From Gemmatimonadaceae bacterium (lineage in GTDB: Bacteria > Gemmatimonadota > Gemmatimonadetes > Gemmatimonadales > Gemmatimonadaceae): a stretch of DNA of 64,000 nt. Position 1 is the stretch's first letter, and every line of letters begins with the position of its first letter. Shown piece after piece: positions 1 to 64,000 of this stretch. Below the pieces are notes generated by a model that saw only the letters and a program-made list of their open reading frames with translations, had not been told where the DNA came from and did no database searches. The stretch is from assembly GCA_020846935.1 (NCBI GenBank), contig JADLCY010000002.1, positions 186,001 through 250,000 on the forward strand. The letters are read 5' to 3'. Position numbers and translations under genes: made by a program.

Positions 1-444
1 ATACGGCGCTTTCCGCAGCTCGAGCAGCAGCGCAAGCTTTTCGGCAAAGAGCGCATCATAGTCGCCGAGGTCGTACCCAAAGAGCGGAAACGACTCGGTG
101 AACGATCCGCGGCCCGCCATGATCTCGGCGCGGCCGTGCGACAGCAGGTCGACCGTGGCAAACTCCTGGAAGACGCGCACCGGGTCGTCGGAACTGAGCA
201 CCGTCACCGCACTCGTCAGGCGCAGACGCCTGGTGCGCGCCGCGACCGCCGCAAGGAGCACGGCCGGCGTGGAGGCGATGAAGTCCGGCCGGTGGTGTTC
301 GCCGATGCCGAAGACGTCGAGCCCGACCTGGTCGGCGAGCTCGGCTTCTTCCATGAGATCCTGCATGCGCTGCTCGTCGCTGAGCTGCACGCCGGTGACC
401 GGATCGGGACTGTTGACGGCGAACGTATAGATGCCGAGTTCCAT
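1..444 (-). CDS. LLM-class flavin-dependent oxidoreductase (3' part outside window)
   Basis: The first 148 residues of a bacterial-luciferase-like monooxygenase are present and the rest lies beyond the left edge. The family uses reduced flavin (FMN or F420) to oxidise small organic substrates in the cytoplasm. The protein begins [10 protein letters not shown], has the family motif GEHH at residues 48-51 in the second strand/loop of the TIM barrel, and GRGS at 111-114, which usually contributes to flavin phosphate binding. The ATG is at the right end and the gene diverges from the downstream hydrolase. Substrate cannot be read from this fragment. Family call is secure. Confidence 0.9.
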
Positions 445-637
445 GAACGCTGGGCTGTTGGAGCGGGTGTGTCGCGAAGTGAGGCGTGCCAGCCGAAAAC
501 CCGATGGGCCGTCGTGCAGGGCGCGGCTCGCACAACAAAGCCGCGCCAGCCTCCTGCGGTTCCTCGCCGCGCGTCGGCTTTCGCGCTCGCGGTGCGCGGC
601 GCATGTTCTTCGCTGTTTCCCTCGACGATCGCCTTCC

Positions 638-1546
638 GTGTCTGCTCGTGAACGTTTCGCCGCCTGGCGGCGCTCCCTTCCCCGCGCGCCCAGGCTCTCG
701 AACCATCGCATCACGGCGCGTGGACTCGAGTTCGCGGTCTTCATGACGCCGGCGGTGAACGGCGCAACACCGCTCGCCTGCGTGAACGGAGGGCTCATCT
801 ATGGCCACCGGTTGCTCTGGCCGGCCCTTTCGCCACTCGCTGAACGGCGCCAACTGATCTTCTGGGACCAGCGAGGACGCGGCGAATCGCAGGCACCGCC
901 GGGACCACGGGCTGCACGCATCGAACACGACGCCGGTGACGTCGCTGCCCTCCGCGAAGCCATCGGGCTTCGGCAGTGGGACCTGCTCGGCCACTCCTGG
1001 GGCGGCGGCATCGCTATGCTTGGCGCCGAACGCGACCGCACCGGCGTCCGGCGACTCGTCCTGGTCGATTCGGTCGGACCGACCTCGTCATGGCTGCCCC
1101 ACCTGCACGATGCCGCGCTGCAACGCCTCAGTCCTTCTGACCGGGTGCTGTTGCAGCGCCTCAACCCGGCAGACCTGACGGAGCCGTCGCCCGGCGTGCA
1201 TTCCGCGTATTCCCGTGCGATATACCCCGCCTGGTTCGGTGACGCAGATCTCGCTCAACTCTTTGCGCCACCGCGCAGTGAGAGCGCCACCGGGTCAGCG
1301 GTTGCCGCCCGGCTGCGTCGCGAGGGATACGACTGGCGGGCATTGGTACGTGGCCTGCAAGTGGCTAGTCTCGTCCTCCATGGGGAGAGAGATCTGCTCC
1401 CCCCATCGGTCGCACGTGAGCTGGTGGCGCTGATCCCGGGCTCTCGGCTCGAACTGATCCCCGGTGCGGGCCACATGCCGTTCTGGGAGTCGCCTGAACG
1501 CTTCTTTTCCGCTGTCTCGCAGTTCCTCGACTTACCTGCCGCCTGA
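638..1546 (+). CDS. alpha/beta-fold hydrolase
   Basis: About 302 residues of an alpha/beta hydrolase resembling the S33 proline iminopeptidase / haloperoxidase-like group. The oxyanion-hole segment CVNGG is near residues 48-52, the nucleophile elbow GHSWGG places the catalytic Ser at 120, and likely acid and base are Asp about 252 (GERD) and His about 279 (GAGH). No signal peptide is visible, so it is probably cytoplasmic. The frame is open upstream to 431, but that extension is Arg/Ser-rich and overlaps the divergent monooxygenase start, so the GTG at 638 was preferred. Start is uncertain and substrate unknown. Confidence 0.82.
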
Positions 1547-1558
1547 TACCCGTTCGTC

Positions 1559-2335
1559 ATGAAGCGCCTCGATCTCGCCGTGGCTACCGCGCTCGCCGGC
1601 CTTGCCGCATTCGTGGGTGCGCAGGCGTTCGTCACGCGACAGGCGCACGCCGAGCGGTCGCACAACGGCGAGCCGGTGGTGAGCGAGGGATCGAACGCGG
1701 TGGCATCGGCGCCAACGCGGCGCGCCGTGCGGCGATCGGCAGACGACGACCCCAATGCCGAAGACGTGCGTCGTCGCATCGAACTCGCATCGCCGAACAC
1801 CTACATCGGCGAGGTGCTCGCGTCACACGACTCCGCGCTCGCGCGCTGGCCCGAACGTCGCACCGATCCGCTGCGCGTCTGGATCCAGCCGGTGGCCCGC
1901 ATCCGCAACTGGTCACCTACCTCGCTGCAGCTCGTGCGTGATGCGTTCCTCGAGTGGGGCGAGACCGGCGTGCCGATCAACTTTACCTTCGTGCTCGATT
2001 CGGCGTCGGCCAACGTCCACGTGACCTGGGTCGATCGTTTCCGTGAGCCGATCAGCGGCAAGACGTTGTGGACGCACGACGAGCGATGGTACATCCTCGA
2101 GGCCAACGTGACGATCGCGGTCCACCATCAGGGCGGTGACGCGCTCGATCGGGCGGCCACCAGAGCCATCGCGCTGCACGAGGTCGGGCACCTGCTCGGA
2201 CTCGATCATGCGAGCGACTCCACGAGCATCATGGCGCCGCGGGTTCGCGTGAAGGAGCTGTCGCCGGCCGACCGCGCCACGGTTCAGTTGCTCTACTCCC
2301 TTCCGCCAGGCCGCGTCGGCAAGCGACGCGCGTAA
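1559..2335 (+). CDS. matrixin-like (M10-type) zinc metalloprotease, secreted
   Basis: A 258-residue protein with an N-terminal signal sequence (hydrophobic residues 7-24, likely cleavage after a QAHA stretch near 31). A metzincin zinc site HEVGHLLGLDH lies at residues 207-217 and a Met-turn (SIMAP) follows at about 224-228. These features define a matrixin-type zinc endopeptidase acting outside the cytoplasm. The segment between residues 75 and 200 is the catalytic N-terminal subdomain; no haemopexin or other C-terminal domain is present. It starts 12 bases after the hydrolase stop and ends before a strong palindromic terminator. Physiological substrate unknown. Confidence 0.88.
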   Translation: MKRLDLAVATALAGLAAFVGAQAFVTRQAHAERSHNGEPVVSEGSNAVASAPTRRAVRRSADDDPNAEDVRRRIELASPNTYIGEVLASHDSALARWPERRTDPLRVWIQPVARIRNWSPTSLQLVRDAFLEWGETGVPINFTFVLDSASANVHVTWVDRFREPISGKTLWTHDERWYILEANVTIAVHHQGGDALDRAATRAIALHEVGHLLGLDHASDSTSIMAPRVRVKELSPADRATVQLLYSLPPGRVGKRRA

Positions 2336-2354
2336 ACTCCCGCGAGCACGAACA

Positions 2355-2382
2355 AACGCCCCGAACCGCGGTTCGGGGCGTT
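2355..2382. terminator. bidirectional palindromic terminator
   Basis: A perfect 28-base palindrome with 14-base arms (AACGCCCCGAACCG and its complement) lies between the convergent metalloprotease and PDZ genes. The arms end in TT on one side and begin with AA on the other, so it could terminate transcription from both directions. Confidence 0.72.
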
Positions 2383-2422
2383 CTGCGTTTCTGCACCTCG
2401 TGCGCCGGCCCTGCGCCCGGTC

Positions 2423-3619
2423 TCACCAGCGGAGCATGATGGTCTCCGCCTTTCCGAGACGCACGACCTGCAGGCGCAGCTCGCGCGAGGCCGCCGCTGT
2501 TTCCATCGCGTCGCGCAGCTCCGACGGCGTGGTCACGGGTCGGCCATTGGCGCCAACGACGACATCGCCGCCACGCAGTCCGGAGATCGAGGCCGGTGAT
2601 CGCAGGGCAACGTCCACCACGAACACCCCGCGCTCGACGCCGGTCACGCCGGCAAGCCCGCTGTTGAGCGTGGCGAACTGCGCCCCCGCCCAATCCGTGG
2701 TGATCGGCCGATCGAACACCAGCAGCGAGCGCCTCGTCGAATCCTCCGGCACGCGGACGACGACGCGCGGCGCATCGTTCGTGCTGGTTTCGAAGCGGTA
2801 GGCCTGGGCACGGGTCTGGCCGCTGCTTCCGGCCGGCACCATCTGGATGCGCACGTTGCCCCGCGGAGCCAGGCCAAGCGCCGAGGCAATGAGGTCGTCC
2901 TCCCAGACACACGTGGGCTGGAAGTCCGACGGCCTGGGTTCGATCGTCACGACCATGGTCTTCGTCTCGAGCCCACGACGCAGCCGCAGCGGCAGCCGGG
3001 CCCCGGGCTTGAGCAGCTCCTGGAAGACGACGGCGGCGTCCTGCAGATCGCGACCGGCCAGCGTCAGGAGCACATCACCGCGCCGTACGCCTCCCTTCTC
3101 CGCCGGCGAGCCCGGCTCGATCGACTCGATCGCCGGGTAGCCGTGGAAATGCGTCTGCTGTACGCCATCGGGACGCAGGTCCACGACGAAGTTGCTCTGG
3201 AAGGTGATGCCGATCCAACCGTCGGGCTGCCGACTGGGGGCACAGAGTTCCTGCAGCTGGCGCCGAAGATCGATGCGTGCGACCTCGAGCGATGCCAGCT
3301 GATCCTCGACCATGCGGAGCCGCGTGCTCACCTGGCCACGGCTCAGCTCTGCGAGCTCGGGCGAGCGGAGCGACACCTGGAGCTGCTGCCGAGTGGTAGC
3401 GAGCACGAGGGCCCGGTTACGCTTGGACACCAGTTCGCGCGCTAGGCGCTCGACCTGCACCTCGAACGGCGTGACGGCGCGGACCACGCGCACCACGGAG
3501 TCCTGCTGGGCGCTGGCGTGTACGGGCGCGGCGACCGCCGCGGCCGCGAGGAGCACGCTCCACCGCCACGCGGGTTCCACCCGCGCCGCTGCGCGCCGTC
3601 GCCTGGTCGGACGCGTCAT
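2423..3619 (-). CDS. secreted protein with two PDZ domains
   Basis: A 398-residue exported protein. After a twin-Arg-rich N-terminus and a hydrophobic segment (residues 19-36) comes an alpha-helical/coiled region (about 40-128). A PDZ domain at about 135-230 carries GWIGITF and the GSPAEKGGVRRGD carboxylate-binding turn. A variable middle follows, then a second PDZ at about 325-398 (SPASISGLRGGDVV). There is no protease catalytic domain, so it is not a full HtrA/DegP. It is the last gene of a sigma/anti-sigma/PDZ operon, two bases after the anti-sigma stop. By analogy with periplasmic PDZ proteins that control anti-sigma proteolysis it may sense envelope state, which is inference. Confidence 0.82.
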   Translation of the reverse strand: MTRPTRRRRAAARVEPAWRWSVLLAAAAVAAPVHASAQQDSVVRVVRAVTPFEVQVERLARELVSKRNRALVLATTRQQLQVSLRSPELAELSRGQVSTRLRMVEDQLASLEVARIDLRRQLQELCAPSRQPDGWIGITFQSNFVVDLRPDGVQQTHFHGYPAIESIEPGSPAEKGGVRRGDVLLTLAGRDLQDAAVVFQELLKPGARLPLRLRRGLETKTMVVTIEPRPSDFQPTCVWEDDLIASALGLAPRGNVRIQMVPAGSSGQTRAQAYRFETSTNDAPRVVVRVPEDSTRRSLLVFDRPITTDWAGAQFATLNSGLAGVTGVERGVFVVDVALRSPASISGLRGGDVVVGANGRPVTTPSELRDAMETAAASRELRLQVVRLGKAETIMLRW

Positions 3620-3621
3620 GG

Positions 3622-4356
3622 CTAGTAGCGCCCCATGCGAACGCTCGCCGGCAGCGTCGTGCCGAGCCGGCGGATGGCGACCTCACGCGCGTTCATCGTC
3701 GCCATGTAGTACTGGTTGATGATGGGATCCTCGGGCGCGTCGGTGAGTGCCTGCTCGAACGTTTCGGACGCCATGTCGAGCGCGGCAAGGCGCGTGCGAT
3801 ACTGATCGCTGGCCTGCGACGAACTGGTGGTGTCGTGCGCCGAGAGCCACGCGGCGGCATCGTCGTAGGCGCGCTGGGCGCGCTGGAGATGGGCGAGCGC
3901 TTCGTCGGTGGACCGGAACGTCGCGCCGCCGGTATTCAGGGCCACGGGCACGACCGACGCGTCACGGATCGCGCTGTCGCTACCGGCGCCGCGAATGGCG
4001 ACGGCATCGGCGAGCGAGAGACCTGCCGACCATCGGCCCGCGACCGCGCCACCGGCGAGCAGGAGTGCGATGCTCGCGACGCGCTGGGTCCAGCGGCGCG
4101 TCGGGCTGGCCGGACGGCGAGCGGCCGGGTCGGCAATCAGGTCGGCGGCATCGAGGCCGGCGCGAAGCGACTCCCACGACGTGAGCGGCGGGGCGATGCG
4201 GCGGCGCTCGTCGTTGGCCAGGGCGACGAGTCGACCCAGAGACTCCAACTCTTTCGTGCAGCTCGCGCAGCCCGCGACATGCTCGCGCTCGAACAGCGTG
4301 GGCGTGCCGTCGAGGAGCTCGGCGAGGCGTTCAACAGGCGGGTGCGGCGTGGTCAT
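3622..4356 (-). CDS. anti-sigma factor with zinc-finger-like N-terminus, single-pass membrane protein
   Basis: A 244-residue protein. The N-terminal cytoplasmic segment has the ZAS/HC2 pattern His26, Cys30, Cys33 (EHVAGCASC), typical of anti-sigma factors that sequester ECF sigma factors. One hydrophobic transmembrane stretch lies at about 93-108, followed by an extracytoplasmic C-terminal region (to 244) rich in helices. The ATG at 4356 lies inside the sigma gene, giving a 26-base overlap that suggests translational coupling. Binding to the adjacent sigma factor is inferred from gene order and family. The stop is a TAG directly before the PDZ gene start. Confidence 0.88.
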   Translation of the reverse strand: MTTPHPPVERLAELLDGTPTLFEREHVAGCASCTKELESLGRLVALANDERRRIAPPLTSWESLRAGLDAADLIADPAARRPASPTRRWTQRVASIALLLAGGAVAGRWSAGLSLADAVAIRGAGSDSAIRDASVVPVALNTGGATFRSTDEALAHLQRAQRAYDDAAAWLSAHDTTSSSQASDQYRTRLAALDMASETFEQALTDAPEDPIINQYYMATMNAREVAIRRLGTTLPASVRMGRY

Positions 4357-4906
4357 TCGAGGCGTCCGTGTCAAGGCGATCAACGAGAGGTGCGAGCAGG
4401 CGGCGCAACCGGGCGCGCGCCTTGAACAACTGCGACTTCGAGCCTCCCGTCGTGATCCCCAGTTCTCGTGCGATCTCTTCGTGCGTGAATCCTTCGATGT
4501 CGTGCATGACGAACACCGTGCGGGCCCCGGGCGAGAGCCGTGCGGTGGCGTCCTGGATCGTCTCCATGACGAACGTCCCGTCGCTCGACGGCTCCACCGA
4601 TGCCGTCTCCTCCCCGAGGTCTGTTTCGATCTTCTCGAGCCGGCGCGTGCGCCGCAGCGCATTGAGCGTTCGGTTGACCGCAATGCGGTGCGCCCACGTG
4701 CCGAACTGCGACTCGCCGCGGTACGTCGGCAGGGCCCGGAAGATCTGGATCCAGACCTCCTGCGCGATGTCGGCCGCCTGATCCGCATCCCCGACCAGGC
4801 GCCTGACCACGGCATCGATGTGCGGCGCGTGCGTCGACCAAAGTCGCCGCATCGCCCGCTCATCGCCGTCGATGGCGCGCTGGATGAGATCCTGATCAGA
4901 TGCCAT
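4331..4906 (-). CDS. ECF-family RNA polymerase sigma factor
   Basis: A 191-residue sigma-70 family protein with only regions 2 and 4. Region 2 (about 8-85) contains DIAQEVWIQIFRALPTYRG, the core-binding and -10 recognition helices. Region 4 (about 118-172) contains LSPGARTVFVMHDIEG followed by the helix-turn-helix HEEIARELGITTG. Length and architecture fit ECF sigma factors. It heads the operon with the overlapping anti-sigma gene and the PDZ protein, so it probably directs an envelope-response regulon released when the anti-sigma factor is inactivated. Target promoters are not demonstrated here. Confidence 0.93.
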   Translation of the reverse strand: MASDQDLIQRAIDGDERAMRRLWSTHAPHIDAVVRRLVGDADQAADIAQEVWIQIFRALPTYRGESQFGTWAHRIAVNRTLNALRRTRRLEKIETDLGEETASVEPSSDGTFVMETIQDATARLSPGARTVFVMHDIEGFTHEEIARELGITTGGSKSQLFKARARLRRLLAPLVDRLDTDASNDHAAPAC

Positions 4907-5225
4907 GGCAGTCCGTCTTGTCTGTCACCCCCGCAACCAACCCGGGTTTACCTCTCCCAGGAACGTGTACCACCGGCCCGGCTGGGACAAAAACTCGCCA
5001 GTTCCGACGGCATCTTGCTTCGTCCCTGAAACGAACTGGGCCGTTTTGCTTAAGACGAGTCACATGAAGTGAGCGCGTGGAACTTGCATTTGGACAACAA
5101 CCTACACCATCTTGGAATCCCCGTCACACCGCATGATCGGAACTTGGTCCGACCTTTGCTCGTCCTGACGCGTAGTACCTGGGTCCTCCCGAGTAATTGT
5201 TCTTCGTCACCCGCTTTCGACCGAC
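4907..5225. other. divergent intergenic region between sigma operon and serine hydrolase
   Basis: About 320 bases without a convincing gene. It separates the leftward sigma operon from the rightward serine hydrolase and should hold both promoters. Base composition is lower in G+C than the flanks. One ECF-like promoter is annotated separately. No RNA gene was recognised. Confidence 0.5.
5139..5164 (+). promoter_or_regulatory. possible ECF-type promoter
   Basis: GGAACTT at 5139-5145 is followed after 15 bases by CGTC at 5161-5164, the arrangement of many ECF sigma promoters. It faces the serine hydrolase start at 5226 and lies beside the ECF sigma gene. This is a pattern match only; transcription-start mapping would be needed. 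Confidence 0.32.
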
Positions 5226-6614
5226 GTGCTCCTACCCCTGGCAATCGCCCTCGTCACCGCTGGCAGCGCGGCCCGGTTACCGGTCCGTGCGCCCCGTGAC
5301 GTCGGCATGTCAGCGGAGCGTCTGTCAAACATCGATCGAGTGGTGCGTCGGGGGTTGAGTGCCGGTGGGTATCCCGGCGCGGCCGTGGTGATCGGCCGCC
5401 GTGGTGCCGCCGTGTTCGAACGCGGCTATGGCCACCTCGGCTGGGGGTCCGGTAGCCCCGCGGTGAACGTCGACGAGACGATCTACGACCTCGCGTCGCT
5501 TACCAAGGTCGTGGGCACGACCACCGCGGCGATGATTCTGTACGACGAGGGCCGCCTCGACCTGGATGCGCCGGTGGCGTCCATCATCCCCGCGTTTGGT
5601 GGAGGCGCCAAGGATCGCGTCACGGTCCGTCAGCTCCTCACACACCATTCGGGTCTGCCGGCCGGCAAGCAGTTGTGGCGGCTCGCGCTCTCGCGTGAGC
5701 AGGCCAGGAGCATCGTGTTGTCCACGCCGCTGGCCTGCAATCCCGGGGACTGCTTCGTCTACTCGGACCTGGGCGCCGACGTCCTGGGCTGGGTCATCGA
5801 AACGATCAGCGGCCAGGGGCTCGATCAGTTCCTCGCCGAGCGCGTTTTCACGCCGCTGGGCATGGCCGACACGCGATTCAATCCAGCACCGGGACTCGTG
5901 TCGCGCATTGCGCCGACCGAGGTCAACCCGCCGCGCGGCTATCCGCTCAAGGGTGAGGTTCACGACGAAAACGCCTTCGCGCTCGGTGGCGTGGCGGGCC
6001 ACGCCGGCCTGTTTTCCACGGCGTCGGACCTCGCCGTCTTTGCGACCATGATGCTCAACGGCGGCGTGTACGACGGTGTGCGCATCGTGAGCGACACCAC
6101 GGTTGCGCGGTTCACGACGCGTGCAGCCGGGACGCGCGCTCTCGGATGGGACACCGCCGATGGCGATGGCGGGTCTGGCGAGTACCTGTCGCCACGTGCC
6201 TACGGGCACACCGGCTACACCGGCACCTCGCTGTGGATCGATCCCGACCGCGACATGTTCGTGGTGCTTCTCACGAACCGCGTACATGCCGCACGCGCCC
6301 GGCGCCCCGCCAAGGTCATTGCGGACGTACGCGCCGATCTCGCGGACGCGGCCGCGCTTGCCGTGGTCGAAGGCGTGGGTGAAGTGCCCGTCATGCCGGC
6401 TACCTTCCGCGCTGACCGGGCCGATGGCTGGAACCCGGCCATCCGCCGCTCGCGGCGCTCACGCTCACGCAAGCCGTCGAGCAAGGCCAAGAAGCCGATC
6501 ACGTCCAGGCGCACGGTCAGCACCAGGTCGCGGCCGACTACCACCGCGAAGAAGAAGGCGCCGACCAAACGGCCCACCGCCGCGCGCGCCAAGGCACCGA
6601 CGCGCAAGAGCTGA
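5226..6614 (+). CDS. serine hydrolase of the class C beta-lactamase/esterase family with Lys/Arg-rich tail
   Basis: A 462-residue penicillin-binding-protein-like serine hydrolase. It starts at GTG and has a short hydrophobic leader (residues 1-17). The catalytic SxxK is S91-L-T-K94, the second motif Y179-S-D181 occupies the usual YxN position, and HTG at 328-330 replaces KTG. This places it among beta-lactamase-related esterases/D-peptidases rather than true AmpC. Residues about 408-462 form an unusual basic tail of Lys, Arg, Ser, Thr, Ala and Pro, resembling histone H1-like or nucleoid tails, with no counterpart in the enzyme family. The tail could bind anionic wall or lipid polymers or nucleic acid; function unknown. 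Confidence 0.86.
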   Translation: MLLPLAIALVTAGSAARLPVRAPRDVGMSAERLSNIDRVVRRGLSAGGYPGAAVVIGRRGAAVFERGYGHLGWGSGSPAVNVDETIYDLASLTKVVGTTTAAMILYDEGRLDLDAPVASIIPAFGGGAKDRVTVRQLLTHHSGLPAGKQLWRLALSREQARSIVLSTPLACNPGDCFVYSDLGADVLGWVIETISGQGLDQFLAERVFTPLGMADTRFNPAPGLVSRIAPTEVNPPRGYPLKGEVHDENAFALGGVAGHAGLFSTASDLAVFATMMLNGGVYDGVRIVSDTTVARFTTRAAGTRALGWDTADGDGGSGEYLSPRAYGHTGYTGTSLWIDPDRDMFVVLLTNRVHAARARRPAKVIADVRADLADAAALAVVEGVGEVPVMPATFRADRADGWNPAIRRSRRSRSRKPSSKAKKPITSRRTVSTRSRPTTTAKKKAPTKRPTAARAKAPTRKS

Positions 6615-6890
6615 ACAGCCGCGAGACCCTCGCTGCCTGAATCCCGCAGCGGGTCGCGCACGGGACAGGGCTGTCGCAGACGCAGGCAATCACCCTGGCG
6701 ACGAGGGCTCCAACGGCGCTGGTCGCCGCCAGCCGCGCTCGCCGTCAGGTGGATTGCCGTGACCACGCGCATCGAGCGGGTCCGTCGGCACGCTGCGGCC
6801 CAGGCCGCCGACATGTGCGTTGCGCAATCCGTCGCTGGTGGCAATAATGGCGACCTTGGTTCTCCCTAACTGCGCTGCGCGGGTGATCGC

Positions 6891-7274
6891 ATGACCGAAA
6901 CCGAACTCAGCCGCGAGGACGATCTCCGTCAGTTGCTCACTGATGCGATCGAGGTGCAGCTCGCCGCGCTCAAGGCCGGGATCACGTTCTGGACCGAGTG
7001 GATCGAGCAAACGTCCGCCTTCGTGCAGTCAGCGACCAGGACGCTCGCGAACCTCGACACCGACGAGCCCACCAAGGACGTCATCCTCGAACTCGTCGAT
7101 GCGGGCCGCGCCAACGCGCGGGCGATCACCGAGATCCCCCGGCACTCGGCCACGAAGTTCCTCGAGGAGCTGGACCGGATCACCGAAGCCCGTACGTCAG
7201 GCGGTGGTGGCGGTACGCGCTCGCGATCGGCGCGTGGTACGCGGCGCAAGCGCGCCGGACGCGCCAAGGCCTGA
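6891..7274 (+). CDS. phasin-like small helical protein, function unknown
   Basis: A 127-residue protein beginning MTETELSRED. Residues 10-95 are predicted by eye to be amphipathic helices with aromatic positions (FWTEWIEQ) and repeated Ala/Leu/Thr, a pattern like phasins or other granule-coating helical proteins. Residues 100-127 form a Gly-run followed by a basic Arg/Lys tail. It is followed after 11 bases by the prenyl diphosphate synthase, with which it is probably co-transcribed. A similar helical-start, basic-end design recurs in the protein at 12064-12678. Phasin-like is a structural impression, not a demonstrated family. Confidence 0.65.
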   Translation: MTETELSREDDLRQLLTDAIEVQLAALKAGITFWTEWIEQTSAFVQSATRTLANLDTDEPTKDVILELVDAGRANARAITEIPRHSATKFLEELDRITEARTSGGGGGTRSRSARGTRRKRAGRAKA

Positions 7275-7285
7275 GCTGATCGCCG

Positions 7286-8224
7286 GTGGCCACCGCCGCT
7301 CCGGCCGACGCCGTCACCGCCGGTCTGGTGATGGCCGAAGGGTTCGATCGCGAACTCGAGCAGCTCAAGGCGTTCATCCAGACCTGGACCGCAGCCAGCA
7401 ACGGCGAGGTCAAGCCGCTGCTCGAGTGGCAGTTCTTCGGTCGCTCCAAGTACTTCCGGCCCGTCACCTTGTTCGCCTGCCACCAGGCAGTTGCGGGCGA
7501 ACCGGTGAGCGACACGCAGATCCGGGCGGCGGCGGCGGTCGAGATGGTGCACAACGTGTCGCTCATCGTCGACGACATCCTCGATCGCTCGCGCTTCCGC
7601 CGCGGCGTGCTGACCCTGCATTGTCGTTTTGGACTGCTGCCCGCGCTCATGGCCTCGGGCTATGTCACCGCTGACGCCTTCGAGCTCGTCCGCGACAATC
7701 CGTTCAACGTGCAGATCATCGGCGAGCTGTTCCGACGCCTCGCGGCCGCGGAAACGCTCCAGTGGCGCCTGCGACGCCAGCCCCTCGGCGTCGAAGACTG
7801 GCGGCTGATCGCCGGCGAGGACACCGGAAGCATGTTCGAGGCCTGCGCCTGCCTTGGCACCGGAGACTCCAGGCTCCGCGAGTTTGGACACCTGCTGGGC
7901 ATGCTCTACCACGGCTGTGACGACGTCGGTGACGTCAAGGGCGCCGTCGCGTTAGGCGGCGGGGGCGAGGAGGATCTCCGCGATGGCATCCTCACCCTGC
8001 CGGTGGCCCTGGCCATCCGGGATCCGGAGGTAGCGCTCCTGTTTCGGCAGCCAACGCCGGAAGGGCTGCCAAGGCTCCTCGATGCCATGAAGGCCGCCCT
8101 GCCCCTGGCCGAGGAGTATCTCGACGGCATCGCCGCGGAGGCGGAGGCCGAGGCGCGACGCGTGGCGCGCGCGCCCGATGGCCTGATCGCCCTCGTCCGG
8201 AATACCCGTCGCCTGTCAGCGTGA
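7286..8224 (+). CDS. trans-isoprenyl diphosphate synthase (polyprenyl synthetase family)
   Basis: A 312-residue member of the farnesyl/geranylgeranyl diphosphate synthase family, which condenses isopentenyl diphosphate with allylic diphosphates. Motifs in order: SKYFRP (54-59, corresponding to the usual GGKxxRP), first Asp-rich motif DDILD (96-100) and second Asp-rich motif DDVGD (212-216). The GTG at 7286 was used; an ATG 15 codons inside is possible. The GGK lysine region is degenerate (SKYFRP), so chain length cannot be predicted. It converges with a geranylgeranyl-reductase-like gene with a 9-base overlap of ends, suggesting a shared isoprenoid-lipid pathway. Confidence 0.88.
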   Translation: MATAAPADAVTAGLVMAEGFDRELEQLKAFIQTWTAASNGEVKPLLEWQFFGRSKYFRPVTLFACHQAVAGEPVSDTQIRAAAAVEMVHNVSLIVDDILDRSRFRRGVLTLHCRFGLLPALMASGYVTADAFELVRDNPFNVQIIGELFRRLAAAETLQWRLRRQPLGVEDWRLIAGEDTGSMFEACACLGTGDSRLREFGHLLGMLYHGCDDVGDVKGAVALGGGGEEDLRDGILTLPVALAIRDPEVALLFRQPTPEGLPRLLDAMKAALPLAEEYLDGIAAEAEAEARRVARAPDGLIALVRNTRRLSA

Positions 8225-9751
8225 CGCCGCGGCGCTGAGCCGCACCTGCACCGGTCCGCGTGTGCGCGGATCCCGAAATCGCGTCGTGCGCGCCAGCCCG
8301 AGCCACTTGCGACTCACGTCGCGCATCCAGCCCGCGTGCCAACCGGGATCCTCGGCGAGCGATCCAAGCCATCCCGAGTACCAGCGGCCCACGTCGGCGA
8401 ACCCGCCCAGCGGGCGAAAGCGTCCCGCCGCCAGGTCGGCCGCGAACCGGCCCGTCTCGGCAGTGACCTGCCCGGCGGCCTTGGCCCACATGCGACTCAC
8501 GATGTCGAGCGGCCGCACGTCGAGTCCGCCGAACGCCGCGCCCCCCGTCTTGGCAAACGCCGCGTCCCGCATCGCCATCTCGCAGCCGCGTTCGACGACT
8601 CCCAGCCAGAAGTCGCCGAAGTGCTTGTTGCGCATCACGCTCGCCACAAAGTCGAGGTAGCACATCGCGGGATCGAAGTAGGCGCGGAAGCGCGCGTGAT
8701 ACGCCGACAGCGTCGCCGCGTCCGTGCGCCCACGCGCCAGCGCATCGACGATGACATCGGCGCCGATGACTGCGGACTCGGCGGCCGGTGTGATGCCCTC
8801 ACCCGTCATCGGGTCCACGAAGCACCCTGCGTCTCCGATCAGGATGCCGCCGTCAAAGTAGTTCTTCCCGCCCCCGCCGTACGTCTTCACGATCCCGCCG
8901 ATCGGCTTGGACGCGAGACGCATCGACGCGCAGCCGGGATGAATGCGTTGCAGCTTGCGAAGGAAAGACTGCAGCAGCGCCGGCACGCTGATCTGGTACC
9001 GATCGCGCGTCTCGGCGAGAATGCCGACGCCCACGTTGGCGCGACCATTGGACATGGGGAACATCCACCCATAGCCAGGGAAGAGGTCGCGGTCGAACAC
9101 GAACGCCGCTTCGCCGTTTGCCGTCTCGATGCCTTCGACGTACGCGCGTTGCGAGATGGCCATGTACCGTGGATCGTCGTGCAGCAGCCCGAACGAGCGC
9201 GCCACGACGGAATGCACGCCGTCCGCGCCGACGACGATCGGGGCCCGAGCGATCGCGTCGGCCTCACCGTCGCGATATTGCACGCGAAGTTCGGCGCCGT
9301 CGCGTTCCACGCCGGACACATGGCACCCCTGTCGAACCTCGGCGCCAGCGCTCGCCGCCGATTCGAGGATGCGGACATCAAGCTCTTCACGCGGGATGAT
9401 GTAGCCGTGCGACGGCACGTCGGTCTGCCCGGCGTAGAACGGGATGTGCTCGCGGTACGCGCTCCGGCTCCCGAGGAACAGGTTGACGTGGGTGATGGCC
9501 AGCGGGCCATGGGCTTCGAGCCGACCCAGACAGCCCATGGACTGGAGGAGGCGAAGTCCCCGGGGCTCGACGAAGTCGCCGCAGACCTTTTCCCGTGGGA
9601 AGCGCGCACGATCCAGCACGAGCACTCGCAGGCCGCGCGACGCCAGTGACCAGGCCATCACCGCACCCGCGGGTCCGCCACCGACCACCACGGTGTCGTA
9701 GCGTGAGGTGGCTGACGCCGACCGACGCCGAGCGCGCGGGGGATCAGTCAC
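8216..9751 (-). CDS. geranylgeranyl-reductase-like FAD-dependent oxidoreductase
   Basis: A 511-residue flavoprotein of the geranylgeranyl reductase / ChlP-like family, which uses FAD to reduce isoprenoid double bonds. The dinucleotide-binding GGGPAG lies at 24-29. KVCGDF at 55-60 is the family's substrate-site Cys motif, and IGDAGCFVDPMTGEG in the middle is the second FAD motif. The C-terminal ~150 residues form the membrane-associated substrate domain. Start is GTG at 9751, overlapping the stop of the upstream small gene (GTGACTGA). Next to the prenyl diphosphate synthase, a role in saturating a prenyl chain is likely; the exact product is unknown. Confidence 0.86.
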   Translation of the reverse strand: MTDPPRARRRSASATSRYDTVVVGGGPAGAVMAWSLASRGLRVLVLDRARFPREKVCGDFVEPRGLRLLQSMGCLGRLEAHGPLAITHVNLFLGSRSAYREHIPFYAGQTDVPSHGYIIPREELDVRILESAASAGAEVRQGCHVSGVERDGAELRVQYRDGEADAIARAPIVVGADGVHSVVARSFGLLHDDPRYMAISQRAYVEGIETANGEAAFVFDRDLFPGYGWMFPMSNGRANVGVGILAETRDRYQISVPALLQSFLRKLQRIHPGCASMRLASKPIGGIVKTYGGGGKNYFDGGILIGDAGCFVDPMTGEGITPAAESAVIGADVIVDALARGRTDAATLSAYHARFRAYFDPAMCYLDFVASVMRNKHFGDFWLGVVERGCEMAMRDAAFAKTGGAAFGGLDVRPLDIVSRMWAKAAGQVTAETGRFAADLAAGRFRPLGGFADVGRWYSGWLGSLAEDPGWHAGWMRDVSRKWLGLARTTRFRDPRTRGPVQVRLSAAASR

Positions 9752-10094
9752 GTTCGAGCAGGAAGTCGCACGTGACCCACGGCATGCCGGCTGGCGTCTC
9801 CGAGAGGCGCGCGAGTGTGAGGCGATAGCGTGCCCCGTCGACATCGAAGCTCACGGCATCGCCGAGGTGGACTTCGCCGTGCCATTGGTCGGCGAGGCAG
9901 GGCGTGGGCCGAGGAGAGAGCAGCACGCCGGCGGCGCGCTTCTGCGGGGCGGTTGCTCGGGCCGACGAGGCGACCTCCACCGTGACGAAGTCGCGCGAGC
10001 GCGGCGTGCGGACCGCGAGCACCAGGTCGCCGATCACGGCGTAGGGCTCGGTTTCCGGCGTGTCGGACACCGTGGCGTTCCAGCGAATCGTCAT
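9744..10094 (-). CDS. conserved-looking small protein, function unknown
   Basis: A 116-residue protein starting MTIRWNATVS and ending FLLERD. It looks like an all-beta domain with alternating hydrophobic residues and has no signal peptide or membrane segment. Its stop overlaps the GTG of the geranylgeranyl-reductase-like gene, so the two are translationally coupled. It faces away from the beta-rich operon at 10313. An upstream extension to 10289 is open but lacks coding character, so the ATG at 10094 was chosen. Not recognised as any named family. Confidence 0.62.
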   Translation of the reverse strand: MTIRWNATVSDTPETEPYAVIGDLVLAVRTPRSRDFVTVEVASSARATAPQKRAAGVLLSPRPTPCLADQWHGEVHLGDAVSFDVDGARYRLTLARLSETPAGMPWVTCDFLLERD

Positions 10095-10312
10095 CGAACC
10101 ACTCGCATGCGGGCGCGGGGACACTCTCCCATTCCAATCGTGAATGCGCAAGGGGCACGCCCCGAATGGGCCCGCAGCGTGCATGTAGGTACTGACGAGT
10201 TCGCCATCAGCGACCCCATCCGCCGCTGCCCGGGTGCGGGCATGGCGCCACGCTTGACGATCATCGCCCGCATTCCTAAATAGGCGCACCGAGAGAATCG
10301 CGGGAGCGATGG

Positions 10313-10753
10313 ATGGCGTACAACGTCAAGGTCATCAACAAGGTCGACGTCGACGTCGACGACCTTCCCACGGTGGATGCGCAGGTCATCAGCCTGCCGC
10401 CGGTCGACGTGGCAGCGATTCCGGACTTCGGCATCACCGATATCGGATCCGTCGGACCCGTCGGTCCGGTGAACCTCACCGGCGCGGTGGGCATCAGCCA
10501 CCTTCCCGACGTCACGGTGCGAATCCGCGAGATCCCGTCGGTGCGCGCGCACATCCCGGCGAACTTTCGCCTGGGATTCTCCGTGCTCGGCGTGGAACTC
10601 GCGGCCCTTCACCTGTGTGGCGAAGCGCAGGTGATCACGGAGCCCTACGTCCCCACGCCGTGCGAGCGCTGCGGGCCGGCGCGACCGGCGGCGCAACCGC
10701 AACCGACACAACCCACGACCGTGGGCGCGGTCCTGCGCCTGCGCAACCCGTGA
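10313..10753 (+). CDS. uncharacterised protein with repeated LP/IP-x-V beta motif
   Basis: A 146-residue protein with no signal peptide. The first ~85 residues repeat short valine- and isoleucine-rich strands punctuated by LP, PP or IP (DDLPTVDAQV, SLPPVDVAAI, HLPDVTVRI, EIPSVRAHI), suggesting a regular beta structure. Residues 85-120 form a second conserved-looking unit containing LCGEAQVITEPY and a CERC pair; the rest is Pro/Gln-rich linker. It heads a four-gene operon and its stop overlaps the next start (GTGA). The family was not recognised with certainty. Confidence 0.7.
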   Translation: MAYNVKVINKVDVDVDDLPTVDAQVISLPPVDVAAIPDFGITDIGSVGPVGPVNLTGAVGISHLPDVTVRIREIPSVRAHIPANFRLGFSVLGVELAALHLCGEAQVITEPYVPTPCERCGPARPAAQPQPTQPTTVGAVLRLRNP

Positions 10754-11478
10754 GTGCCGCCACCGCCGCCGGCGCCATCCTGCTGACCGGCTCGCCCACC
10801 AACCTGACCGCCGTCGTGCCGTTTGACGCCGGCGCCGAGCGCAGCGTGCCGGTGTCGCTCACGGTGGAGGGTGCGTCGACCATCTACCGGGGAGCGCTGC
10901 GCCCGCACGGGCGCGGACAGAGCGAGGTACGACTTCGACTCCCGGCCGACACCCCGCCCGGGCGTTACGATGGCGAAGCCACGTTCGACGGCAAGCCGCG
11001 CCGGGTGTACGTCGAGGTCGAGCCCGTCGTCCGCGTGCGCGTGCAACCGAAGCAGAGTGTGGTCAGCGGCGCCGCTGGCACGAGCGTGTCGCTCGCGCTG
11101 AACGTCGTGAACAGCGGCAACACCGGCGTCGAGATCCCGCAGATCGACGCCTTCGACCTCGACGATGCCTCGGGTCAGGATCGGGCGCTCGGCCGCGCGT
11201 TGCGCGCGCAGCTCGCGAGCGGCGAGTCACGCGTCGAGCGCTTTTTCGACGAGATGCGCGCCGACCACGGTGGCGAGGCCAGGGTGTCGGTGAAACGGGG
11301 GAGCGGCCTGCTGGCGCCCGGTGAATCCCGCGAGCTCTCGGCAAACGTCGAGTTGCCGGACACGCTGAACGCGGGACGGACCTACGAGGGCAGCTGGCTC
11401 ATCGGCAATGACGCGCACCTCATCGTCGTCACCGTCCCGGTGGCGTCGCGGCCCCGGAATGGACGGACCAAGCCATGA
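10750..11478 (+). CDS. uncharacterised protein with immunoglobulin-like beta-sandwich repeats
   Basis: About 242 residues starting at a GTG that overlaps the previous stop by four bases. It contains two successive beta-sandwich-like units (residues about 8-80 and 85-235). Phrases typical of CARDB/NEW3-type domains are present, such as ADTPPGRYDGEATF, NVVNSGNTGVEIP and LAPGESRELSANVELP. There is no leader peptide or membrane helix, so unlike most such domains it appears to be cytoplasmic. The next gene starts within its stop (ATGA). No catalytic motif seen; a structural or scaffolding role is inference. Confidence 0.72.
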   Translation: MSAATAAGAILLTGSPTNLTAVVPFDAGAERSVPVSLTVEGASTIYRGALRPHGRGQSEVRLRLPADTPPGRYDGEATFDGKPRRVYVEVEPVVRVRVQPKQSVVSGAAGTSVSLALNVVNSGNTGVEIPQIDAFDLDDASGQDRALGRALRAQLASGESRVERFFDEMRADHGGEARVSVKRGSGLLAPGESRELSANVELPDTLNAGRTYEGSWLIGNDAHLIVVTVPVASRPRNGRTKP

Positions 11479-12071
11479 TGAAAGGCGCTCCCATTGACTC
11501 GTCCTTGCGGCGCCCCGTCGGCGGCGCGCTTGGCGCCCTGCTCGAAACGCCGCTTCGGGTCGCCGCCACGCTGACGGAGACCGCGGTCTCGCGGGCCGGG
11601 TCGTGCGGATGCGAGGTACCGCCTCCGTGCTGGGAACCCAGGCACGCCGGCACGTGCCGACTCGAGGTGCCACCGGGCGGCACCGCCACCGTCCGGGTCC
11701 ACGTGGCCAACTGTGGGTGGGGTCGACAAGTCGTGGCAGTCACCGCGCTGGGCAAGCTGGCCGCGTGGCTGACGTTCACGCCGACCGCACTCGTCCTCGA
11801 CCCGCAGGAAAGCGCCACCTTCCTCGTCACCGTGCACGTCCCCGACAAGGTACCGATTGGCCAGCGCCTGTCCGCACCGCTCATCGTCCGTGGCTGCAAC
11901 AATCACTTTGTGCGACTCGAGGTCCTGGTGACCGACTGCGCGGGTCGCACCTGCTGCGACGTCGCGATCGACGACTGCCCGGACCACGTCCACCACTGGT
12001 ACGATCACTTCTACTGCCCGCGGCCCTGCCTGAACCCGCGCCTCCCGGGCACGGTCGGTCGCGATGGCTGA
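11475..12071 (+). CDS. uncharacterised Cys-rich beta-sandwich protein
   Basis: About 198 residues. The N-terminal 40 residues are helical, followed by a Cys-rich stretch (SCGCEVPPPCWEPRHAGTC), then an Ig-like unit (about 65-155) with CGWGRQVVAV and LDPQESATFLVTVHVPD. The C-terminus is rich in Cys, His and Tyr (TCCDVAIDDCPDHVHHWYDH), which could bind metal. The start is one of two adjacent ATGs (11475 or 11478), overlapping the previous stop. Eleven or more Cys in a protein without a signal peptide is unusual. Not recognised as a named family. Confidence 0.7.
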   Translation: MMKGAPIDSSLRRPVGGALGALLETPLRVAATLTETAVSRAGSCGCEVPPPCWEPRHAGTCRLEVPPGGTATVRVHVANCGWGRQVVAVTALGKLAAWLTFTPTALVLDPQESATFLVTVHVPDKVPIGQRLSAPLIVRGCNNHFVRLEVLVTDCAGRTCCDVAIDDCPDHVHHWYDHFYCPRPCLNPRLPGTVGRDG

Positions 12072-12678
12072 CAGCGCCGAACTTACCGAAGTCGCTCGTC
12101 GACTCGTTCAGGCAAACGCCAGACTGTACAAGGGCTGGCTCGATCTCTCGATGGAATACGTGCGCGGCGTCTCCGAGATCCTGGCTGGAGCGCCGCCGGG
12201 CGGGACGAGCGCGGGGTCGCCGGTGACCGAGGTCGAGGGCTCGGCGGGCGCGCTGGTCATCGAGGGTGAGGCCGGGAAGGTGGTGAAAGGGAGCTTTCTC
12301 GTCACCAACGACCTCGGGCGCGCGGTCACGTGCAGCTTTGCCGGATCCGACTTCAGGGACGCACGCGGTGCGGCCGTAGCGGCCAGGACCACCTTTTCGC
12401 CGGCAGCGGTGACGCTCGCACCTGGCGAGGAGCAAGTGGTGGAAGTCGAAGTCGCGGTCGACGACGCGTTCGCGGCCGGCGTCGGGTACGCGGGCGAAGT
12501 CACCATCAAGGGACTCGATGGGATGGCTGTGCCGATCGTCGTGCGTCGCCTCCATCCGGTCGATGACGCGCGCGACGCGACCCCTGATGCAGCCGGAACC
12601 ACGAAGGAGTCCGGCGCGTCGCGCGCGTCTGGACAGCCGCGCGGGCGCAAGCGCGCCCGCACGCGCAACCCGAAGTGA
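12064..12678 (+). CDS. uncharacterised protein: helical N-terminus, Ig-like domain, basic tail
   Basis: 204 residues, last gene of the four-gene operon, overlapping its predecessor by eight bases. Residues 1-42 form an amphipathic helix (LVQANARLYKGWLDLSMEYV) similar in style to phasin-like helices. Residues about 60-165 form one beta-sandwich unit with VVKGSFLVTNDLGR and LAPGEEQVVEVEV. Residues 175-204 are a basic Arg/Lys-rich tail. This combines features of the phasin-like protein at 6891 with the beta-sandwich proteins upstream, hinting at one assembly. Function unknown. Confidence 0.7.
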   Translation: MADSAELTEVARRLVQANARLYKGWLDLSMEYVRGVSEILAGAPPGGTSAGSPVTEVEGSAGALVIEGEAGKVVKGSFLVTNDLGRAVTCSFAGSDFRDARGAAVAARTTFSPAAVTLAPGEEQVVEVEVAVDDAFAAGVGYAGEVTIKGLDGMAVPIVVRRLHPVDDARDATPDAAGTTKESGASRASGQPRGRKRARTRNPK

Positions 12679-12684
12679 ACTGGC

Positions 12685-12716
12685 GAGCACGGGCGCCAGG
12701 CACGGCGCTCGTGCTC
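12685..12716. terminator. hairpin between convergent genes
   Basis: Arms of 13 bases (GAGCACGGGCGCC at 12685-12697 and GGCGCTCGTGCTC at 12704-12716) pair with a single G-T mismatch around a 6-base loop. It sits between the convergent beta-sandwich operon and the fumarase gene, touching the fumarase stop. No long T run follows. Confidence 0.55.
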
Positions 12717-14235
12717 AAGTGAGGACCGGCAGCCTCCTGATCTTTTCCTGCCACTCCTGCGGCCCCGTCTCGTGGACGTTGTTCCCGGCCGCGTCGACGG
12801 CGACGGTGACGGGCATCTCGTCGACGTCAAACTCGTAGATCGCCTCCATCCCGAGGTCACCGAAGGCCACGACGCGCGCGGCGCGGATCGCCTTGGATAC
12901 CAGGTAGGCAGCGCCGCCCACCGCCATCAGATAGGCGGCCCTGTGCTTGCGAATGGCCTCGAGGCCGGTCGGTCCGCGCTCGGCCTTGCCGATCATGGCG
13001 ACCAGCCCGGTGCGGGCGAGCATCATCTCGGTGAACGAGTCCATGCGCGTCGCGGTCGTGGGGCCGGCGGGTCCGACGGCTTCGTCGCGCACCGGATCGA
13101 CGGGGCCGACGTAGTAGATCACGCGATTGGTGAAGTCGACCCCTTCGGGCAGTCCTTCGCCCTTCGCGTAGAGGTCGGCGATGCGCTTGTGCGCTGCGTC
13201 GCGCCCTGTGAGCAACTTGCCGCTGAGCAGCAAACGGTCACCAGCCTTCCACGTCGCGACGATCTCCGGCGTGAGCGCGTTGAGGTCGACGCGTTTGGCG
13301 TTGACGTCAGGACGCCAGGTGACGTCGGGCCAGTCGGAGAGCCTGGGGATCGGCAGCCGGGCCACGCCGGAACCGTCGAGCGTGAAGTGGGCATGCCGCG
13401 TGGCGGCGCAATTCGGGATCATCGCGATCGGCTTCGACGCCGCGTGCGTCGGGTAGTCGAAGATCTTCACGTCCAGCACGGTGGAGAGTCCGCCGAGTCC
13501 CTGGGCGCCGATGCCTAACGCATTCACCTTGTCGTGCAGCTCGATGCGCAGTTCCTCGATGCGGTTCTGCGGCCCGCGGGCCTTGAGCTGTGCCATGTCG
13601 ATGTGCTCCATGAGCGATTCCTTCGCCATCAGCATGGCCTTTTCGGCCGAACCACCGATGCCGATGCCGAGCATGCCGGGCGGGCACCAGCCCGCACCCA
13701 TGAGCGGCACCGTCCTGAGGACCCAGTCGACGATGGAGTCGCCGGGATTGAGCATCGCGAACTTGGACTTGTTCTCGGAACCGCCTCCCTTGGCGGCGAG
13801 CTTGACCTCGACCGTGTCGCCGGCGACGAGCTCGGTGTGCACGACGGCCGGTGTGTTGTCGCGGGTGTTCTTCCGGGAGAAAGCCGGATCGGCGACGATC
13901 GACGCGCGCAGCACGTTCTCGGGCAATAGATACGCGCGGCGCACACCCTCGTCGACCATCTCCTGGATGGACATGGTGGCGTCCCACCGCACGTTCATCC
14001 CGACCTTCAGGAAGACCACCACGATCCCGGTGTCCTGGCAGATCGGGCGGTGCCCCTCGGCACACATTCGCGAGTTGGTGAGGATCTGCGCGATGGCGTC
14101 CCGGGCCGCGGGGCTCTGTTCGCGCTCGTACGCCTGGGCCAGCGCCTCGATGTAGTCGAGGGGGTGGTAGTACGAGATGTGCTGGAGGGCGTCGGCGATC
14201 GACTGGATGAAGTCGGCCTGCGTGATGGTCGGCAT
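12715..14235 (-). CDS. class I fumarate hydratase ([4Fe-4S], single-chain FumA/B type)
   Basis: 506 residues, the length of single-chain iron-sulfur fumarases, which interconvert fumarate and malate in the TCA cycle. The N-terminal alpha part contains CAEGHRPICQDTG, with a cluster Cys, and GAGWCPPGMLGIGIGG; PNCAATRH supplies a further cluster Cys. The beta part (about 330-506) includes LLSGKLLTGRDAAHKR and GPAGPTTATRMD. The ATG at 14235 (MPTITQADF) was chosen; the frame remains open upstream but that extension is proline-rich and non-homologous. Clusters of this enzyme class are oxygen-sensitive, fitting an organism with a dedicated suf system in the same window. Confidence 0.93.
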   Translation of the reverse strand: MPTITQADFIQSIADALQHISYYHPLDYIEALAQAYEREQSPAARDAIAQILTNSRMCAEGHRPICQDTGIVVVFLKVGMNVRWDATMSIQEMVDEGVRRAYLLPENVLRASIVADPAFSRKNTRDNTPAVVHTELVAGDTVEVKLAAKGGGSENKSKFAMLNPGDSIVDWVLRTVPLMGAGWCPPGMLGIGIGGSAEKAMLMAKESLMEHIDMAQLKARGPQNRIEELRIELHDKVNALGIGAQGLGGLSTVLDVKIFDYPTHAASKPIAMIPNCAATRHAHFTLDGSGVARLPIPRLSDWPDVTWRPDVNAKRVDLNALTPEIVATWKAGDRLLLSGKLLTGRDAAHKRIADLYAKGEGLPEGVDFTNRVIYYVGPVDPVRDEAVGPAGPTTATRMDSFTEMMLARTGLVAMIGKAERGPTGLEAIRKHRAAYLMAVGGAAYLVSKAIRAARVVAFGDLGMEAIYEFDVDEMPVTVAVDAAGNNVHETGPQEWQEKIRRLPVLT

Positions 14236-14486
14236 GGTGGGAAGGTATCGAGGCGGATGGAGGATGGGCGGGTGTGCGGGTGGCCAGATGGGCACAGGGG
14301 GGCCGATGGATGGGCGGCTCGAGGGGGAGCCGGGACTGGTCCGTCTCAGGTAGTGGGGCGTTGGTCGTCGTGGGAGGGAACCAACCGGCTCGGTTGCGTG
14401 AACCCTGGGCGGCGATGCGGGTTGGTATGGGCGTGGGCGTCGCTTGCCGCGCACGTGCGACGCCCACGATCTTGAGCCGGTCGCAT

Positions 14487-14891
14487 ATGAGAGGACTCCC
14501 CGTGTTTGAACCCGACCTTCCGGCGCCGCATTCGGCGCCCCCCCGTGTTGACGATGCCGTCGATCAGGCCGCGCCCGGGGATCCCGCCGACAGTGCCCTC
14601 TCGCCCGATCAGGTGCGCCTCGCCCTGCGGCGTGTGAAGGACCCGGAGATCAACATGAACATCGTCGACCTCGGGCTCATCTACGACATCGTCGTGGAAG
14701 GGAGCGACGTCCGCGTCGACATGAGCCTGACGTCGCCTGGCTGTCCCTCCGGCCCCGAGATCATGGGTGAAGCGCAGCGGCAGGTCGAGACCATCGACGG
14801 CATCGGGTCGGCAACGATCAACCTCGTGTGGTCTCCGCCGTGGACGCCGGATCGGATCGAGCCACGGGTGCGCGCCTACCTCGGCTTTTGA
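14487..14891 (+). CDS. MIP18/DUF59 family Fe-S assembly protein (SufT/PaaD-like)
   Basis: 134 residues: a ~45-residue acidic/Pro-rich N-terminal segment then one DUF59 domain (about 42-130) with RVKDPEINMNIVDLGLIYDI and the Cys-containing SPGCPSGPEI. The family helps load or mature iron-sulfur proteins and is often found beside suf genes, although here the suf operon is about 17 kb away. It diverges from the gene for class I fumarase, itself an Fe-S protein. The ATG at 14487 is preferred because the upstream in-frame extension lies in low-complexity G-rich DNA. Confidence 0.85.
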   Translation: MRGLPVFEPDLPAPHSAPPRVDDAVDQAAPGDPADSALSPDQVRLALRRVKDPEINMNIVDLGLIYDIVVEGSDVRVDMSLTSPGCPSGPEIMGEAQRQVETIDGIGSATINLVWSPPWTPDRIEPRVRAYLGF

Positions 14892-15104
14892 TGCAACGCT
14901 GCGGGCCGGCCAGGTTCCGGGAATGCGGCCCCGCATCCGGACCTTCGCAAGTCTGGCTGCGGCCCCGCAGGCACCGCACCCCTGCGACTGCGGGTACCGG
15001 CGTCGGTCCGCTGATCGGCACCGCCGAGTCGTACTGATGCGTATGAAGGCACCGGCCGGCGGACCGAGCCTGGCACCGACCCTCGAACCTGACGACATAG
15101 CGAC

Positions 15105-15629
15105 ATGAGAAGCCTGCCCGAGGTCTGGATGCATGTGGCCCAGCTCGTGATGGCCTTTCTGCTCGCGTTGCCGATCGCCTGGGACCGCGAGCGTCACGAG
15201 CGTAGCGCCGGGCTGCGCACGTTCACGCTCGTCGCGATCTCGACGTGTGCCTTCCTGATCGCGGCGCGGACCGCGTTCGAGCCATCGAACGAGGCGCAGT
15301 CACGGGTGTGGCAGGGTCTGCTCACCGGCATCGGATTCATCGGCAGCGGCGCCATCCTCAAGACCGGCACCAACGTGCGCGGAACGGCCACCGCGGCGAG
15401 TATCTGGAGCACGGCGGCCGTGGGGGCCGCGGTGGCGTATCACCAGTACGACATCGCGGTGTTGCTGAGCGCGGCGGTCTTTGCGGTTCTTCGCTGGCTC
15501 GCACCCTTCAAGTCGAGCGGCGCCGAGGGAGCCTTTGAAGGTGATCGCCGAGTGGGCGCGGCCGATCGTCGCGCTACCAGCTCACGCGTTTCGCAGCACT
15601 CTCCTGACCCGAGCGATCGATCGCACTGA
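15105..15629 (+). CDS. MgtC/SapB family membrane protein
   Basis: 174 residues with about four transmembrane helices and the MgtC N-terminal-domain signatures LALPIAWDRERHERSAGLRT, GIGFIGSGAILK and VRGTATAASIWSTAAVG. It corresponds to the ~130-residue membrane core of MgtC; the large ACT-like C-terminal domain of enterobacterial MgtC is absent and the last ~35 residues are polar. MgtC proteins are linked to low-magnesium adaptation; the role here is unknown. The 3' end overlaps the convergent glycosidase gene by 56 bases. Confidence 0.87.
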   Translation: MRSLPEVWMHVAQLVMAFLLALPIAWDRERHERSAGLRTFTLVAISTCAFLIAARTAFEPSNEAQSRVWQGLLTGIGFIGSGAILKTGTNVRGTATAASIWSTAAVGAAVAYHQYDIAVLLSAAVFAVLRWLAPFKSSGAEGAFEGDRRVGAADRRATSSRVSQHSPDPSDRSH

Positions 15630-17256
15630 CGGTGACATACGCCGGCATGGCACCGTCCACGCCGTTCGCCAGTCGCACCATCGTCGTTGACGCGTCGGCG
15701 ATCCAGACGCTCCACGCATCGGCGTAGCGCGCCCGCACGACCCACCAGCGCGCGTCGCTGACATGATCGCGCGGTGGGGTCGGGCGCGTGGTTCGCGTTG
15801 CATCGCCCGTCGCTGGCGGTGCAGGCACGGCCGCCGTGCTGAAAACCGACGGCTCGATGGTCAACTGGATGCCGTCCGCGGTGGAGTCAACGCGGATCGC
15901 TGGAACGGCCGACTCACCCGACGAAAGCCATGGCGATGCGGGGATCAGCGCTGGCTCGGCATAGACCCCGGCCGTCATGCGGTCGACCAGCGCATCGGTG
16001 TTCGCCACGAAGGCGTTCAACGGGAAATGCACATTGCCACTGAGCGCACCGAGCTGCCGACGCGTCTCCTGTACCTGGTCGATGATCTCGCTCACCGGCC
16101 AGGTGACGTTCCGGCGCGCCGATGCACGCCCGGTGTAGTTCCCCGGCCAGACGTGACGCGCCAGGAGATTCTCGCCGCGCCACCACGCCAGCAGGTCGCC
16201 GTAGGGCTGCTGCGGCGCGCCGAGTTTCCAGTAGAGCTGGGGCGTGAAGTAGTCGATCCACCCCTTGTTGAGCCAGAGCCGAGCGTCAGCGTAGAGCTCC
16301 TCGTACTGATCGAAGCCACTCACCGTTTCGGGATACCCGGGACGCCAGATGCCGAATGGCGAGATGCCCACCTTCACCCACGGCTTGGTGGCCTTCACCT
16401 TCTCGTAGATCTCGCCGACGAGTCCGTCAACGTTGGCACGCCGCCAGTCGTCGCGCGCGAGCGTTCCGCCACGACGCTGGTACGCGCGATACGACGCATC
16501 GTCGGGAAACGGGATCCGGCGACCGCGACGGGTGCGCTCGGGATACGGGTAGAAGTAGTCGTCCATGTGCACGCCATCCACGTCGTAACGCTGCACGACG
16601 TCGAGGATCACGTTCACCGTTCGCTGCCGCACGGCGGGTACCCCGGGATCCATCCACTGCATGGTGCCGTAGCGACGGTTCCACGTGGGGTGAGCGCGAC
16701 TCACGTGCGACGGTGCGGCACGTGGGCTCTTGTCTGATGGGTGTCGTGAACGATAGGGGTTGAACCACGCGTGGAGTTCCATCCCTCGAGCGTGCGACTC
16801 GGCGATCGCCCAGCGCAGGGGATCCCACGAGGGTGCGGGCGCCCGACCCTGGACTCCGGTGAGATAGTACGACCACGGCTCCAGCTTCGAGGCATACAGC
16901 GCGTCAGCGGACGGCCGCACCTGGAAGATGATCGCGTTGAGTCGGGCGCGCGCAGCCGCGTCGAGCAGCACGCGCAGTTCGGCCTTCATGGAGTCGACGG
17001 ACAGGCCCGGACGGGATGGCCAGTCGATGTTGGACACCGTCGCGAGCCACGCCGCGCGGAACTCCCGCATCACGGGCGGTGCGATCGTGTCTGCCTCTCC
17101 CGCTGCGCGCGCGTAGCGCTGACCCTGCGTCCATTCCTGAGCGCGTGCACCCGTCGCGCCGGTGAGCACGAGGAGGAACAGGACGAGACGGATGTGGCCT
17201 GGGAGGCTGATGCGGCAGCGACACCAGCTCCGGATCGTTGCCGCGTCAGGCATCAC
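15574..17256 (-). CDS. glycosyl hydrolase-like 10 (GHL10/DigH-like) secreted enzyme
   Basis: 560 residues with a signal sequence (hydrophobic about 22-36, ending ARAQ). A TIM-barrel GHL10 domain spans about 60-400 with EFRAAWLATVSNIDWPS, FQVRPSADALY, HAWFNPYR, DGVHMDDYFYPYP and KVGISPFGIW. The acidic pair in MDDYFYP is the likely catalytic region. The C-terminal ~130 residues look fibronectin-like. Relatives such as DigH cleave glycan strands of denuded peptidoglycan at septa. The start may be the GTG at 17256 or ATG at 17253, both overlapping the end of the RNase D gene by 8-11 bases, so the two are likely co-transcribed. Confidence 0.88.
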   Translation of the reverse strand: MMPDAATIRSWCRCRISLPGHIRLVLFLLVLTGATGARAQEWTQGQRYARAAGEADTIAPPVMREFRAAWLATVSNIDWPSRPGLSVDSMKAELRVLLDAAARARLNAIIFQVRPSADALYASKLEPWSYYLTGVQGRAPAPSWDPLRWAIAESHARGMELHAWFNPYRSRHPSDKSPRAAPSHVSRAHPTWNRRYGTMQWMDPGVPAVRQRTVNVILDVVQRYDVDGVHMDDYFYPYPERTRRGRRIPFPDDASYRAYQRRGGTLARDDWRRANVDGLVGEIYEKVKATKPWVKVGISPFGIWRPGYPETVSGFDQYEELYADARLWLNKGWIDYFTPQLYWKLGAPQQPYGDLLAWWRGENLLARHVWPGNYTGRASARRNVTWPVSEIIDQVQETRRQLGALSGNVHFPLNAFVANTDALVDRMTAGVYAEPALIPASPWLSSGESAVPAIRVDSTADGIQLTIEPSVFSTAAVPAPPATGDATRTTRPTPPRDHVSDARWWVVRARYADAWSVWIADASTTMVRLANGVDGAMPAYVTVSAIDRSGQESAAKRVSW

Positions 17257-18439
17257 GGTAGGGAGAGTCGCTGGCGGGCTGCGGGCGCGTACCGTTGCCG
17301 GCGGCGCGCAGGGCCTTCACGAACTCCTCTCCCAGTTCCTCGACTTGCCAGCGCCGCAGCTCGTGAATCGACGACAGGTCTTCCACACGCGTCGGCCTGG
17401 CGCGCACGACGGCCTCCAGACGATCGCGGGCACACAACACGCCGGGATCCATCTCAAGCCGCACGGCGGCCGCATCGCGAACCGTCTTGAGGCGGGCGAC
17501 CTTGTCGTCAAAGTCGGGATCGCGATCCCAGCGTGGCGCGCGCGGGAACCGCGGCAGCTCGGCCTCGGGAACCGCGTTGCCCCGCAGCACGGCCTCCACG
17601 ATGTCTCGACCGCGCTGCTCGACGAGCCTGGCATTGAGCCCCTTCACCGCCCCGACCTCGGCCGGGCGCGCGGGGTTGCGGCGCGAAAGTTCCAGCAGTG
17701 CCTCGTTTGTCACGACACGAAAAGTGCTGCGGTCCTGCGACCGGGCCACGTCGTCGCGCCAGGTCACCAACTCGCGCAAGCGCGCGAGTTCGCGCCGACC
17801 CAGATCCCGCGCGCCCTTGAGCCTGAGGAACGTCGTGGACGGATCGTCCGCGTCCCACTGGGTCCCCTCGAGCCGCTTGAACTCCTCCTGCGCCCAGTGC
17901 CAGCGACGCTTCTTCTCGAGCGCAGCGCGCATGCGCTGGCTCAGGTCGATGAGGTGGAGCGTGTCCTGTGCCGCGTAGTCGAGCATGTCGGTGGTCAGCG
18001 GTCGCATCGACCAGTCGGCGCGCTGGTGCTTCTTGTCGAGCTTGACCCCGAAGTTCTGCTCGAGGAGTGCCGCCAGACCGAACGCCTTGATACCAAGGAG
18101 CTGGGCGGCAACACGCGTGTCGAAGATGTTCGTGACGCGCCAGCCATAGTCCTGGTGCAGGAGCCGAAGGTCGTAGTCGGCATCGTGAAACACGACCTCG
18201 ACCGCCGGATCTTCGAGCAGAGCGCCGAGCCTTCCGAGATCGCTGACCTTGAGCGGGTCGATGATGGCGTGCTGCGCCGCGGTCGACAGCTGCAGCAGGT
18301 AGATCCGGTCAACGAAGCGGTGATAGCTCGCGCCTTCGGTGTCCACGGCCACGGTCCGCGCGGAGGCAATCTCCCCCAGAAAGCCCGTGGCTGCGGAGGC
18401 AGTATCGAGGTAGCGGGCGGCGGGACTGGTCGAGGGCAC
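17246..18439 (-). CDS. rnd: ribonuclease D
   Basis: 397 residues. The N-terminal DEDD exonuclease domain (about 10-175) shows D33-x-E35 (VDTEG), HDADYDLRLL around 85-94, and YAAQD (155-159), the DEDDy signature. HRDC-type nucleic-acid-binding regions follow (about 205-290 and 325-390). RNase D trims tRNA and other small RNA 3' ends in the cytoplasm. Codons 132-176 of this gene are duplicated as debris near 30822-31099. It is followed by, and overlaps, the GHL10 gene. Confidence 0.92.
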   Translation of the reverse strand: MPSTSPAARYLDTASAATGFLGEIASARTVAVDTEGASYHRFVDRIYLLQLSTAAQHAIIDPLKVSDLGRLGALLEDPAVEVVFHDADYDLRLLHQDYGWRVTNIFDTRVAAQLLGIKAFGLAALLEQNFGVKLDKKHQRADWSMRPLTTDMLDYAAQDTLHLIDLSQRMRAALEKKRRWHWAQEEFKRLEGTQWDADDPSTTFLRLKGARDLGRRELARLRELVTWRDDVARSQDRSTFRVVTNEALLELSRRNPARPAEVGAVKGLNARLVEQRGRDIVEAVLRGNAVPEAELPRFPRAPRWDRDPDFDDKVARLKTVRDAAAVRLEMDPGVLCARDRLEAVVRARPTRVEDLSSIHELRRWQVEELGEEFVKALRAAGNGTRPQPASDSPYRDA

Positions 18440-18600
18440 GGCGTCAGGCGAGGGGCGAAGTTCGACAATCTAGTCGGAGTGTCCCGCACCGCGGTCGTGA
18501 AAGAAAACTCACGACGACTGTCGACCCTTGCCCTCGCTCAGCCCCACTCCAAGTTCTGACGCCGCACGCCACACCAACTCTTCTCCCCCTCCGCACCACC

Positions 18601-19395
18601 GTGATCGCCTGGCTCGAGGGTCGATCGGTCGGCTTCGATGACGTGGGATCGGGACCCCCGATCGTGTTCCTGCATGGCTTCCCGCATCGGCGCACGCTGT
18701 GGGCGCCTCAACTGGGCGCGCTCGTGGACCGCGCGCGCTGCATCGCTCCCGACCTTCGAGGCTTTGGTGAGTCGGCCGCCGCGGAGCCGTATTCGATGGA
18801 CCGCTACGCCGACGACGTGGCCGCGCTGCTTGACCACCTGCGCGTAGAGCGCGCGATTGTCTGCGGCCTTTCGATGGGCGGATATGTGGCCCTCGCGATG
18901 TGGCGGCGGCACGCCGAGCGTATCCGGGGGCTCGTACTCATGGACACGCGCGCCGGTGCCGACACCGCCGAGGGCGTGCAGAAGCGCCACGAGATGATCG
19001 CGCTGGCCCGCGCACGCGGCAGCAGTGCCGTGGCCGATGCCATGATTGCCGGCATGGTCGGCAAGAGCACACGAGAACGGTGTCCCGAGGTCGTGGACTC
19101 GATGCATGCGATGCTGGAGAGCGCCCCCGTGGACGGCATCGTGGGCGCGCTCACGGCGCTCATGACGCGACCAGATTCGTCCGCGACGCTGGCCACGATC
19201 ACGGTCCCCACGCTCGTGATCGTGGGCGCGGAGGACGCGCTGACGCCGGTGAAGGAGGCCGAGTTCCTCCAGCGAGGCATTGTCGGCAGTCGGCTCGAGG
19301 TCATCCAGCTGGCGGGGCACGTGGCATCCTTCGAGCGCTCAGGCGCGGTGAACCACGTGCTGTCGGAGTTTCTCGCCGCGATGAACCTGGAGTAG
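18601..19395 (+). CDS. alpha/beta-fold hydrolase
   Basis: 264 residues starting at GTG. Oxyanion segment LHGFPHR is at 24-30, the nucleophile elbow GLSMGG places catalytic Ser at 91, and the likely catalytic His is about 240 (LAGHVASFE). The size and the cap region match small cytoplasmic esterase/C-C bond hydrolases; no leader peptide is present. It is monocistronic, divergent from rnd and convergent with the HAD gene. Substrate unknown. Confidence 0.86.
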   Translation: MIAWLEGRSVGFDDVGSGPPIVFLHGFPHRRTLWAPQLGALVDRARCIAPDLRGFGESAAAEPYSMDRYADDVAALLDHLRVERAIVCGLSMGGYVALAMWRRHAERIRGLVLMDTRAGADTAEGVQKRHEMIALARARGSSAVADAMIAGMVGKSTRERCPEVVDSMHAMLESAPVDGIVGALTALMTRPDSSATLATITVPTLVIVGAEDALTPVKEAEFLQRGIVGSRLEVIQLAGHVASFERSGAVNHVLSEFLAAMNLE

Positions 19396-19452
19396 CCGCC
19401 ACCTGCCCCTGCGGGGTACCGACATCCGGTGATGGGCTCCGCGCCCGGGGAT

Positions 19453-20169
19453 CTACTCGACGATGTATCCCAGAAGCTCAGGCCATGATCGCGCCACAAA
19501 CTCGCCAGTCGATGGACCTGAATCGCGAATCGCGTCAAGGCGCACCGCGCGCATCCCCATCGCGAGCGCGCCGCGGACATCCGTCCGCTCGATATCCCCG
19601 ACGTGCAGGGTCTCGGCGGGCTCGACACCAAGGGCGTCGAGTGCGGCCTGGAAGATCTCGTGGCGAGGCTTGGCCAGCCCGACGTCCATCGAGTAGATCG
19701 TCGCGACAAAGTGATCGCGCAGTCCGTCGGTGCGGAGCAGTTGATCCTGCGCAGTCCCGCTCGCGAACCCGGTATCGGAGACGATGGCCAGCGAGAAGCG
19801 CGCCGCGAGGGCCTCAATCCCCGCCTTCGCGCCAGGGAGGAGCGGTGGCGGGAAGTCGATCAGGGTCTTGTCGACCACGGACGCGGCGTGAGCCACGTGT
19901 TCGCAGTCAGCCGGCCGTTCAATCGAGAGTTTGCCGAGGATCCAGCGAATGCGGTCGGCGGTGTGGTAGCCGCGCTGCTCGTCGCGCCACCAGCGGTTGG
20001 CGACCTGCGCGGACTCGTGATACAGCGCGTCGAACTCCTCACGCGGCACCGTGGTGCCCAGGGCCGCGAGCATGTGCACCAGCGCCTCCTGCCGACGCTC
20101 AACGCGTTCGGGTGCGGAGGCGCCGATGTAGATCGTGTCCCAGTAGTCGAGCGTGATGGCGCGGAGCAA
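19453..20169 (-). CDS. HAD-superfamily hydrolase
   Basis: About 238 residues. Motif I LDYWDT (7-12) has the nucleophile Asp8 and general acid Asp11; motif II is VSDTGF, motif III Lys is in AKPRHEIF, and motif IV is VGDIERTDVRGA. A helical cap lies between about 18 and 95. This fits a phosphatase or haloacid dehalogenase-like phosphohydrolase, substrate unknown. The most upstream plausible start is a TTG at 20169, two bases after the ferredoxin stop, so the two genes form an operon. No ATG or GTG is found before the motif I strand. Confidence 0.82.
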   Translation of the reverse strand: MLRAITLDYWDTIYIGASAPERVERRQEALVHMLAALGTTVPREEFDALYHESAQVANRWWRDEQRGYHTADRIRWILGKLSIERPADCEHVAHAASVVDKTLIDFPPPLLPGAKAGIEALAARFSLAIVSDTGFASGTAQDQLLRTDGLRDHFVATIYSMDVGLAKPRHEIFQAALDALGVEPAETLHVGDIERTDVRGALAMGMRAVRLDAIRDSGPSTGEFVARSWPELLGYIVE

Positions 20170-20171
20170 GG

Positions 20172-20435
20172 CTACCGCTGTGGCCGGCCCGGAGGGGGAT
20201 CGTTCTTGAAGACGTTGCGGTTGATCTGGATGTACTCGCGCTGGGCGGCGGGAACGTCCTCTTCGGGGAAGATCGCGGTGACGGGGCACTCGGGCTCACA
20301 TGCGCCGCAGTCAATGCACTCGTCGGGATGGATATAGAGCTGCTCGGGCCCCTCGTAGATGCAGTCGACGGGGCACACGTCGACGCAGGAGCGGTCCTTG
20401 GTGTCCTTGCAGGCTTCGGTAATGACGTAAGGCAT
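20172..20435 (-). CDS. fdxA: ferredoxin, [3Fe-4S]/[4Fe-4S] seven-iron type
   Basis: 87 residues, a small cytoplasmic electron carrier. Two cluster motifs are visible: Cys9, Cys17, Cys21 with Cys25 in CVDVCPVDC, and C40-x2-C43-x2-C46-x3-C50 followed by Pro ([12 protein letters not shown]). The spacing with extended C-terminus (residues 55-87) matches FdxA-type ferredoxins. It is the first gene of a two-gene unit with the HAD hydrolase. The redox partner is not evident, although the divergent molybdenum hydroxylase is adjacent. Confidence 0.92.
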
Positions 20436-20529
20436 GGCCGTAGGGAAGGCGTCAGGAGGCGCAAGTTACTGACGAGTCGACCTCGGGACGAGTGGAGTGG
20501 GTGGCGCGGCACGCGCACTGCCGGGCGCC

Positions 20530-20558
20530 CTGACCGGTGCCGCCCGCGGCCGTATCTT
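20530..20558 (+). promoter_or_regulatory. probable leaderless promoter of the Mo-hydroxylase operon
   Basis: CTGACC at 20530-20535 and TATCTT at 20553-20558 are separated by 17 bases. The ATG of the Fe-S subunit follows only six bases after the -10 element, so the transcript would begin at or next to the start codon. Confidence 0.42.
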
Positions 20559-20564
20559 GCGGGC

Positions 20565-21044
20565 ATGCTGCTGACCGTGAACGGCCGGCCCCGCCAGATC
20601 GACGTCCCGGACGACGAGTCTCTGCTTATGACGCTCCGCGAGCGGCTGGCGCTGACCGGGGCCAAGGCTGGATGCGACCGCGGGGAGTGTGGCGCCTGTA
20701 CGGTGCACGTGGACGGCGAGCCCGTCTACGCGTGTCTCGTACTGACCCGCGCGATCGAGGGCGCGCACATCACCACGATCGAAGGACTCGCGGCGACGGC
20801 GGACGTGCTGCACCCGGTGCAGCGGGCGTTTGTGTCGTGCGACGCCGTCCAGTGCGGGTTCTGCACCCCGGGCCAGGTCATGGCCGCGGTCGCGCTGCTC
20901 GAGCGATCCCCCAGTCCGACCGAGGCGGAGATTGCGGAGGCGATGAGCGGGAACCTGTGTCGTTGCGGGACCTATCCCAGTATCCGCCGGGCGATTCTCG
21001 AGGTCGTCTCGTCACGGGCGGCCGATCCTGCGGTCTTGCCGTGA
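20565..21044 (+). CDS. molybdenum hydroxylase, [2Fe-2S] subunit
   Basis: 159 residues, the small electron-transfer subunit of xanthine dehydrogenase/CO dehydrogenase/aldehyde oxidase-type enzymes. The plant-ferredoxin cluster uses Cys37, Cys42, Cys45 and Cys57 (GCDRGECGACTV). The second helical-domain cluster uses Cys97, Cys100, Cys132 and Cys134 (CGFCTPG, CRCG). It overlaps the molybdopterin subunit by four bases (GTGA). The transcript seems leaderless. The substrate of the complex cannot be decided. Confidence 0.93.
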   Translation: MLLTVNGRPRQIDVPDDESLLMTLRERLALTGAKAGCDRGECGACTVHVDGEPVYACLVLTRAIEGAHITTIEGLAATADVLHPVQRAFVSCDAVQCGFCTPGQVMAAVALLERSPSPTEAEIAEAMSGNLCRCGTYPSIRRAILEVVSSRAADPAVLP

Positions 21045-23401
21045 GCGACGAACGGCGCGAAAGGCGCTTCGCGACCACGCAGGTCGAGGTCGAGGGGAGG
21101 TTCGAGACCCGGATCCTGGAGATTCCGGCGCGCGAACCAGACGCATGGGGGGCCGACGCGCCGCTCTTCGTGGTCGGGCAACCGCACCCCAGGGTCGACG
21201 CCGTCGAAAAGGTGATGGGCCGGGCGAAATACACGGCCGATATCCACCGACACGGCATGCTGTACGCCGCTTTCGTGCGCGCACCCATCGCGCACGGGCG
21301 CGTCATGCTGGACGTCTCCCAGGCGCTCGCTGTCCCCGGGGTGCTCGAGGTCCTGCGTGCCGAGGATCTGCCGCGTCCGATCAAGGTGGGCGGCGTGCCG
21401 CTGCTCGCACGCGAGGTCGCCTACTCCGGCCAGCCGGTGGCCGCGGTATGCGCGGAAAGCGCAGCGGCCGCGACCATGGGGGTTGCAGCGGTTCGCATGC
21501 AGGTCGAGCCCGCTCCGCACGTCACGACGTTCGAGGGGGCAGTCGCGGAGGGTGCTCCGCTGGTGCGCGCGTCCGGCAACGTGATGTCGGGTCAGCCGGA
21601 GGTGATGGAGCGAGGAGACGTGGTCGTGGGATTCGCTGCGGCCGACGTGACGATCGAGCGGGCGTACCGAACGGGTTCGCAGCTGCATTGCGCGCTGGAG
21701 CCGCACGGTGCGGTGTGCGAGTGGGAGGGAGATCACCTGACGGTGTGGGAGTCGACGCAGGGGATCTTCCGGGTTCGCGCGGACGTGGCGAAGGCGCTCG
21801 ACATACCGGCATCGAAGGTCCGGGTGATCACGGACCACATGGGCGGCGGCTTTGGCGCCAAGAACTACGCGGGCGCGCACACGTACGTCGCCGCGGTGCT
21901 GGCGCGCCGTCACGGGCGCGCGGTGCGATGCGTGCTCGATCGCGAGGGCGAACAGACGGACACGGGGCACCGGCCATCGTCGCACGTGCGCGTGCGGCTG
22001 GGGGCGCGTCACGACGGCACGCTCACGGCAATCGAAGCGGTGAGCGAGATCCCGTTAGGCGTTTCGGGGTGGGAAGCCTCGGCGGCCGCGTCGTTTCACG
22101 AGGTGTACTCGTGCGCGAACGTGCGGACGACGGAGACGTTTGCGTTCGTGCATCAACAGCCGATGGCGGCGTTCCGGGCGCCGGGGCACGTGGAGGGAAC
22201 ATTCGCACTCGAACGGGCGATGGATGTGCTGGCGAGCGCGCTGGGCATGGACCCGCTGGCCCTTCGCCTGCGCAACCTGGTGCGGCGGGATGAGGCGCGG
22301 GACCGTCCGTTTTCGTCGGACGGTCTGCGCGCGTGTTTCGACGAGGCGGCGCGTCGTTTTGGATGGGAGGGCCGGCGGGAATCGGGTTCGAGTGGGGACA
22401 GGATGGTATTGGAGAATGGGGGCGCCGAGTCGAATATGAGTTCGGGGGGGCCCCCCACGTTTGGGCCCACACGTCGCGGCTTTGGCATGGCGGCTCAGGT
22501 GTGGGGCGCCGGTGGCGGACCGCCGGCCTATGCCACCGTTCGGCTCAATCACGACGGCTCCATCGACGTGCTCACCGGCACGCAGGATCTCGGCACCGGT
22601 TCGCGAACCGTCCTTGCGCAGGTGGCCGCCGAAGCCCTCGGCGCTCGCTTCACCGATGTCCGCGTCATCCTCGGCGACACCGAGCGAACGCCCTACGCGC
22701 CCAACTCCTGGGGCTCACTGACCACGGCGTCCGTCGCCCCCGCCGTGCGAACGGCCGCCGACGAGGCTCAGCGCACCCTGCGCGATGCCGCTGCCGAGAT
22801 GCTCGAGTGCCACCCCGATGACATTCGCGCGCACGACTCGACGCTCAGCACCCTCGACGGTGCCCGTCGGCTCTCCTTCGCCGAGGTCACCCGCAAACTC
22901 GGCAACGTCATGATCATGGGCCACGGCAGTCGCGGCCCGAACCCGTCCGGCGTCGGGCTCGCGAGCTTTGGCGTGCAGTGCGCTGAAGTCGAGGTGGACA
23001 TCGAGACCCGCAAGGTCCGAGTCGTGCGCATCGTCGCGGTCCACGACGTGGGCCGCGTGATCAACCCGCTGCTGGCGCGGAGCCAGATGGAAGGTGCGAT
23101 CCTGCAGGCGCTGGGCTTTGCCTCAGGCGAGGAGCGAAGGCTCGACCCGGTCTCCGGGCGTCCGGTGAACACGTCGCTGCACGACTACAAGCTCCCCACC
23201 TTCGCCGACGTCCCGATCATCGACGCCGTGTGCCTGGATCGGGTGGACACCACCGCCAACCACGTCGGCGCGCGCGGACTCGCTGAACCTCCGATGATTC
23301 CCACGGCGGCGGCGATCGCGAACGCCGTGGCCGACGCGCTGGGTCTCGAGGTCGACGAACTCCCGCTCACGCCGTGGCGGGTCGCGCGGAGCAGGGGCTG
23401 A
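21041..23401 (+). CDS. molybdenum hydroxylase, molybdopterin-binding large subunit
   Basis: 786 residues from a GTG overlapping the Fe-S gene. The N-terminal aldehyde oxidase a/b hammerhead-like domain (about 35-150) starts with GRAKYTADI. The Moco-binding domains (about 160-780) contain HMGGGFGAKNYAG, AFRAPGHVEGTFALERAMD, TGTQDLGTGSRTVLAQ and GARGLAEPPMIPTAAAIANA; the Glu in the last motif matches the catalytic Glu of this family. Residues about 455-490 form a low-complexity linker containing a G7C6 repeat also found at 59592. Sequence type is closest to YagR/PaoC or XdhA-like subunits; substrate undetermined. Confidence 0.92.
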   Translation: MSDERRERRFATTQVEVEGRFETRILEIPAREPDAWGADAPLFVVGQPHPRVDAVEKVMGRAKYTADIHRHGMLYAAFVRAPIAHGRVMLDVSQALAVPGVLEVLRAEDLPRPIKVGGVPLLAREVAYSGQPVAAVCAESAAAATMGVAAVRMQVEPAPHVTTFEGAVAEGAPLVRASGNVMSGQPEVMERGDVVVGFAAADVTIERAYRTGSQLHCALEPHGAVCEWEGDHLTVWESTQGIFRVRADVAKALDIPASKVRVITDHMGGGFGAKNYAGAHTYVAAVLARRHGRAVRCVLDREGEQTDTGHRPSSHVRVRLGARHDGTLTAIEAVSEIPLGVSGWEASAAASFHEVYSCANVRTTETFAFVHQQPMAAFRAPGHVEGTFALERAMDVLASALGMDPLALRLRNLVRRDEARDRPFSSDGLRACFDEAARRFGWEGRRESGSSGDRMVLENGGAESNMSSGGPPTFGPTRRGFGMAAQVWGAGGGPPAYATVRLNHDGSIDVLTGTQDLGTGSRTVLAQVAAEALGARFTDVRVILGDTERTPYAPNSWGSLTTASVAPAVRTAADEAQRTLRDAAAEMLECHPDDIRAHDSTLSTLDGARRLSFAEVTRKLGNVMIMGHGSRGPNPSGVGLASFGVQCAEVEVDIETRKVRVVRIVAVHDVGRVINPLLARSQMEGAILQALGFASGEERRLDPVSGRPVNTSLHDYKLPTFADVPIIDAVCLDRVDTTANHVGARGLAEPPMIPTAAAIANAVADALGLEVDELPLTPWRVARSRG

Positions 23402-23580
23402 CGGGACAACTCCGCCGCATCGTTCCCGCATCCGTCGACCCACCCTCGACTCCTCCCGGGATCCCGAGGTGGCGATCGCCTGGGCGCCCTGCCTCGCAGG
23501 CGGTGTTCACCGCGGAAACAACCGCCCACTCCATCCGCGAAGACCTTCCTGATCTCACCAGCCGCGCAGAGGCAACACGC

Positions 23581-23889
23581 TCACGCGTTGGCCCATGGAG
23601 GGGTCATCCTCGGCTTGACCCACAGATCCGGATTGTGCCGGTACAACGTCACCTTCCGGCCGATCACCTGAATCACCTCCGCGTCCAGCGCGGAGGCCAT
23701 GCCCTGGGCAATCGGCTTCGGTTCGAGTCCCGCGTGACGACCGATCGCGATTTTCACGAGCTCGTGCGTTCGCAGCGCGTCGTCGATGGTCTGCAGCACC
23801 GCGTCCGTCGCGCCGGACACGCCGATATGGACCAGCGGATCGAGGTGGTGAGCCTCGGCACGTAGTTCAGCGCGCTCCTTTCCCTTCAT
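23581..23889 (-). CDS. YhbY/CRM-domain RNA-binding protein
   Basis: 102 residues forming a single CRM domain (MKGKERAELRAEAHHLDPLV, then GVSGATDAVLQTIDDALRTHELVKIAIG). YhbY-type proteins associate with pre-50S ribosomal subunits. The start ATG overlaps the stop of the upstream M23 gene (ATGA). The GxxG-like loop is not clearly preserved, but length and helix/strand order fit. Cytoplasmic. Confidence 0.86.
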   Translation of the reverse strand: MKGKERAELRAEAHHLDPLVHIGVSGATDAVLQTIDDALRTHELVKIAIGRHAGLEPKPIAQGMASALDAEVIQVIGRKVTLYRHNPDLWVKPRMTPPWANA

Positions 23890-24563
23890 CGACGATTGAC
23901 CTCGCCCGGTCGCGTGAGGAACGGACGGGGATCGAGCGGAGTGCCGTCCCACCAGCGTCCGTTGCCACGGTACCGCAGCATCTGGAAATGCAGGTGCGGA
24001 GTGTTCTCCGGTGCATTTCCCGTGGTGCCAACGTAGCCGAGCGGGTCGCCGCGCGCGACACGCTGCCCTTCGGCCAGGCCATCGACGTAGCGGTCGAGAT
24101 GCGCGTAGTAGTACACGAAGCGGCTATCGTCGTCGATGACGTAGATCGTCAGCCCGCCGAGCGTGTTCGAGCGGACCTTCCACACGCGACCGCCGTCTGC
24201 TGCGACAACGAGCGTACCGCGTGGGGCAAGAATGTCGACGGCGCCGTGAATTCCCCGCTCGCCCCGACTCGCCGTAAACGTGTCCGGCACCCGGACCGGA
24301 GGAACGCCATCGACCGGAACCATGAGCCCGCGCGCGCGGAGCGCACTCTCGTCGTCGGGGAGGGGGCGCCCGCTGCCTGTCGGTACGGTGGTCGGCGCTT
24401 CACCCGCCGGGACCGGGGCCGGTGCGCGGGCCGGCGGAAGCGGCCTCAGGCCACCGCCGCAGGCTCCGCCGATCAGCGGCATCAGAATCAACAGTCGATC
24501 GAGGGATCTTGGCAGGGCGTTCGTGTCGAGAAGGTGAGTCGCACCACTGCACGGCGAGGACAC
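23886..24563 (-). CDS. M23 (LytM-type) metallopeptidase lipoprotein
   Basis: 225 residues. A hydrophobic N-terminal segment ends in LIGGAC (Cys35), a likely lipobox, followed by a Pro/Ala-rich linker to about 65. The LytM domain (about 95-215) has zinc ligands His106 and Asp110 (HGAVD), catalytic-site His155 (YAHLD) and His190/His192 (HLH). The complete site indicates an active peptidoglycan endopeptidase in the periplasm. The start at 24563 gives a long leader; a downstream start is possible. Coupled to the YhbY gene. Confidence 0.87.
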   Translation of the reverse strand: MSSPCSGATHLLDTNALPRSLDRLLILMPLIGGACGGGLRPLPPARAPAPVPAGEAPTTVPTGSGRPLPDDESALRARGLMVPVDGVPPVRVPDTFTASRGERGIHGAVDILAPRGTLVVAADGGRVWKVRSNTLGGLTIYVIDDDSRFVYYYAHLDRYVDGLAEGQRVARGDPLGYVGTTGNAPENTPHLHFQMLRYRGNGRWWDGTPLDPRPFLTRPGEVNRR

Positions 24564-24664
24564 TCGGCGAAACTTGATGAGTGCCCGGCGTTCAGGAACC
24601 CCGGGGCGGTCCTACGGTACTGACCGCTTCAGGAGATCGCAGTTTCACGCCAACCGCGCGTCCC

Positions 24665-25126
24665 ATGCTCCGTCGCGTCATTCGCCTCGTGGCGCCGCTC
24701 CTGATGGTCGGATGCCTGCCCTTTGTCGGACCCAACGACGATGGCGTTTTCGATCATGTCAGTGCTCGCGCGCTGTGGAACGCAAACGGTGTGTCGAACT
24801 ACACCGTCGACATGCGGACGGTGTGCTTTTGCGTTGGGGCCGGCTACTGGAAGCGGTTCACCGTGCGCGCCAACGTCGTCACCTCGATCGTTCGTCTCGA
24901 CACCGGGACGCCGGAGCCGCTCGCGGTCGACCCGCCCGTGGGCGCCCCGGTCGATGTTGCCTTCGACCTCGTCGATGACGCTGTGCGCGTCGACGCGAGT
25001 CAGTTCTCGGCGGCGTACCACCCCCGCTGGGGCTTTCCCGTTCGTGCGTCGATCGATTTCTCGGCCGGAGTGGCCGACGACGAGATCCAGTTCGAACTCG
25101 CGAACTTCAGTCCGCTCAGTCGGTAA
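24665..25126 (+). CDS. DUF6174-like lipoprotein
   Basis: 153 residues starting [11 protein letters not shown], with a lipobox LLMVGC at about 15-20. The mature part carries [21 protein letters not shown], the W-x(n)-Y-x-V-x-C-x-C pattern I associate with DUF6174 proteins, followed by strands typical of that ~120-residue domain. Function of the family is unknown. An upstream in-frame ATG at 24581 is less likely because the lipobox fits the 24665 start. The 3' end overlaps the convergent RidA-like gene by 11 bases. Confidence 0.75.
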
Positions 25127-25502
25127 CGATCGCCTCGGCCTCGATTTCCACCAGCATGGCCGGATCGATCAGCCGTGATACCTCGACCATCGAGGTAGCC
25201 GGGCGAATGTCGCCGAACACTTCCCCGTGCACACGACCGACCGCCTCCCAGCGCGTGATGTCGGTGACGTAGATGCGGGTGCGGACGACGTGCTCGAGCC
25301 TGGCCCCAGTGCGCGCGAGTGCGGATTCCACGTTACGGAGCACCTGGACCGTTTGGGCCCGCGCGTCGTTCGCGCCGACGACTCGACCGTCCGCGTCGGT
25401 GGCCGTGGTCCCCGAGACGTGAACCACATTGCCGACGCGGACCGCGCGGGAGTATCCGACGACCGGCTCCCAGAGAGTTCCAGAGGAAATGAGTTGTCGC
25501 AT
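25116..25502 (-). CDS. RidA/YjgF family protein
   Basis: 128 residues with the RidA chorismate-mutase-like fold. Segments are [20 protein letters not shown] near the N-terminus, the central helix [18 protein letters not shown], and [18 protein letters not shown]. The catalytic Arg expected in the VRTRIYVTD region is present (the family's R-x-x-V-Y/F-V). RidA proteins deaminate reactive enamines/imines, though this subgroup ends in IEAEAIVTD. The ATG at 25502 is 59 bases from the divergent FAD-subunit gene. Cytoplasmic. Confidence 0.86.
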
Positions 25503-25549
25503 CGATAGGTGAGTGAGCCGTAGAGGAGGCAGTATGGACCACGGAATCG

Positions 25550-25555
25550 TACATT
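25550..25555 (+). promoter_or_regulatory. possible -10 element, leaderless start
   Basis: TACATT sits exactly six bases before the ATG of the FAD-binding subunit, the same spacing as at 20553 and 46983. No good -35 element was recognised. Confidence 0.3.
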
Positions 25556-25561
25556 CCCGCG

Positions 25562-26524
25562 ATGCCGTTCGCGTATGTGAGACCCACGACGTGGGACGAT
25601 GCGTTCGCACTGCTGCGAGAGGGCGGATCGCAGGCGCTTGGCGGAGGAACGGACCTCATCCCGTTGATCCGTGAGCATCGGACGTCGCCGTCGCGCGTGG
25701 TCGACCTGCGCGGGATTCCCGGTGCGCGCGCCATCACCGATCACGACGACGGATCGGTCACGATCGGAGCGGCCGTGACGTTGGGCCAGCTGGCGAGCAG
25801 CGCGGTGGTGGTGTCGAGGTTTCCTGCGCTCGTCGCCGCGAGCCGGGCGAGCGGGTCGTATGCCCTGCGCACCACGGGGACCATCGGGGGCAATCTTGGA
25901 CAACACGTGCGCTGCTGGTATTTCCGGCATGGTCACCCCTGTCTGCGGCTCGGGAACGACCGATGCTCAGCGCAGCTCGGCGAGAACCAGTATCACGCCG
26001 TGTTTCAGCAGGGGCCCTGCGTCGCCGTGCATCCCTCGGATCCCGCGGTTGCGCTGTACGCCCTCGATGCCGAGGTCGACGTTCGCGGTGAGACCGGAAC
26101 GCGTCGGATGTCCGTGGCCGCGTTGCTGGCGACGTCGCGCGAACGGCTCGACGGAACCACCACCCTTGCGCCTGGCGAGGTGGTGACGGCGATCCATCTG
26201 CCCGCGGGCTCGGCCGGCGGTGTCCAGCACTATGACAAGGCGATGCAGCGGGGCGCGTGGGACTTTGCGCTCGTTTCGCTCGCTGCCACGCGACGCCGCG
26301 ATGGCGAAGTGCGCATCGTGCTCGGCGGCGTCGCCAACACGCCGTGGCGGATCACCGATTCGATCGAAGAGGACGTGGCCGTTGGCGGACTCGCGGACGA
26401 CGACATCGAGACCCTGGCCCAGCGTGCGCTCTACGATGCCCGGCCACTCGCCGGGAATGCGTACAAACTCGAAACTGCCGGCGCGCTGCTCCGGCGCGGC
26501 ATCATTGCCCTTCTCGCCGGCTGA
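25562..26524 (+). CDS. molybdenum hydroxylase, FAD-binding subunit with extra [4Fe-4S]-type Cys loop
   Basis: 320 residues of the FAD_binding_5/CO_deh_flav_C family. The FAD loop is GGGTDLIP (27-34) and TIGGNLGQ (107-114). Directly after it, Cys118, Cys127, Cys135 and Cys153 form an insertion resembling the [4Fe-4S]-binding loop of YagS/PaoB and 4-hydroxybenzoyl-CoA reductase beta subunits. The C-terminal domain (about 205-315) includes [17 protein letters not shown]. It would pass electrons from the Mo/[2Fe-2S] subunits encoded at 20565-23401; the separation by four unrelated genes is unusual. Followed by a dehydrogenase gene after 28 bases. Confidence 0.9.
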
Positions 26525-26552
26525 CGGCCGGCGGCGGACCTGTCCTGACGCC

Positions 26553-27704
26553 ATGACCCAGACCCGTCGCGCCGTGGTGATGACGGCGCCGCACCAGCCC
26601 CTCGAAGTTCACGAGATCCCCGTCCCCCATCTCGAGCCGGGCGCCGCCCGCCTCAGGGTGCTGTATTCCGAAGTCTGCGGTACCGACGTGCACCTGCACC
26701 ACGGCCGACTGTCCGGGATCCCGTATCCGATCATCCCGGGCCATGTCTCGGTCGGCGAGATCGAGGAGCTGGGTGGCCCGATCAGCGACGTCGAGGGTCG
26801 GCCGTTTCGGCTCGGCGATCGTGTGACCTTCCTCGATGTCCATGAGACCTGTGGGCGCTGCTTCCACTGTCTCGTCACACGCCAGTCCACACGCTGTCCG
26901 CATCGCAAGGTCTACGGGATCACGTACCCGGCAACCGAAGGATTGCTGGGCGGCTGGGCTGAGGCGCTGTGGGTGAAGCCCGGTGTACACATGTTGCGAC
27001 TCCCCGAGTCGCTGGACGCGGAGTCGTTCATTGGCGGGGGCTGCGGCCTGGTGACAGCGATGCACGCGGTCGAGCGCGCCGCGATCCACCTGGGCGATTC
27101 GGTCGCGGTGCTCGGGGCCGGCCCCGTCGGACAGTCGATCGTGGCGCTCGCGGCGCTATCGGGCGCCGACCATGTGGTCGCGATCGGCGACCCTCCGTCG
27201 CGCCTCGCGTTCGCGCAGCGCATGGGTGCAACGCACACGTTCGACCTTGGCGTCCCACCCGATGCGCGCGAGGAGGCCGTGCGGGCGCTCACGAACGGTT
27301 TTGGCGTGGACGTGGTCATCGAGGCGAGCGGCGCCCCCGACGCAGTGTCGCAGGCCCTGGACCTCGTGCGCGACGGTGGGCGCGTCGTGGTGTGCGGGCA
27401 CTATTCCGACAATGGCGACGTGCGCATACATCCGCATTGGCAGATCAACCGCAAGCACGTGGAGCTGCGTGGCTGCTGGGGGAGCGACTTCTCGCACTTC
27501 CATCGCGCCCTCCGGGTCGCGGCGAAGCACGCGCCTCACGTCCCGTGGCGCGAGATGGTGGGTCGGGCGTGGGGACTCGATGAGGCGAACGAAGCGCTTG
27601 CGGCGGTGGAGCGCCGCGAGGTGACCAAGGCGCTCATCGACCCCTCGCTGCGTCAGGCGAGCCGGAAGGTTCCGCTGGACAGGAATCCGGCGGCGTCGCG
27701 GTAG
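26553..27704 (+). CDS. zinc-binding alcohol dehydrogenase family protein
   Basis: 383 residues of the medium-chain dehydrogenase family. Catalytic zinc ligands are Cys42 and His64 (CGTD, PGH), and a structural zinc lobe uses Cys100, Cys103, Cys106 and Cys115 (CGRCFHC). The Rossmann motif is VLGAGPVGQSIV (about 186-197), followed by NAD(P)-domain strands; the end is LIDP. It may oxidise an alcohol to the aldehyde or acid handled by the adjacent molybdenum hydroxylase, which is inference from gene order. The 3' end overlaps the convergent MSCCG gene by 52 bases. Confidence 0.88.
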   Translation: MTQTRRAVVMTAPHQPLEVHEIPVPHLEPGAARLRVLYSEVCGTDVHLHHGRLSGIPYPIIPGHVSVGEIEELGGPISDVEGRPFRLGDRVTFLDVHETCGRCFHCLVTRQSTRCPHRKVYGITYPATEGLLGGWAEALWVKPGVHMLRLPESLDAESFIGGGCGLVTAMHAVERAAIHLGDSVAVLGAGPVGQSIVALAALSGADHVVAIGDPPSRLAFAQRMGATHTFDLGVPPDAREEAVRALTNGFGVDVVIEASGAPDAVSQALDLVRDGGRVVVCGHYSDNGDVRIHPHWQINRKHVELRGCWGSDFSHFHRALRVAAKHAPHVPWREMVGRAWGLDEANEALAAVERREVTKALIDPSLRQASRKVPLDRNPAASR

Positions 27705-27904
27705 TCGACCTCGAGCGCGTCCCCGGCGGGGAACGCGTAGGACAGTCCGGTGATCGACCCGCGCACCACGAGCGGGCCATCGCCCGTGAACGCCATGGCC
27801 ACCGGGCGTTCGAGCACCGGTGACGGGAGCGACGGCGACGGCGCACGCGAGGGTCGCTCGAACGCAGTGCGCGCCGCCGCACGTTTGTCACCACAACACG
27901 ACAT
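27653..27904 (-). CDS. small conserved MSCCG protein
   Basis: 83 residues beginning MSCCGDKRAA. The N-terminal paired cysteines and basic stretch precede a compact beta domain (about 38-83) with LVVRGSITGLSYAFPAG and VDYRDAAGF. I have seen this arrangement in unannotated phage-like or DUF1360-linked small proteins, but no function is known to me. A DUF1360-like membrane gene lies 63 bases upstream on the same strand. The 3' end lies within the dehydrogenase gene. Confidence 0.65.
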   Translation of the reverse strand: MSCCGDKRAAARTAFERPSRAPSPSLPSPVLERPVAMAFTGDGPLVVRGSITGLSYAFPAGDALEVDYRDAAGFLSSGTFRLA

Positions 27905-27967
27905 GGCTGCTCTCCGGAGTTGGTGGCATCGCCGACGCGTCCGGGGATTCGGGCGCGCCGCGATGCC

Positions 27968-28258
27968 CTACGAAGCCTCTGCGCCGCGCTCGTCCCGCGA
28001 CGTCCCACGCTCGAGGAGACAGGCAGCCCCCGAGATGCCCAGCCACGTGATCACGAAGTCCCGCACGCCGGTGGCCACGAGCACGGCCACCGGCGCCGCA
28101 ATCCAGAGACTGAGGCAGTAGAAGCAGTCCATCGCCCGCCCTGCCACGGTATTGCCGAGCCGAGCCCTCACCTTCACCACGATGTCCCACGGTCCATCCT
28201 CCTCCACGAGCAGATGTGTCAGTCGCCAGGTGGCGAGAACCGAAAGGAGCAGCGTCAC
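27968..28258 (-). CDS. DUF1360-like small membrane protein
   Basis: 96 residues with two hydrophobic helices. Features recalling DUF1360 are ATWRLTHLLVEEDGPWDI at the N-terminus and MDCFYCLSLWIA in the middle, where Cys45 and Cys48 lie near a membrane entry. The C-terminus is charged. It sits between the 690-residue unknown and the MSCCG protein, all on the same strand with short gaps (34 and 63 bases). Function unknown. Confidence 0.75.
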   Translation of the reverse strand: MTLLLSVLATWRLTHLLVEEDGPWDIVVKVRARLGNTVAGRAMDCFYCLSLWIAAPVAVLVATGVRDFVITWLGISGAACLLERGTSRDERGAEAS

Positions 28259-28292
28259 GGGAAGGTGAGAGAAGGCGGGTCGATGGGGAGCG

Positions 28293-30365
28293 CTATCCGT
28301 TCACCACCGACACCGACACGCCGGGATGCGAGTAGATGTAGACGGGGTCATAGATCCAGTCGACCAGGTGCCCGTTGTCGCTTCCGGCCGGGTTCATCGC
28401 CCGACTGTTGGCGATCGCGTTGAAGCCGTAGCAGCCTTCGAGCGCGCCGCTCGAGAGCGCATAGCGCCCGTAGAGCAGTTCCGAGTTGTCGTTCACGTCC
28501 GTGTGCCAGTGCGACGTGTGATTCGGGGCGCTGCCAACGAGCGAGAACGCGCCACCGCCACACCCTGACGAGTAGATGTAGGCGTTGCGGAGATGCGCCG
28601 CGCTGACGGTTGCCTCGAACTGCACCTCGATGTCCTGCGCCGGGCTGCCGCGACGGATCACCGGACAGGGCACGAGCAGGTTGCGACCGGGAAGATCGAA
28701 CGCACTGTCCGCCTCGCCAACGAAACGCCAGGAGAGCTTGTTGTACGTGATGTTCGGCGCCGTGTTGTCGACCTGAATGCTGACCGGGGCCGACGCCGCG
28801 AGGGGCGTCTTTGCTCCGTCACCGGTTTCGACCTTCAGCACGTTCTTGCCGATCGAAGGCGTGGGCCACTCGATGAGCATGCGCGCCGGATGCCAGTCGG
28901 CGGGGTTGGCGAGAACGGTATACCAGCCATCGGCTGGCGTTTCGATCACCGGAGCGCCACCGCCAGCCGGGTGCAGCACTCGCGGCAGGTTGGTGATCGG
29001 CGCGAACGTCGCACCGTTGTCGGTGCTCCGCAGCACGCGATAGTACACGGCGCCCGGCAGGTTCACGCAGCCGTAGAGCTGCAGCGTACCGCAGAACGGC
29101 GTCTTTGCCGGCGGTCGCGGACCGCCCGGCTGCGGCCGGTTAGGCCGAGTGGCATAGCCTTCGACATTGTCGAAGTAGGAGATGTCGTCGAGCGGGTGCA
29201 GCCCGGCAAACACGATCGCCGGCACGTTACCACACGGCACCACCGGCACGTCGCACGCCTGCGAGGCCACGGCGAGGTCGTTCGCGACGAGGGTGACGTC
29301 GGGGATCGCCCCGGCGTTCCACCGCACGTCGAAGAACCCTTCGGAGTAGATCACCTCCTCGTCCCCGTCACCGTCCACGTCCTGCGTCACACGGAACGTG
29401 ATGTCCGGTACGTCACTGATCAGGTGCCACTCGGGAATCAGGACGTCGCGGCAACGCAGGAACGGCCCGACGTAGCGTCGCGGGTCGAAATGCTGCAGGT
29501 CGCGACCACTGCGCTGCAGATGCAGGCCCACGGCCGTGCGGATGCCCTCGACCGGGTCCACCGCCTTGTCGCCGCGCTTCACGTCCACGCCCTGGCCCAG
29601 CGCCTTGCGGAACTCCACCGGCAGCGGGGGCGGCAGCTCGTTGTCAAAGGCACGTGCGTTGGCGATCGCGTCGATGTCGGCAGCCGGTGCGCCAAACGCG
29701 CGCGACTCGTGGAGCCGCACGAGACGGTCGGTGAGGCCGCGGGCCGCGTCGCCGGTGAGGCCCTGCAGTGCGTTGTTTGAGAACGCGGCGAGCCTCGTGA
29801 AGGGCGCCGGATCGGGGCCCGGGCCCGGCCGCGGCGGGAACGGCCCACGCTCCGGGATCGTTGGGTCAAACGGCAGCAGATCCCTCAGGCTCGGCCGGAT
29901 GAAGATGTCCGGGAAGCAGATGCGCGCCTTGCGCCAGTGCAGGATCCAGTCGATCTCGAACCGCGGAACCCAGACGCAGAAGTTGCCGCACCGATCCGTC
30001 TTCACCGTCGCCAGCGTTTCGCGATGACAATGGAACGGGAAGAACCAGCCCCATGGCCACTGCTGCGGGAAGTAGCTGATGAGGTGACAGTCCGTGTCTT
30101 CCACGTGCACCGTCGCAAAGGGCACGGGATACGACTGCCCGGTGACGGGATCCTTCTTCACCACACGACCGCAGATGCGCCGGAACAGGAGCAGGCGTGC
30201 ATCCACCTGCCAGCCGAACTTGTCCCGCACGTCGTTGACCGTGAGACCGACGAGAAGATCCTTGTCGATGCCGGCAAGGGAGCCCAGCCGCGCCGCCTGG
30301 ATTGCCGTGAGCTTGCGTTGATCGGGCGCGACATCGTCCCCGCGTCCTCGTGTCTTTCCACCCAT
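28293..30365 (-). CDS. large multidomain protein of unknown function (690 aa)
   Basis: 690 residues with no signal peptide or membrane helix. Residues about 55-170 include a transthyretin-like segment (ICGRVVKKDPVTGQSYPVPF) with His/Cys-rich WPWGWFFPFHCHRE. A Pro/Gly linker follows at about 180-200, then a helical region to about 300. Beta-rich modules fill the remainder, one with DVDGDGDEEV, which resembles a calcium-binding loop, and others with aromatic strands. Cysteines are frequent (15 or more). A large cytoplasmic, Cys-rich, beta-modular protein is unusual. Upstream is about 1 kb of gene-poor DNA; downstream are two small genes on the same strand. Not recognised. Confidence 0.75.
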   Translation of the reverse strand: MGGKTRGRGDDVAPDQRKLTAIQAARLGSLAGIDKDLLVGLTVNDVRDKFGWQVDARLLLFRRICGRVVKKDPVTGQSYPVPFATVHVEDTDCHLISYFPQQWPWGWFFPFHCHRETLATVKTDRCGNFCVWVPRFEIDWILHWRKARICFPDIFIRPSLRDLLPFDPTIPERGPFPPRPGPGPDPAPFTRLAAFSNNALQGLTGDAARGLTDRLVRLHESRAFGAPAADIDAIANARAFDNELPPPLPVEFRKALGQGVDVKRGDKAVDPVEGIRTAVGLHLQRSGRDLQHFDPRRYVGPFLRCRDVLIPEWHLISDVPDITFRVTQDVDGDGDEEVIYSEGFFDVRWNAGAIPDVTLVANDLAVASQACDVPVVPCGNVPAIVFAGLHPLDDISYFDNVEGYATRPNRPQPGGPRPPAKTPFCGTLQLYGCVNLPGAVYYRVLRSTDNGATFAPITNLPRVLHPAGGGAPVIETPADGWYTVLANPADWHPARMLIEWPTPSIGKNVLKVETGDGAKTPLAASAPVSIQVDNTAPNITYNKLSWRFVGEADSAFDLPGRNLLVPCPVIRRGSPAQDIEVQFEATVSAAHLRNAYIYSSGCGGGAFSLVGSAPNHTSHWHTDVNDNSELLYGRYALSSGALEGCYGFNAIANSRAMNPAGSDNGHLVDWIYDPVYIYSHPGVSVSVVNG

Positions 30366-30560
30366 CGCGTGCCTCCACTGTGAGGTTGTCCTCCGAGTCT
30401 AGGATCGCCGCGCCTGGCAGGACACTCGGGGAAGTACGGGTGCGTGGCCTCCGCGCGTGACGGGCGTCACGCACGTTTAGCTGTGACGTGAAGCGCACCC
30501 ATCCGTAGCGGCGGGCGCCGACATGCATGCGTCGCGCTGCGGGGCGCACGAGCAGGTCAC

Positions 30561-30647
30561 GGGCCCCCCTCGGGGGGAGCTACAGGGATGGCGGGCGCGT
30601 CAGGCCCGGCCCTGCGGTGCATGGGCCCCCTCGAGGGGAGCTACAAG
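30561..30647. repeat. tandem pair of GC palindromes with common tail
   Basis: Unit 1 begins at 30561 (GGGCCCCCCTCGGGGGGAGC then TACAGG). Unit 2 begins at 30623 (GGGCCCCCTCGAGGGGAGCT then ACAAG). Each is a hairpin of C-run and G-run arms followed by the same AGCTACA, 62 bases apart. Confidence 0.6.
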
Positions 30648-30821
30648 TCCACGATGCCGACGACGCCGTTCGTGAGTTCCGGCGCGTGATGGACCTGCCG
30701 CGACCCGAGTGAAGCGAGGGAGACCTCAGCGGCGCACGGGACACGAAGGAGACCGTCGGAAATCGCACGCTCCTTTGTATGGGGGTGCGAGTGCTCGGTG
30801 CGAGCCGGGCCGGGAAGAGGG

Positions 30822-31099
30822 TTCTCGAGCGCGGCGCGCATGGGCCGCCTCAGGTCGATGAGGTGGAACGTGTCATCGCACCCGATGTGGAGGCGACGGT
30901 CATGCGCGGCCTCGCACGCCAGCCGTCCGATCGTTACCGGGACGTTGCAGCGTTTGCCTCCGCACTCCGCGAGTCCCTCTTGTCACCTGCGACCAGTGGT
31001 GAGGAGGCTGCCGACTCGTCGTGCCGCGTGGTCGAGCATGTCGGTGGTCAGCGGCCGCATCGAACAGCCGGCACGCTGGTGCTTCTTGTCGAGCTTGAC
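30822..31099 (-). pseudogene. RNase D gene fragment split by a kinase-tail fragment
   Basis: Bases 30822-30874 match 17913-17965 of rnd (about 5 mismatches in 53). Bases 31021-31099 match 17968-18046 (5 mismatches in 79), in the same order and orientation. In the intact gene these blocks are two bases apart; here 146 bases separate them. The inserted segment, read on the plus strand, encodes MRGLARQPSDRYRDVAAFAS, which looks like the end of a Hanks-type Ser/Thr kinase domain. The remnant corresponds to RNase D residues about 132-176 and cannot be functional. Confidence 0.8.
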
Positions 31100-31324
31100 T
31101 GCTGCGCTCCGCTCACCTCGGCGACCGCTCGACGCGGCTCCCCGCCCGCCGTTCCCGGCGGCGCCAAATTTATGCCCCGACGCGCGGGCGACCTCACAGA
31201 ACGTCCCGGCGTGATCATGACGGATCGAGCCCCGAACCGACGGCCCTCAAGCGCCCCCACGCCACGACCCCAAACGCGATCGGATCGGGCCCCGACCGGC
31301 CGGGTGAATTCGCTAACAGATTCG

Positions 31325-31353
31325 TTGACTTAGTCCGGAATCCCGATCACATT
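31325..31353 (+). promoter_or_regulatory. suf operon promoter
   Basis: TTGACT at 31325-31330 and CACATT at 31348-31353 are 17 bases apart, and the sufR ATG lies seven bases downstream, so the mRNA is probably leaderless. The -35 element is part of GACTTAGTC, a short dyad, and GGAAT/ATTCC flank the spacer. Either could be the SufR operator. Confidence 0.5.
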
Positions 31354-31360
31354 CCTCCCC

Positions 31361-32071
31361 ATGACCGAGACACGTCAGCTCGCTGGATTCAAAGGCCCAA
31401 AGGCCGACGTGCTCGCAGCGCTCAAGCAGGCGCAACCGCTTACGGCAGGCGAACTTGCCGAGCGCTTCGGACTCACGGCCAACGCGCTGCGCCGCCACCT
31501 CAAGGATCTCGAGGCCGACGGCTTGGTCGCGTACCAGCGCGAGAACCGCGGCGTCGGCCAACCGGTGTTTGCATATCGCCTGACGCCGGCGGCGCACCGG
31601 CTGTTCCCCAACTCGCACGACGAGGCGCTCTCCACCGCGCTGGCGCTCATCCGTTCGCGCATCGGATCGGACGCAGTCGTGGAGGTGTTTCGCTCCCGAT
31701 GGGCAGCTATCGCCGAGCGCGCCAGGCCAGAACTCGACGGACTGCCGCTCGCTGAGCGGGCGCGTCGGCTCGCGGAGATCCTCTCATCGCTCGGGTACAT
31801 GGCCGAGGCCGGCGGCGACGACGGATCGATCCTGCGAGAGCGCCACTGTACGATCCGCGCGGTGGTGGACCAGTTCCCCGAGGTCTGCATCGCCGAGGAA
31901 CAGTTCATCCAGGACGTCCTGGGCGCCGAGGTCAGGCGCCATGCGCACATCGCCAAGGGCGCGAACTGCTGTGAATACTGCATCGCGGAACCGACCGGGC
32001 TCCGGCACGCCGCGTCGGGCACCGACCATCACCCACCGGCCCCTACCAGTCGGCTGCAGGAGACGTCATGA
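31361..32071 (+). CDS. sufR: SufR-type Fe-S-sensing transcriptional regulator
   Basis: 236 residues. A winged helix-turn-helix (about 13-72: [21 protein letters not shown], then [14 protein letters not shown]) is followed by a dimerisation/sensor region. C-terminal cysteines at 163, 176, 203, 204 and 207 (ANCCEYC) match the cluster-binding part of SufR, which represses suf when loaded with a [4Fe-4S] cluster. It is the first gene of the operon and overlaps sufB by four bases (ATGA), so it is expected to autoregulate the operon. Identification rests on context plus the Cys pattern. Confidence 0.9.
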
Positions 32072-33501
32072 GTTCGTCCATCGAGGCCCTGGTATCCAGG
32101 GAGTATCAGTACGGGTTCAGCACCGACATCGAGGCCGATACGATTCCGCCCGGCCTGAACGAGGACGTGGTGCGGCTCATCTCGGCCAAGAAGCGCGAGC
32201 CCGCCTTCATGCTCGAATGGCGCCTCAAGGCGTTCCGTCGCTGGCAGCAGATGGTGGAGCCGCGCTGGCCCAACGTCCGCTACGACCCGATTGACTATCA
32301 GGCGATTTCGTACTACTCGGCGCCAAAGACGGCGAAGCCGCTGGGTTCCCTCGACGAGCTCGATCCGAAGATCCGCGATACGTACGACAAGCTCGGCATC
32401 CCGCTGCACGAGCAGAAATTGCTCGCCGGCGTCGCGGTCGATGCCGTCTTCGATTCGGTGTCGGTGGGCACGACGTACAAGGAGGAGCTGAAGAAGCACG
32501 GCATCATCTTCTGCTCGTTCGGCGAGGCGGTCCAGGAACACCCCGACCTCGTGGAGCGATACCTGGGCTCGGTCGTCCCCTACAGCGACAACTACTTCGC
32601 CGCGCTCAATTCGGCGGTCTTTTCCGACGGCTCGTTTGTGTACGTGCCGAAGGGCGTGCGCTGCCCCATGGAGCTGTCCACGTACTTCCGCATCAACGCC
32701 GCCGACACGGGCCAGTTCGAGCGGACGCTGATCGTGGCCGACGAAGGCGCGTCGGTGAGCTACCTCGAGGGCTGCACGGCGCCCAAGCGCTCGACCAACC
32801 AGCTGCACGCCGCGGTGGTGGAGATCGTCGCGCTCGATCGCGCCTCGGTGAAGTACTCGACGGTGCAGAACTGGTACGCCGGCGACGAAGAGGGACGCGG
32901 CGGCATCTACAACTTTGTCACCAAGCGCGGCAAGGCGTTCACCCACAGCAAGATCTCGTGGACGCAGGTGGAGACGGGGTCGGCGATCACGTGGAAGTAT
33001 CCCAGCGTGATCCTGCAGGGTGACCACTCCACCGGTGAGTTCTACTCCGTCGCGGTGGTCAACAACCGCCAACAGGCGGACACCGGCACGAAGATGATCC
33101 ACATCGGCCGCCACACGAAGTCGAACATCGTCTCCAAGGGCATCTCCGCCGGGCGAGGGCAGAACTCGTACCGTGGGAAGGTGAAGGTGCTGCCGCGCGC
33201 GGAAGGGGTGCGGAACTACACGCAGTGCGACTCGATGCTCATCGGCAACCAGTGTGGCGCACACACGTTTCCGTACATCGAAGTCCAGAACAACTCGGCG
33301 ATCATCGAACACGAGGCGAGCACGTCAAAGATCGGCGAGGACCAGATCTTCTACCTCAAGCAGCGCGGCCTGTCCGCAGAACACGCCGTGTCGATGATCG
33401 TCAGCGGCTTCTGTCGGGAGGTCTTCAAGGAGCTGCCGATGGAGTTTGCACTGGAGGCGCAGCAACTGCTCGGCATTTCGCTGGAAGGGAGCGTGGGGTG
33501 A
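32068..33501 (+). CDS. sufB: Fe-S cluster assembly scaffold SufB
   Basis: 477 residues, normal SufB length. Typical segments are [16 protein letters not shown] near residue 47, [15 protein letters not shown] about 195-210, and the C-terminal core with [19 protein letters not shown] and the conserved [17 protein letters not shown] region containing candidate cluster Cys. SufB forms the SufBC2D complex that builds clusters from SufS/SufU-derived sulfur. It overlaps sufR at the start and is followed by sufC after about 100 bases. Confidence 0.96.
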
Positions 33502-33603
33502 GGCGGCCGACGCCGGCGCCCCTCGTACAGGGTGACGCGTTCCGTTGCCCGTTCATCCGACCCGTCCCGTTCACGTCCATTCATTCCACTGCACAGTCAT
33601 AGC

Positions 33604-34362
33604 ATGCTGAAGATCCGGAACCTCACGGCCACCGCCGGCGACAAGGAGATCCTCCGCGGTATCACGCTCACGGTCAACGCCGGTGAGGTGCACGCGATCA
33701 TGGGGCCGAACGGCTCGGGCAAGAGCACGCTCGCCCAGGTGCTCGCCGGCCATCCCGGCTACGCCGTGACCGGCGGCTCCGTCGAATACGATGGCAAGGA
33801 CCTGTTTGAACTGGAGCCCGAGGAACGCGCGCACGCCGGCGTGTTTCTCGCGTTCCAGTACCCGGTGGAGATCCCGGGCGTGTCCAACGCGTACTTCCTG
33901 CGCACGGCGTACAACGAGATTCGCAAGAGCCGGGGTGAGGAGGAGGTCGACCCGATGGACTTTCTCGACATCATGACGGAGAAGTTGCGCATGGTGGACA
34001 TGGACGAGTCGATGTTGCAGCGTTCGGTGAACGCCGGCTTCTCCGGGGGCGAAAAGAAGCGCAACGAGATCCTGCAGATGGCCGTGCTCGAGCCGCGCCT
34101 CGCGATCCTCGACGAAACGGACTCCGGGCTCGATATCGACGCGCTGCGCGTCGTGGCCGACGGGGTCAATCGGCTGCGTCGTCCGGAGAACGCGACGATC
34201 GTCGTCACGCACTACCAGCGATTGCTCGACTACATCGTGCCGGACTACGTCCACGTGCTGGCGGGCGGGCGCATCGTGAAGTCGGGGGGCAAGGAACTCG
34301 CGCACGAACTCGAGGCCCGGGGCTACGACTGGCTCGTGGAGCCGGCGGGGGCCGGGGCATGA
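33604..34362 (+). CDS. sufC: Fe-S assembly ATPase SufC
   Basis: 252 residues of an ABC-type ATPase that drives conformational change of SufB-SufD. Walker A is GPNGSGKST, the signature is SGGEKKRNEI, Walker B is LAILDETDSGLD with the characteristic Suf-type Glu-Thr-Asp, and the switch His is VTHYQR. The start MLKIRNLTAT at 33604 is supported by the family N-terminus; the upstream open frame has no homology. ATGA overlap with sufD. Cytoplasmic. Confidence 0.96.
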   Translation: MLKIRNLTATAGDKEILRGITLTVNAGEVHAIMGPNGSGKSTLAQVLAGHPGYAVTGGSVEYDGKDLFELEPEERAHAGVFLAFQYPVEIPGVSNAYFLRTAYNEIRKSRGEEEVDPMDFLDIMTEKLRMVDMDESMLQRSVNAGFSGGEKKRNEILQMAVLEPRLAILDETDSGLDIDALRVVADGVNRLRRPENATIVVTHYQRLLDYIVPDYVHVLAGGRIVKSGGKELAHELEARGYDWLVEPAGAGA

Positions 34363-35726
34363 CGACCGACGCTCGCGAGACCCGGGAAGCGCGCGAAGCG
34401 CGTGAGGCGCACGTGGCGGCCTACCGACGCCAGTGGAGTGAACCCGTCGACGGCCCCGCATGGCTGCGCGACCTGCGCGCACGGGCGATGGCGCGCTTCG
34501 AGGCGAACGGTTTCCCCACGCCACGGAACGAGGACTGGCATTTCACCAATCCCGCACCGATCACCGAAGCGGCCTTCGAGCCGATGAAGCCCGCACTGGG
34601 CACGCTGACGGTGAGCGACGTGGCGCCGTTCGCCCTCGCGAGCGAAGACTGGCCGACGCTGGTGTTCGTGAACGGCCGCTATGCCCCGCAGCTCTCCCGC
34701 GTGGACGCCCTGCCGGCCGGCGTGCGCGTGTTGAGCCTTGCCAGTGCGCTGCACGAGGAGCCGACGCTGCTCGAACGGCACATGGGACGCATCGCCGGCT
34801 TCGACGCGCAGGCGCTCGCCTTCTCGGCGCTCAACACGGCCCTGATGAAGGACGGCGCCGTGCTGTACGTCGAGCGAAATACGACCGTGACCACGCCGAT
34901 CCACCTGCTCTACCTCTCCGATGCCGGCGCCGAAGGTGGCGTGTCCTACCCGAGGAACCTGTTCGTCGTCGAGAGCAATGCCTCGGTCTCCGTGGTCGAG
35001 CAGTACGCGACGACCGACGACGCCCGTTACTTCACCGACTCCGTCACCGAGTCGATCATCGCCGATGGCGCCACGCTCCGGCACTACCGCGTGCAGCGGG
35101 AGGGTCGCCGCGCCTTTCACGTGGGCCACGTCGAGGCCACGCTGGGCCGCGATTCCCACTACGTCTCGTTCTCGTTCGCCAGCGGCGGCGCGCTGTCGCG
35201 CGCGAACATCTACGCCAACCTGGCCGGCGAGGGGTGCGGCGCCACGCTGAACGGTCTCTACATGATCGACGGCGAGCAGGTGTGCGATCACCAGACGCGG
35301 ATCGAGCACGCCCAGCCCAACTGCTACTCGCGCGAGATCTACAAGGGTGTGCTCGACGGCGCGTCGCACGGCGTGTTCAACGGCAAGGTGTACGTGCATC
35401 CCGTCGCCCAGAAGACGGACGGCAAGCAGACCAACAACACGCTGCTGCTCTCCGATCGCGCGCGCATCGACACCAAGCCGCAGCTGGAGATCTTTGCCGA
35501 CGACGTGAAGTGCACGCACGGCGCCACGGTGGGGCAGCTCGACGAGCGCATGGCCTTCTACATGAAGAGCCGTGGCGTCGGCGCCGAGCGCACGCGGCAG
35601 CTGCTCACCTACGCCTTCGCCGCCGACGTCCTCGAGACGATCGAACTCGACGGGGTCAGGGAGAGCCTGGAACGCATCGCGCTGGAACGGTTCGCCGGGG
35701 CAGAACCCCGGCCGGTCGCGTCGTGA
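34359..35726 (+). CDS. sufD: Fe-S cluster assembly protein SufD
   Basis: 455 residues. Conserved SufD landmarks are PTPRNEDWHFTNP near residue 55, the beta-helix region with NGLYMIDGEQVCDHQTRIEH, and the C-terminal KCTHGATVGQLDERMAFYMK segment with the conserved Cys/His. SufD pairs with SufB on the SufC dimer and is needed for iron acquisition. The first ~20 residues are an Arg/Glu/Ala repeat (TREAREAREAH), probably disordered. GTGA overlap with sufS. Confidence 0.95.
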   Translation: MTTDARETREAREAREAHVAAYRRQWSEPVDGPAWLRDLRARAMARFEANGFPTPRNEDWHFTNPAPITEAAFEPMKPALGTLTVSDVAPFALASEDWPTLVFVNGRYAPQLSRVDALPAGVRVLSLASALHEEPTLLERHMGRIAGFDAQALAFSALNTALMKDGAVLYVERNTTVTTPIHLLYLSDAGAEGGVSYPRNLFVVESNASVSVVEQYATTDDARYFTDSVTESIIADGATLRHYRVQREGRRAFHVGHVEATLGRDSHYVSFSFASGGALSRANIYANLAGEGCGATLNGLYMIDGEQVCDHQTRIEHAQPNCYSREIYKGVLDGASHGVFNGKVYVHPVAQKTDGKQTNNTLLLSDRARIDTKPQLEIFADDVKCTHGATVGQLDERMAFYMKSRGVGAERTRQLLTYAFAADVLETIELDGVRESLERIALERFAGAEPRPVAS

Positions 35727-36961
35727 CCACGCAGCTTTCGCCCGCGCTCGACGTCGCCACGCTCCGGGCGGACTTCCCGATCCTTGGCACCCTCGCCAGG
35801 GGCAAGCCGCTGGTCTACCTGGACAATGCCGGCACCAGCCAGAAGCCCCGGTCGGTGATCGAAGCGACCACCCGCTACTACGAGTCGGAGAACGCGAACA
35901 TCCATCGGGGCGTGCATTACCTGAGCGAGCGCGCCTCCGAACTCTACGAGGGGACCCGCGAAGCGGCGCGACGCTTCTTCAACGCCAGGCACGCGCACGA
36001 GATCGTGTTCGTACGCGGCACCACCGAAGGCATGAACCTCGTGGCGTCGGGGTTCGCGCAGGCCATCCTCCGGCCGGGTGACGAGGTCCTCGTCTCCGTC
36101 ATGGATCACCACTCGGTCCTCGTGCCATGGCAGCAGGCCTGCCTGCGGAGCGGGGCGAAGCTCGTCGCCATTCCGGTCATGGACGATGGAGCGCTCGACA
36201 TGGCCGCCTTCGAGCGCCTGCTCAACGAGCGCACCCGAGCCGTCGCGCTGACCTGGGTGTCCAATGCGCTGGGAACGATCAATCCGGTGCGCACGATCTG
36301 TGAACGCGCGCACGCCCGAGGCGTCCCGGTCATCCTCGATGGCGCACAGGCGGCCCCTCACCTTCCGGTCGACGTCCAGTCGGTCGGATGCGACTTCTTC
36401 GTGTGCTCCGGCCACAAGATGCTGGGGCCCACCGGCGTGGGCGTGCTGTATGGCAAGGAATCGTGGCTCGACCGACTCCCGCCCTACCAGACCGGCGGCG
36501 GCATGATCGACCTGGTCACCATCGAGCACAGCACGTGGGCCCGCCTGCCGGCCAGATTCGAGGCCGGGACGCCGGACATCGCGGCGGTGGTCGCGTTCCG
36601 CGCCGCGCTGGACTATCTCGAGGCGGTGGGCCTGGACGCTGTCGCGGCGCACGAACACGAGCTGGTCAGCTACGCCTCGGAGCGCGTGCGTGAGGTCAAG
36701 GGACTGCGCATCATCGGAACCACGCCGAACAAGGCGGGTGTGCTCAGCATCGTCATGGATGGCGCGCACCCCCACGACATCGGCACGATCCTCGACCAGG
36801 AAGGCGTAGCGATCCGGGCCGGCCACCATTGCTGCCAGCCGCTCATGCGCCGCTTCAACGTACCGTCGACGGCGCGCGCCTCGTTCTACCTGTACAACAC
36901 GCGCGACGACGTCGATGCGCTCGTGGCCGCGCTGCATCGCGTTGGCGAGATTTTCGGGTAA
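35723..36961 (+). CDS. sufS: cysteine desulfurase SufS
   Basis: 412 residues, group II PLP-dependent desulfurase that frees sulfur from cysteine. The internal aldimine Lys is Lys232 in CSGHKMLGPTGVG. The PLP phosphate region contains RGTTEGMNLVA, and LDGAQAAPH holds the PLP-pyridine Asp. The reactive Cys lies in RAGHHCCQPLM near residue 369. The N-terminal YLDNAGTSQKP differs slightly from the common NAAT. It partners with the SufU encoded two bases downstream. GTG start overlaps the sufD stop. Confidence 0.95.
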   Translation: MTTQLSPALDVATLRADFPILGTLARGKPLVYLDNAGTSQKPRSVIEATTRYYESENANIHRGVHYLSERASELYEGTREAARRFFNARHAHEIVFVRGTTEGMNLVASGFAQAILRPGDEVLVSVMDHHSVLVPWQQACLRSGAKLVAIPVMDDGALDMAAFERLLNERTRAVALTWVSNALGTINPVRTICERAHARGVPVILDGAQAAPHLPVDVQSVGCDFFVCSGHKMLGPTGVGVLYGKESWLDRLPPYQTGGGMIDLVTIEHSTWARLPARFEAGTPDIAAVVAFRAALDYLEAVGLDAVAAHEHELVSYASERVREVKGLRIIGTTPNKAGVLSIVMDGAHPHDIGTILDQEGVAIRAGHHCCQPLMRRFNVPSTARASFYLYNTRDDVDALVAALHRVGEIFG

Positions 36962-36963
36962 CC

Positions 36964-37389
36964 ATGGATCTCGGCGCGCTCTACCAGGACGTCATCCTCG
37001 ACCACAATCGGTCTCCCCGGAACTTCGGCGAGCTCGCGAAGGCCGACCGCAGTACTCATGGCCGGAATCCGCTCTGCGGCGACGAGGTCACGATCTGGAT
37101 TCGCCTCGACGGAGACGTGGTGGCCGACGTGTCGTTCGTGGGCACCGGCTGTGCCATCTCCCGGGCATCGGCCTCCATGATGACGCAGGCCGTGAAGGGA
37201 AAGAGCCGGCAGGAGGCTGCCGGGCTGTTCGAAGCGTTCCATGCGATGGTCACCGGACGCGGGCGCGACCCCGAGGCGCTTGGAAAGCTCAAGGTCTTCG
37301 CCGGAGTCGCTGGTTTCCCTACCCGCGTGAAGTGCGCCTCGCTGGCGTGGCACGCGCTGAAGGAAGCGCTCGACGGTGGCCCGGCCTGA
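36964..37389 (+). CDS. sufU: SufU sulfur-transfer protein
   Basis: 141 residues. The zinc ligands of SufU are visible: Cys38 and Asp40 (CGDE), Cys63 (GTGCAIS) and Cys124 (RVKCASLAW). The insertion between residues about 80 and 105 (AGLFEAFHAMVTG) separates SufU from IscU scaffolds. SufU accepts persulfide sulfur from SufS by zinc-ligand exchange, as in Gram-positive bacteria, and replaces SufE here. Starts two bases after sufS. Confidence 0.94.
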   Translation: MDLGALYQDVILDHNRSPRNFGELAKADRSTHGRNPLCGDEVTIWIRLDGDVVADVSFVGTGCAISRASASMMTQAVKGKSRQEAAGLFEAFHAMVTGRGRDPEALGKLKVFAGVAGFPTRVKCASLAWHALKEALDGGPA

Positions 37390-37705
37390 GGTGGAGCTGC
37401 CACTCTCGAGCCTCCCGAACCCCGGGCTGCTGCCCGTCAGGCTGCCGAACGGCGACCGCATCGTCCTGATCCGCCGCGGCAACATGGTCACGGCACTCGA
37501 AGACGAGTGTTCTCATCAGGCGATGCCGCTTTCTGCCGGCGAGCTGCTGACGGACGGCACCGTGCAGTGCCCATGGCACGGTGCACGATTCGACGCATCC
37601 AGCGGCGCCTGCCGTCAGGGCCCCGCGACGGACCCCGTGGCTACCTGGGTCGTGACCGTGACGGGCGACCGGGTCGTGATAGGCGCTCGGCAGTCGACGC
37701 CGTAA
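37376..37705 (+). CDS. Rieske-type [2Fe-2S] ferredoxin
   Basis: 109 residues from a GTG, overlapping sufU by 14 bases. One Rieske domain with Cys45-x-His47 (CSHQAMPLS) and Cys65-x2-His68 (CPWHGARFD), the motif pair holding a His-coordinated cluster. It resembles NirD-like or dioxygenase ferredoxins. Its position at the end of the suf operon suggests either a client or an electron donor for assembly; which one cannot be decided. Confidence 0.9.
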   Translation: MARPEVELPLSSLPNPGLLPVRLPNGDRIVLIRRGNMVTALEDECSHQAMPLSAGELLTDGTVQCPWHGARFDASSGACRQGPATDPVATWVVTVTGDRVVIGARQSTP

Positions 37706-38254
37706 CCGGGCGAGCACCAAGCAGCTGGCGCAGCCGGTAGTGGAGGCTCGTCGAGCGCAGGACTCCCTGCGTCGACCTCCAGGTCGTGGCGTTGCCGATT
37801 CGTGTCGCGTCCATGATCCCATCCCCAAGCATCTTTCGGGCCATCCCTGAAAACGTGGCGCGGTGCCGACTGCCCCTGCCCGATCCTTGTCCTGACCACC
37901 CGTCCTCTGCCTGGCCTGCCTGATCGCACGCCACGCGTCGAGCGATCACGACCAGATCCGGCAGGCAGCAATCGGCGCTCCGCCGCCATTCGCTTCGCTC
38001 CCGCGGGGCCCCAACACAGGCTCCCCGCGGGAACACGTCGTGGCGCCGACGACCGGAGTTCCCCAACACCTGCTCCGCCCCACACGGAAGTGTTCTCCGT
38101 GCCGTCGCGCCACGACGCTGGTTCGTGATTCGGGAACGGAGACGCGACGGGTCCCAGTCATCCAGTCGCCCCTGCCGCCCAAGACCTCCTCACCGCACTC
38201 CCATCACCCCCCACCTCCCCATCCCTCGTCCCGACCCACGAACGCACCCTCTCC
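37706..38254. other. intergenic region after the suf operon
   Basis: About 550 bases without a supported gene. It has a hairpin with 10-base arms at 37999-38032 (TCCCGCGGGG and CCCCGCGGGA, 14-base loop). A C-rich stretch at 38207-38232 could fold as a G-quadruplex on the minus strand (four G-runs with loops of four, two and four bases). It separates two convergent transcription units. Confidence 0.5.
37999..38032. repeat. 10-bp inverted repeat, possible distal terminator
   Basis: Arms at 37999-38008 and 38023-38032 are exact complements. It lies about 300 bases after the Rieske gene and has no T run, so it is only a weak terminator candidate. Confidence 0.4.
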
Positions 38255-39046
38255 CTACGCCGACGCCAACCTCGGCGACGCATAGGTCTCCGCCCCCACC
38301 GCTTTCCCCCAGGATTCCATCGGAGCGATCGCTGCCGGCCGCTGATGCAGCGGACGCACGCCTCGCGCCGACCGCTCGAAGAAGTGCGATCGCCGCAGCG
38401 ACGCCTCGAGCACCCATTCCCATCCGTACCGATTGTGGAACTCGCGCTCGGCAACGCCGAGCAGCTCGCGCATCGCACCTCGCAGCTCCGCCGACGTGTC
38501 ATCGTCGCCCGACATGGTGCGATTGAGCAGCGATCGATCGGCCGCCAGTTCGGCCAGCATGGCCGCCCGCTGCCATTCGAGGGCCGACCAGTCGCCCAGC
38601 ATGCGCATCTGCTCGCGCAGGGCATACGGCAGGAACGCGGCCTCGTTGCGACGAAGCGTGGGGCGAGAGAACAGGTCGGACAGCGTGCGCGCGAGGCTCG
38701 AGAGCCGCGTGCGACGGACGATCCAGTCCACGAGATCACTTGGCGTGGGCCGCGGTCGGCTCGACACCGCCTTCAGGATTCCCGACGCACCGTCGCCCTC
38801 ATCGAGACCGAACACCACACATGTGCGCGGCAGTCGACGCGTGGAACGCATGCCCGACTCCGAGTCGGCGAGCAGGCAGAGCGGGCACCAGGGCGCCTCT
38901 TCCATCTGGCCCTTCACATCGTTGGTCGTCGGGCGATCCACAACGGCGTCGAGCAACGCTACCGCACCAAGGGCGGGCGGCTGGTCCATCAGCCGGCGCG
39001 CCATCGTGTACGGAGGCTCGAGGATGAACAACGGCGAGTTCTTCAT
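38255..39046 (-). CDS. hypothetical protein with CxxC motif
   Basis: About 263 residues starting MKNSPLFILEPPYTMARRL. A CPLCLLADSE segment near residues 54-63 could bind metal or be redox active. The centre (about 110-200) is helical, rich in Arg/Leu/Glu, and the C-terminal part ends with Pro/Ser-rich sequence. No signal peptide or membrane helix. The ATG at 39046 fits a promoter with an operator-like dyad just upstream, suggesting a regulated gene. Not recognised as a named family. Confidence 0.65.
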   Translation of the reverse strand: MKNSPLFILEPPYTMARRLMDQPPALGAVALLDAVVDRPTTNDVKGQMEEAPWCPLCLLADSESGMRSTRRLPRTCVVFGLDEGDGASGILKAVSSRPRPTPSDLVDWIVRRTRLSSLARTLSDLFSRPTLRRNEAAFLPYALREQMRMLGDWSALEWQRAAMLAELAADRSLLNRTMSGDDDTSAELRGAMRELLGVAEREFHNRYGWEWVLEASLRRSHFFERSARGVRPLHQRPAAIAPMESWGKAVGAETYASPRLASA

Positions 39047-39081
39047 GGAGCACAGGATAGGAGGGCCGCGGCAAACTGTAT

Positions 39082-39099
39082 ACTCGTACAAATACGAGT
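39082..39099. promoter_or_regulatory. operator-like dyad upstream of the 38255-39046 gene
   Basis: ACTCGTA-CAAA-TACGAGT is a perfect 7+7 dyad. On the minus strand it fills the spacer before a -10-like TATACA, about 36 bases from the gene start, as expected for a repressor site. The dyad is typical of TetR, PadR or MarR-type operators; no such regulator gene is in the window. Confidence 0.55.
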
Positions 39100-39238
39100 G
39101 ACGGGCCGCGCTTTTCTCACGAGGTCGCCACGCCGCTATCACAAGGCGTGAAAGCGACGCAGGGGCGGACACGGCTCCGCTGAGACCCATCAACCACCTC
39201 GCGAACCGTCCCGCGAGCGGCGAACCGTCAGATCCCGA

Positions 39239-39922
39239 TCAGGGCTGCGGCTGGTCCGGCTCGACGACCGCCTCTTCGAGCGGCGCATCGCCCTCGGAGA
39301 CGTGCATCATGATCGCGAAACGCATCAGGCCCCATTCGGTTGTGATGCCAAGCGCCTTGCGAATGCTTGCGCGATGGAACTCCACGGTGCGCGGGCTCAC
39401 GCCCAGGTGTTCGGCGATGTCCTGTGTGGACTTGCCGTCACCGATGAGGCGCAGGATCTGGCGGTGGCGCGGGGTCAGGCGATCGAGCGCCGGATGTTCC
39501 ATGGCGGCTCCGTCGCGGAACGATCGTCGCGGAATCCTCGGCGAGATGAACGGCTTGGGGCTCGACAGCACGTGATCGATCGCCGAGTTGAGTTCCTCGG
39601 CGGACGATTCCTTGGGGATGAACCCGTGGGCGCCGGAGTTGATCGCCAGGTCCGCGAGCGCGCGGTCCACGTGCATGGTGACCACGAGCACCTTGACGTC
39701 CGGCGCGTGTTCACGCACCTGTGGAATCAGCTCGAGGCCGTTGACGTTAGGCATCGAGAGATCGAGCAGCAGGACGTCGGGCCGTGTCCGGTCGAGCGAG
39801 GAGAGCAGCTCGCGGCCGTCATTCACGACACCGACGGGCACGTAGCTCGCGCGCAGCAGGGCCTTGAGGCCCTGGCTCATGAGGGGATGATCGTCGCAGA
39901 TCAGGACAGCGGCGCGGCGCAC
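39239..39922 (-). CDS. NarL/LuxR-family response regulator
   Basis: 227 residues. The receiver domain (about 5-120) has the acidic pocket CDD (9-11), phosphoacceptor Asp54 (LLLD), and Lys in IPKESS. The LuxR-type helix-turn-helix (about 143-205) contains LTPRHRQILRLIGDGKSTQD and HLGVSPRTVEFHRASIRKAL. It follows the histidine kinase after six bases and closes the operon that begins with the two CPPFCPP proteins. It likely controls that operon or other targets. Confidence 0.93.
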   Translation of the reverse strand: MRRAAVLICDDHPLMSQGLKALLRASYVPVGVVNDGRELLSSLDRTRPDVLLLDLSMPNVNGLELIPQVREHAPDVKVLVVTMHVDRALADLAINSGAHGFIPKESSAEELNSAIDHVLSSPKPFISPRIPRRSFRDGAAMEHPALDRLTPRHRQILRLIGDGKSTQDIAEHLGVSPRTVEFHRASIRKALGITTEWGLMRFAIMMHVSEGDAPLEEAVVEPDQPQP

Positions 39923-39928
39923 GGAAGG

Positions 39929-40756
39929 TCAGTGCTCGAGGGGAACCGTGATGCGAATAGTGGTGCCACCGCCGAGCTTGGAAAAGAGGGAAAAATCGGC
40001 ATCGGCCAGGCGCGCACGTTCGGCCATGCTGATAAGGCCGAGGCCGCTCGCCCGGCGCGGATCGCCGGAATCGAAGCCCCGCCCATTGTCGATGATGCTC
40101 AGGACGAGGGCGTCCTTTGCAAGATCGACGCCGATTTCACCCCGGGTGGCTGCGGAGTGTTTGGTGATATTGCGCACAGCTTCCTGCGCCACGCGAAACA
40201 GGATGAGCGACCGCTCGCGGTCGAGGACCCGGTCGGTTGCGGTGTTCGGGATCCGAGCCACGATCTCGATCCCCGAGAGGCGCGTGGCGTCTTCGGCCAG
40301 CTGCGACAGCGCCGGAAGGAGGCCACCGTGTTCGATGATCGCCGGGTGCAACCGGTGCGCAACGCGCCGGAGCATCACGCCCAGGTCCTCGAGTTCGTGA
40401 CGCACCGCCTCGGAACGCAGGCGCTCCTTTCCCGGTTCGAGATTGCCGTCCATCCACTCGTAGACGTCGTGCTGGATCATGGCGACGCGCTGCAGCGCGT
40501 CGTCATGCACCTCACGGGCGACGTGAGCGCGCTCTTCCTCGTGGGCGGCGATCAGCTTCTTGGCGTATTCGCGATGGACGGCGAGAAAGCGCCGCTGGTA
40601 GAGCACCAGCGCGGCACCGAGCGCCGTGAGAATTACCGCGACGGCGAGGACGGCGCCGAGGTAGATGCCGAAGATGTTCGAGCCACCGGGCATGCGCGGT
40701 ACGGTGAGTGAGGGCGCGCGCTGAAGGTCCGCCGCCGTCACAACATAAGTCAGCAC
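39929..40756 (-). CDS. HisKA_3 sensor histidine kinase
   Basis: 275 residues. One transmembrane helix (about 29-52) is followed by a short linker and the dimerisation/phosphoacceptor segment EERAHVAREVHDDALQ, with His84. The HATPase domain (about 165-275) contains the N-box VAQEAVRNITKH and the G-boxes DNGRGFD and GLGLISMAER. There is little extracytoplasmic sequence, so sensing probably happens in the membrane or through the neighbouring polytopic protein. The GTG at 40756 or ATG at 40693 could be the start. Paired with the downstream response regulator. Confidence 0.9.
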   Translation of the reverse strand: MLTYVVTAADLQRAPSLTVPRMPGGSNIFGIYLGAVLAVAVILTALGAALVLYQRRFLAVHREYAKKLIAAHEEERAHVAREVHDDALQRVAMIQHDVYEWMDGNLEPGKERLRSEAVRHELEDLGVMLRRVAHRLHPAIIEHGGLLPALSQLAEDATRLSGIEIVARIPNTATDRVLDRERSLILFRVAQEAVRNITKHSAATRGEIGVDLAKDALVLSIIDNGRGFDSGDPRRASGLGLISMAERARLADADFSLFSKLGGGTTIRITVPLEH

Positions 40757-40880
40757 GTCGCCTCAAGCGGCTGGTGTCCGACCAGGCGCCGAATCTCCGG
40801 ATCTTGAAGGAGTCCTGGGAATCGGACGATGACCACGGGGCTGCGCCGCGACGTGCCCGCGCGCGCAGGCGAGCCCGCGC

Positions 40881-41633
40881 TCAGACCGTCAACGGCGACT
40901 GGGGCTCGGCGGCAGGAAGCGGGCGGCGCATGCCATACCACACCATGACGAAGGCCACGATGTCGACCGCGCCCTTCACGACGTAGACGAGGCGCGCGAG
41001 CTCCGGTTGATCGGGCAGAAGGGCGGCGGACACCGGATCGACCACCACGTAGGCCGCGTAGTACAGCGTGACGCCGAGTGACGTCCAGAGCCAGTCACGC
41101 TCCCATATGCGCTGTTGCTCGCGCGATGTCCGGACGACCAGCGTATACGTCACGGCCGTGGTGATGAGTAGCAGCCGGAAGGGCGACGATGCGGTCTTGA
41201 AAGTCGTCAGCTCACCAAACGCGATCGCGATGGCCAGGGTCACGAGGGCCAGGAGCGGGATGGCCACGCGGAACGACAGCCGCATGACGGGCCGCAGCTG
41301 CCAATACGAAAACGCCATCAGGAGCGTCGCATCCTCGATGGGGTTGGCGATCAGGAAGAACCACAGGTTGTCGACGCGCGCGAACGACGAGATGGCGACC
41401 TGCGAGAGGTCGCTCACGAAGAACGCGAGGCCCCACCACCCGATCCAGTACCGGGCGCGCGGCACCGGGCGTGGCAGGGCCAACACGGCAAGCGACGGCA
41501 AGAGCTGTGTCGCTACGGCCATGCCGATGATGGCCAACTGCCACGTGGGAATCACCCGGGGACTGAAGGGCAAGAGCGCCACTGTCAGCGCTCCGACGAT
41601 CAACCATCCCCACCATCCTCCGAGTGACTTCAC
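40881..41633 (-). CDS. polytopic membrane protein (about seven helices), unknown
   Basis: 250 residues with approximately seven hydrophobic helices (starting near 8, 36, 66, 95, 118, 150 and 183, with a further segment near 220). The N-terminus is MKSLGGWWGW. Conserved-looking aromatic/polar residues inside the membrane include WWGLAFFVSDLSQ and NPIEDATLLMAFSYW. The fold is reminiscent of small 7TM sensor or receptor domains. It lies between the CPPFCPP proteins and a kinase that has a single helix, so it is a candidate sensor or receptor. Family not recognised. Confidence 0.72.
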   Translation of the reverse strand: MKSLGGWWGWLIVGALTVALLPFSPRVIPTWQLAIIGMAVATQLLPSLAVLALPRPVPRARYWIGWWGLAFFVSDLSQVAISSFARVDNLWFFLIANPIEDATLLMAFSYWQLRPVMRLSFRVAIPLLALVTLAIAIAFGELTTFKTASSPFRLLLITTAVTYTLVVRTSREQQRIWERDWLWTSLGVTLYYAAYVVVDPVSAALLPDQPELARLVYVVKGAVDIVAFVMVWYGMRRPLPAAEPQSPLTV

Positions 41634-41645
41634 GTCCCGTGCAGC

Positions 41646-42029
41646 TTAGAGCGGCGAATCTGGGGGACAGAACGGCGGGCAGGGCCAGTGCCCGTCGAGC
41701 AGGACCGCATCGCCGAACGACCGGGCCACTGCACCGGACGCGAGCACCTTCTTCGTTCTGACGATGTCGTTGCCCGCGCGGTCGACGCCGACCAGCACCA
41801 TGCGGTAGCGCCCCTTGGCATCGAGGCCGTGATACACGCGCATGCCGTACACCTCGGGCTGCGCCAGCAGGTCGGCGATGCCCTTGGCAAAGAAGAACCC
41901 GGCCTTTTCAGAGGCCGGCGACGCGCGTTGGTGCCGCTTGGTGAGGTCGATCGCCGTCCCTAGGGAGATGCGCTGGTTCCGGGGCCTGGTGGGAATGCGC
42001 CCCGGCTTGTTGTCCTTGTAGTTCGCCAT
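41646..42029 (-). CDS. small protein with C-terminal CPPFCPP motif (paralogue B)
   Basis: 127 residues: basic N-terminus (1-20), a helix with ISLGTAIDLTKRHQ, then a beta unit MRVYHGLDAKGRYRMVLVGV followed by DRAGNDI (about 84-89). An insert follows, then the terminal motif LDGHWPCPPFCPP (111-123; Cys117 and Cys121). It aligns with the upstream gene along its length, so the two are paralogues. No signal peptide. It is 23 bases from paralogue A and 12 from the membrane-protein gene. Function unknown; the invariant Cys-Pro end suggests binding, modification or metal coordination. Confidence 0.75.
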   Translation of the reverse strand: MANYKDNKPGRIPTRPRNQRISLGTAIDLTKRHQRASPASEKAGFFFAKGIADLLAQPEVYGMRVYHGLDAKGRYRMVLVGVDRAGNDIVRTKKVLASGAVARSFGDAVLLDGHWPCPPFCPPDSPL

Positions 42030-42052
42030 GTGAATATCCCGGTGAATGGTCG

Positions 42053-42397
42053 TCAGCCGCGCAGGTCGCTGCTGTCGGGTGGGCAGAATGGGGGGCAGGG
42101 CCAGTGGCCGTCCAGCGTCGTCTCGGTGAGGTCGTTCCCGGCGGCGTCTGCCGCAACCAGCACCAGTTCGGGATTGCCCCTGGCGTTGGTGCCGTAGTAG
42201 AACCGCAGATACTTCGCGTCGGCCCGCTCCAGCAGCTTGGTCACGGCCTTCTTGTCAAATGCCCCACCCAGGGCCCCGGGCTTCATTGCGCCACGCTTTC
42301 CCTTCGTGGTCGCCTTCACGGCCTTGCGGTGCCGATCAGTGAGCTTTGCTGCCGCCTTGAGCGAGATCTTGTGTGACTTCGACTTGCGAGCCGCCAT
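42053..42397 (-). CDS. small protein with C-terminal CPPFCPP motif (paralogue A)
   Basis: 114 residues: Lys-rich N-terminus (1-40) with ISLKAAAKLTDRHRK, a helix AFDKKAVTKLLERAD, a beta unit LRFYYGTNARGNPELVLVAA with DAAGNDL (about 84-90), and LDGHWPCPPFCPPDS (95-109; Cys101 and Cys105). Identical to paralogue B in the terminal motif but lacking its ~20-residue insert. First gene of a five-gene operon, about 95 bases behind a promoter with an embedded palindrome. I recall small proteins with a similar G-x-D-x-x-GND-then-CPP layout in Bacteroidota; this is not confirmed. Confidence 0.75.
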   Translation of the reverse strand: MAARKSKSHKISLKAAAKLTDRHRKAVKATTKGKRGAMKPGALGGAFDKKAVTKLLERADAKYLRFYYGTNARGNPELVLVAADAAGNDLTETTLDGHWPCPPFCPPDSSDLRG

Positions 42398-42499
42398 GGT
42401 CCCGACCTCCCGGTCGACGCGTTGTGGAATGCCTCGCTCCTCCGACGCGCGCGGCGGAGCAGGAGATGCCCGGGGCAGAGTAGCGCCGAGCTCGCGACC

Positions 42500-42528
42500 A
42501 GAATACTGGGGGTAACCCCAGTGTCCAG
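42500..42528 (-). promoter_or_regulatory. promoter of the CPPFCPP operon with palindrome in the spacer
   Basis: On the minus strand: -35 CTGGAC (42523-42528), 17-base spacer, -10 TATTCT (42500-42505). The spacer contains the perfect dyad ACTGGGG-N4-CCCCAGT (plus-strand 42505-42522). A dyad filling the spacer is typical of MerR-type activators or of repressor operators. Confidence 0.5.
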
Positions 42529-42546
42529 CGTTGTGGCGACTTCGCC

Positions 42547-45024
42547 CTACCCCTCAACGTCGAGCGCCGAGCGAACCGCCGTCCGGAGTGCCTCTGGAGT
42601 GAAGGGTTTGGCCAGAAATGCCTCGCCGGCGGCGTGCGACTCGGGCTCCTGCTGATAGCCGGAGATGAACAGGGCGCGCATCCGGGGGCGATCGAGCCGG
42701 AGCCGCCGAACCAGCTCGCGCCCCGACATTTGCGGCAGGACCAGGTCGGTCAGCACCAGGTCGATCCCGAGCGCCATACCGGCCTCGGCGAGCGCTGCCC
42801 CGGGATCGCTGGCCTCCATGACCGCATACCCGGCCAAGCGGAGCACCCGAGCCGCGAGGGCACGCACGCGATCGTCGTCTTCGACGAGCAGGACGGTTTC
42901 GTGCCCGCCGGCGCCGGCACCGTGCGTAGGAGCCGCGTGCTCGTCGGTGTTGCCAACCGCCACCGGCAGGTACACCGAGAAGGTCGTCCCAAGTCCCGGC
43001 TCGCTGATCATTCCGAGGGCACCGCCGCTCTGTTGCACGATCCCATACACCGTCGACAGGCCGAGTCCGGTCCCGGAGGCCTTGGTGGTGAAGAAGGGCT
43101 CGAACATGTGGGAGCGGGTTTCTTCGTCCATGCCGATGCCGGTGTCTGCCACCTCGAGCACTACCAGAGGCCCGTGCGCGGCATCCGCGCCCACCAGCAC
43201 TCCGGGATCGAGCCGTGCCGCCATGCGCGTGCGCAGCACCAGACGCCCGCCGTTGGGCATCGCGTCGCGCGCGTTGACGGCGAGGTTGAGGATCACCTGC
43301 TCGAGCTGGCTCGGATCAGCCAGAACGTGCGCTACCTCGGGGTCGAGGTCCGTCACCAGCTGAACGTCTTCTCCGATGAGTCGCCGGAGCAGCGGCTCGA
43401 TCCCCTGCACGACCGCGTTGGCGTTGAGCACGCGCGGCTCCAGCACTTGCCGGCGACTGAAGGCGAGGAGCTGCCTCGTGAGTGCCGCCGCGCGATGGGC
43501 CGCCGACGTGATCTCCTTGAGGTCGATCGCCGCCGCCGGCGGCAGATCAGGCCGGATCGATGCGATCTGCGAGTAGCCGATGATGGCGGTGAGCAGGTTG
43601 TTGAAGTCGTGGGCGACGCCGCCAGCCAGACGGCCGATCGCCTCCATTTTCTGCGACTGCTGCAGCTGGGCCTCGAGCTGCCGCCGATGGGACACGTCGC
43701 GCACGATCGCGAGGACCTCGATGGCGCCGTTGCCACGATCGATGCGCTGCACGGTCGCCTCGACGCTCACACGGCCGCCGGCCGGGCGCTGCACGGTCAG
43801 TGACATGGCCTCGCCCACCGGGCGCTCCGAGCCGAGCAGTGCCTGAAGGGCGCCTTCCGCGACCAGCAGCTCCGAAGCCACGAGCAACTCCACGAACGGT
43901 CGGCCGAGGATCTCCTGCGCCGATCGCTGGACAAGGCGCGACGCGGCGTCGTTCGCCGATGTCACGCGGAGGTCGCGGTCGAGCGTGAACATGCCGTCCA
44001 GGGCATACTCCCACAGTTCGCGATACCGGGTCTCGCTCTCGCGCAGTGCTCCCTCGGCGCGCCGCCGCTCGTTGCTTTCGATGACGAGCGCCAGCAGGTC
44101 GGCGATCGACGCGACAAAGACGTGCTCGTCGCCGCGCCAGCGGCGAGAAGCCCCCTCGTGGTCGACACAAAGGGCACCAACCATGTCTCCACGAAACCGG
44201 ATCGCGGCGTCGAGTTGCGTGGTCGCGGTCGCTGGCTCCACGGGCCGTGGATCGCCGCAGCCGTCGTGCGATTCGACGTATCGACTGTGCGCGAGGGCAC
44301 CGAAGTAGTCGGGGTATCCGGCGACGTCATACGCCCGCCCGCTCGAGTGCTCGCGCGTGTGCGCGTCGTACGCCTGCACGCACCGGAACACGCGACCGCC
44401 GGCCTCGAACATCCAGATGGATGTGCGATCCACGTCGAGCGCGCGAGCCACCATCTCCGTGAACATGCGGTAGATCGCGGTGGCGTTGCCGGACGTGAAG
44501 TCACCGGAGCGCAGCAGCTCGAAGATCGCGGCGCTCGCGTCGTGCATCCGCCGATCGTGTTCGCGTTCCTCGCGCCGGATGCGCGCCCGCTCACGGCGCT
44601 GTGCCCCCTCGACCAGCTCGCGCTGTACGACGGGAACCAGGCGCTGCAGCCGATCTTTGGACACGAAATCTCTGGCGCCGGCCCGCATCGTCTCGACCGC
44701 CCGATCTTCGCCGGCTACACCGGAAATCACGACGCACGGCAGGTCGCTGTCGGCCTCGCGGAGCAGTTCGAGCACGGCCAGCGCACCAAAGTTGGGCTGC
44801 GAATAGTCGGCGATGACGAGCTCCCACGACCGCTGCGCCAGCGCCTTCCGGAACGAGGGGGCGTCGTCGACGCGGGTGATGTCGACCGAGAGCCCGCCAC
44901 GACTCAGCGCGCGGCGCACCAGCTCGGCGTCATCTTCGGAGTCGTCCACCACGAGGATCGCGTGGGCGCCCTGCGACGGCGGCACGGGCGTGCTGTGCAC
45001 GCCGGAGTCGAGCGGTTTCAGCAC
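42547..45024 (-). CDS. hybrid histidine kinase (REC-GAF-PAS-HisKA-HATPase-REC)
   Basis: About 825 residues from a GTG that overlaps the upstream ABC ATPase gene by seven bases. Order: receiver (about 22-140, ILVVDDSEDDAEL), GAF (about 190-340), PAS (about 355-480), HisKA with His in GGVAHDFNNLL, HATPase (N-box NLAVNARDAMP, TGIGMDEETRSHMFEPFFTT), and a C-terminal receiver (LLVEDDDRVRALA, LTDLVLPQMSG). There is no membrane helix, so it is soluble. Coupling to a molybdate-type transporter is unusual; a ligand or redox cue sensed by GAF/PAS is plausible but not shown. Confidence 0.92.
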   Translation of the reverse strand: MLKPLDSGVHSTPVPPSQGAHAILVVDDSEDDAELVRRALSRGGLSVDITRVDDAPSFRKALAQRSWELVIADYSQPNFGALAVLELLREADSDLPCVVISGVAGEDRAVETMRAGARDFVSKDRLQRLVPVVQRELVEGAQRRERARIRREEREHDRRMHDASAAIFELLRSGDFTSGNATAIYRMFTEMVARALDVDRTSIWMFEAGGRVFRCVQAYDAHTREHSSGRAYDVAGYPDYFGALAHSRYVESHDGCGDPRPVEPATATTQLDAAIRFRGDMVGALCVDHEGASRRWRGDEHVFVASIADLLALVIESNERRRAEGALRESETRYRELWEYALDGMFTLDRDLRVTSANDAASRLVQRSAQEILGRPFVELLVASELLVAEGALQALLGSERPVGEAMSLTVQRPAGGRVSVEATVQRIDRGNGAIEVLAIVRDVSHRRQLEAQLQQSQKMEAIGRLAGGVAHDFNNLLTAIIGYSQIASIRPDLPPAAAIDLKEITSAAHRAAALTRQLLAFSRRQVLEPRVLNANAVVQGIEPLLRRLIGEDVQLVTDLDPEVAHVLADPSQLEQVILNLAVNARDAMPNGGRLVLRTRMAARLDPGVLVGADAAHGPLVVLEVADTGIGMDEETRSHMFEPFFTTKASGTGLGLSTVYGIVQQSGGALGMISEPGLGTTFSVYLPVAVGNTDEHAAPTHGAGAGGHETVLLVEDDDRVRALAARVLRLAGYAVMEASDPGAALAEAGMALGIDLVLTDLVLPQMSGRELVRRLRLDRPRMRALFISGYQQEPESHAAGEAFLAKPFTPEALRTAVRSALDVEG

Positions 45025-46073
45025 AGGTGGACAGCGAATGCCTTGAAGCTCACATGGACCTCGGCGCCAACGGCCAGGTCGAGATCGTGGAGCGAAGGTA
45101 TCGTCAGGAGGGCCACGAGCGGAACGCCCTGCACCGTCACGATGACCCTCACGTAGGCTCCGTACGCCGCAACTTCGCTCACGGTTCCCGTGAAGTTGTT
45201 CCGCGCCGACGATGCAGGTCGCGCGCGGGCAAGGACCACCTCCTCGGCACGAATCACGGCGTGGCATGGACCGGGTCGGGCCGGGCTCACACTATGGATC
45301 GTGAGCGGACCGCAGCGCACCTCCATGGCTCGCGCGACTCCGTCGTCGCCCGTGACGGCCCCGTCCACCACACGGGCCTCGCCCTCGAGCACATTCTCGG
45401 CGCCAAGGAACTCGGCAACGTATGGCGTGGCCGGGCGTCGAAATACCTCGGCGGCCTCACCGGCCTGCAACACCCGCCCGCCATCGAGCAGCACGATCAC
45501 GTCACCAAGGAGCCCTGCCTCGGCGAAGTCGTGCGTGACGTGCAGGACCGTCATGCCACGCTCCCGATGCAGGTCGCGCACGTAGCGCCGCACCATCGTG
45601 CGGCGCCGCGGGTCGAGGGCGCTGAACGGCTCGTCGAGGAGGAGCACCGAGGGTCGCTGCGCGATGGCCCGCGCGAGCGCGACGAGCTGGCGTTCACCGC
45701 CGGAGAGCCCGCGAACGTCACGCCCGCCAAGCGCCGACACGCCGAACGCCTCCATGGCCTCGTCGGCGTGCGACTGTTCGGCGGCGCCGTACGCCACGTT
45801 GTCCCGCACCGTGAGGTGCGGAAACAGATAGGCGTGCTGATACACGAGGGCCACACCACGTTCGTGCACCGGCCGAGTGGTCACCTCGCGCGTGTCGATG
45901 AACACTTGCCCCGCGGTGGCCGGGATCACGCCGGCGATCGTTTCGAGCAACGATGTCTTGCCGGAGCCCGCCGGTCCGATGACGACGCCAAACGCGCCGC
46001 GCGGCACCTCGAACGACACGTCGTCGAGGGCGAACTCGCCGAGTCGCGTCCCAAGGCGTCGACACTCGATCAT
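45018..46073 (-). CDS. molybdate/tungstate-type ABC transporter ATPase
   Basis: 351 residues. Walker A GPAGSGKTS (33-41), Q-loop near 81, signature LSGGERQ, Walker B VLLLDEPFSALD and switch His VTHDF. A C-terminal domain (about 230-351) with VIRAEEVVLA and SEVAAYGAYVRVIV resembles the TOBE/MOP oxyanion-binding module of ModC/WtpC/CysA. It overlaps the permease gene (ATGA). The substrate is inferred to be molybdate or tungstate, in keeping with the Mo enzyme genes in the window; sulfate-type is an alternative. Confidence 0.86.
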   Translation of the reverse strand: MIECRRLGTRLGEFALDDVSFEVPRGAFGVVIGPAGSGKTSLLETIAGVIPATAGQVFIDTREVTTRPVHERGVALVYQHAYLFPHLTVRDNVAYGAAEQSHADEAMEAFGVSALGGRDVRGLSGGERQLVALARAIAQRPSVLLLDEPFSALDPRRRTMVRRYVRDLHRERGMTVLHVTHDFAEAGLLGDVIVLLDGGRVLQAGEAAEVFRRPATPYVAEFLGAENVLEGEARVVDGAVTGDDGVARAMEVRCGPLTIHSVSPARPGPCHAVIRAEEVVLARARPASSARNNFTGTVSEVAAYGAYVRVIVTVQGVPLVALLTIPSLHDLDLAVGAEVHVSFKAFAVHLC

Positions 46074-46912
46074 GCGCGACGTCCGGGGGCGTGTTCGCCC
46101 CGGTCGGCCCGGAGCGCGCGCAGCGCCGCGAGAGGAATGAGGGCCAGCAGCACGAGCACCGCGGCCACCGGGAGCGCGTCTCCCAACCCGTACGTCGTGA
46201 AACGGTCATAGCTCAACACGGCGATGGTGCGCGGAGAGTGCGCGATCACCACGATCGCGCCGAACTCGCTCACCGCGCGCGCCCACATGACCACGGCAGC
46301 GGCCAGGAGGCCCCGGCCGGCGAGTGGAAGCGTCACCCGACGAAATGCGCGCAGCGGGGTGTCGCCGAGGGTGAGCGCCACGGACTCGAAGCGCCGATCG
46401 ACGCGGGCAAACGCCTCCCGTGCCGCGCTCACATAGAGCGTGGCCGAAACGAACAGCATGGCGAGCACGATGCCCAGCGGGGAACTGACGATGCGAATGC
46501 CCAGGGCGCCGAGCCCCTGCCCCAGTACCGACTCACGTCCGAGGACGAGCAACAACGCAATGCCCGCCACGGGATGCGGAATCACGAGCGGCAGGTCGAG
46601 CGCGGCGGCGACGAGCGCGCGGCCGCGAAACGGCGTGCGCGCAAGGAGCCAGGCCACCGGTGTGCCGAGAACTACACCAATCAACGTGGCCGCGGTGGCG
46701 CACAGCGCGGTCAGGAGCAGCGCCCCGCGCAGCTCGGTGTCGGCCGCCAGGCTGGCCACACCCGACCATCCTCCGCGAGCCACCACGGCGCCAACCGGCG
46801 CAAGCAGAAAGAGCAGCAGCACCGACGACGCGAGCGCGGTCAGGACCGACGCGACGCCGGGCAGGCGCATCGAAGGGCGAACGGATGTTGGCGGCGCGGA
46901 TGGTGGCGGCAT
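46070..46912 (-). CDS. molybdate-type ABC transporter permease
   Basis: About 280 residues with six transmembrane helices. The cytoplasmic EAA loop ESVALTLGDTPLRAFRRVTLP contacts the ATPase, and VMWARAVSEFGAIVVIA is typical of ModB/WtpB/CysT permeases. The ATG at 46912 was chosen; a TTG at 46918 is also possible. Overlaps the ATPase gene at its stop. No periplasmic binding-protein gene (ModA/WtpA) is adjacent on either side, so this transporter is incomplete at this locus. Divergent from the NatA-type gene. Confidence 0.86.
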   Translation of the reverse strand: MPPPSAPPTSVRPSMRLPGVASVLTALASSVLLLFLLAPVGAVVARGGWSGVASLAADTELRGALLLTALCATAATLIGVVLGTPVAWLLARTPFRGRALVAAALDLPLVIPHPVAGIALLLVLGRESVLGQGLGALGIRIVSSPLGIVLAMLFVSATLYVSAAREAFARVDRRFESVALTLGDTPLRAFRRVTLPLAGRGLLAAAVVMWARAVSEFGAIVVIAHSPRTIAVLSYDRFTTYGLGDALPVAAVLVLLALIPLAALRALRADRGEHAPGRRA

Positions 46913-46958
46913 CGTCAACCCGACGATGGATGCAATCGCGCCCGATTGAAAGGGGCGG

Positions 46959-46988
46959 CCGACTCCGGATGGACGTCCCGGCTACATT
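46959..46988 (+). promoter_or_regulatory. probable leaderless promoter of the ABC exporter genes
   Basis: CCGACT (46959-46964), 18-base spacer and TACATT (46983-46988). The ATG is six bases after the -10 element, the same geometry as at 20553 and 25550. Confidence 0.4.
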
Positions 46989-46994
46989 CCCCCC

Positions 46995-47960
46995 ATGACG
47001 CAACTCGCGGTGGACATCCAGTCGGTGGTGAAGCGCTACGCGGGACACGTGGCGGTGCGCGACCTGTCGCTCCAGGTGCCAGCCGGTGCGGTGTACGGAC
47101 TGCTCGGGCCCAATGGCGCAGGGAAGACCACGACGATCCGGATGCTGCTCAACATCATCGCGCCTGACGAGGGCCGCATCACGGTGCTGGGCAGCGCCAA
47201 CACCACCGGCGGCGTGCTGGACCGGGTCGGCTACCTGCCCGAGGAGCGCGGCCTCTACAAGAAGATGCAGGTTCGTCGCCTGCTGCGGTTCCTCGGTGAA
47301 CTCAAGGGGGTGAAGGGCGCGGAGGCCGACCGCCGCATCGACTACTGGCTCGATCGCCTCTCGCTCCGACTCCCGGACAAGGACTGGGGACTGGCCAAGG
47401 TCGACGAGCTGTCGCGCGGCATGCAGCAAAAGGTGCAGTTCATCGGCACCCTCCTCCACGATCCGGAGCTCGTGATCCTGGACGAGCCGTTCAGCGGCCT
47501 CGATCCAATCAACGCGCAGGCGCTGAAGGACACCGTGCTCGAGCTGCGACGACGCGGCAAGACGGTCATCTTCAGCACGCACCTGATGGACAACGCCGAG
47601 CGCATGTGCGATGCGGTGTGCATCATCGCGCGCGGTGAGAAGGTGCTCGACGGCGCGGTGTCGCGCGTGCGCGAAGAGGCCGGGGGCAATCACATCGCGC
47701 TCGGGCTCGAGGGCGGGGCCACGCCCGCGGTCTCGTCGGTGCTGCAGGATCCGACGCTGGTGCGCCGCCTCGACGACTCGAATCGCTACTTCGAGATCGA
47801 ACTCGCCGCGGGCGCGGATGCCCAGGACCTGCTCCGCCGGCTCGTCGACGCCGGCGCCGGTGTGCAGCGATTCGAGAAGGTTCAACCGTCCCTTCACCAG
47901 ATTTTCCTGCAACGCGTCGGTGCGTCAGGCATCGAGGATGGAATGAGTGGCCATGGATAA
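46995..47960 (+). CDS. ABC transporter ATP-binding protein (NatA-like)
   Basis: 321 residues. Walker A GLLGPNGAGKTTT (about 37-49), signature ELSRGMQQKVQF, Walker B LVILDEPFSGLD, switch His STHLMD. The C-terminal ~90 residues are the extension usual in drug or sodium exporters of this class. It precedes the permease and overlaps it by eight bases. Together they form an ABC-2 type exporter; the substrate (Na+ or a drug or lipid) is not evident. Confidence 0.9.
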   Translation: MTQLAVDIQSVVKRYAGHVAVRDLSLQVPAGAVYGLLGPNGAGKTTTIRMLLNIIAPDEGRITVLGSANTTGGVLDRVGYLPEERGLYKKMQVRRLLRFLGELKGVKGAEADRRIDYWLDRLSLRLPDKDWGLAKVDELSRGMQQKVQFIGTLLHDPELVILDEPFSGLDPINAQALKDTVLELRRRGKTVIFSTHLMDNAERMCDAVCIIARGEKVLDGAVSRVREEAGGNHIALGLEGGATPAVSSVLQDPTLVRRLDDSNRYFEIELAAGADAQDLLRRLVDAGAGVQRFEKVQPSLHQIFLQRVGASGIEDGMSGHG

Positions 47961-49233
47961 GGTCATTGCCGTCATCAAGCGCGAATACATGGAGCGCGTG
48001 CGTTCGCGGTGGTTCATCTTTGCCACCGTGTTCGGCCCGCTGCTCATGGCCGTGCTCCTGTTCCTGCCCGCGTGGCTCGCCGGGCGCTCGCGCGCCGGGA
48101 CGGACGCGACGAACATCGTGATCATCGACGCGTCGGGAAACGCGCTTGGCTCGCGGATTCGCGACGCGATCTCGGCGAACGGAGGGATTCCTCCGCAGGT
48201 CCGGACGGTCATGCCCGCCGGCATCGCCCAGGCCGAAAGCACAGCCACGAAGGACGTGCTCGCGAAACGCGTGCAGGGTTACCTGGTGGTGGACGCGCTC
48301 ACGACGGCCGGCGAGCGGGCGCGGTATTCGGGTAGGAACGCGAGCACGCTGCCCGACATGCGACGCATCCAGGATGGCGTGCGCTCGGCCGTGTTGAGCC
48401 TGCGGTTCGAACAGGCGGGGCTGGATGCCAGGCGCGTGCAAGCCCTGTCGCAGATCCGCCTCGAGATGTCGACCGAACGGCTGAGTGAACGCGGACGTGG
48501 CGGTGGCGGCGAAAACAGCGTGTTCCTGGCGTACGGCGTGGCGATGCTGCTCTACATGTCCATCGTGCTCTACGGCCAGGCGATCATGATGGGCGTGATC
48601 GAGGAAAAGACGCAGCGAGTGGCGGAGGTCGTCGTGGCGAGCATCTCACCCGGCAAGCTGTTGGCCGGCAAGGTACTCGGCGTTGGATCGGTGGGACTGA
48701 CCCAGCAGCTCGTGTGGGTGGGGTCTGCTCTGCTGATGCTCAAGTTGCAGGCGCCGATCGGCAAGGCGCTCGGTCTCGCGACGCTGGGGCCGACGTCGTT
48801 GCCGTCGATCACGATCGGTACCGGGCTTGCGCTGCTCTGCTTCTTCCTGCTCGGCTATACGCTTTTTGCCACGATGTTTGCCGCGGCGGGCTCCATGGTG
48901 AGCAGTACGCAGGATGCGCAGCAGGTGGCGACGCCGCTGACGCTCCTCATCATGCCGAGTCTGCTGCTGCTCGCCCCGGTGATGCTGGAGCCGGGCGGAA
49001 CGCTCGCCCGGACGTTCACGCTGGTGCCGTTCACCTCGCCGATCCTCATGCCGGTGCGCATGAGCCTCACGTCGGTGAGCTGGTTCGAGGTCGTGGGCTC
49101 GATCGCGCTGCTCGTGGCGACGTGCCTCGCGGCCATGTGGCTGGCCGCGCGGATCTTCCGCGTGGGCGTGCTGATGTACGGCAAGAAGCCGGGTTTTTCC
49201 GAACTGATTCGCTGGGTGCGGGTGGCGCGTTAG
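47953..49233 (+). CDS. ABC-2 type exporter permease (NatB-like)
   Basis: About 426 residues. Helix 1 (about 24-43), a large extracytoplasmic loop containing IVIIDASGNALGSRIRDA, then a cluster of five to six helices from about 195 (YGVAMLLYMSIVLYGQAIMM) to 410. The start can be ATG at 47953 or GTG at 47947. The EEKTQRVAEVVVASISPGKLL segment is characteristic of NatB/YhaP proteins. The gene's stop overlaps that of the convergent CpaE-like gene. Confidence 0.88.
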   Translation: MDKVIAVIKREYMERVRSRWFIFATVFGPLLMAVLLFLPAWLAGRSRAGTDATNIVIIDASGNALGSRIRDAISANGGIPPQVRTVMPAGIAQAESTATKDVLAKRVQGYLVVDALTTAGERARYSGRNASTLPDMRRIQDGVRSAVLSLRFEQAGLDARRVQALSQIRLEMSTERLSERGRGGGGENSVFLAYGVAMLLYMSIVLYGQAIMMGVIEEKTQRVAEVVVASISPGKLLAGKVLGVGSVGLTQQLVWVGSALLMLKLQAPIGKALGLATLGPTSLPSITIGTGLALLCFFLLGYTLFATMFAAAGSMVSSTQDAQQVATPLTLLIMPSLLLLAPVMLEPGGTLARTFTLVPFTSPILMPVRMSLTSVSWFEVVGSIALLVATCLAAMWLAARIFRVGVLMYGKKPGFSELIRWVRVAR

Positions 49234-49778
49234 GCGTGTCGCGCGATGCGATCGGCCAGTTCGGCGATCGCGGCGCGACGTGACTCGGCGGGCGCCTGGC
49301 GACCGGGCACGACCGAAAACGACTCGCGGCGGAGCGCGGCACGCACGGCGTCCACGTCCACGGGCTCCGCGTCTTCGAGCAGCACGACCGCGAGGACGCG
49401 GCCCCTGGTGTACCCGATGTCCTTGCACAGCTTGATCGTGCGCTGGGCCGCGCGCAGCGATGCCACGCTGGCGTCCGTGAGCACGAGGATCCGCTGCGAG
49501 AGATCGAACGCCGTGATGACGGGCTCCGTCACCGAGCCAACGAACGCGAGGACCGCGTGTTCGGTGGGGCGGAGCGCGGCCAGGGCACGGCTCACGGAAG
49601 CCGGCAGCGGCTGTGCCGGCAGTGTGAAGCGAATGCCCCGGGCGGCGCGCGTCGCGACACCATCGACGAACAGCGACATCGATTGACCTGGCCAGGTGGC
49701 GGCCAGCGCGCGCGCGAGGTCGTGCGCCACCGCGGCAACGTCGGGCGTCCGACGGTCGGCGAAGAGCGAGATGATCAC
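49230..49778 (-). CDS. MinD/CpaE-like protein without a P-loop
   Basis: About 182 residues from a GTG (VIISLFADRR). The strand/helix order and segments DLSQRILVLTDASVASLRAA and KLCKDIGYTRGRVLAVV look like the core of ParA/MinD/CpaE ATPases. However, where the deviant Walker A (KGGxGKT) should be, the sequence reads FADRRTPDVAAVA, with no Gly-Lys-Thr. It therefore probably cannot bind ATP in the usual way. Start is uncertain. Located next to bacilliredoxin; function unknown. Identification is by pattern only. Confidence 0.55.
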   Translation of the reverse strand: MIISLFADRRTPDVAAVAHDLARALAATWPGQSMSLFVDGVATRAARGIRFTLPAQPLPASVSRALAALRPTEHAVLAFVGSVTEPVITAFDLSQRILVLTDASVASLRAAQRTIKLCKDIGYTRGRVLAVVLLEDAEPVDVDAVRAALRRESFSVVPGRQAPAESRRAAIAELADRIARHA

Positions 49779-49815
49779 TCCACGCTCACGCTGGCGCGCA
49801 TCGCCGGTCAGGACA

Positions 49816-50256
49816 TCAGGTGGCCGCGGTGCAATGCGCCTTGAACGCGGCCACGAGGTCGTCGGCGATCGCATCGGCCGCACGACCTTCGATCTGCCAC
49901 CGCTCCATCATGAAGCTCAGCGTCCCGTTCGCGAAAATGGCGATGCAGGGGCTGGACGGCGGATAACCCGTTAGGCAGGAACGGACGCGTGCCGTCGCTT
50001 CGGCATCCTGGCCGGCAAACACGGTGACGAGATGGTCGGGACGCACCGGACTCGCCTGCAGGGCCATCCGGACCGCCGGTCGTGCCATGCGCGCCGAGCA
50101 GCCGCAGACCGAGTTCACCACCACCAGCGTGGTGCCACGGCCGTCGGGAAGCGCGGCGTCCACGTCCTCGACGGTGCGCAGTTCCGTGAACCCGACGCGC
50201 GTGAGGTCTTCGCGCATGGGACTGACGAGGCGTTCGTCGTACATCAGTTGACGCAT
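49816..50256 (-). CDS. bacilliredoxin (BrxA/BrxB, UPF0403 family)
   Basis: 146 residues, thioredoxin fold with the family's Cys-Gly-Cys motif (SVCGCSAR, Cys51 and Cys53). Bacilliredoxins remove bacillithiol from S-bacillithiolated proteins in low-G+C Gram-positives, and occur in bacillithiol-positive Deinococcus and other phyla. Segments FAGQDAEATARVRSCLTGYP and SPCIAIFANGTLSFMMER match the fold's second half. Implies a bacillithiol-type low-molecular-weight thiol here, though no biosynthesis gene is in the window. Confidence 0.85.
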   Translation of the reverse strand: MRQLMYDERLVSPMREDLTRVGFTELRTVEDVDAALPDGRGTTLVVVNSVCGCSARMARPAVRMALQASPVRPDHLVTVFAGQDAEATARVRSCLTGYPPSSPCIAIFANGTLSFMMERWQIEGRAADAIADDLVAAFKAHCTAAT

Positions 50257-50301
50257 GGGCTCTCGTGATGCAATGAGGTGAAGGGCTCCGCCGCCGAGTG
50301 C

Positions 50302-50676
50302 CTAGTCTTCGTGGTCGGCGCGGACCAGCGCGAGGAGCGCGCTCTGGGGAACGACCAGGTAGATCTCGTTTTCGAACGTGATCTCCACCGCGGCCTTGCG
50401 AAAGAACAGCGCGTAGTCGCCGGCACGCGCCTGCATGGGGACGTACTTGCCCGACGTGTCGCGTCGCGACGTTCGCCACGGCTCATCGGACGACTCGTTG
50501 AAGTCGGGCATGGGATAGCCCGGGCCGGTGGCCACGATCTCACCGCCTTGCACGGCCTGGGAATCGAGCGCCGTTGGCGGGAGATACAGACCGACCCTCG
50601 TGCGCTCCTCACCGTCCTCCGCCTTGATGAGAACTCGGTCGCCGACGACGATCAGGTGCTTGTTGCCTCGATGCAT
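50302..50676 (-). CDS. GroES-like (Cpn10 family) protein
   Basis: 124 residues. VVGDRVLIKAEDGEERTRVG, LYLPPTA, VQGGEIVATGPG and FENEIYLVVPQSALLAL follow the co-chaperonin order, but an insert (about 55-90) with many Ser/Arg/Asp residues makes it longer than GroES (about 97). The mobile-loop region is present at about 24-38. No groEL gene is adjacent. It may be a specialised co-chaperonin-like protein or an alternative GroES. Confidence 0.8.
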   Translation of the reverse strand: MHRGNKHLIVVGDRVLIKAEDGEERTRVGLYLPPTALDSQAVQGGEIVATGPGYPMPDFNESSDEPWRTSRRDTSGKYVPMQARAGDYALFFRKAAVEITFENEIYLVVPQSALLALVRADHED

Positions 50677-50799
50677 TGGGGAGTTGCCGGGGTGAACGGA
50701 TGGGCAGATGGAACTTCGGGCGTTGCCGCTCGTCCCGCGGCAACGCGCCTTCGATCAGCGTGACTCACCACCCACCAGCCACCCCGTCGTCGGCAGAGG

Positions 50800-52185
50800 T
50801 CACGAGGCCGGCTTGGGCCGCACGAGGTGCAGCTCGCTCTGGCGCTTCAGCGCCCACGCCAGCGAGCCGTCGCGCCGCACGAGGAAGTCCTCCTCCTGCG
50901 CCATGCGCACCGGCTGGCCGTTCCACTCCGGCACCGGTGTCGTGGTCTGCAACTCCGAAGAATACCACATGCCGGGAATCACCTTGCTGTCGCCGCGACC
51001 GGGAACCCCTTCCTGATAGTCCCAGAGCCCGATCAATGGTCCCGCGCCGTGGCCGTGTTTGCCGATCGGATGGGAATACATGGTTCCGGTGATGCCCTCG
51101 GCCTTCATCTTGGCGAGCGTCGCCCGGAGAATCTCGTTCCCGCTGCGGCCCGGGCGCGTCTCTTCGAAGAGGATGTCCTGGAGGCGGTTCGACGAGGCCA
51201 GGGCCTTCTGCAGCCCGGGCGGCGGCGCCGTCTCGCCCGGCTTGAGGACATAGCCGTTGTGCTGCGTGTCCGTGTTCAGGCCGAGCGCGGTAATACCGAC
51301 GTCGCACCAGAGCACGTCACCGGGCTGAATGGTGGCGTCCTCGCCGATGGATGGAGCGCCCGCGCGCTGCACCGACACCGACGGCTGGAACCACGTGGTC
51401 AGCCCACGGTCGGCCACCTGCTGTCGCCACCACCACACGAGGTCCTGCGTGGTCGTCACGCCCGGCGTGATGACCTCATTGGAGAACATCCGGGCGATGA
51501 GCGTGTGCACGAGTTGCGTGAGTTTGCCGTAGAACTCCTCCTCTTCGGGGAGTCGTGCGGCGATGAACTGCAGGGGCAGCTCCTCGGTGCGCTTGAACCG
51601 CGCGGTCCATGGCCGACCCAGCGCCTGCGACATGCCCTCCAGCTCACCGGCACTGAGGCCGTCGGAGAAGGCATGGGTTCGCGACACGTTGATGCCGATC
51701 ACTCTTGGCCGTCGCTCCTCGATGACGCGCTTGAGCACCTGCCACTGCGACTCGCCCCAGAGTTCCGCTTGCCGCACGTTCCCGGCGCTCGGCGCCATCT
51801 GCGGGGCGCGGTACTCGCGATAGATGCCGCCCTGCGAGCTGCCGCCGAGCGCGAGTCGCTCGATGCAGGATCCGTCACCCGGATCGACCTTGCCGGACGC
51901 CGCGCATCGGTCGAAAAAGACGTAGATCGTGCGGCGCCGCGCGTGGAACGTCGTGGGCGAGACCAGCGAACTGAACACCGGATCCTCGTTGTATTCGCGC
52001 ATCGGCATGACCCAGAGGTCGACCCCGTGCGTCCGCATGAGTCCGGGCAGGATCTTCTGCATGCGCTGTTCGAGCCAGCGCTGCTGCAGTTCGGCCTGCT
52101 CGCGCTGGGTGCCGAAGGGTCGTTCGGGCTGCTGGGCCTGGAGCAGCAACGGGGCGAGCAGGGCGAGGCTGAGGAGGGACTTCAT
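50800..52185 (-). CDS. M24 family Xaa-Pro aminopeptidase-like peptidase, secreted
   Basis: 461 residues with a short signal sequence (2-18). The N-terminal creatinase-like domain precedes a pita-bread metallopeptidase domain (about 200-450). Metal-site landmarks are WCDVGITALGLNTDTQH, SHPIGKHGHGAG and SSELQTTTPVPEW, giving Asp, Asp, His, Glu and Glu ligands. Cleaves N-terminal residues next to proline or related bonds in the periplasm or outside. Monocistronic; starts well upstream of the membrane-protein gene. Confidence 0.88.
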   Translation of the reverse strand: MKSLLSLALLAPLLLQAQQPERPFGTQREQAELQQRWLEQRMQKILPGLMRTHGVDLWVMPMREYNEDPVFSSLVSPTTFHARRRTIYVFFDRCAASGKVDPGDGSCIERLALGGSSQGGIYREYRAPQMAPSAGNVRQAELWGESQWQVLKRVIEERRPRVIGINVSRTHAFSDGLSAGELEGMSQALGRPWTARFKRTEELPLQFIAARLPEEEEFYGKLTQLVHTLIARMFSNEVITPGVTTTQDLVWWWRQQVADRGLTTWFQPSVSVQRAGAPSIGEDATIQPGDVLWCDVGITALGLNTDTQHNGYVLKPGETAPPPGLQKALASSNRLQDILFEETRPGRSGNEILRATLAKMKAEGITGTMYSHPIGKHGHGAGPLIGLWDYQEGVPGRGDSKVIPGMWYSSELQTTTPVPEWNGQPVRMAQEEDFLVRRDGSLAWALKRQSELHLVRPKPAS

Positions 52186-52290
52186 GCGCGTTCCAGCGAG
52201 GCGGGCGTGTCGGGGAATGTCGAGCGTGCCGAAAGCGTACCACCGCGCACGTGGGCAGGCCAGCGTGTCCCTTCAGCACCTCGACCCGGA

Positions 52291-52833
52291 CTACTTGTCG
52301 ACGGCGGCGGGTTGTTCGGCAGTGACGGCGTCCAGAGTGTGCCCACGCTTCTCATGCCGGAGCAGCAGGTAGCGCACCAGTTGCACGACTCCGGCGAGGA
52401 TGATCGCATAGGCCACGAGCACCACGCCACGCCAGAGGAAAGTCAGCAGGGCCATGGTTGGCCAGTCGGCAAGCACCGCGGCCCTCGAGCCCATGCGCTC
52501 GAATCCCAGGGCAGTCAGTCCGAGCGAGACGATTACTTCTGCAGCTGCCTCGGCGACGGTGAAGAGCGGGACGAGGTAGAGCCAACGCCGGAGGGTGAAG
52601 TTCCCGAGGTGGACGGTCGCCATCGCGAGAATCAGCAACTGGCCCAGCACGAACGCCGCACCCACGTAGATCATGCTCTCCGACGGGCCGACGGACAGCG
52701 TCACCAACCGATAGAGGCGCACGACGAGGCCCGTGAGCGCGCCCATCCCGACGGCCGACATGGTGAAACGTCGGAGTCCGGGCGGTTCGTCGAGCCGAAA
52801 GGTGCCGGTGACCTGCGGAAAGAACGCGGCCAT
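52291..52833 (-). CDS. membrane protein, unknown (four helices)
   Basis: 180 residues with four hydrophobic helices (about 26-44, 58-78, 85-105 and 120-150), then a charged C-terminus. There is no recognisable motif. Neither catalytic residues nor a signal peptide are apparent. It lies between the M24 peptidase and the low-G+C peptide locus on the same strand, but gaps of about 100 and 185 bases make co-transcription doubtful. I do not recognise the family. Confidence 0.65.
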   Translation of the reverse strand: MAAFFPQVTGTFRLDEPPGLRRFTMSAVGMGALTGLVVRLYRLVTLSVGPSESMIYVGAAFVLGQLLILAMATVHLGNFTLRRWLYLVPLFTVAEAAAEVIVSLGLTALGFERMGSRAAVLADWPTMALLTFLWRGVVLVAYAIILAGVVQLVRYLLLRHEKRGHTLDAVTAEQPAAVDK

Positions 52834-53017
52834 GTGAGCAAGTTATTGCAGCGTATGGTGCGGCGGCGACCGGGCGACCCACAACGGCCATCTTGTGGAC
52901 CTCCACCTTGAGATCGGCAAGGCGTGCGTCCAGACGACCGCTTCGCGCTCTGCCGGCCAGCCCTGGCGAGCGCGAGGCCCTGCAGCGGGGGCGCGCGAGT
53001 GCCAATTCGGGCCACTG

Positions 53018-53734
53018 CTACCTGAAGAGGTCTTCCTCCGCGCGCGATCTGCTCCACTGGCGTTGTTCGCTGGCTCCCCTGAGGCCGGGCCAACACTCCT
53101 CCGCGATTCGCGGCCGCGAATTGCCACCGATGCGAGAGGGATCTTCGGTAGCGCCCGAAGCGGCCACCTGCACCCGAGGTGTATGGTCGCTGGCGATCGG
53201 GAGAAGGAGTGCGCGCTCTCCAAGGTATGCAGCCAAGAGAGAGACCCCCGCCAGAATGACGGCCGTTTGAACCAGGAAGCCAGGGCCAGGTCGGTACACG
53301 GCACCATCAACTGTCTCAAGGAAACGGGCGAAGCCTGCTGCCTGAATCAATGAGATCACCCCTGTTAGGCCATAGAGATTAGGCAGTCTCGCGTCTGACA
53401 AGGCCTTCGAAGGATTGCGATGCACCCAGTATCGTGCCACGAGCCATCTCAAGCCGGCGGCCTGAAGGTAGGGCACAAAACCGATCGCCAGAACGGAGGC
53501 GCGGGCGGTGGCGCCACCAGCAAGGAAATCGTATGCGCCAAGCAACCCACCTCCCGCGTCGCGGAAGAACTCGGCAACGCGATGCCCGTCTACTCCGGGC
53601 AGTCCGAATCGCGCCGCAAGCTCACAGAGCGCTGCCCCGATGAGTCCCGTGGTGACGGTGAATAGAGCGCTTGGCCACCGTCTCTGTCGGTGAAAGACGG
53701 TCCGCATTTGTCCCGATGCGTGGCTGAGATGCAT
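53018..53734 (-). CDS. half-length SecY-like membrane protein
   Basis: About 238 residues. Residues about 15-185 parallel the N-terminal half of SecY: a first helix, then LPGVDGHRVAEFFRDAGGGL (as in PGIDxxxLxxxxxxxxG), AYDFLAGGATARAS (FNxFSGGALSRAS), VLAIGFVPYLQA (IFALGIMPYISA), PGPGFL and a terminal YLGER. The segment after YLGER (180-238) is polar and not SecY-like, and the second half of SecY (helices 6-10) is missing. The start at 53734 is preferred; the frame is open further. It is probably either a remnant or a specialised half-channel; last gene of the peptide operon. Confidence 0.7.
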   Translation of the reverse strand: MHLSHASGQMRTVFHRQRRWPSALFTVTTGLIGAALCELAARFGLPGVDGHRVAEFFRDAGGGLLGAYDFLAGGATARASVLAIGFVPYLQAAGLRWLVARYWVHRNPSKALSDARLPNLYGLTGVISLIQAAGFARFLETVDGAVYRPGPGFLVQTAVILAGVSLLAAYLGERALLLPIASDHTPRVQVAASGATEDPSRIGGNSRPRIAEECWPGLRGASEQRQWSRSRAEEDLFR

Positions 53735-53862
53735 GAGAGCCGAGAGCCTCAAGGCGATCAACAAGTTGCGCGCTGCACGGTCCGCACAAAGAGTGGCAGC
53801 ATGGAGAGGCGGACCATTCTCCAGGAGATCCGAGTCATGGTCCGCGCTCCACAACCGCAGCC

Positions 53863-54075
53863 CTAGCAACACATGTAGAGCCAAGGGCCAATCCACCACG
53901 CCAGCCCCTCAAGCAGCGTGCTGCAGCCGGGGGAGCAGATGTACGTTCCACCTCCCAGGTCCTGAACGTACTGGTACCCAGTGCCCTCTGCCAGAGCAGC
54001 CTGCAGAGGTATCAGTAGCACCACAAGGGTGAACCCAAACACCGCCAAACGATGTCGTGAGCGGCGCAATAGCAT
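53863..54075 (-). CDS. small secreted Cys-rich peptide 2
   Basis: 70 residues: positively charged start MLLRRSRHRL, hydrophobic core, and a signal-peptidase site after QAALA (residue 29). The mature ~41-residue peptide has ICSPGC (46-51) and ends in Met-Cys-Cys. Cys47, Cys51, Cys69 and Cys70 could form two disulfides. It shares the Y-x-Y-V...G...IC-x-PGC...CC plan with the neighbouring peptide 1 and is encoded 53 bases after it. The first in-frame ATG compatible with a signal peptide is 54075. No family recognised; the layout recalls Bacteroidota NVEALA-type peptides. Confidence 0.7.
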   Translation of the reverse strand: MLLRRSRHRLAVFGFTLVVLLIPLQAALAEGTGYQYVQDLGGGTYICSPGCSTLLEGLAWWIGPWLYMCC

Positions 54076-54128
54076 AGTTACAACCTCCACAAGTAGATTG
54101 GGGGCTTCGCCTAACTGCGGGTTGGATC

Positions 54129-54311
54129 TCAGCAGCACCAGTGATCCGGCCAGCCAGACTGGCATCCCGGCGTGCAGATCACATTTCCGTCCTCAAGACA
54201 GGCATACACGTAGCGCTGCCCGTCTTCTGCCTGAACGTTCCCCAGTGGAACCGCCAGCAATAGCGCCGCCAACGGAAGCGCACGTCGCTGCAGTAGTTTC
54301 CTCAGCCTCAT
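54129..54311 (-). CDS. small secreted Cys-rich peptide 1
   Basis: 60 residues: MRLRKLLQRRALPLAALLL signal peptide, likely cleavage after NVQA (residue 28), leaving a 32-residue mature peptide. It contains YVYAC, ICTPGC (45-50) and the terminal HWCC; Cys38, Cys46, Cys50, Cys59 and Cys60. The ICxPGC and CC ends are shared with peptide 2. It follows the thioredoxin-like lipoprotein gene after 71 bases. No known antimicrobial or RiPP class was recognised. Confidence 0.72.
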   Translation of the reverse strand: MRLRKLLQRRALPLAALLLAVPLGNVQAEDGQRYVYACLEDGNVICTPGCQSGWPDHWCC

Positions 54312-54382
54312 CTTCACACCTCCACGTGTTGGGTACGTGACACCGCCCAGGTCGAGGCACCCCTGCCTTCCTGAGCACAACT

Positions 54383-54907
54383 TTAGTGCCTCTGGAGCGG
54401 GGGCTCGCTCAGTAGGCGAATCCGGTTCGCGAAGGCAGCGACGTCGCCAACGCCATGGACAACCACACGACGGCCATGCGTAGGCGGCCCGACAAACACC
54501 AAGTCACCGCTCTTCCAGGTTTCGAAGGCAGACTCTTCAAGAAGAATGACCGGTACGTGGATACGCTCAAGCGCCAGGAATTCGCAGACTTCCGAGCTGT
54601 CGCGGCGCGGGACGGTGAAGAGAACACGCACTCGATCTCGTACGGTGTCGGCACTCAGATTCCGAAGCAGGTATCCCAAGCCGAGGCAACTCATACACTC
54701 GCGCGCGGTCGCCAGCAGTAGACTCTTTGCCCCGTCGAGTGGCGCTTCCGTGCACGCCGGGCGTCCGTGGTCGGTCGCTGAGAGAAGCGAATCGGCCAGT
54801 TCACGGAACTGTTGATCATTGTCGAGTGGCTGTTGCTGGGAACAGCCCAAGAGAAAGCAGGCCATCCAGACTGATAACGAGGGTGCCCGACAGAGTCGGC
54901 CCGTCAT
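54383..54907 (-). CDS. lipoprotein with thioredoxin-like CxxC motif
   Basis: 174 residues. A signal sequence ends in FLLGC (Cys22), a lipobox. The mature part begins with SQQQPLDND; SLLLATARECMSCLGLGYLL (62-81) places a Cys71-x2-Cys74 pair after a beta strand, as in thioredoxin-fold redox proteins. Later VPVILLEESAF supplies the cis-Pro-like region. It overlaps the propeller gene's stop (ATGA). As a periplasmic redox protein it may form or shuffle disulfides in the Cys-rich peptides encoded downstream; that role is inference. Confidence 0.68.
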   Translation of the reverse strand: MTGRLCRAPSLSVWMACFLLGCSQQQPLDNDQQFRELADSLLSATDHGRPACTEAPLDGAKSLLLATARECMSCLGLGYLLRNLSADTVRDRVRVLFTVPRRDSSEVCEFLALERIHVPVILLEESAFETWKSGDLVFVGPPTHGRRVVVHGVGDVAAFANRIRLLSEPPLQRH

Positions 54908-56025
54908 CGCTGCACCAACGGCTGCAGCAAGAGGAACGGCCGGTCCGATGCTTGTTCATGCCCCAGTACAACGAGACGCTCGTTCGAGATCCCCAGGACC
55001 GGGGGAGCTGCAGTAAGAGCTTCCCACTTCTCACCACGCAACACCGCGACGGTAGCCGGGTCGCCGTAAGCAAGTACACCCTTCACGAAAGGCACGACCA
55101 CAACGTGACCATTGGCATAGATCGCCGAGGCCGTGTGAAACGTGGAGAGCCATTTCTTGAGAATATCTTGTGGGCCGTTCAGCTTCACTTCTGGAGCGTG
55201 CGGTCTGATGTACCCTGGCACAGTGATCGCCATCGCCGTAACGTGGCCATCGGCAAGTGTCACTTTCCAGAGGGAGTCCGAGAGAGTACACACTACAAGC
55301 GCTGTGTCGCCCCGCAGTGCGACGGAGAAGGAGCGGGCGACGTCCCATGGAATAGGACTGCGAGGCGTCGGGGTGAGCCGCTTGAGTGGGAGAAAGCCTT
55401 GCTTGACTGTGCCAATGGAGTCAAGCCGAAACAGGATGTGGTCAGTGCCGGCCTGACTCCCAGTGACGAGCAATTCCCCGTCCGGCAAGACCCGCAGCCC
55501 CGTAATCAGACTAAAGCCTTTCAACAGAAACTCACGTTGAAAGTCACCGTCCCGCGAGAAGACTGCGATCTTCGGCACGGCCCCGTCGGAGACGAATATC
55601 CGGCCGTCAGGAGCAACACGGGGGAACCTAGGTGCCGAGAACTCCCCGGGTCCGCCCCCCTTGCTCCCCAGCAACCGCAGGAGCATCCCTGTAGAGTCGA
55701 ACAGCTTGACATTCCCCTCGGATGCGTCTGCGATGAGCACCCTCCCGTCGGGGGTGACCTCCGTGCCGGAGAAGCGAACGAGTGGCGAAGTCGGGCCCGT
55801 CCGGAGCCAGATTGAGTCGGAGGCCAGTACCGCACCTGAGAAGGAGGTGCCCGCCATTGCCGGTGAGACGGTATCAGCGCGCGGTGTCCCGCATGCGACC
55901 GACAGGGCAACCAGTGAGATGCACCATCGCCGGGACGTCGCTCTCTCCTGCGATGCGCCGATGGTGTTGATGACTTGAGTGGTCTCCTCACGCGTTGCGC
56001 GCCACGCGCGCCGAACGCCTGCCAA
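54904..56025 (-). CDS. six-bladed beta-propeller lipoprotein
   Basis: About 373 residues, secreted. A hydrophobic segment with SLVALSVAC (lipobox Cys45) precedes repeated blades: VTPDGRVLIADASEGNVKLF, LGSKGGGPGEFSAPRFPRVA, FVSDGAVPKIAVFSRDGD and further blades to the C-terminus, typical of NHL-like or 6-bladed propellers. No ATG or GTG lies near the signal sequence; TTG at 56025 is the nearest in-frame start and leaves a long arginine-rich leader, so the real start may be non-standard or the gene may be frameshifted. Bacteroidota propellers of this type accompany small secreted peptides. Confidence 0.75.
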   Translation of the reverse strand: MAGVRRAWRATREETTQVINTIGASQERATSRRWCISLVALSVACGTPRADTVSPAMAGTSFSGAVLASDSIWLRTGPTSPLVRFSGTEVTPDGRVLIADASEGNVKLFDSTGMLLRLLGSKGGGPGEFSAPRFPRVAPDGRIFVSDGAVPKIAVFSRDGDFQREFLLKGFSLITGLRVLPDGELLVTGSQAGTDHILFRLDSIGTVKQGFLPLKRLTPTPRSPIPWDVARSFSVALRGDTALVVCTLSDSLWKVTLADGHVTAMAITVPGYIRPHAPEVKLNGPQDILKKWLSTFHTASAIYANGHVVVVPFVKGVLAYGDPATVAVLRGEKWEALTAAPPVLGISNERLVVLGHEQASDRPFLLLQPLVQR

Positions 56026-57187
56026 AGCTGCAGCGAAGTGCTGAGGGGAGTTGGCCGAGCCGACGGACAGCGAGTCCGAGGTGACCGACACGGCCCAAGG
56101 GGCCGACACACAATGGATGACGGTCCGCCACCCGCCGTGGGCGTCGGGACGACGTGTCAGTTTCAATCGTCGCGCCGGCTCGAGTCGCTGAGCACGCTCA
56201 AGGTCCGGGTCAATCGCGCCTCGGATTCCGTCACCGACTCCAAGACGGAATCCGCGCTCCAAGACGCCGGCAGCATCAACGGCGAGCGGCCGCTGCTCTG
56301 CCGAGTTGCCGACGCTCGCTATTGCGCCGAGGCGCATCGGGGACCAGGGATCCTGACCGCCCCCCCCCCAATGTCGAGCTCGCTCGCACCGCTCTTCGCG
56401 TCTTCATTTCCCCACCCTAACGAAGCGACGCGGCAAGTGTAGGCAACAGGCCGCGATCTGTCAACGTCGATCCATACATGAGGACGGCAGGGCCGTCAGG
56501 CGTCCTCTGACAACTGGCTCGTGGCCGCGCCGCGAGTCGTTGTTCCCACGTCCTGTGGATCCGGCACAGCCCGGAACTCCGCGCGCGATGCGACTGACCC
56601 CAAACGACGCGAAGTATCGCGTCACGGCGCTCCAGTTGCAGCCGGTGTCTCGGCAACGGTCCCCACGAGCTGTGAGTCTCGTGCGCCGCTCGAGACTGCA
56701 GCACGGTCTTGTGGAAGCGGGCGACGCGCTCGTCGCAGTGCGACAGCAGCCCCCCGCACGCGGCGCATGATACAGCCCATCATAGCCCTGCGCGCGATAA
56801 CAGCGCCGCCACGGACTGACGAGCGGCGGCTGACGGCTAGCGCGGCCGCAATCGCGGTGTTCGACGCTCCGGTCGCCAACCGGAGAATGATCTGCGCTCG
56901 GCGCGCTCGAGGCGCGCGCGCCTTCGCGCGCGCGGTAAGCTGCGACTGCTTCCTTAGCGGACAGCGTGACTTGAAGGGCTTTCGGGCGAGCCGTCTCCAT
57001 CCGCGGAACCCTTTGCCGCGTGAGACCCAGAATCGCTTGCTGTGGCGCTGGACGAGGCCACGCCGGGTTCGCCCACGCTCGCCAAGCCGGGCGGTCGGCG
57101 CAAAGAAGCCGATGCCGTTCTGGCACCGGCTCTGCCTGTCACCCGCGAGACGGACGGATCAGCGGGCGATGGGTGTGTCCCGAGTTC
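56026..57187. other. gene-poor stretch before the insertion sequence
   Basis: About 1.16 kb with no supported gene. Open frames on both strands read as low-complexity Arg/Ala/Pro. It contains an 8-bp G/C hairpin with a CCTT loop (56913-56932). Possibly degraded DNA flanking the insertion sequence. Confidence 0.5.
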
Positions 57188-57210
57188 AGTTGACGTTCGG
57201 GTGAGGCCGC
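57188..57210. repeat. left terminal inverted repeat
   Basis: Pairs with 58555-58577; 19 of 23 bases are conserved when compared in inverted orientation. Confidence 0.7.
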
Positions 57211-57223
57211 ATGTGAGAGACGC

Positions 57224-58497
57224 TCACGCTGCCGCGTCTCGGAGAACGGGGATCTTCGCTGCCAAGGCGCGCTGGAGCAAGGGCAAGTGCATGTAGCCCT
57301 TCACCAGGCGGAACTGCTGCTCCATCACGCCTAACGCGGCCGCGCACCAGCGCAGCTTCTGGTCGCTCGTCCGCCAACGGTCGACCTGCGCGGTGCGCGC
57401 CTCGACGCCGGCCATCACGCTTTCGAGCAGATTGGTCGTCTTGAAGCTGACGCCCAGTTCGGGAAACACGCCCAGTCGGTGCAGGGTCAGGGTCTCCTCG
57501 AGGCCCTCCTCCAGGCTGCGCGCCGCGGACTCGTTGCGCACCCCGAGCTCGCGACTCAGCCGCTGCAGCGCGCGCTTAGCGTCGGCATAGGCGGGGTGCG
57601 CATACGCGGCCTGCAGCTTGCGCCGCCATGGCGCGTGCTCGGCTTTCGGCAAGTAGCTCACCACGTTCTCCCGCTTGTGCCACTGACACCGTTGCACCGC
57701 AACCGTCTCGCCGTACACCTCGCGCACGGCCGCCCGCAATCCCTTCGACCCATCCAGCACCACGCGCAGCGGGCCCGTGAGCGGGAAGCCGCGCTCCCCC
57801 AGCTCGCGCAGGAAGCTGGCGAGTACGCACCGATTTTCCGTCGCCGTCTGCACCAGCCCCAGAATGCGCTTCTCCCCTGTCGTCGTCACCCCGAGCGCGA
57901 TCACCAGCTGGTCGCCGGCAAACGTCTTGCCATCGAGGACGAGCCCCAAGGGGGCATCGCCTAACGCGCGCTCCTGGAGCTGGCGAAGCTCGCGCGCACT
58001 CGCGCGGATGAATCGGCGCGACACGCTGGTGCGCGCCAGCCCGAACGCCGCGGGCACCGCTTCCGCCGCCGCCTCGTACTCGCGGCAGGAGAGCCCGCCC
58101 AGCACTCGGCGGAACAAGCCGACGTCGAGCCTGCGCGGCACCTGGAACTGCTGGTACGTCGTCAGTGGAACCTCGTGCCCCGCGCGTCGATCCCGGACGC
58201 GCGGGACCGTGATGGACAGCTTCTGGTCGGCCACATACACCGAGCCCGCCTGCTTGCCCAGCGCACCACATCCGGCGCGCCGTCGTGGTGCTGATACCGC
58301 GCGCCAGCCAGCGCACACACTTCCTCCTGCAGCGCCTCCTCGACCGCCCGGAGCCCGAGTGGGATGAGCGCTTGGATCATCGCGACCTTCGCCGGCGTGG
58401 TCCGCGTGCCGTCGTCGAGCGGGATGACGGTCTGGGCGGCGGGCATCGCGGCGGGTGACGACTGGCTTTGCGCCGCCTTCCTTCGTACTCTTGCCAT
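57224..58497 (-). pseudogene. IS256 family transposase, frameshifted
   Basis: The N-terminal part reads in one frame from ATG at 58497 (MARVRRKAAQ...) to about 58257. The remainder reads in another (GKQAGSVYVADQK onwards). Adding one G in a G-run near 58257-58259 would join them, giving Trp-Gly-Lys-Gln. Mutator-type DDE residues are visible: Asp in VLDGKTFAGDQLV, Asp in VVLDGSKGLRAAV, and Glu in LEEGLEETLTLHRL. IS256 enzymes normally have one frame, so this copy is likely inactive, unless it is a sequencing error or uses frameshifting. Confidence 0.8.
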
Positions 58498-58554
58498 GGG
58501 TGGTGTCCTCGGGAACGAGTGCGAATCCTTTGGCGGGATCAACACTTCAGGACC

Positions 58555-58577
58555 GCGGCACCACCCGAATTTCAACT
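58555..58577. repeat. right terminal inverted repeat
   Basis: Inverted copy of the left end. Its outermost bases overlap the esterase stop codon (58576-58578). Confidence 0.7.
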
Positions 58578-59688
58578 AGCCCTGGGACTCACCCCCGGCG
58601 ATGTGGCTCGTGATGAAGCGCAGGCTCTCGACGGCGTGTTGGGTCCAGTAGGCCCAGTCGTGTTTCCCCGGCCACTCGGCATACGTGTGAGGCACGCCGA
58701 GTCGCTGTAGTTCCCAGCGGAACGCGCGGTTCTGCCCCAGCAGGCCATCGTCGGTCCCGATGTCGAACATGATGGCCGGCATGAGGTTGCGTCTGGTGCG
58801 CCAGAGGTCCGACACGCGTCGCGTCGGATCGCGCGAGAGCCATCCCTCGGAATCCGGCCCGAAGGCTGGGTGGATCAGCGGCCACAGGCGCCCATAGCGG
58901 TCCTTGAGTTGTGCCGGGGACGTGGCGTACGCAGGCGGAACGCGCAGCGTGGTGTCGCCGTCATACCTGGGCGACAGTACGCCGGAGTGGCTCGCGGCCA
59001 CGCTGAAGACGTCGGGGTACTGGAGGGCGATGGAGACGGCGCCGTAGCCACCCATGCTGAGGCCGGCGATGGCTCGGCGCTCGCGACGAGCCTGCGTGCG
59101 ATAGGTGGCGTCGAGGTACTGCACGACGTCGCGGGCGATGTAGTCGTCGTAGTGGAGCCACGGCACGCAGTAGCTGTCCGCGCTGCGGTCGCCCTGGCGC
59201 GGCGTGAACTCGCGGCGGCAGCCGGCGTAGTCACCGAGGGTGTTCCAGGTGGTGTACCAGCCATCGTCGCCGTCTGGCATGGCGACGATGATTTCGGGCA
59301 TGCCGGCGGCGACGAGCGAGTCGAGGGTGGTGTTGAGGCTTGCCTGCGTTATCCAGTCGCCCTCGCTGCCCCAGAGCCCGTGGAGGTAGAGGGCGACGGG
59401 ATAGCGCCGTGCGGGTTCGCGGTGATAGCTGGGCGGGAGCCAGACGAGGAGGCGCTTGCGCACGCCTAACGACTGTGCCCACAAGGTGTCGGCCGCCACT
59501 CGACCGGCCGCGGCGAGGGGCTTGGCACGTGACGGGGCGTGGGGTGCCCGGCGGCTTGACGTGACGGCCGCGTGATGGGTGGCGCGCATACTGAGTTCGG
59601 GGGGGCCCCCCGGCTGCTGCGCAAGCGCCAACGTCGCCCCCGCACACCACGCAACGACCACCGCCACCCGCGGCCATACCGAACGCAT
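58576..59688 (-). CDS. secreted esterase (esterase D/tributyrin-like alpha/beta hydrolase)
   Basis: About 370 residues. A signal sequence ends ALAQ (about 24). Landmarks are LYLHGLWGSEGD (oxyanion), IAGLSMGGYGA (catalytic Ser), FDIGTDDGLL (Asp) and WPGKHDWAYW (His). Resembles putative esterases of the mycolyl/Fes group. The first residues after the signal include PGGPPELS, encoded by a 20-base G7C6 sequence also present at 22437. The stop TAG is at the IS terminal repeat, so the native C-terminus may have been altered. ATG overlaps the RidA stop (TGATG). Confidence 0.83.
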   Translation of the reverse strand: MRSVWPRVAVVVAWCAGATLALAQQPGGPPELSMRATHHAAVTSSRRAPHAPSRAKPLAAAGRVAADTLWAQSLGVRKRLLVWLPPSYHREPARRYPVALYLHGLWGSEGDWITQASLNTTLDSLVAAGMPEIIVAMPDGDDGWYTTWNTLGDYAGCRREFTPRQGDRSADSYCVPWLHYDDYIARDVVQYLDATYRTQARRERRAIAGLSMGGYGAVSIALQYPDVFSVAASHSGVLSPRYDGDTTLRVPPAYATSPAQLKDRYGRLWPLIHPAFGPDSEGWLSRDPTRRVSDLWRTRRNLMPAIMFDIGTDDGLLGQNRAFRWELQRLGVPHTYAEWPGKHDWAYWTQHAVESLRFITSHIAGGESQG

Positions 59689-60176
59689 CACGGCACCGCC
59701 GCGAAACACTCGATTTCCACGCGCGCCCCCAACGCCAGCCCGTTCGCCCCCAGCGCCGAACGCGCCGGCTTGTGACGCGGGAAGTACGTCGCGTACACCT
59801 CGTTCATCGCGTCCCACTCCCGCATGTCGGCCATGAACACCGTGCACTTCACCACCCGGTCCAGCGACGACCCCGCCTTCTCCAGCACGTCCTTGATGTT
59901 CTCCATGGTTTGCTTCGTCTCGGCCGCGATCCCCCCGGGCACCACGCCCCCCTGCGCGTTCGCCGACGTGCCGATCTGACCGGCAAGGAACAGCAGGTTC
60001 CCCACCTGCACCGCCGGCGAGAACGGACGCGTCGGTCGACCGTAGGGCGTGTGCCACGTCACCCCGTTCTCCGTCGTGCGTGCCTCCTCCGCCGGCACCG
60101 GCGTGGTCGTTGGCGCCGCCTGACGCGCACAGGCAGACAGACTCAGGACCAGAATGACGACTCTCGAAGCGGGCAT
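59688..60176 (-). CDS. RidA-family lipoprotein, secreted
   Basis: 162 residues with lipobox LSLSAC (Cys16) and RidA domain from about 55: AVQVGNLLFLAGQIG, ENIKDVLEKAGSSLD, VKCTVFMADMREWDAMN and ALGANGLALGARVEIECFA. The conserved Arg and Glu of RidA catalysis appear in the ARSALG and VEIECFA regions. A secreted RidA is unusual because its usual enamine substrates are cytosolic. An ATG at 60203 would add a non-signal-like stretch, so 60176 was chosen. Overlaps the esterase start; the upstream acylase is 71 bases away. Confidence 0.82.
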   Translation of the reverse strand: MPASRVVILVLSLSACARQAAPTTTPVPAEEARTTENGVTWHTPYGRPTRPFSPAVQVGNLLFLAGQIGTSANAQGGVVPGGIAAETKQTMENIKDVLEKAGSSLDRVVKCTVFMADMREWDAMNEVYATYFPRHKPARSALGANGLALGARVEIECFAAVP

Positions 60177-60246
60177 GGCGGTGGGATGAGGGTGCGCGGA
60201 CATTGCGTCGAAGGCAACGCCTCACGCAACCGGGGCTCCGAACCAC

Positions 60247-62634
60247 TCACCGCCGCGATGCCACCGGGCGCAGCCACATCACCTGCTCCGTCTCCGCCTC
60301 GACGCGCGCGCGCGAATACACCAGCGGGAAATACGCATCCTCGGCCCACAGCGCCAACAGATCCCGATAGTGTGGGCTCCGCGGATCCGCGGACTGCCCG
60401 GGCACGTTCGTCGCAAACGAGTTGTCGAAGTCGGCCAGATCGATGACCTCGCGGAACGACGCGCCCGCGCTCTGCCGGTAGTTCGCACCCCCGGTCGCGT
60501 ACACCGTGTTCGCGTCCCCCCCACGGGATACCGCCGGCAGGTCGTACGCGCTCGTCAGCGCGTGACGAAAGGCGGCCACGTGGATGGTGCCCCACCGCCA
60601 GGCAGTGCGATCACGACCAATCCGGCGCTCCAGGTCGGCGACCGCGTCGTCGAGCGCGAGGAGGAGCAGCGAGTCGATCGCGGGATCGGCATCAGGCCGT
60701 CCCAGGTACCGCTCCAGCCACGGATAGTTCGCTGACCCTGCGAGCAACGTTGTCGCCGCCGGCGCGTCCGCGGTCGCGCGGGCAATCACGCGACGGTACG
60801 CCGCCGGCGCCCAGGCAGCAAAGAGCGTCGGCGCCACCTGGTCGCGCGACATGCGGCGATTCCACGCCCGCAACGTCGCCACCTCGGTGCGCTCACTCTG
60901 TCCGCGGCGCGATGCAGCGCGATCCAGGTGCGGCAGCAGCGACTCGGCCAGCTTGGACCGATCGTCATGCTGCAGCTGCTTCGAGCCCTCGATGGTGTGC
61001 GCGGTCGACGCCGTCAGCACCTCGCGAACGCGATCGATGCGGTAGCGGCTCGCCCATTCGTAGGCGATCGGCGTCGTGTACCCCGTCGGGAGAATGTTGT
61101 TGTTGGCCGTGGCAATGAAGCCCGCCGCCGGATTGTACGCACGCGGGAGCTGCATGCCCGGCACGAAACCCTGCCACTCAAAACGACCGTCGCCGGGCAC
61201 GGGAAGCAGTCCCGACCACCTGCGCTTCGGCATGAGTCCGCCCGCCACCCACCCGATGTTTCCGTCGACATCGGCGTAGATCATGTTTTCGCTCGGCATG
61301 AGCCAGCGCGTCATGGCACGCTGGAACGACGGCCAGTCGCGGGCGCGATCGAGCTGGAGCGAGCCGAGGTACGCGGCCGTTCCCGGTTCAGCATGGACAG
61401 ACCGGACGGCGTAGCCGCGGCGCCGCACGGTGTCGACCGCGACCAGCGGGCCGTGGACGGTATAGCGGTGCGTGACGACTCGCGCGGCCTCTCCCTTCAC
61501 GCGGATCGTGTCAACGACGAGCCGCATACGCTTCCAGCGGCCGTCGTGTCGATAACACGACAGCGCGTCGGCTCCCTCGAGCGCGCCTGATGCACCGCAG
61601 GTCCCGAGCGACTCGACGTACAGATCCTGCTGGTCCATCCCGACCACCGTGAGCCCGAACGCGATGCGATCGTTGTGGCCGATCGCAACCCCCGGACTCG
61701 CCGGCTCGCCTGCCCCGATGACGTTCCAGCCAGGCGCCACGAGGTGCGAGAGGTAGCGCACGGCGGGGTTAGTGATCACCCGGTGCGGGTCGTTGGCGAG
61801 GATCGGCCGCTTCGTGGCGGTACGCGACCCGGCGATCACCCAGTTGTTCGAGCCCTCGATCCTGTTGTAGGCAATGTCGGAGAACGTCGCCGCGAAGCCA
61901 CCCAGGGATTCGCGCGTGATGCCCGAGTAGTCGAAGCCACGAACAGGATCGAGGGGCCGCGCCGGGTCGGTGGGGAGCAGCGAGTCCGTCCGGGCTGCAC
62001 CGATCGCGGCGACGAGCTGCGCGCGCAGAACCTCCGCCGATCCGTTCCCCGTCCCCGAGAGCCCCGTGGCGCGCGCGAGCGGCACGGTTTCTGTCCATGG
62101 CTCCGGGCGAAAGCCAAGCAGGCCAAACTCCGGAGGGAGTCGATCGCCAACCTGGGCGATCCATGCGTTCACGCCGGCCACGAACGCTCGCACGATCTCG
62201 CGCGTGTCGGGTCCGTACGCGGCCCACTCCCGCGCCATGTCACCGCGATACGCAAACGCCCGCGCCCACCGATCACGCTCCGCGGCCGAAGGCCCGAGCA
62301 CTTCGGCGAGCCGCCCTTCGCCCTGGCGCCGCCACATCTCCATCTGGAAGAGCCGATCCTGCGCGACGACAAAGCCTTGCGCGAGAAAGAGATCGTGCTG
62401 GTTGCTCGCATAGATGTGCGGAATGCCCCATCGATCGCGACGCACCTCGACAGGCGCCCGGAGCCCCGGCACGCGAAGCTCGAGCGTGTCCGGAGCCGGC
62501 CGGGACGATGGCGACGGCGCCGGCACCACCGCCAGCGGTTCGTTAGGCAGGCCGGAAGGCGCGGGGAGTGCGAGGGCCCCCGCACCAACGACCGCGGCCA
62601 CACCCACCGTGCGAAGAAAGGCGGCAGAAGGCAT
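60247..62634 (-). CDS. penicillin acylase family N-terminal-nucleophile amidase
   Basis: 795 residues, exported. After the signal sequence (about 5-24) the alpha segment contains RDRWGIPHIYAS and AQGFVVAQDRLFQMEMWRRQ. The maturation site is IEGSNNWVIAGS, where Ser262 becomes the beta-chain N-terminus and catalytic residue. The beta chain continues to 795 with ANDPH and GHNDRIAFGLT. Enzymes of this family hydrolyse acylated amines: penicillins, acyl-homoserine lactones or cephalosporins. Substrate unknown; lactone acylase activity is a possibility. Followed by RidA and esterase genes. Confidence 0.9.
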   Translation of the reverse strand: MPSAAFLRTVGVAAVVGAGALALPAPSGLPNEPLAVVPAPSPSSRPAPDTLELRVPGLRAPVEVRRDRWGIPHIYASNQHDLFLAQGFVVAQDRLFQMEMWRRQGEGRLAEVLGPSAAERDRWARAFAYRGDMAREWAAYGPDTREIVRAFVAGVNAWIAQVGDRLPPEFGLLGFRPEPWTETVPLARATGLSGTGNGSAEVLRAQLVAAIGAARTDSLLPTDPARPLDPVRGFDYSGITRESLGGFAATFSDIAYNRIEGSNNWVIAGSRTATKRPILANDPHRVITNPAVRYLSHLVAPGWNVIGAGEPASPGVAIGHNDRIAFGLTVVGMDQQDLYVESLGTCGASGALEGADALSCYRHDGRWKRMRLVVDTIRVKGEAARVVTHRYTVHGPLVAVDTVRRRGYAVRSVHAEPGTAAYLGSLQLDRARDWPSFQRAMTRWLMPSENMIYADVDGNIGWVAGGLMPKRRWSGLLPVPGDGRFEWQGFVPGMQLPRAYNPAAGFIATANNNILPTGYTTPIAYEWASRYRIDRVREVLTASTAHTIEGSKQLQHDDRSKLAESLLPHLDRAASRRGQSERTEVATLRAWNRRMSRDQVAPTLFAAWAPAAYRRVIARATADAPAATTLLAGSANYPWLERYLGRPDADPAIDSLLLLALDDAVADLERRIGRDRTAWRWGTIHVAAFRHALTSAYDLPAVSRGGDANTVYATGGANYRQSAGASFREVIDLADFDNSFATNVPGQSADPRSPHYRDLLALWAEDAYFPLVYSRARVEAETEQVMWLRPVASRR

Positions 62635-62915
62635 GCGTAAGTCTGCGCCCGGTGTCAGAACTCCGAAAGGCGACTGGCGTCGACGCCTTCCAGGAGCAAC
62701 TCACGCGGTGATTTCGCGAGACGACAACACGCCCGTCAGGAACACGAGGCGGTCGTCACCCGTGAGTGCTGATCCGCGTCGGGTGTCGCCAGCGCAGCTT
62801 CAGACTGGAAGCGAGGACGAAGGGATCCCCTCCATCCGTCCCCGATGCAATGCGTGGCTTTCGCGCGATGACCCGCGAGGCGGCGCTCCGCACGATCGTG
62901 CCCCGCAACGGCTCG

Positions 62916-63692
62916 TTACTTGATCCAGTGCCCGAGCCGACCCCAGCGAATGGCAGTGAGGAACGCGAGCGGACGCGTGCTCTCGGCGTCCCACGAGTAG
63001 TAGACGAAGAGCGGGCGGCCACGGAAGTTCTCGCGCGGGACGATACCCCAGTAGCGCGAGTCCTTCGAGTTGTACCGATTGTCGCCCATCATGAAGTAGT
63101 AGCCGGCCGGGACGACGAGCGGGCCCCAGTTGTCGTGCGTGGGGAGCGTCGGCGCCGGTCCGAAGCGCGAAGCGGTGAGCGCGTACTTCGCCTGCCACTC
63201 GAAGAGTGGTGATGTTTCGTTCGGATCTCCTGGCTCCGATTCGGCACCGTAGCCCTGGCGCTGTTCGATGCCGTCGACGAAGAGCTTCGCGTCCCGCATG
63301 TACAGCGTATCGCCCGGAAGGCCGACGACGCGCTTCACGAGAATCGGCGTCGGATCCCACGGCTGATCGATCTGCGGTGGGGAGACGAACACGGCGATCT
63401 CGTAGCGACGCGGCTCCGTGTACCCGGGCAGATTGATGTTCGTGAACGGAATGTGCGGGCCGTAGGCGAGCTTGTTCACGAACAGCCAGTCACCGATGAG
63501 CATCGACGGGATCATGCTCCCCGAGGGAATCCGATAGGCCTCGAAGAAGAAGATCCGGATGAACAGGAAGATGGCGACCGTGCCGAGGATGCCCTTGAGG
63601 TTCTCGCGCCACGTCGAGGAGGCGGCGCCTTTTGACTTGGCGGCGCGCACGACGTTGCGGGGCTTTGGCGGTGTGGACGACTTCTTGGCCAC
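62916..63692 (-). CDS. lepB: signal peptidase I
   Basis: 258 residues from GTG (VAKKSSTPPK). The N-terminal basic region precedes one transmembrane helix (about 33-52). Box B has the nucleophile Ser59 (IPSGSMIPS). Box D has the general-base Lys120 (LVKRVVGLPGD), and box E is YYFMMGDNRYNSKDSRYWG. Cleaves leader peptides of exported proteins on the outer face of the membrane. The frame is also open upstream to a GTG at 63770, which would add a non-homologous stretch. No binding partner gene next to it. Confidence 0.92.
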   Translation of the reverse strand: MAKKSSTPPKPRNVVRAAKSKGAASSTWRENLKGILGTVAIFLFIRIFFFEAYRIPSGSMIPSMLIGDWLFVNKLAYGPHIPFTNINLPGYTEPRRYEIAVFVSPPQIDQPWDPTPILVKRVVGLPGDTLYMRDAKLFVDGIEQRQGYGAESEPGDPNETSPLFEWQAKYALTASRFGPAPTLPTHDNWGPLVVPAGYYFMMGDNRYNSKDSRYWGIVPRENFRGRPLFVYYSWDAESTRPLAFLTAIRWGRLGHWIK

Positions 63693-63836
63693 TCGATGTG
63701 GGGTGATCGGAGGCGACGGCGCGAAGCCCGCGCGGGCGGCGGTCGACTCCGGGATGAGGGCCAACGGCACGTGGGTCGCTCGCCGCCGGCAAATCTAACT
63801 ACGGCCCCGCTGCCTGCGGGTGTCGTGAACGGCAGC

Positions 63837-63863
63837 GAGGCGCGCCCCTGGGGGACGCGCCTC
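63837..63863. terminator. strong hairpin after the SWIB gene
   Basis: GAGGCGCG (63837-63844) and CGCGCCTC (63856-63863) pair, and the inner CCCC/GGGG extend the stem. It lies 24 bases downstream of the SWIB stop in the direction of transcription. No T run follows. Confidence 0.45.
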
Positions 63864-63887
63864 GCGGTACCGTCGGGAGGCCGAGGC

Positions 63888-64000
63888 CTACGACAGGTGC
63901 TTGCTGACGAGCTTCGTCATCTCGAACATGGAGACCTGCTTCTTGCCACCGAAGACCGCCTGGAGCGCCGCATCGGCGTTGATGTTGCGACGGTTCTTGG
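63888..64000 (-). CDS. SWIB/MDM2 domain protein (5' part outside window)
   Basis: Only the last 37 codons are present: KNRRNINADAALQAVFGGKK then SMFEMTKLVSKHLS and a TAG stop. This matches the end of SWIB domains (the FGG-KK, FEMT and HL pattern). SWIB domains in bacteria occur as small stand-alone proteins or fused to topoisomerases. The N-terminus lies beyond the right edge, so its length is unknown. Confidence 0.85.
   Translation of the reverse strand, partial: KNRRNINADAALQAVFGGKKQVSMFEMTKLVSKHLS

Follow-up and report, generated by a model that had tools for sequence, protein, structure and literature searches.

A conserved operon of the Gemmatimonadota combining small Cys-tail proteins, a seven-helix membrane protein, a kinase and a response regulator

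In UhpABC, a separate membrane sensor, UhpC, feeds the kinase UhpB and a NarL-type regulator; UhpC is transporter-like, with about 12 helices. In LiaFSR of Bacillus subtilis, the accessory membrane inhibitor LiaF is combined with an intramembrane-sensing kinase and a regulator that controls its own locus (PMC3543457). Small proteins with cysteine motifs are represented by CutF and CruR (DUF2946), exported nascent-chain copper sensors in which about 45 residues separate the Cys motif from a Pro stalling motif at the C-terminus (PMC9973294, PMC9426467). Finally, Sco, a thioredoxin-fold protein tethered to the membrane on the periplasmic side, has a CxxxC copper site and a distant His ligand (PMC7558416). 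The locus described here recalls these systems in different respects. Its likely separate membrane sensor, UhpB-like kinase and NarL-type regulator resemble UhpABC, but the membrane protein has about seven helices and no match to the MFS or another transporter family. With LiaFSR it shares an accessory membrane protein, a kinase of the intramembrane-sensing type and a regulator that probably controls its own operon; however, it has no LiaF-family protein (among 29 members, no Pfam match connects the membrane protein family with a named one), and LiaFSR has no small Cys-tail protein. A small, Pro-ended protein with a Cys motif at the operon head is reminiscent of CutF and CruR, but its family has neither a DUF2946 match nor an export signal, and Cys and Pro coincide in the tail. 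The CxxxC spacing is that of Sco, and one family member reads CPDVC, yet here it is found in the C-terminal tail of an unrelated small domain and the resemblance is chemical only. The system is best read as analogous to LiaFSR or UhpABC and as a member of neither.

The window, i.e. the whole stretch of 64,000 nucleotides that was analysed, contains this locus as a five-gene operon on the minus strand, reaching from 42397 to 39239. All five reading frames were confirmed as given in a preliminary description. Two small paralogues, small protein 1 (114 aa, 42053..42397) and small protein 2 (127 aa, 41646..42029), are followed by the seven-helix membrane protein, here called 7TM (250 aa, 40881..41633), a histidine kinase (39929..40756) and a NarL/LuxR-type response regulator (39239..39922). 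The gaps of 23, 12, 124 and 6 bases between them were also found as reported, with the third becoming 187 bases if the kinase begins at a better-supported methionine (MPGGSNIF, 40693), which is its likely true start. In comparison with genus relatives, every gene of the operon has a dN far lower than its dS; therefore these genes are real and under purifying selection.

The kinase matches HATPase_c (E 9e-12), while its match to HisKA_3, the family named at first, is sub-threshold (19.7 bits versus a cut-off of 24). Among the NCBIfam models it resembles UhpB, MctS and NarX, the UhpB match being below its cut-off. The kinase motifs HDDALQ, DNGRGF and GLGL, together with the receiver and helix-turn-helix of the regulator (Response_reg and GerE, in line with the earlier LuxR-type assignment), place the two proteins among the two-component systems. 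The kinase had been noticed to be almost without a sensor; it has one transmembrane helix (residues 33-51) and no sensor domain. Hydropathy averaged over 29 homologues of the 7TM protein gave the expected seven hydrophobic peaks, to which the window protein adds one extra N-terminal helix. No Pfam family was matched by more than one of these 29 members. A microbial rhodopsin was considered and rejected, since the retinal-binding Lys of helix 7 occurs only in close relatives.

We read the operon as a self-regulated two-component system with a separate input module, composed of the 7TM protein and the small Cys-tail protein(s), and assign this reading a probability of roughly 0.55. The preliminary description had proposed the membrane protein as sensor for the kinase. 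This is well in keeping with our results: a sensor-less kinase with one transmembrane helix needs a partner and the 7TM gene is invariably linked to it, which makes the 7TM protein the candidate, and likely the sensor subunit. The kinase would most likely receive the signal by contacts of its transmembrane helix with the 7TM protein.

The linkage was surveyed across the phylum in 298 genomes. Members of the small family, detected in relatives with E values down to about 1e-38, are present in 31 of them, and for 32 the 7TM family has good support, four additional matches being weak. All 31 carriers of the small family possess a 7TM gene, 30 according to the survey and one (G019) by inspection of the locus, where a diverged 7TM gene is located directly beside the small gene. 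The co-occurrence yields a Fisher p of about 1e-37, a value which overstates independence because the genomes are related. The full order of one or two small genes, 7TM, kinase and regulator was found in 27 loci from three families, with many stop/start overlaps, often of 4 bases (for G039, G037 and G045 the 7TM gene was dropped by an overlap filter yet is present), and three further loci are cut by contig ends. Gene order and co-occurrence thus support the earlier proposal of one conserved signalling unit, and far from occurring mainly without the membrane protein, the small proteins were found in no genome that lacks it. A point against the proposed module is that the correlation of evolutionary distances is lower between small and 7TM proteins (rho 0.46) than between kinase and regulator (rho 0.81). 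In plasmids, phages and viral contigs no credible relatives were found, and a scan of contigs returned a genus relative as sole match.

Deviating loci show which parts belong together. In three genomes (G019, G020 and G188) the small and 7TM genes are followed by a kinase that is membrane-anchored but belongs to another class (HATPase_c, with an NtrB/VirA-like core), and a regulator gene is missing. Retention of the pair beside a swapped kinase shows that the two genes move together and that the kinase can be exchanged. A sensory pair plugged into two unrelated kinases represents a natural experiment on the separation of sensing from the kinase. Arrangements of a small gene and a 7TM gene with a different membrane-anchored kinase, lacking the regulator, are located at L114 7148-9514 (minus strand), L115 5461-8097 (minus strand) and L092 3593-6193 (plus strand), and in each a DinB-like gene comes next. 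Conversely, G113 and a second locus of G056 have one or two 7TM genes, kinase and regulator but no small gene. This lets us conclude that 7TM and kinase form the core and that the small protein is sometimes dispensable. In G056 the two 7TM genes stand in tandem (L112 5588-6894, plus strand) ahead of kinase and regulator. Such loci would also be expected if the small protein were the effector of the pathway, for storage, stress or metal buffering, and the 7TM-kinase-regulator part merely its dedicated regulator, a view with which the position of the small gene directly downstream of an operator-like palindrome agrees as well. However, a mere target gene does not readily account for the strict pairing of small and 7TM genes, which holds also at loci with a changed kinase and regulator, and we consider an effector role of this kind quite improbable.

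The two small proteins of the window have identical ends, as first noticed: the tail is LDGHWPCPPFCPPDS in small protein 1 (42071..42115) as well as in small protein 2 (41655..41699), both on the minus strand. The codons differ at 9 of 15 positions; therefore the second gene is not a fresh copy. A low-confidence model shows the body of small protein 1 as a helix plus beta-hairpin. All 40 complete small proteins have a C-P-x-x-C motif near the C-terminus, which reads CPPxC in 38 of them and otherwise CPDVC or CPFDC, with mostly F, Y or W as residue four. The tail is nearly invariant across the whole order, and this short C-terminal segment is the most conserved part of the protein.

A tree of the family points to one old duplication, which gave rise to copy 1 and copy 2 in the genus of the window and in two further genera; for G030 only copy 1 was found. 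Six genomes retain the two copies, so that the paralogues are conserved, whereas only one small gene is present at most other loci. In the same tree the bodies of the small proteins cluster by copy and not by genome. Within these six related genomes, however, the tails of the two paralogues match each other above expectation (a match this good arises in only 2 of 720 permutations). Shared tail residues are encoded by different codons at 38 of 73 positions, about as many as between orthologues, and recent gene conversion of the tails was rejected on this ground. Matching tails despite diverged bodies and codons would follow if one partner had to accommodate both of them. Seen in six related genomes, the match is no more than suggestive, but it points to a common partner that selects both tails rather than to recent gene conversion; old gene conversion may still be its source.

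Several of these features would also suit peptide signalling, that is a pheromone or autoinducer circuit in which the CPPxC tail, perhaps disulfide-closed, is released from a precursor and sensed outside by the 7TM protein, which then acts on the kinase. The small genes stand at the operon head, conservation is concentrated in a short C-terminal segment, the two tails of a genome resemble each other as two precursors for one receptor would, and the operon appears to be self-regulated. In G041, where the small genes lie on the far side of the regulator, two small units share one open frame on another contig, which likewise speaks for such signalling. But the small proteins show no hydrophobic signal segment or transmembrane helix, and in the flanks of the fetched loci no exporter, protease, processing or modifying gene is found repeatedly, though an unlinked exporter may exist. 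Moreover, the body of the small protein is better conserved than the 7TM protein (mean identity 0.37 versus 0.25), as suits a partner subunit more than a fast-evolving pheromone, and near-invariance of the tail over a whole order is unlike typical pheromones. We regard a released peptide as quite unlikely. Two fused units of the small family, each with CPPFC, were seen in one open frame at a contig end (L032 3965-4666, minus strand). Another reading, in which the Cys-Pro tail would be the cognate ligand of a separate seven-helix receptor and the signal would pass laterally to an exchangeable sensor-less kinase, thus constituting a ligand-receptor pair of a new type, appears unlikely to us.

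The likeness to CutF and CruR raises the question of a nascent-chain regulator, with a Pro-rich tail that stalls the ribosome according to metal or redox state and thereby sets translation of the downstream 7TM gene, as in the copper genes controlled by these two (PMC9973294, PMC9426467). Besides the precedents themselves, the similar size, the first position in the operon, the Cys motif and prolines near the C-terminus and the short gap to the next gene argue for it. On the other hand, neither DUF2946 nor any other Pfam family is matched, the coincidence of Cys and Pro and the missing signal segment differ from the CutF/CruR layout, and in G041 a tail lies inside one open frame. The boundary between small and 7TM genes has no RNA structure signal (mean z -0.24, s.e. 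0.20, 26 loci), by which an RNA switch at this position was rejected as well. Translational control of this type is very unlikely.

In the two-component system with separate input module that we prefer, the small protein, having no signal peptide, would most likely be found at the cytoplasmic face of the 7TM protein and kinase. There it might gate them through the thiol pair of C-P-x-x-C, a potential site of metal or haem binding or of a disulfide bond. The preliminary description had suggested ligands, adaptors or modified products as roles of the small proteins, and each of these may apply. Should the tail prove to bind haem or a metal, or to be redox-responsive, a new sensing chemistry would come from a phylum in which little genetics has been done.

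The self-regulation in this reading is derived from a palindrome, CTGGGGTTACCCCCAGT, at 42505..42521, which is probably the operator recognised by the regulator. A version of it occurs at the equivalent position upstream of small gene 1 in each of the seven loci of the window's group. In other loci, a palindrome particular to the locus lies about as far upstream; several of these, including in another family, take the form CTAGGGnnnnCCCTAG. Compared with shuffled sequences, an upstream palindrome is present in most loci (combined p 3e-9), but not in control stretches 600-740 bases upstream (p 0.77). The exact sequence is found once in the genome, at the operon promoter. Because a palindrome precedes the small gene in most loci, the NarL-type regulator probably controls its own operon. 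When phosphorylated, it would bind upstream of the small genes and adjust operon expression, and probably that of a sixth gene, too. A search of the genome for a wider regulon found, beyond the own promoter, only sites with two mismatches, at the level of controls. One such copy is located just upstream of a gene for a 750-aa protein (L126 position 1534, G000 contig 11), possibly by chance.

The small and 7TM families, searched singly and as families against Pfam, NCBIfam and PDB sequences, gave nothing credible, and in agreement with the preliminary description we found no literature on the tail motif or on an operon of such composition. Both families are thus unnamed and undescribed in the databases and literature searched, and add two protein families to bacterial signalling. 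Structure models were computed from the sequences of the window and a single relative; they came out poor (pLDDT 47 and 50), so no fold supports the proposed mechanism, and a Foldseek search with them gave noise only. As a lead, similar CPPxC-ended small proteins may exist in Bacteroidota.

The sixth gene (38255..39046, minus strand), of an unnamed family, is located 3' of the regulator gene in the two-copy group. It occurs in 10 of 60 genomes of relatives, nine of which have the system (p 1.6e-4, not corrected for phylogeny); in G054 and G055 it is unlinked to it. Judged by eye, its product is perhaps receiver-like with an AraC-like helix-turn-helix, and it is a possible output or extra regulator. 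Fragments of the protein read 'ILEPPY...APWCPLCLLA...GWEWVLE'. Directly upstream of the operon, and in the same orientation, there is a gene for a hybrid PAS/GAF histidine kinase with two receivers (42547..45267, minus strand), an association which is weak and was seen within the genus only. Genes for a WtpB/WtpC-like anion ABC permease and ATPase (46918-45018, minus strand), with no adjacent binding-protein gene, are also co-oriented upstream and recur there in five loci of the two-copy group. For these and the hybrid kinase, the association may be mere synteny. The preliminary description had mentioned neither of them, nor the sixth gene, the palindrome or the conservation of the whole unit. 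On the other side of the operon lie SUF-type genes for a cysteine desulfurase, a SufU-like and a Rieske-like protein (about 35700-37705, plus strand), and this synteny is kept in several relatives.
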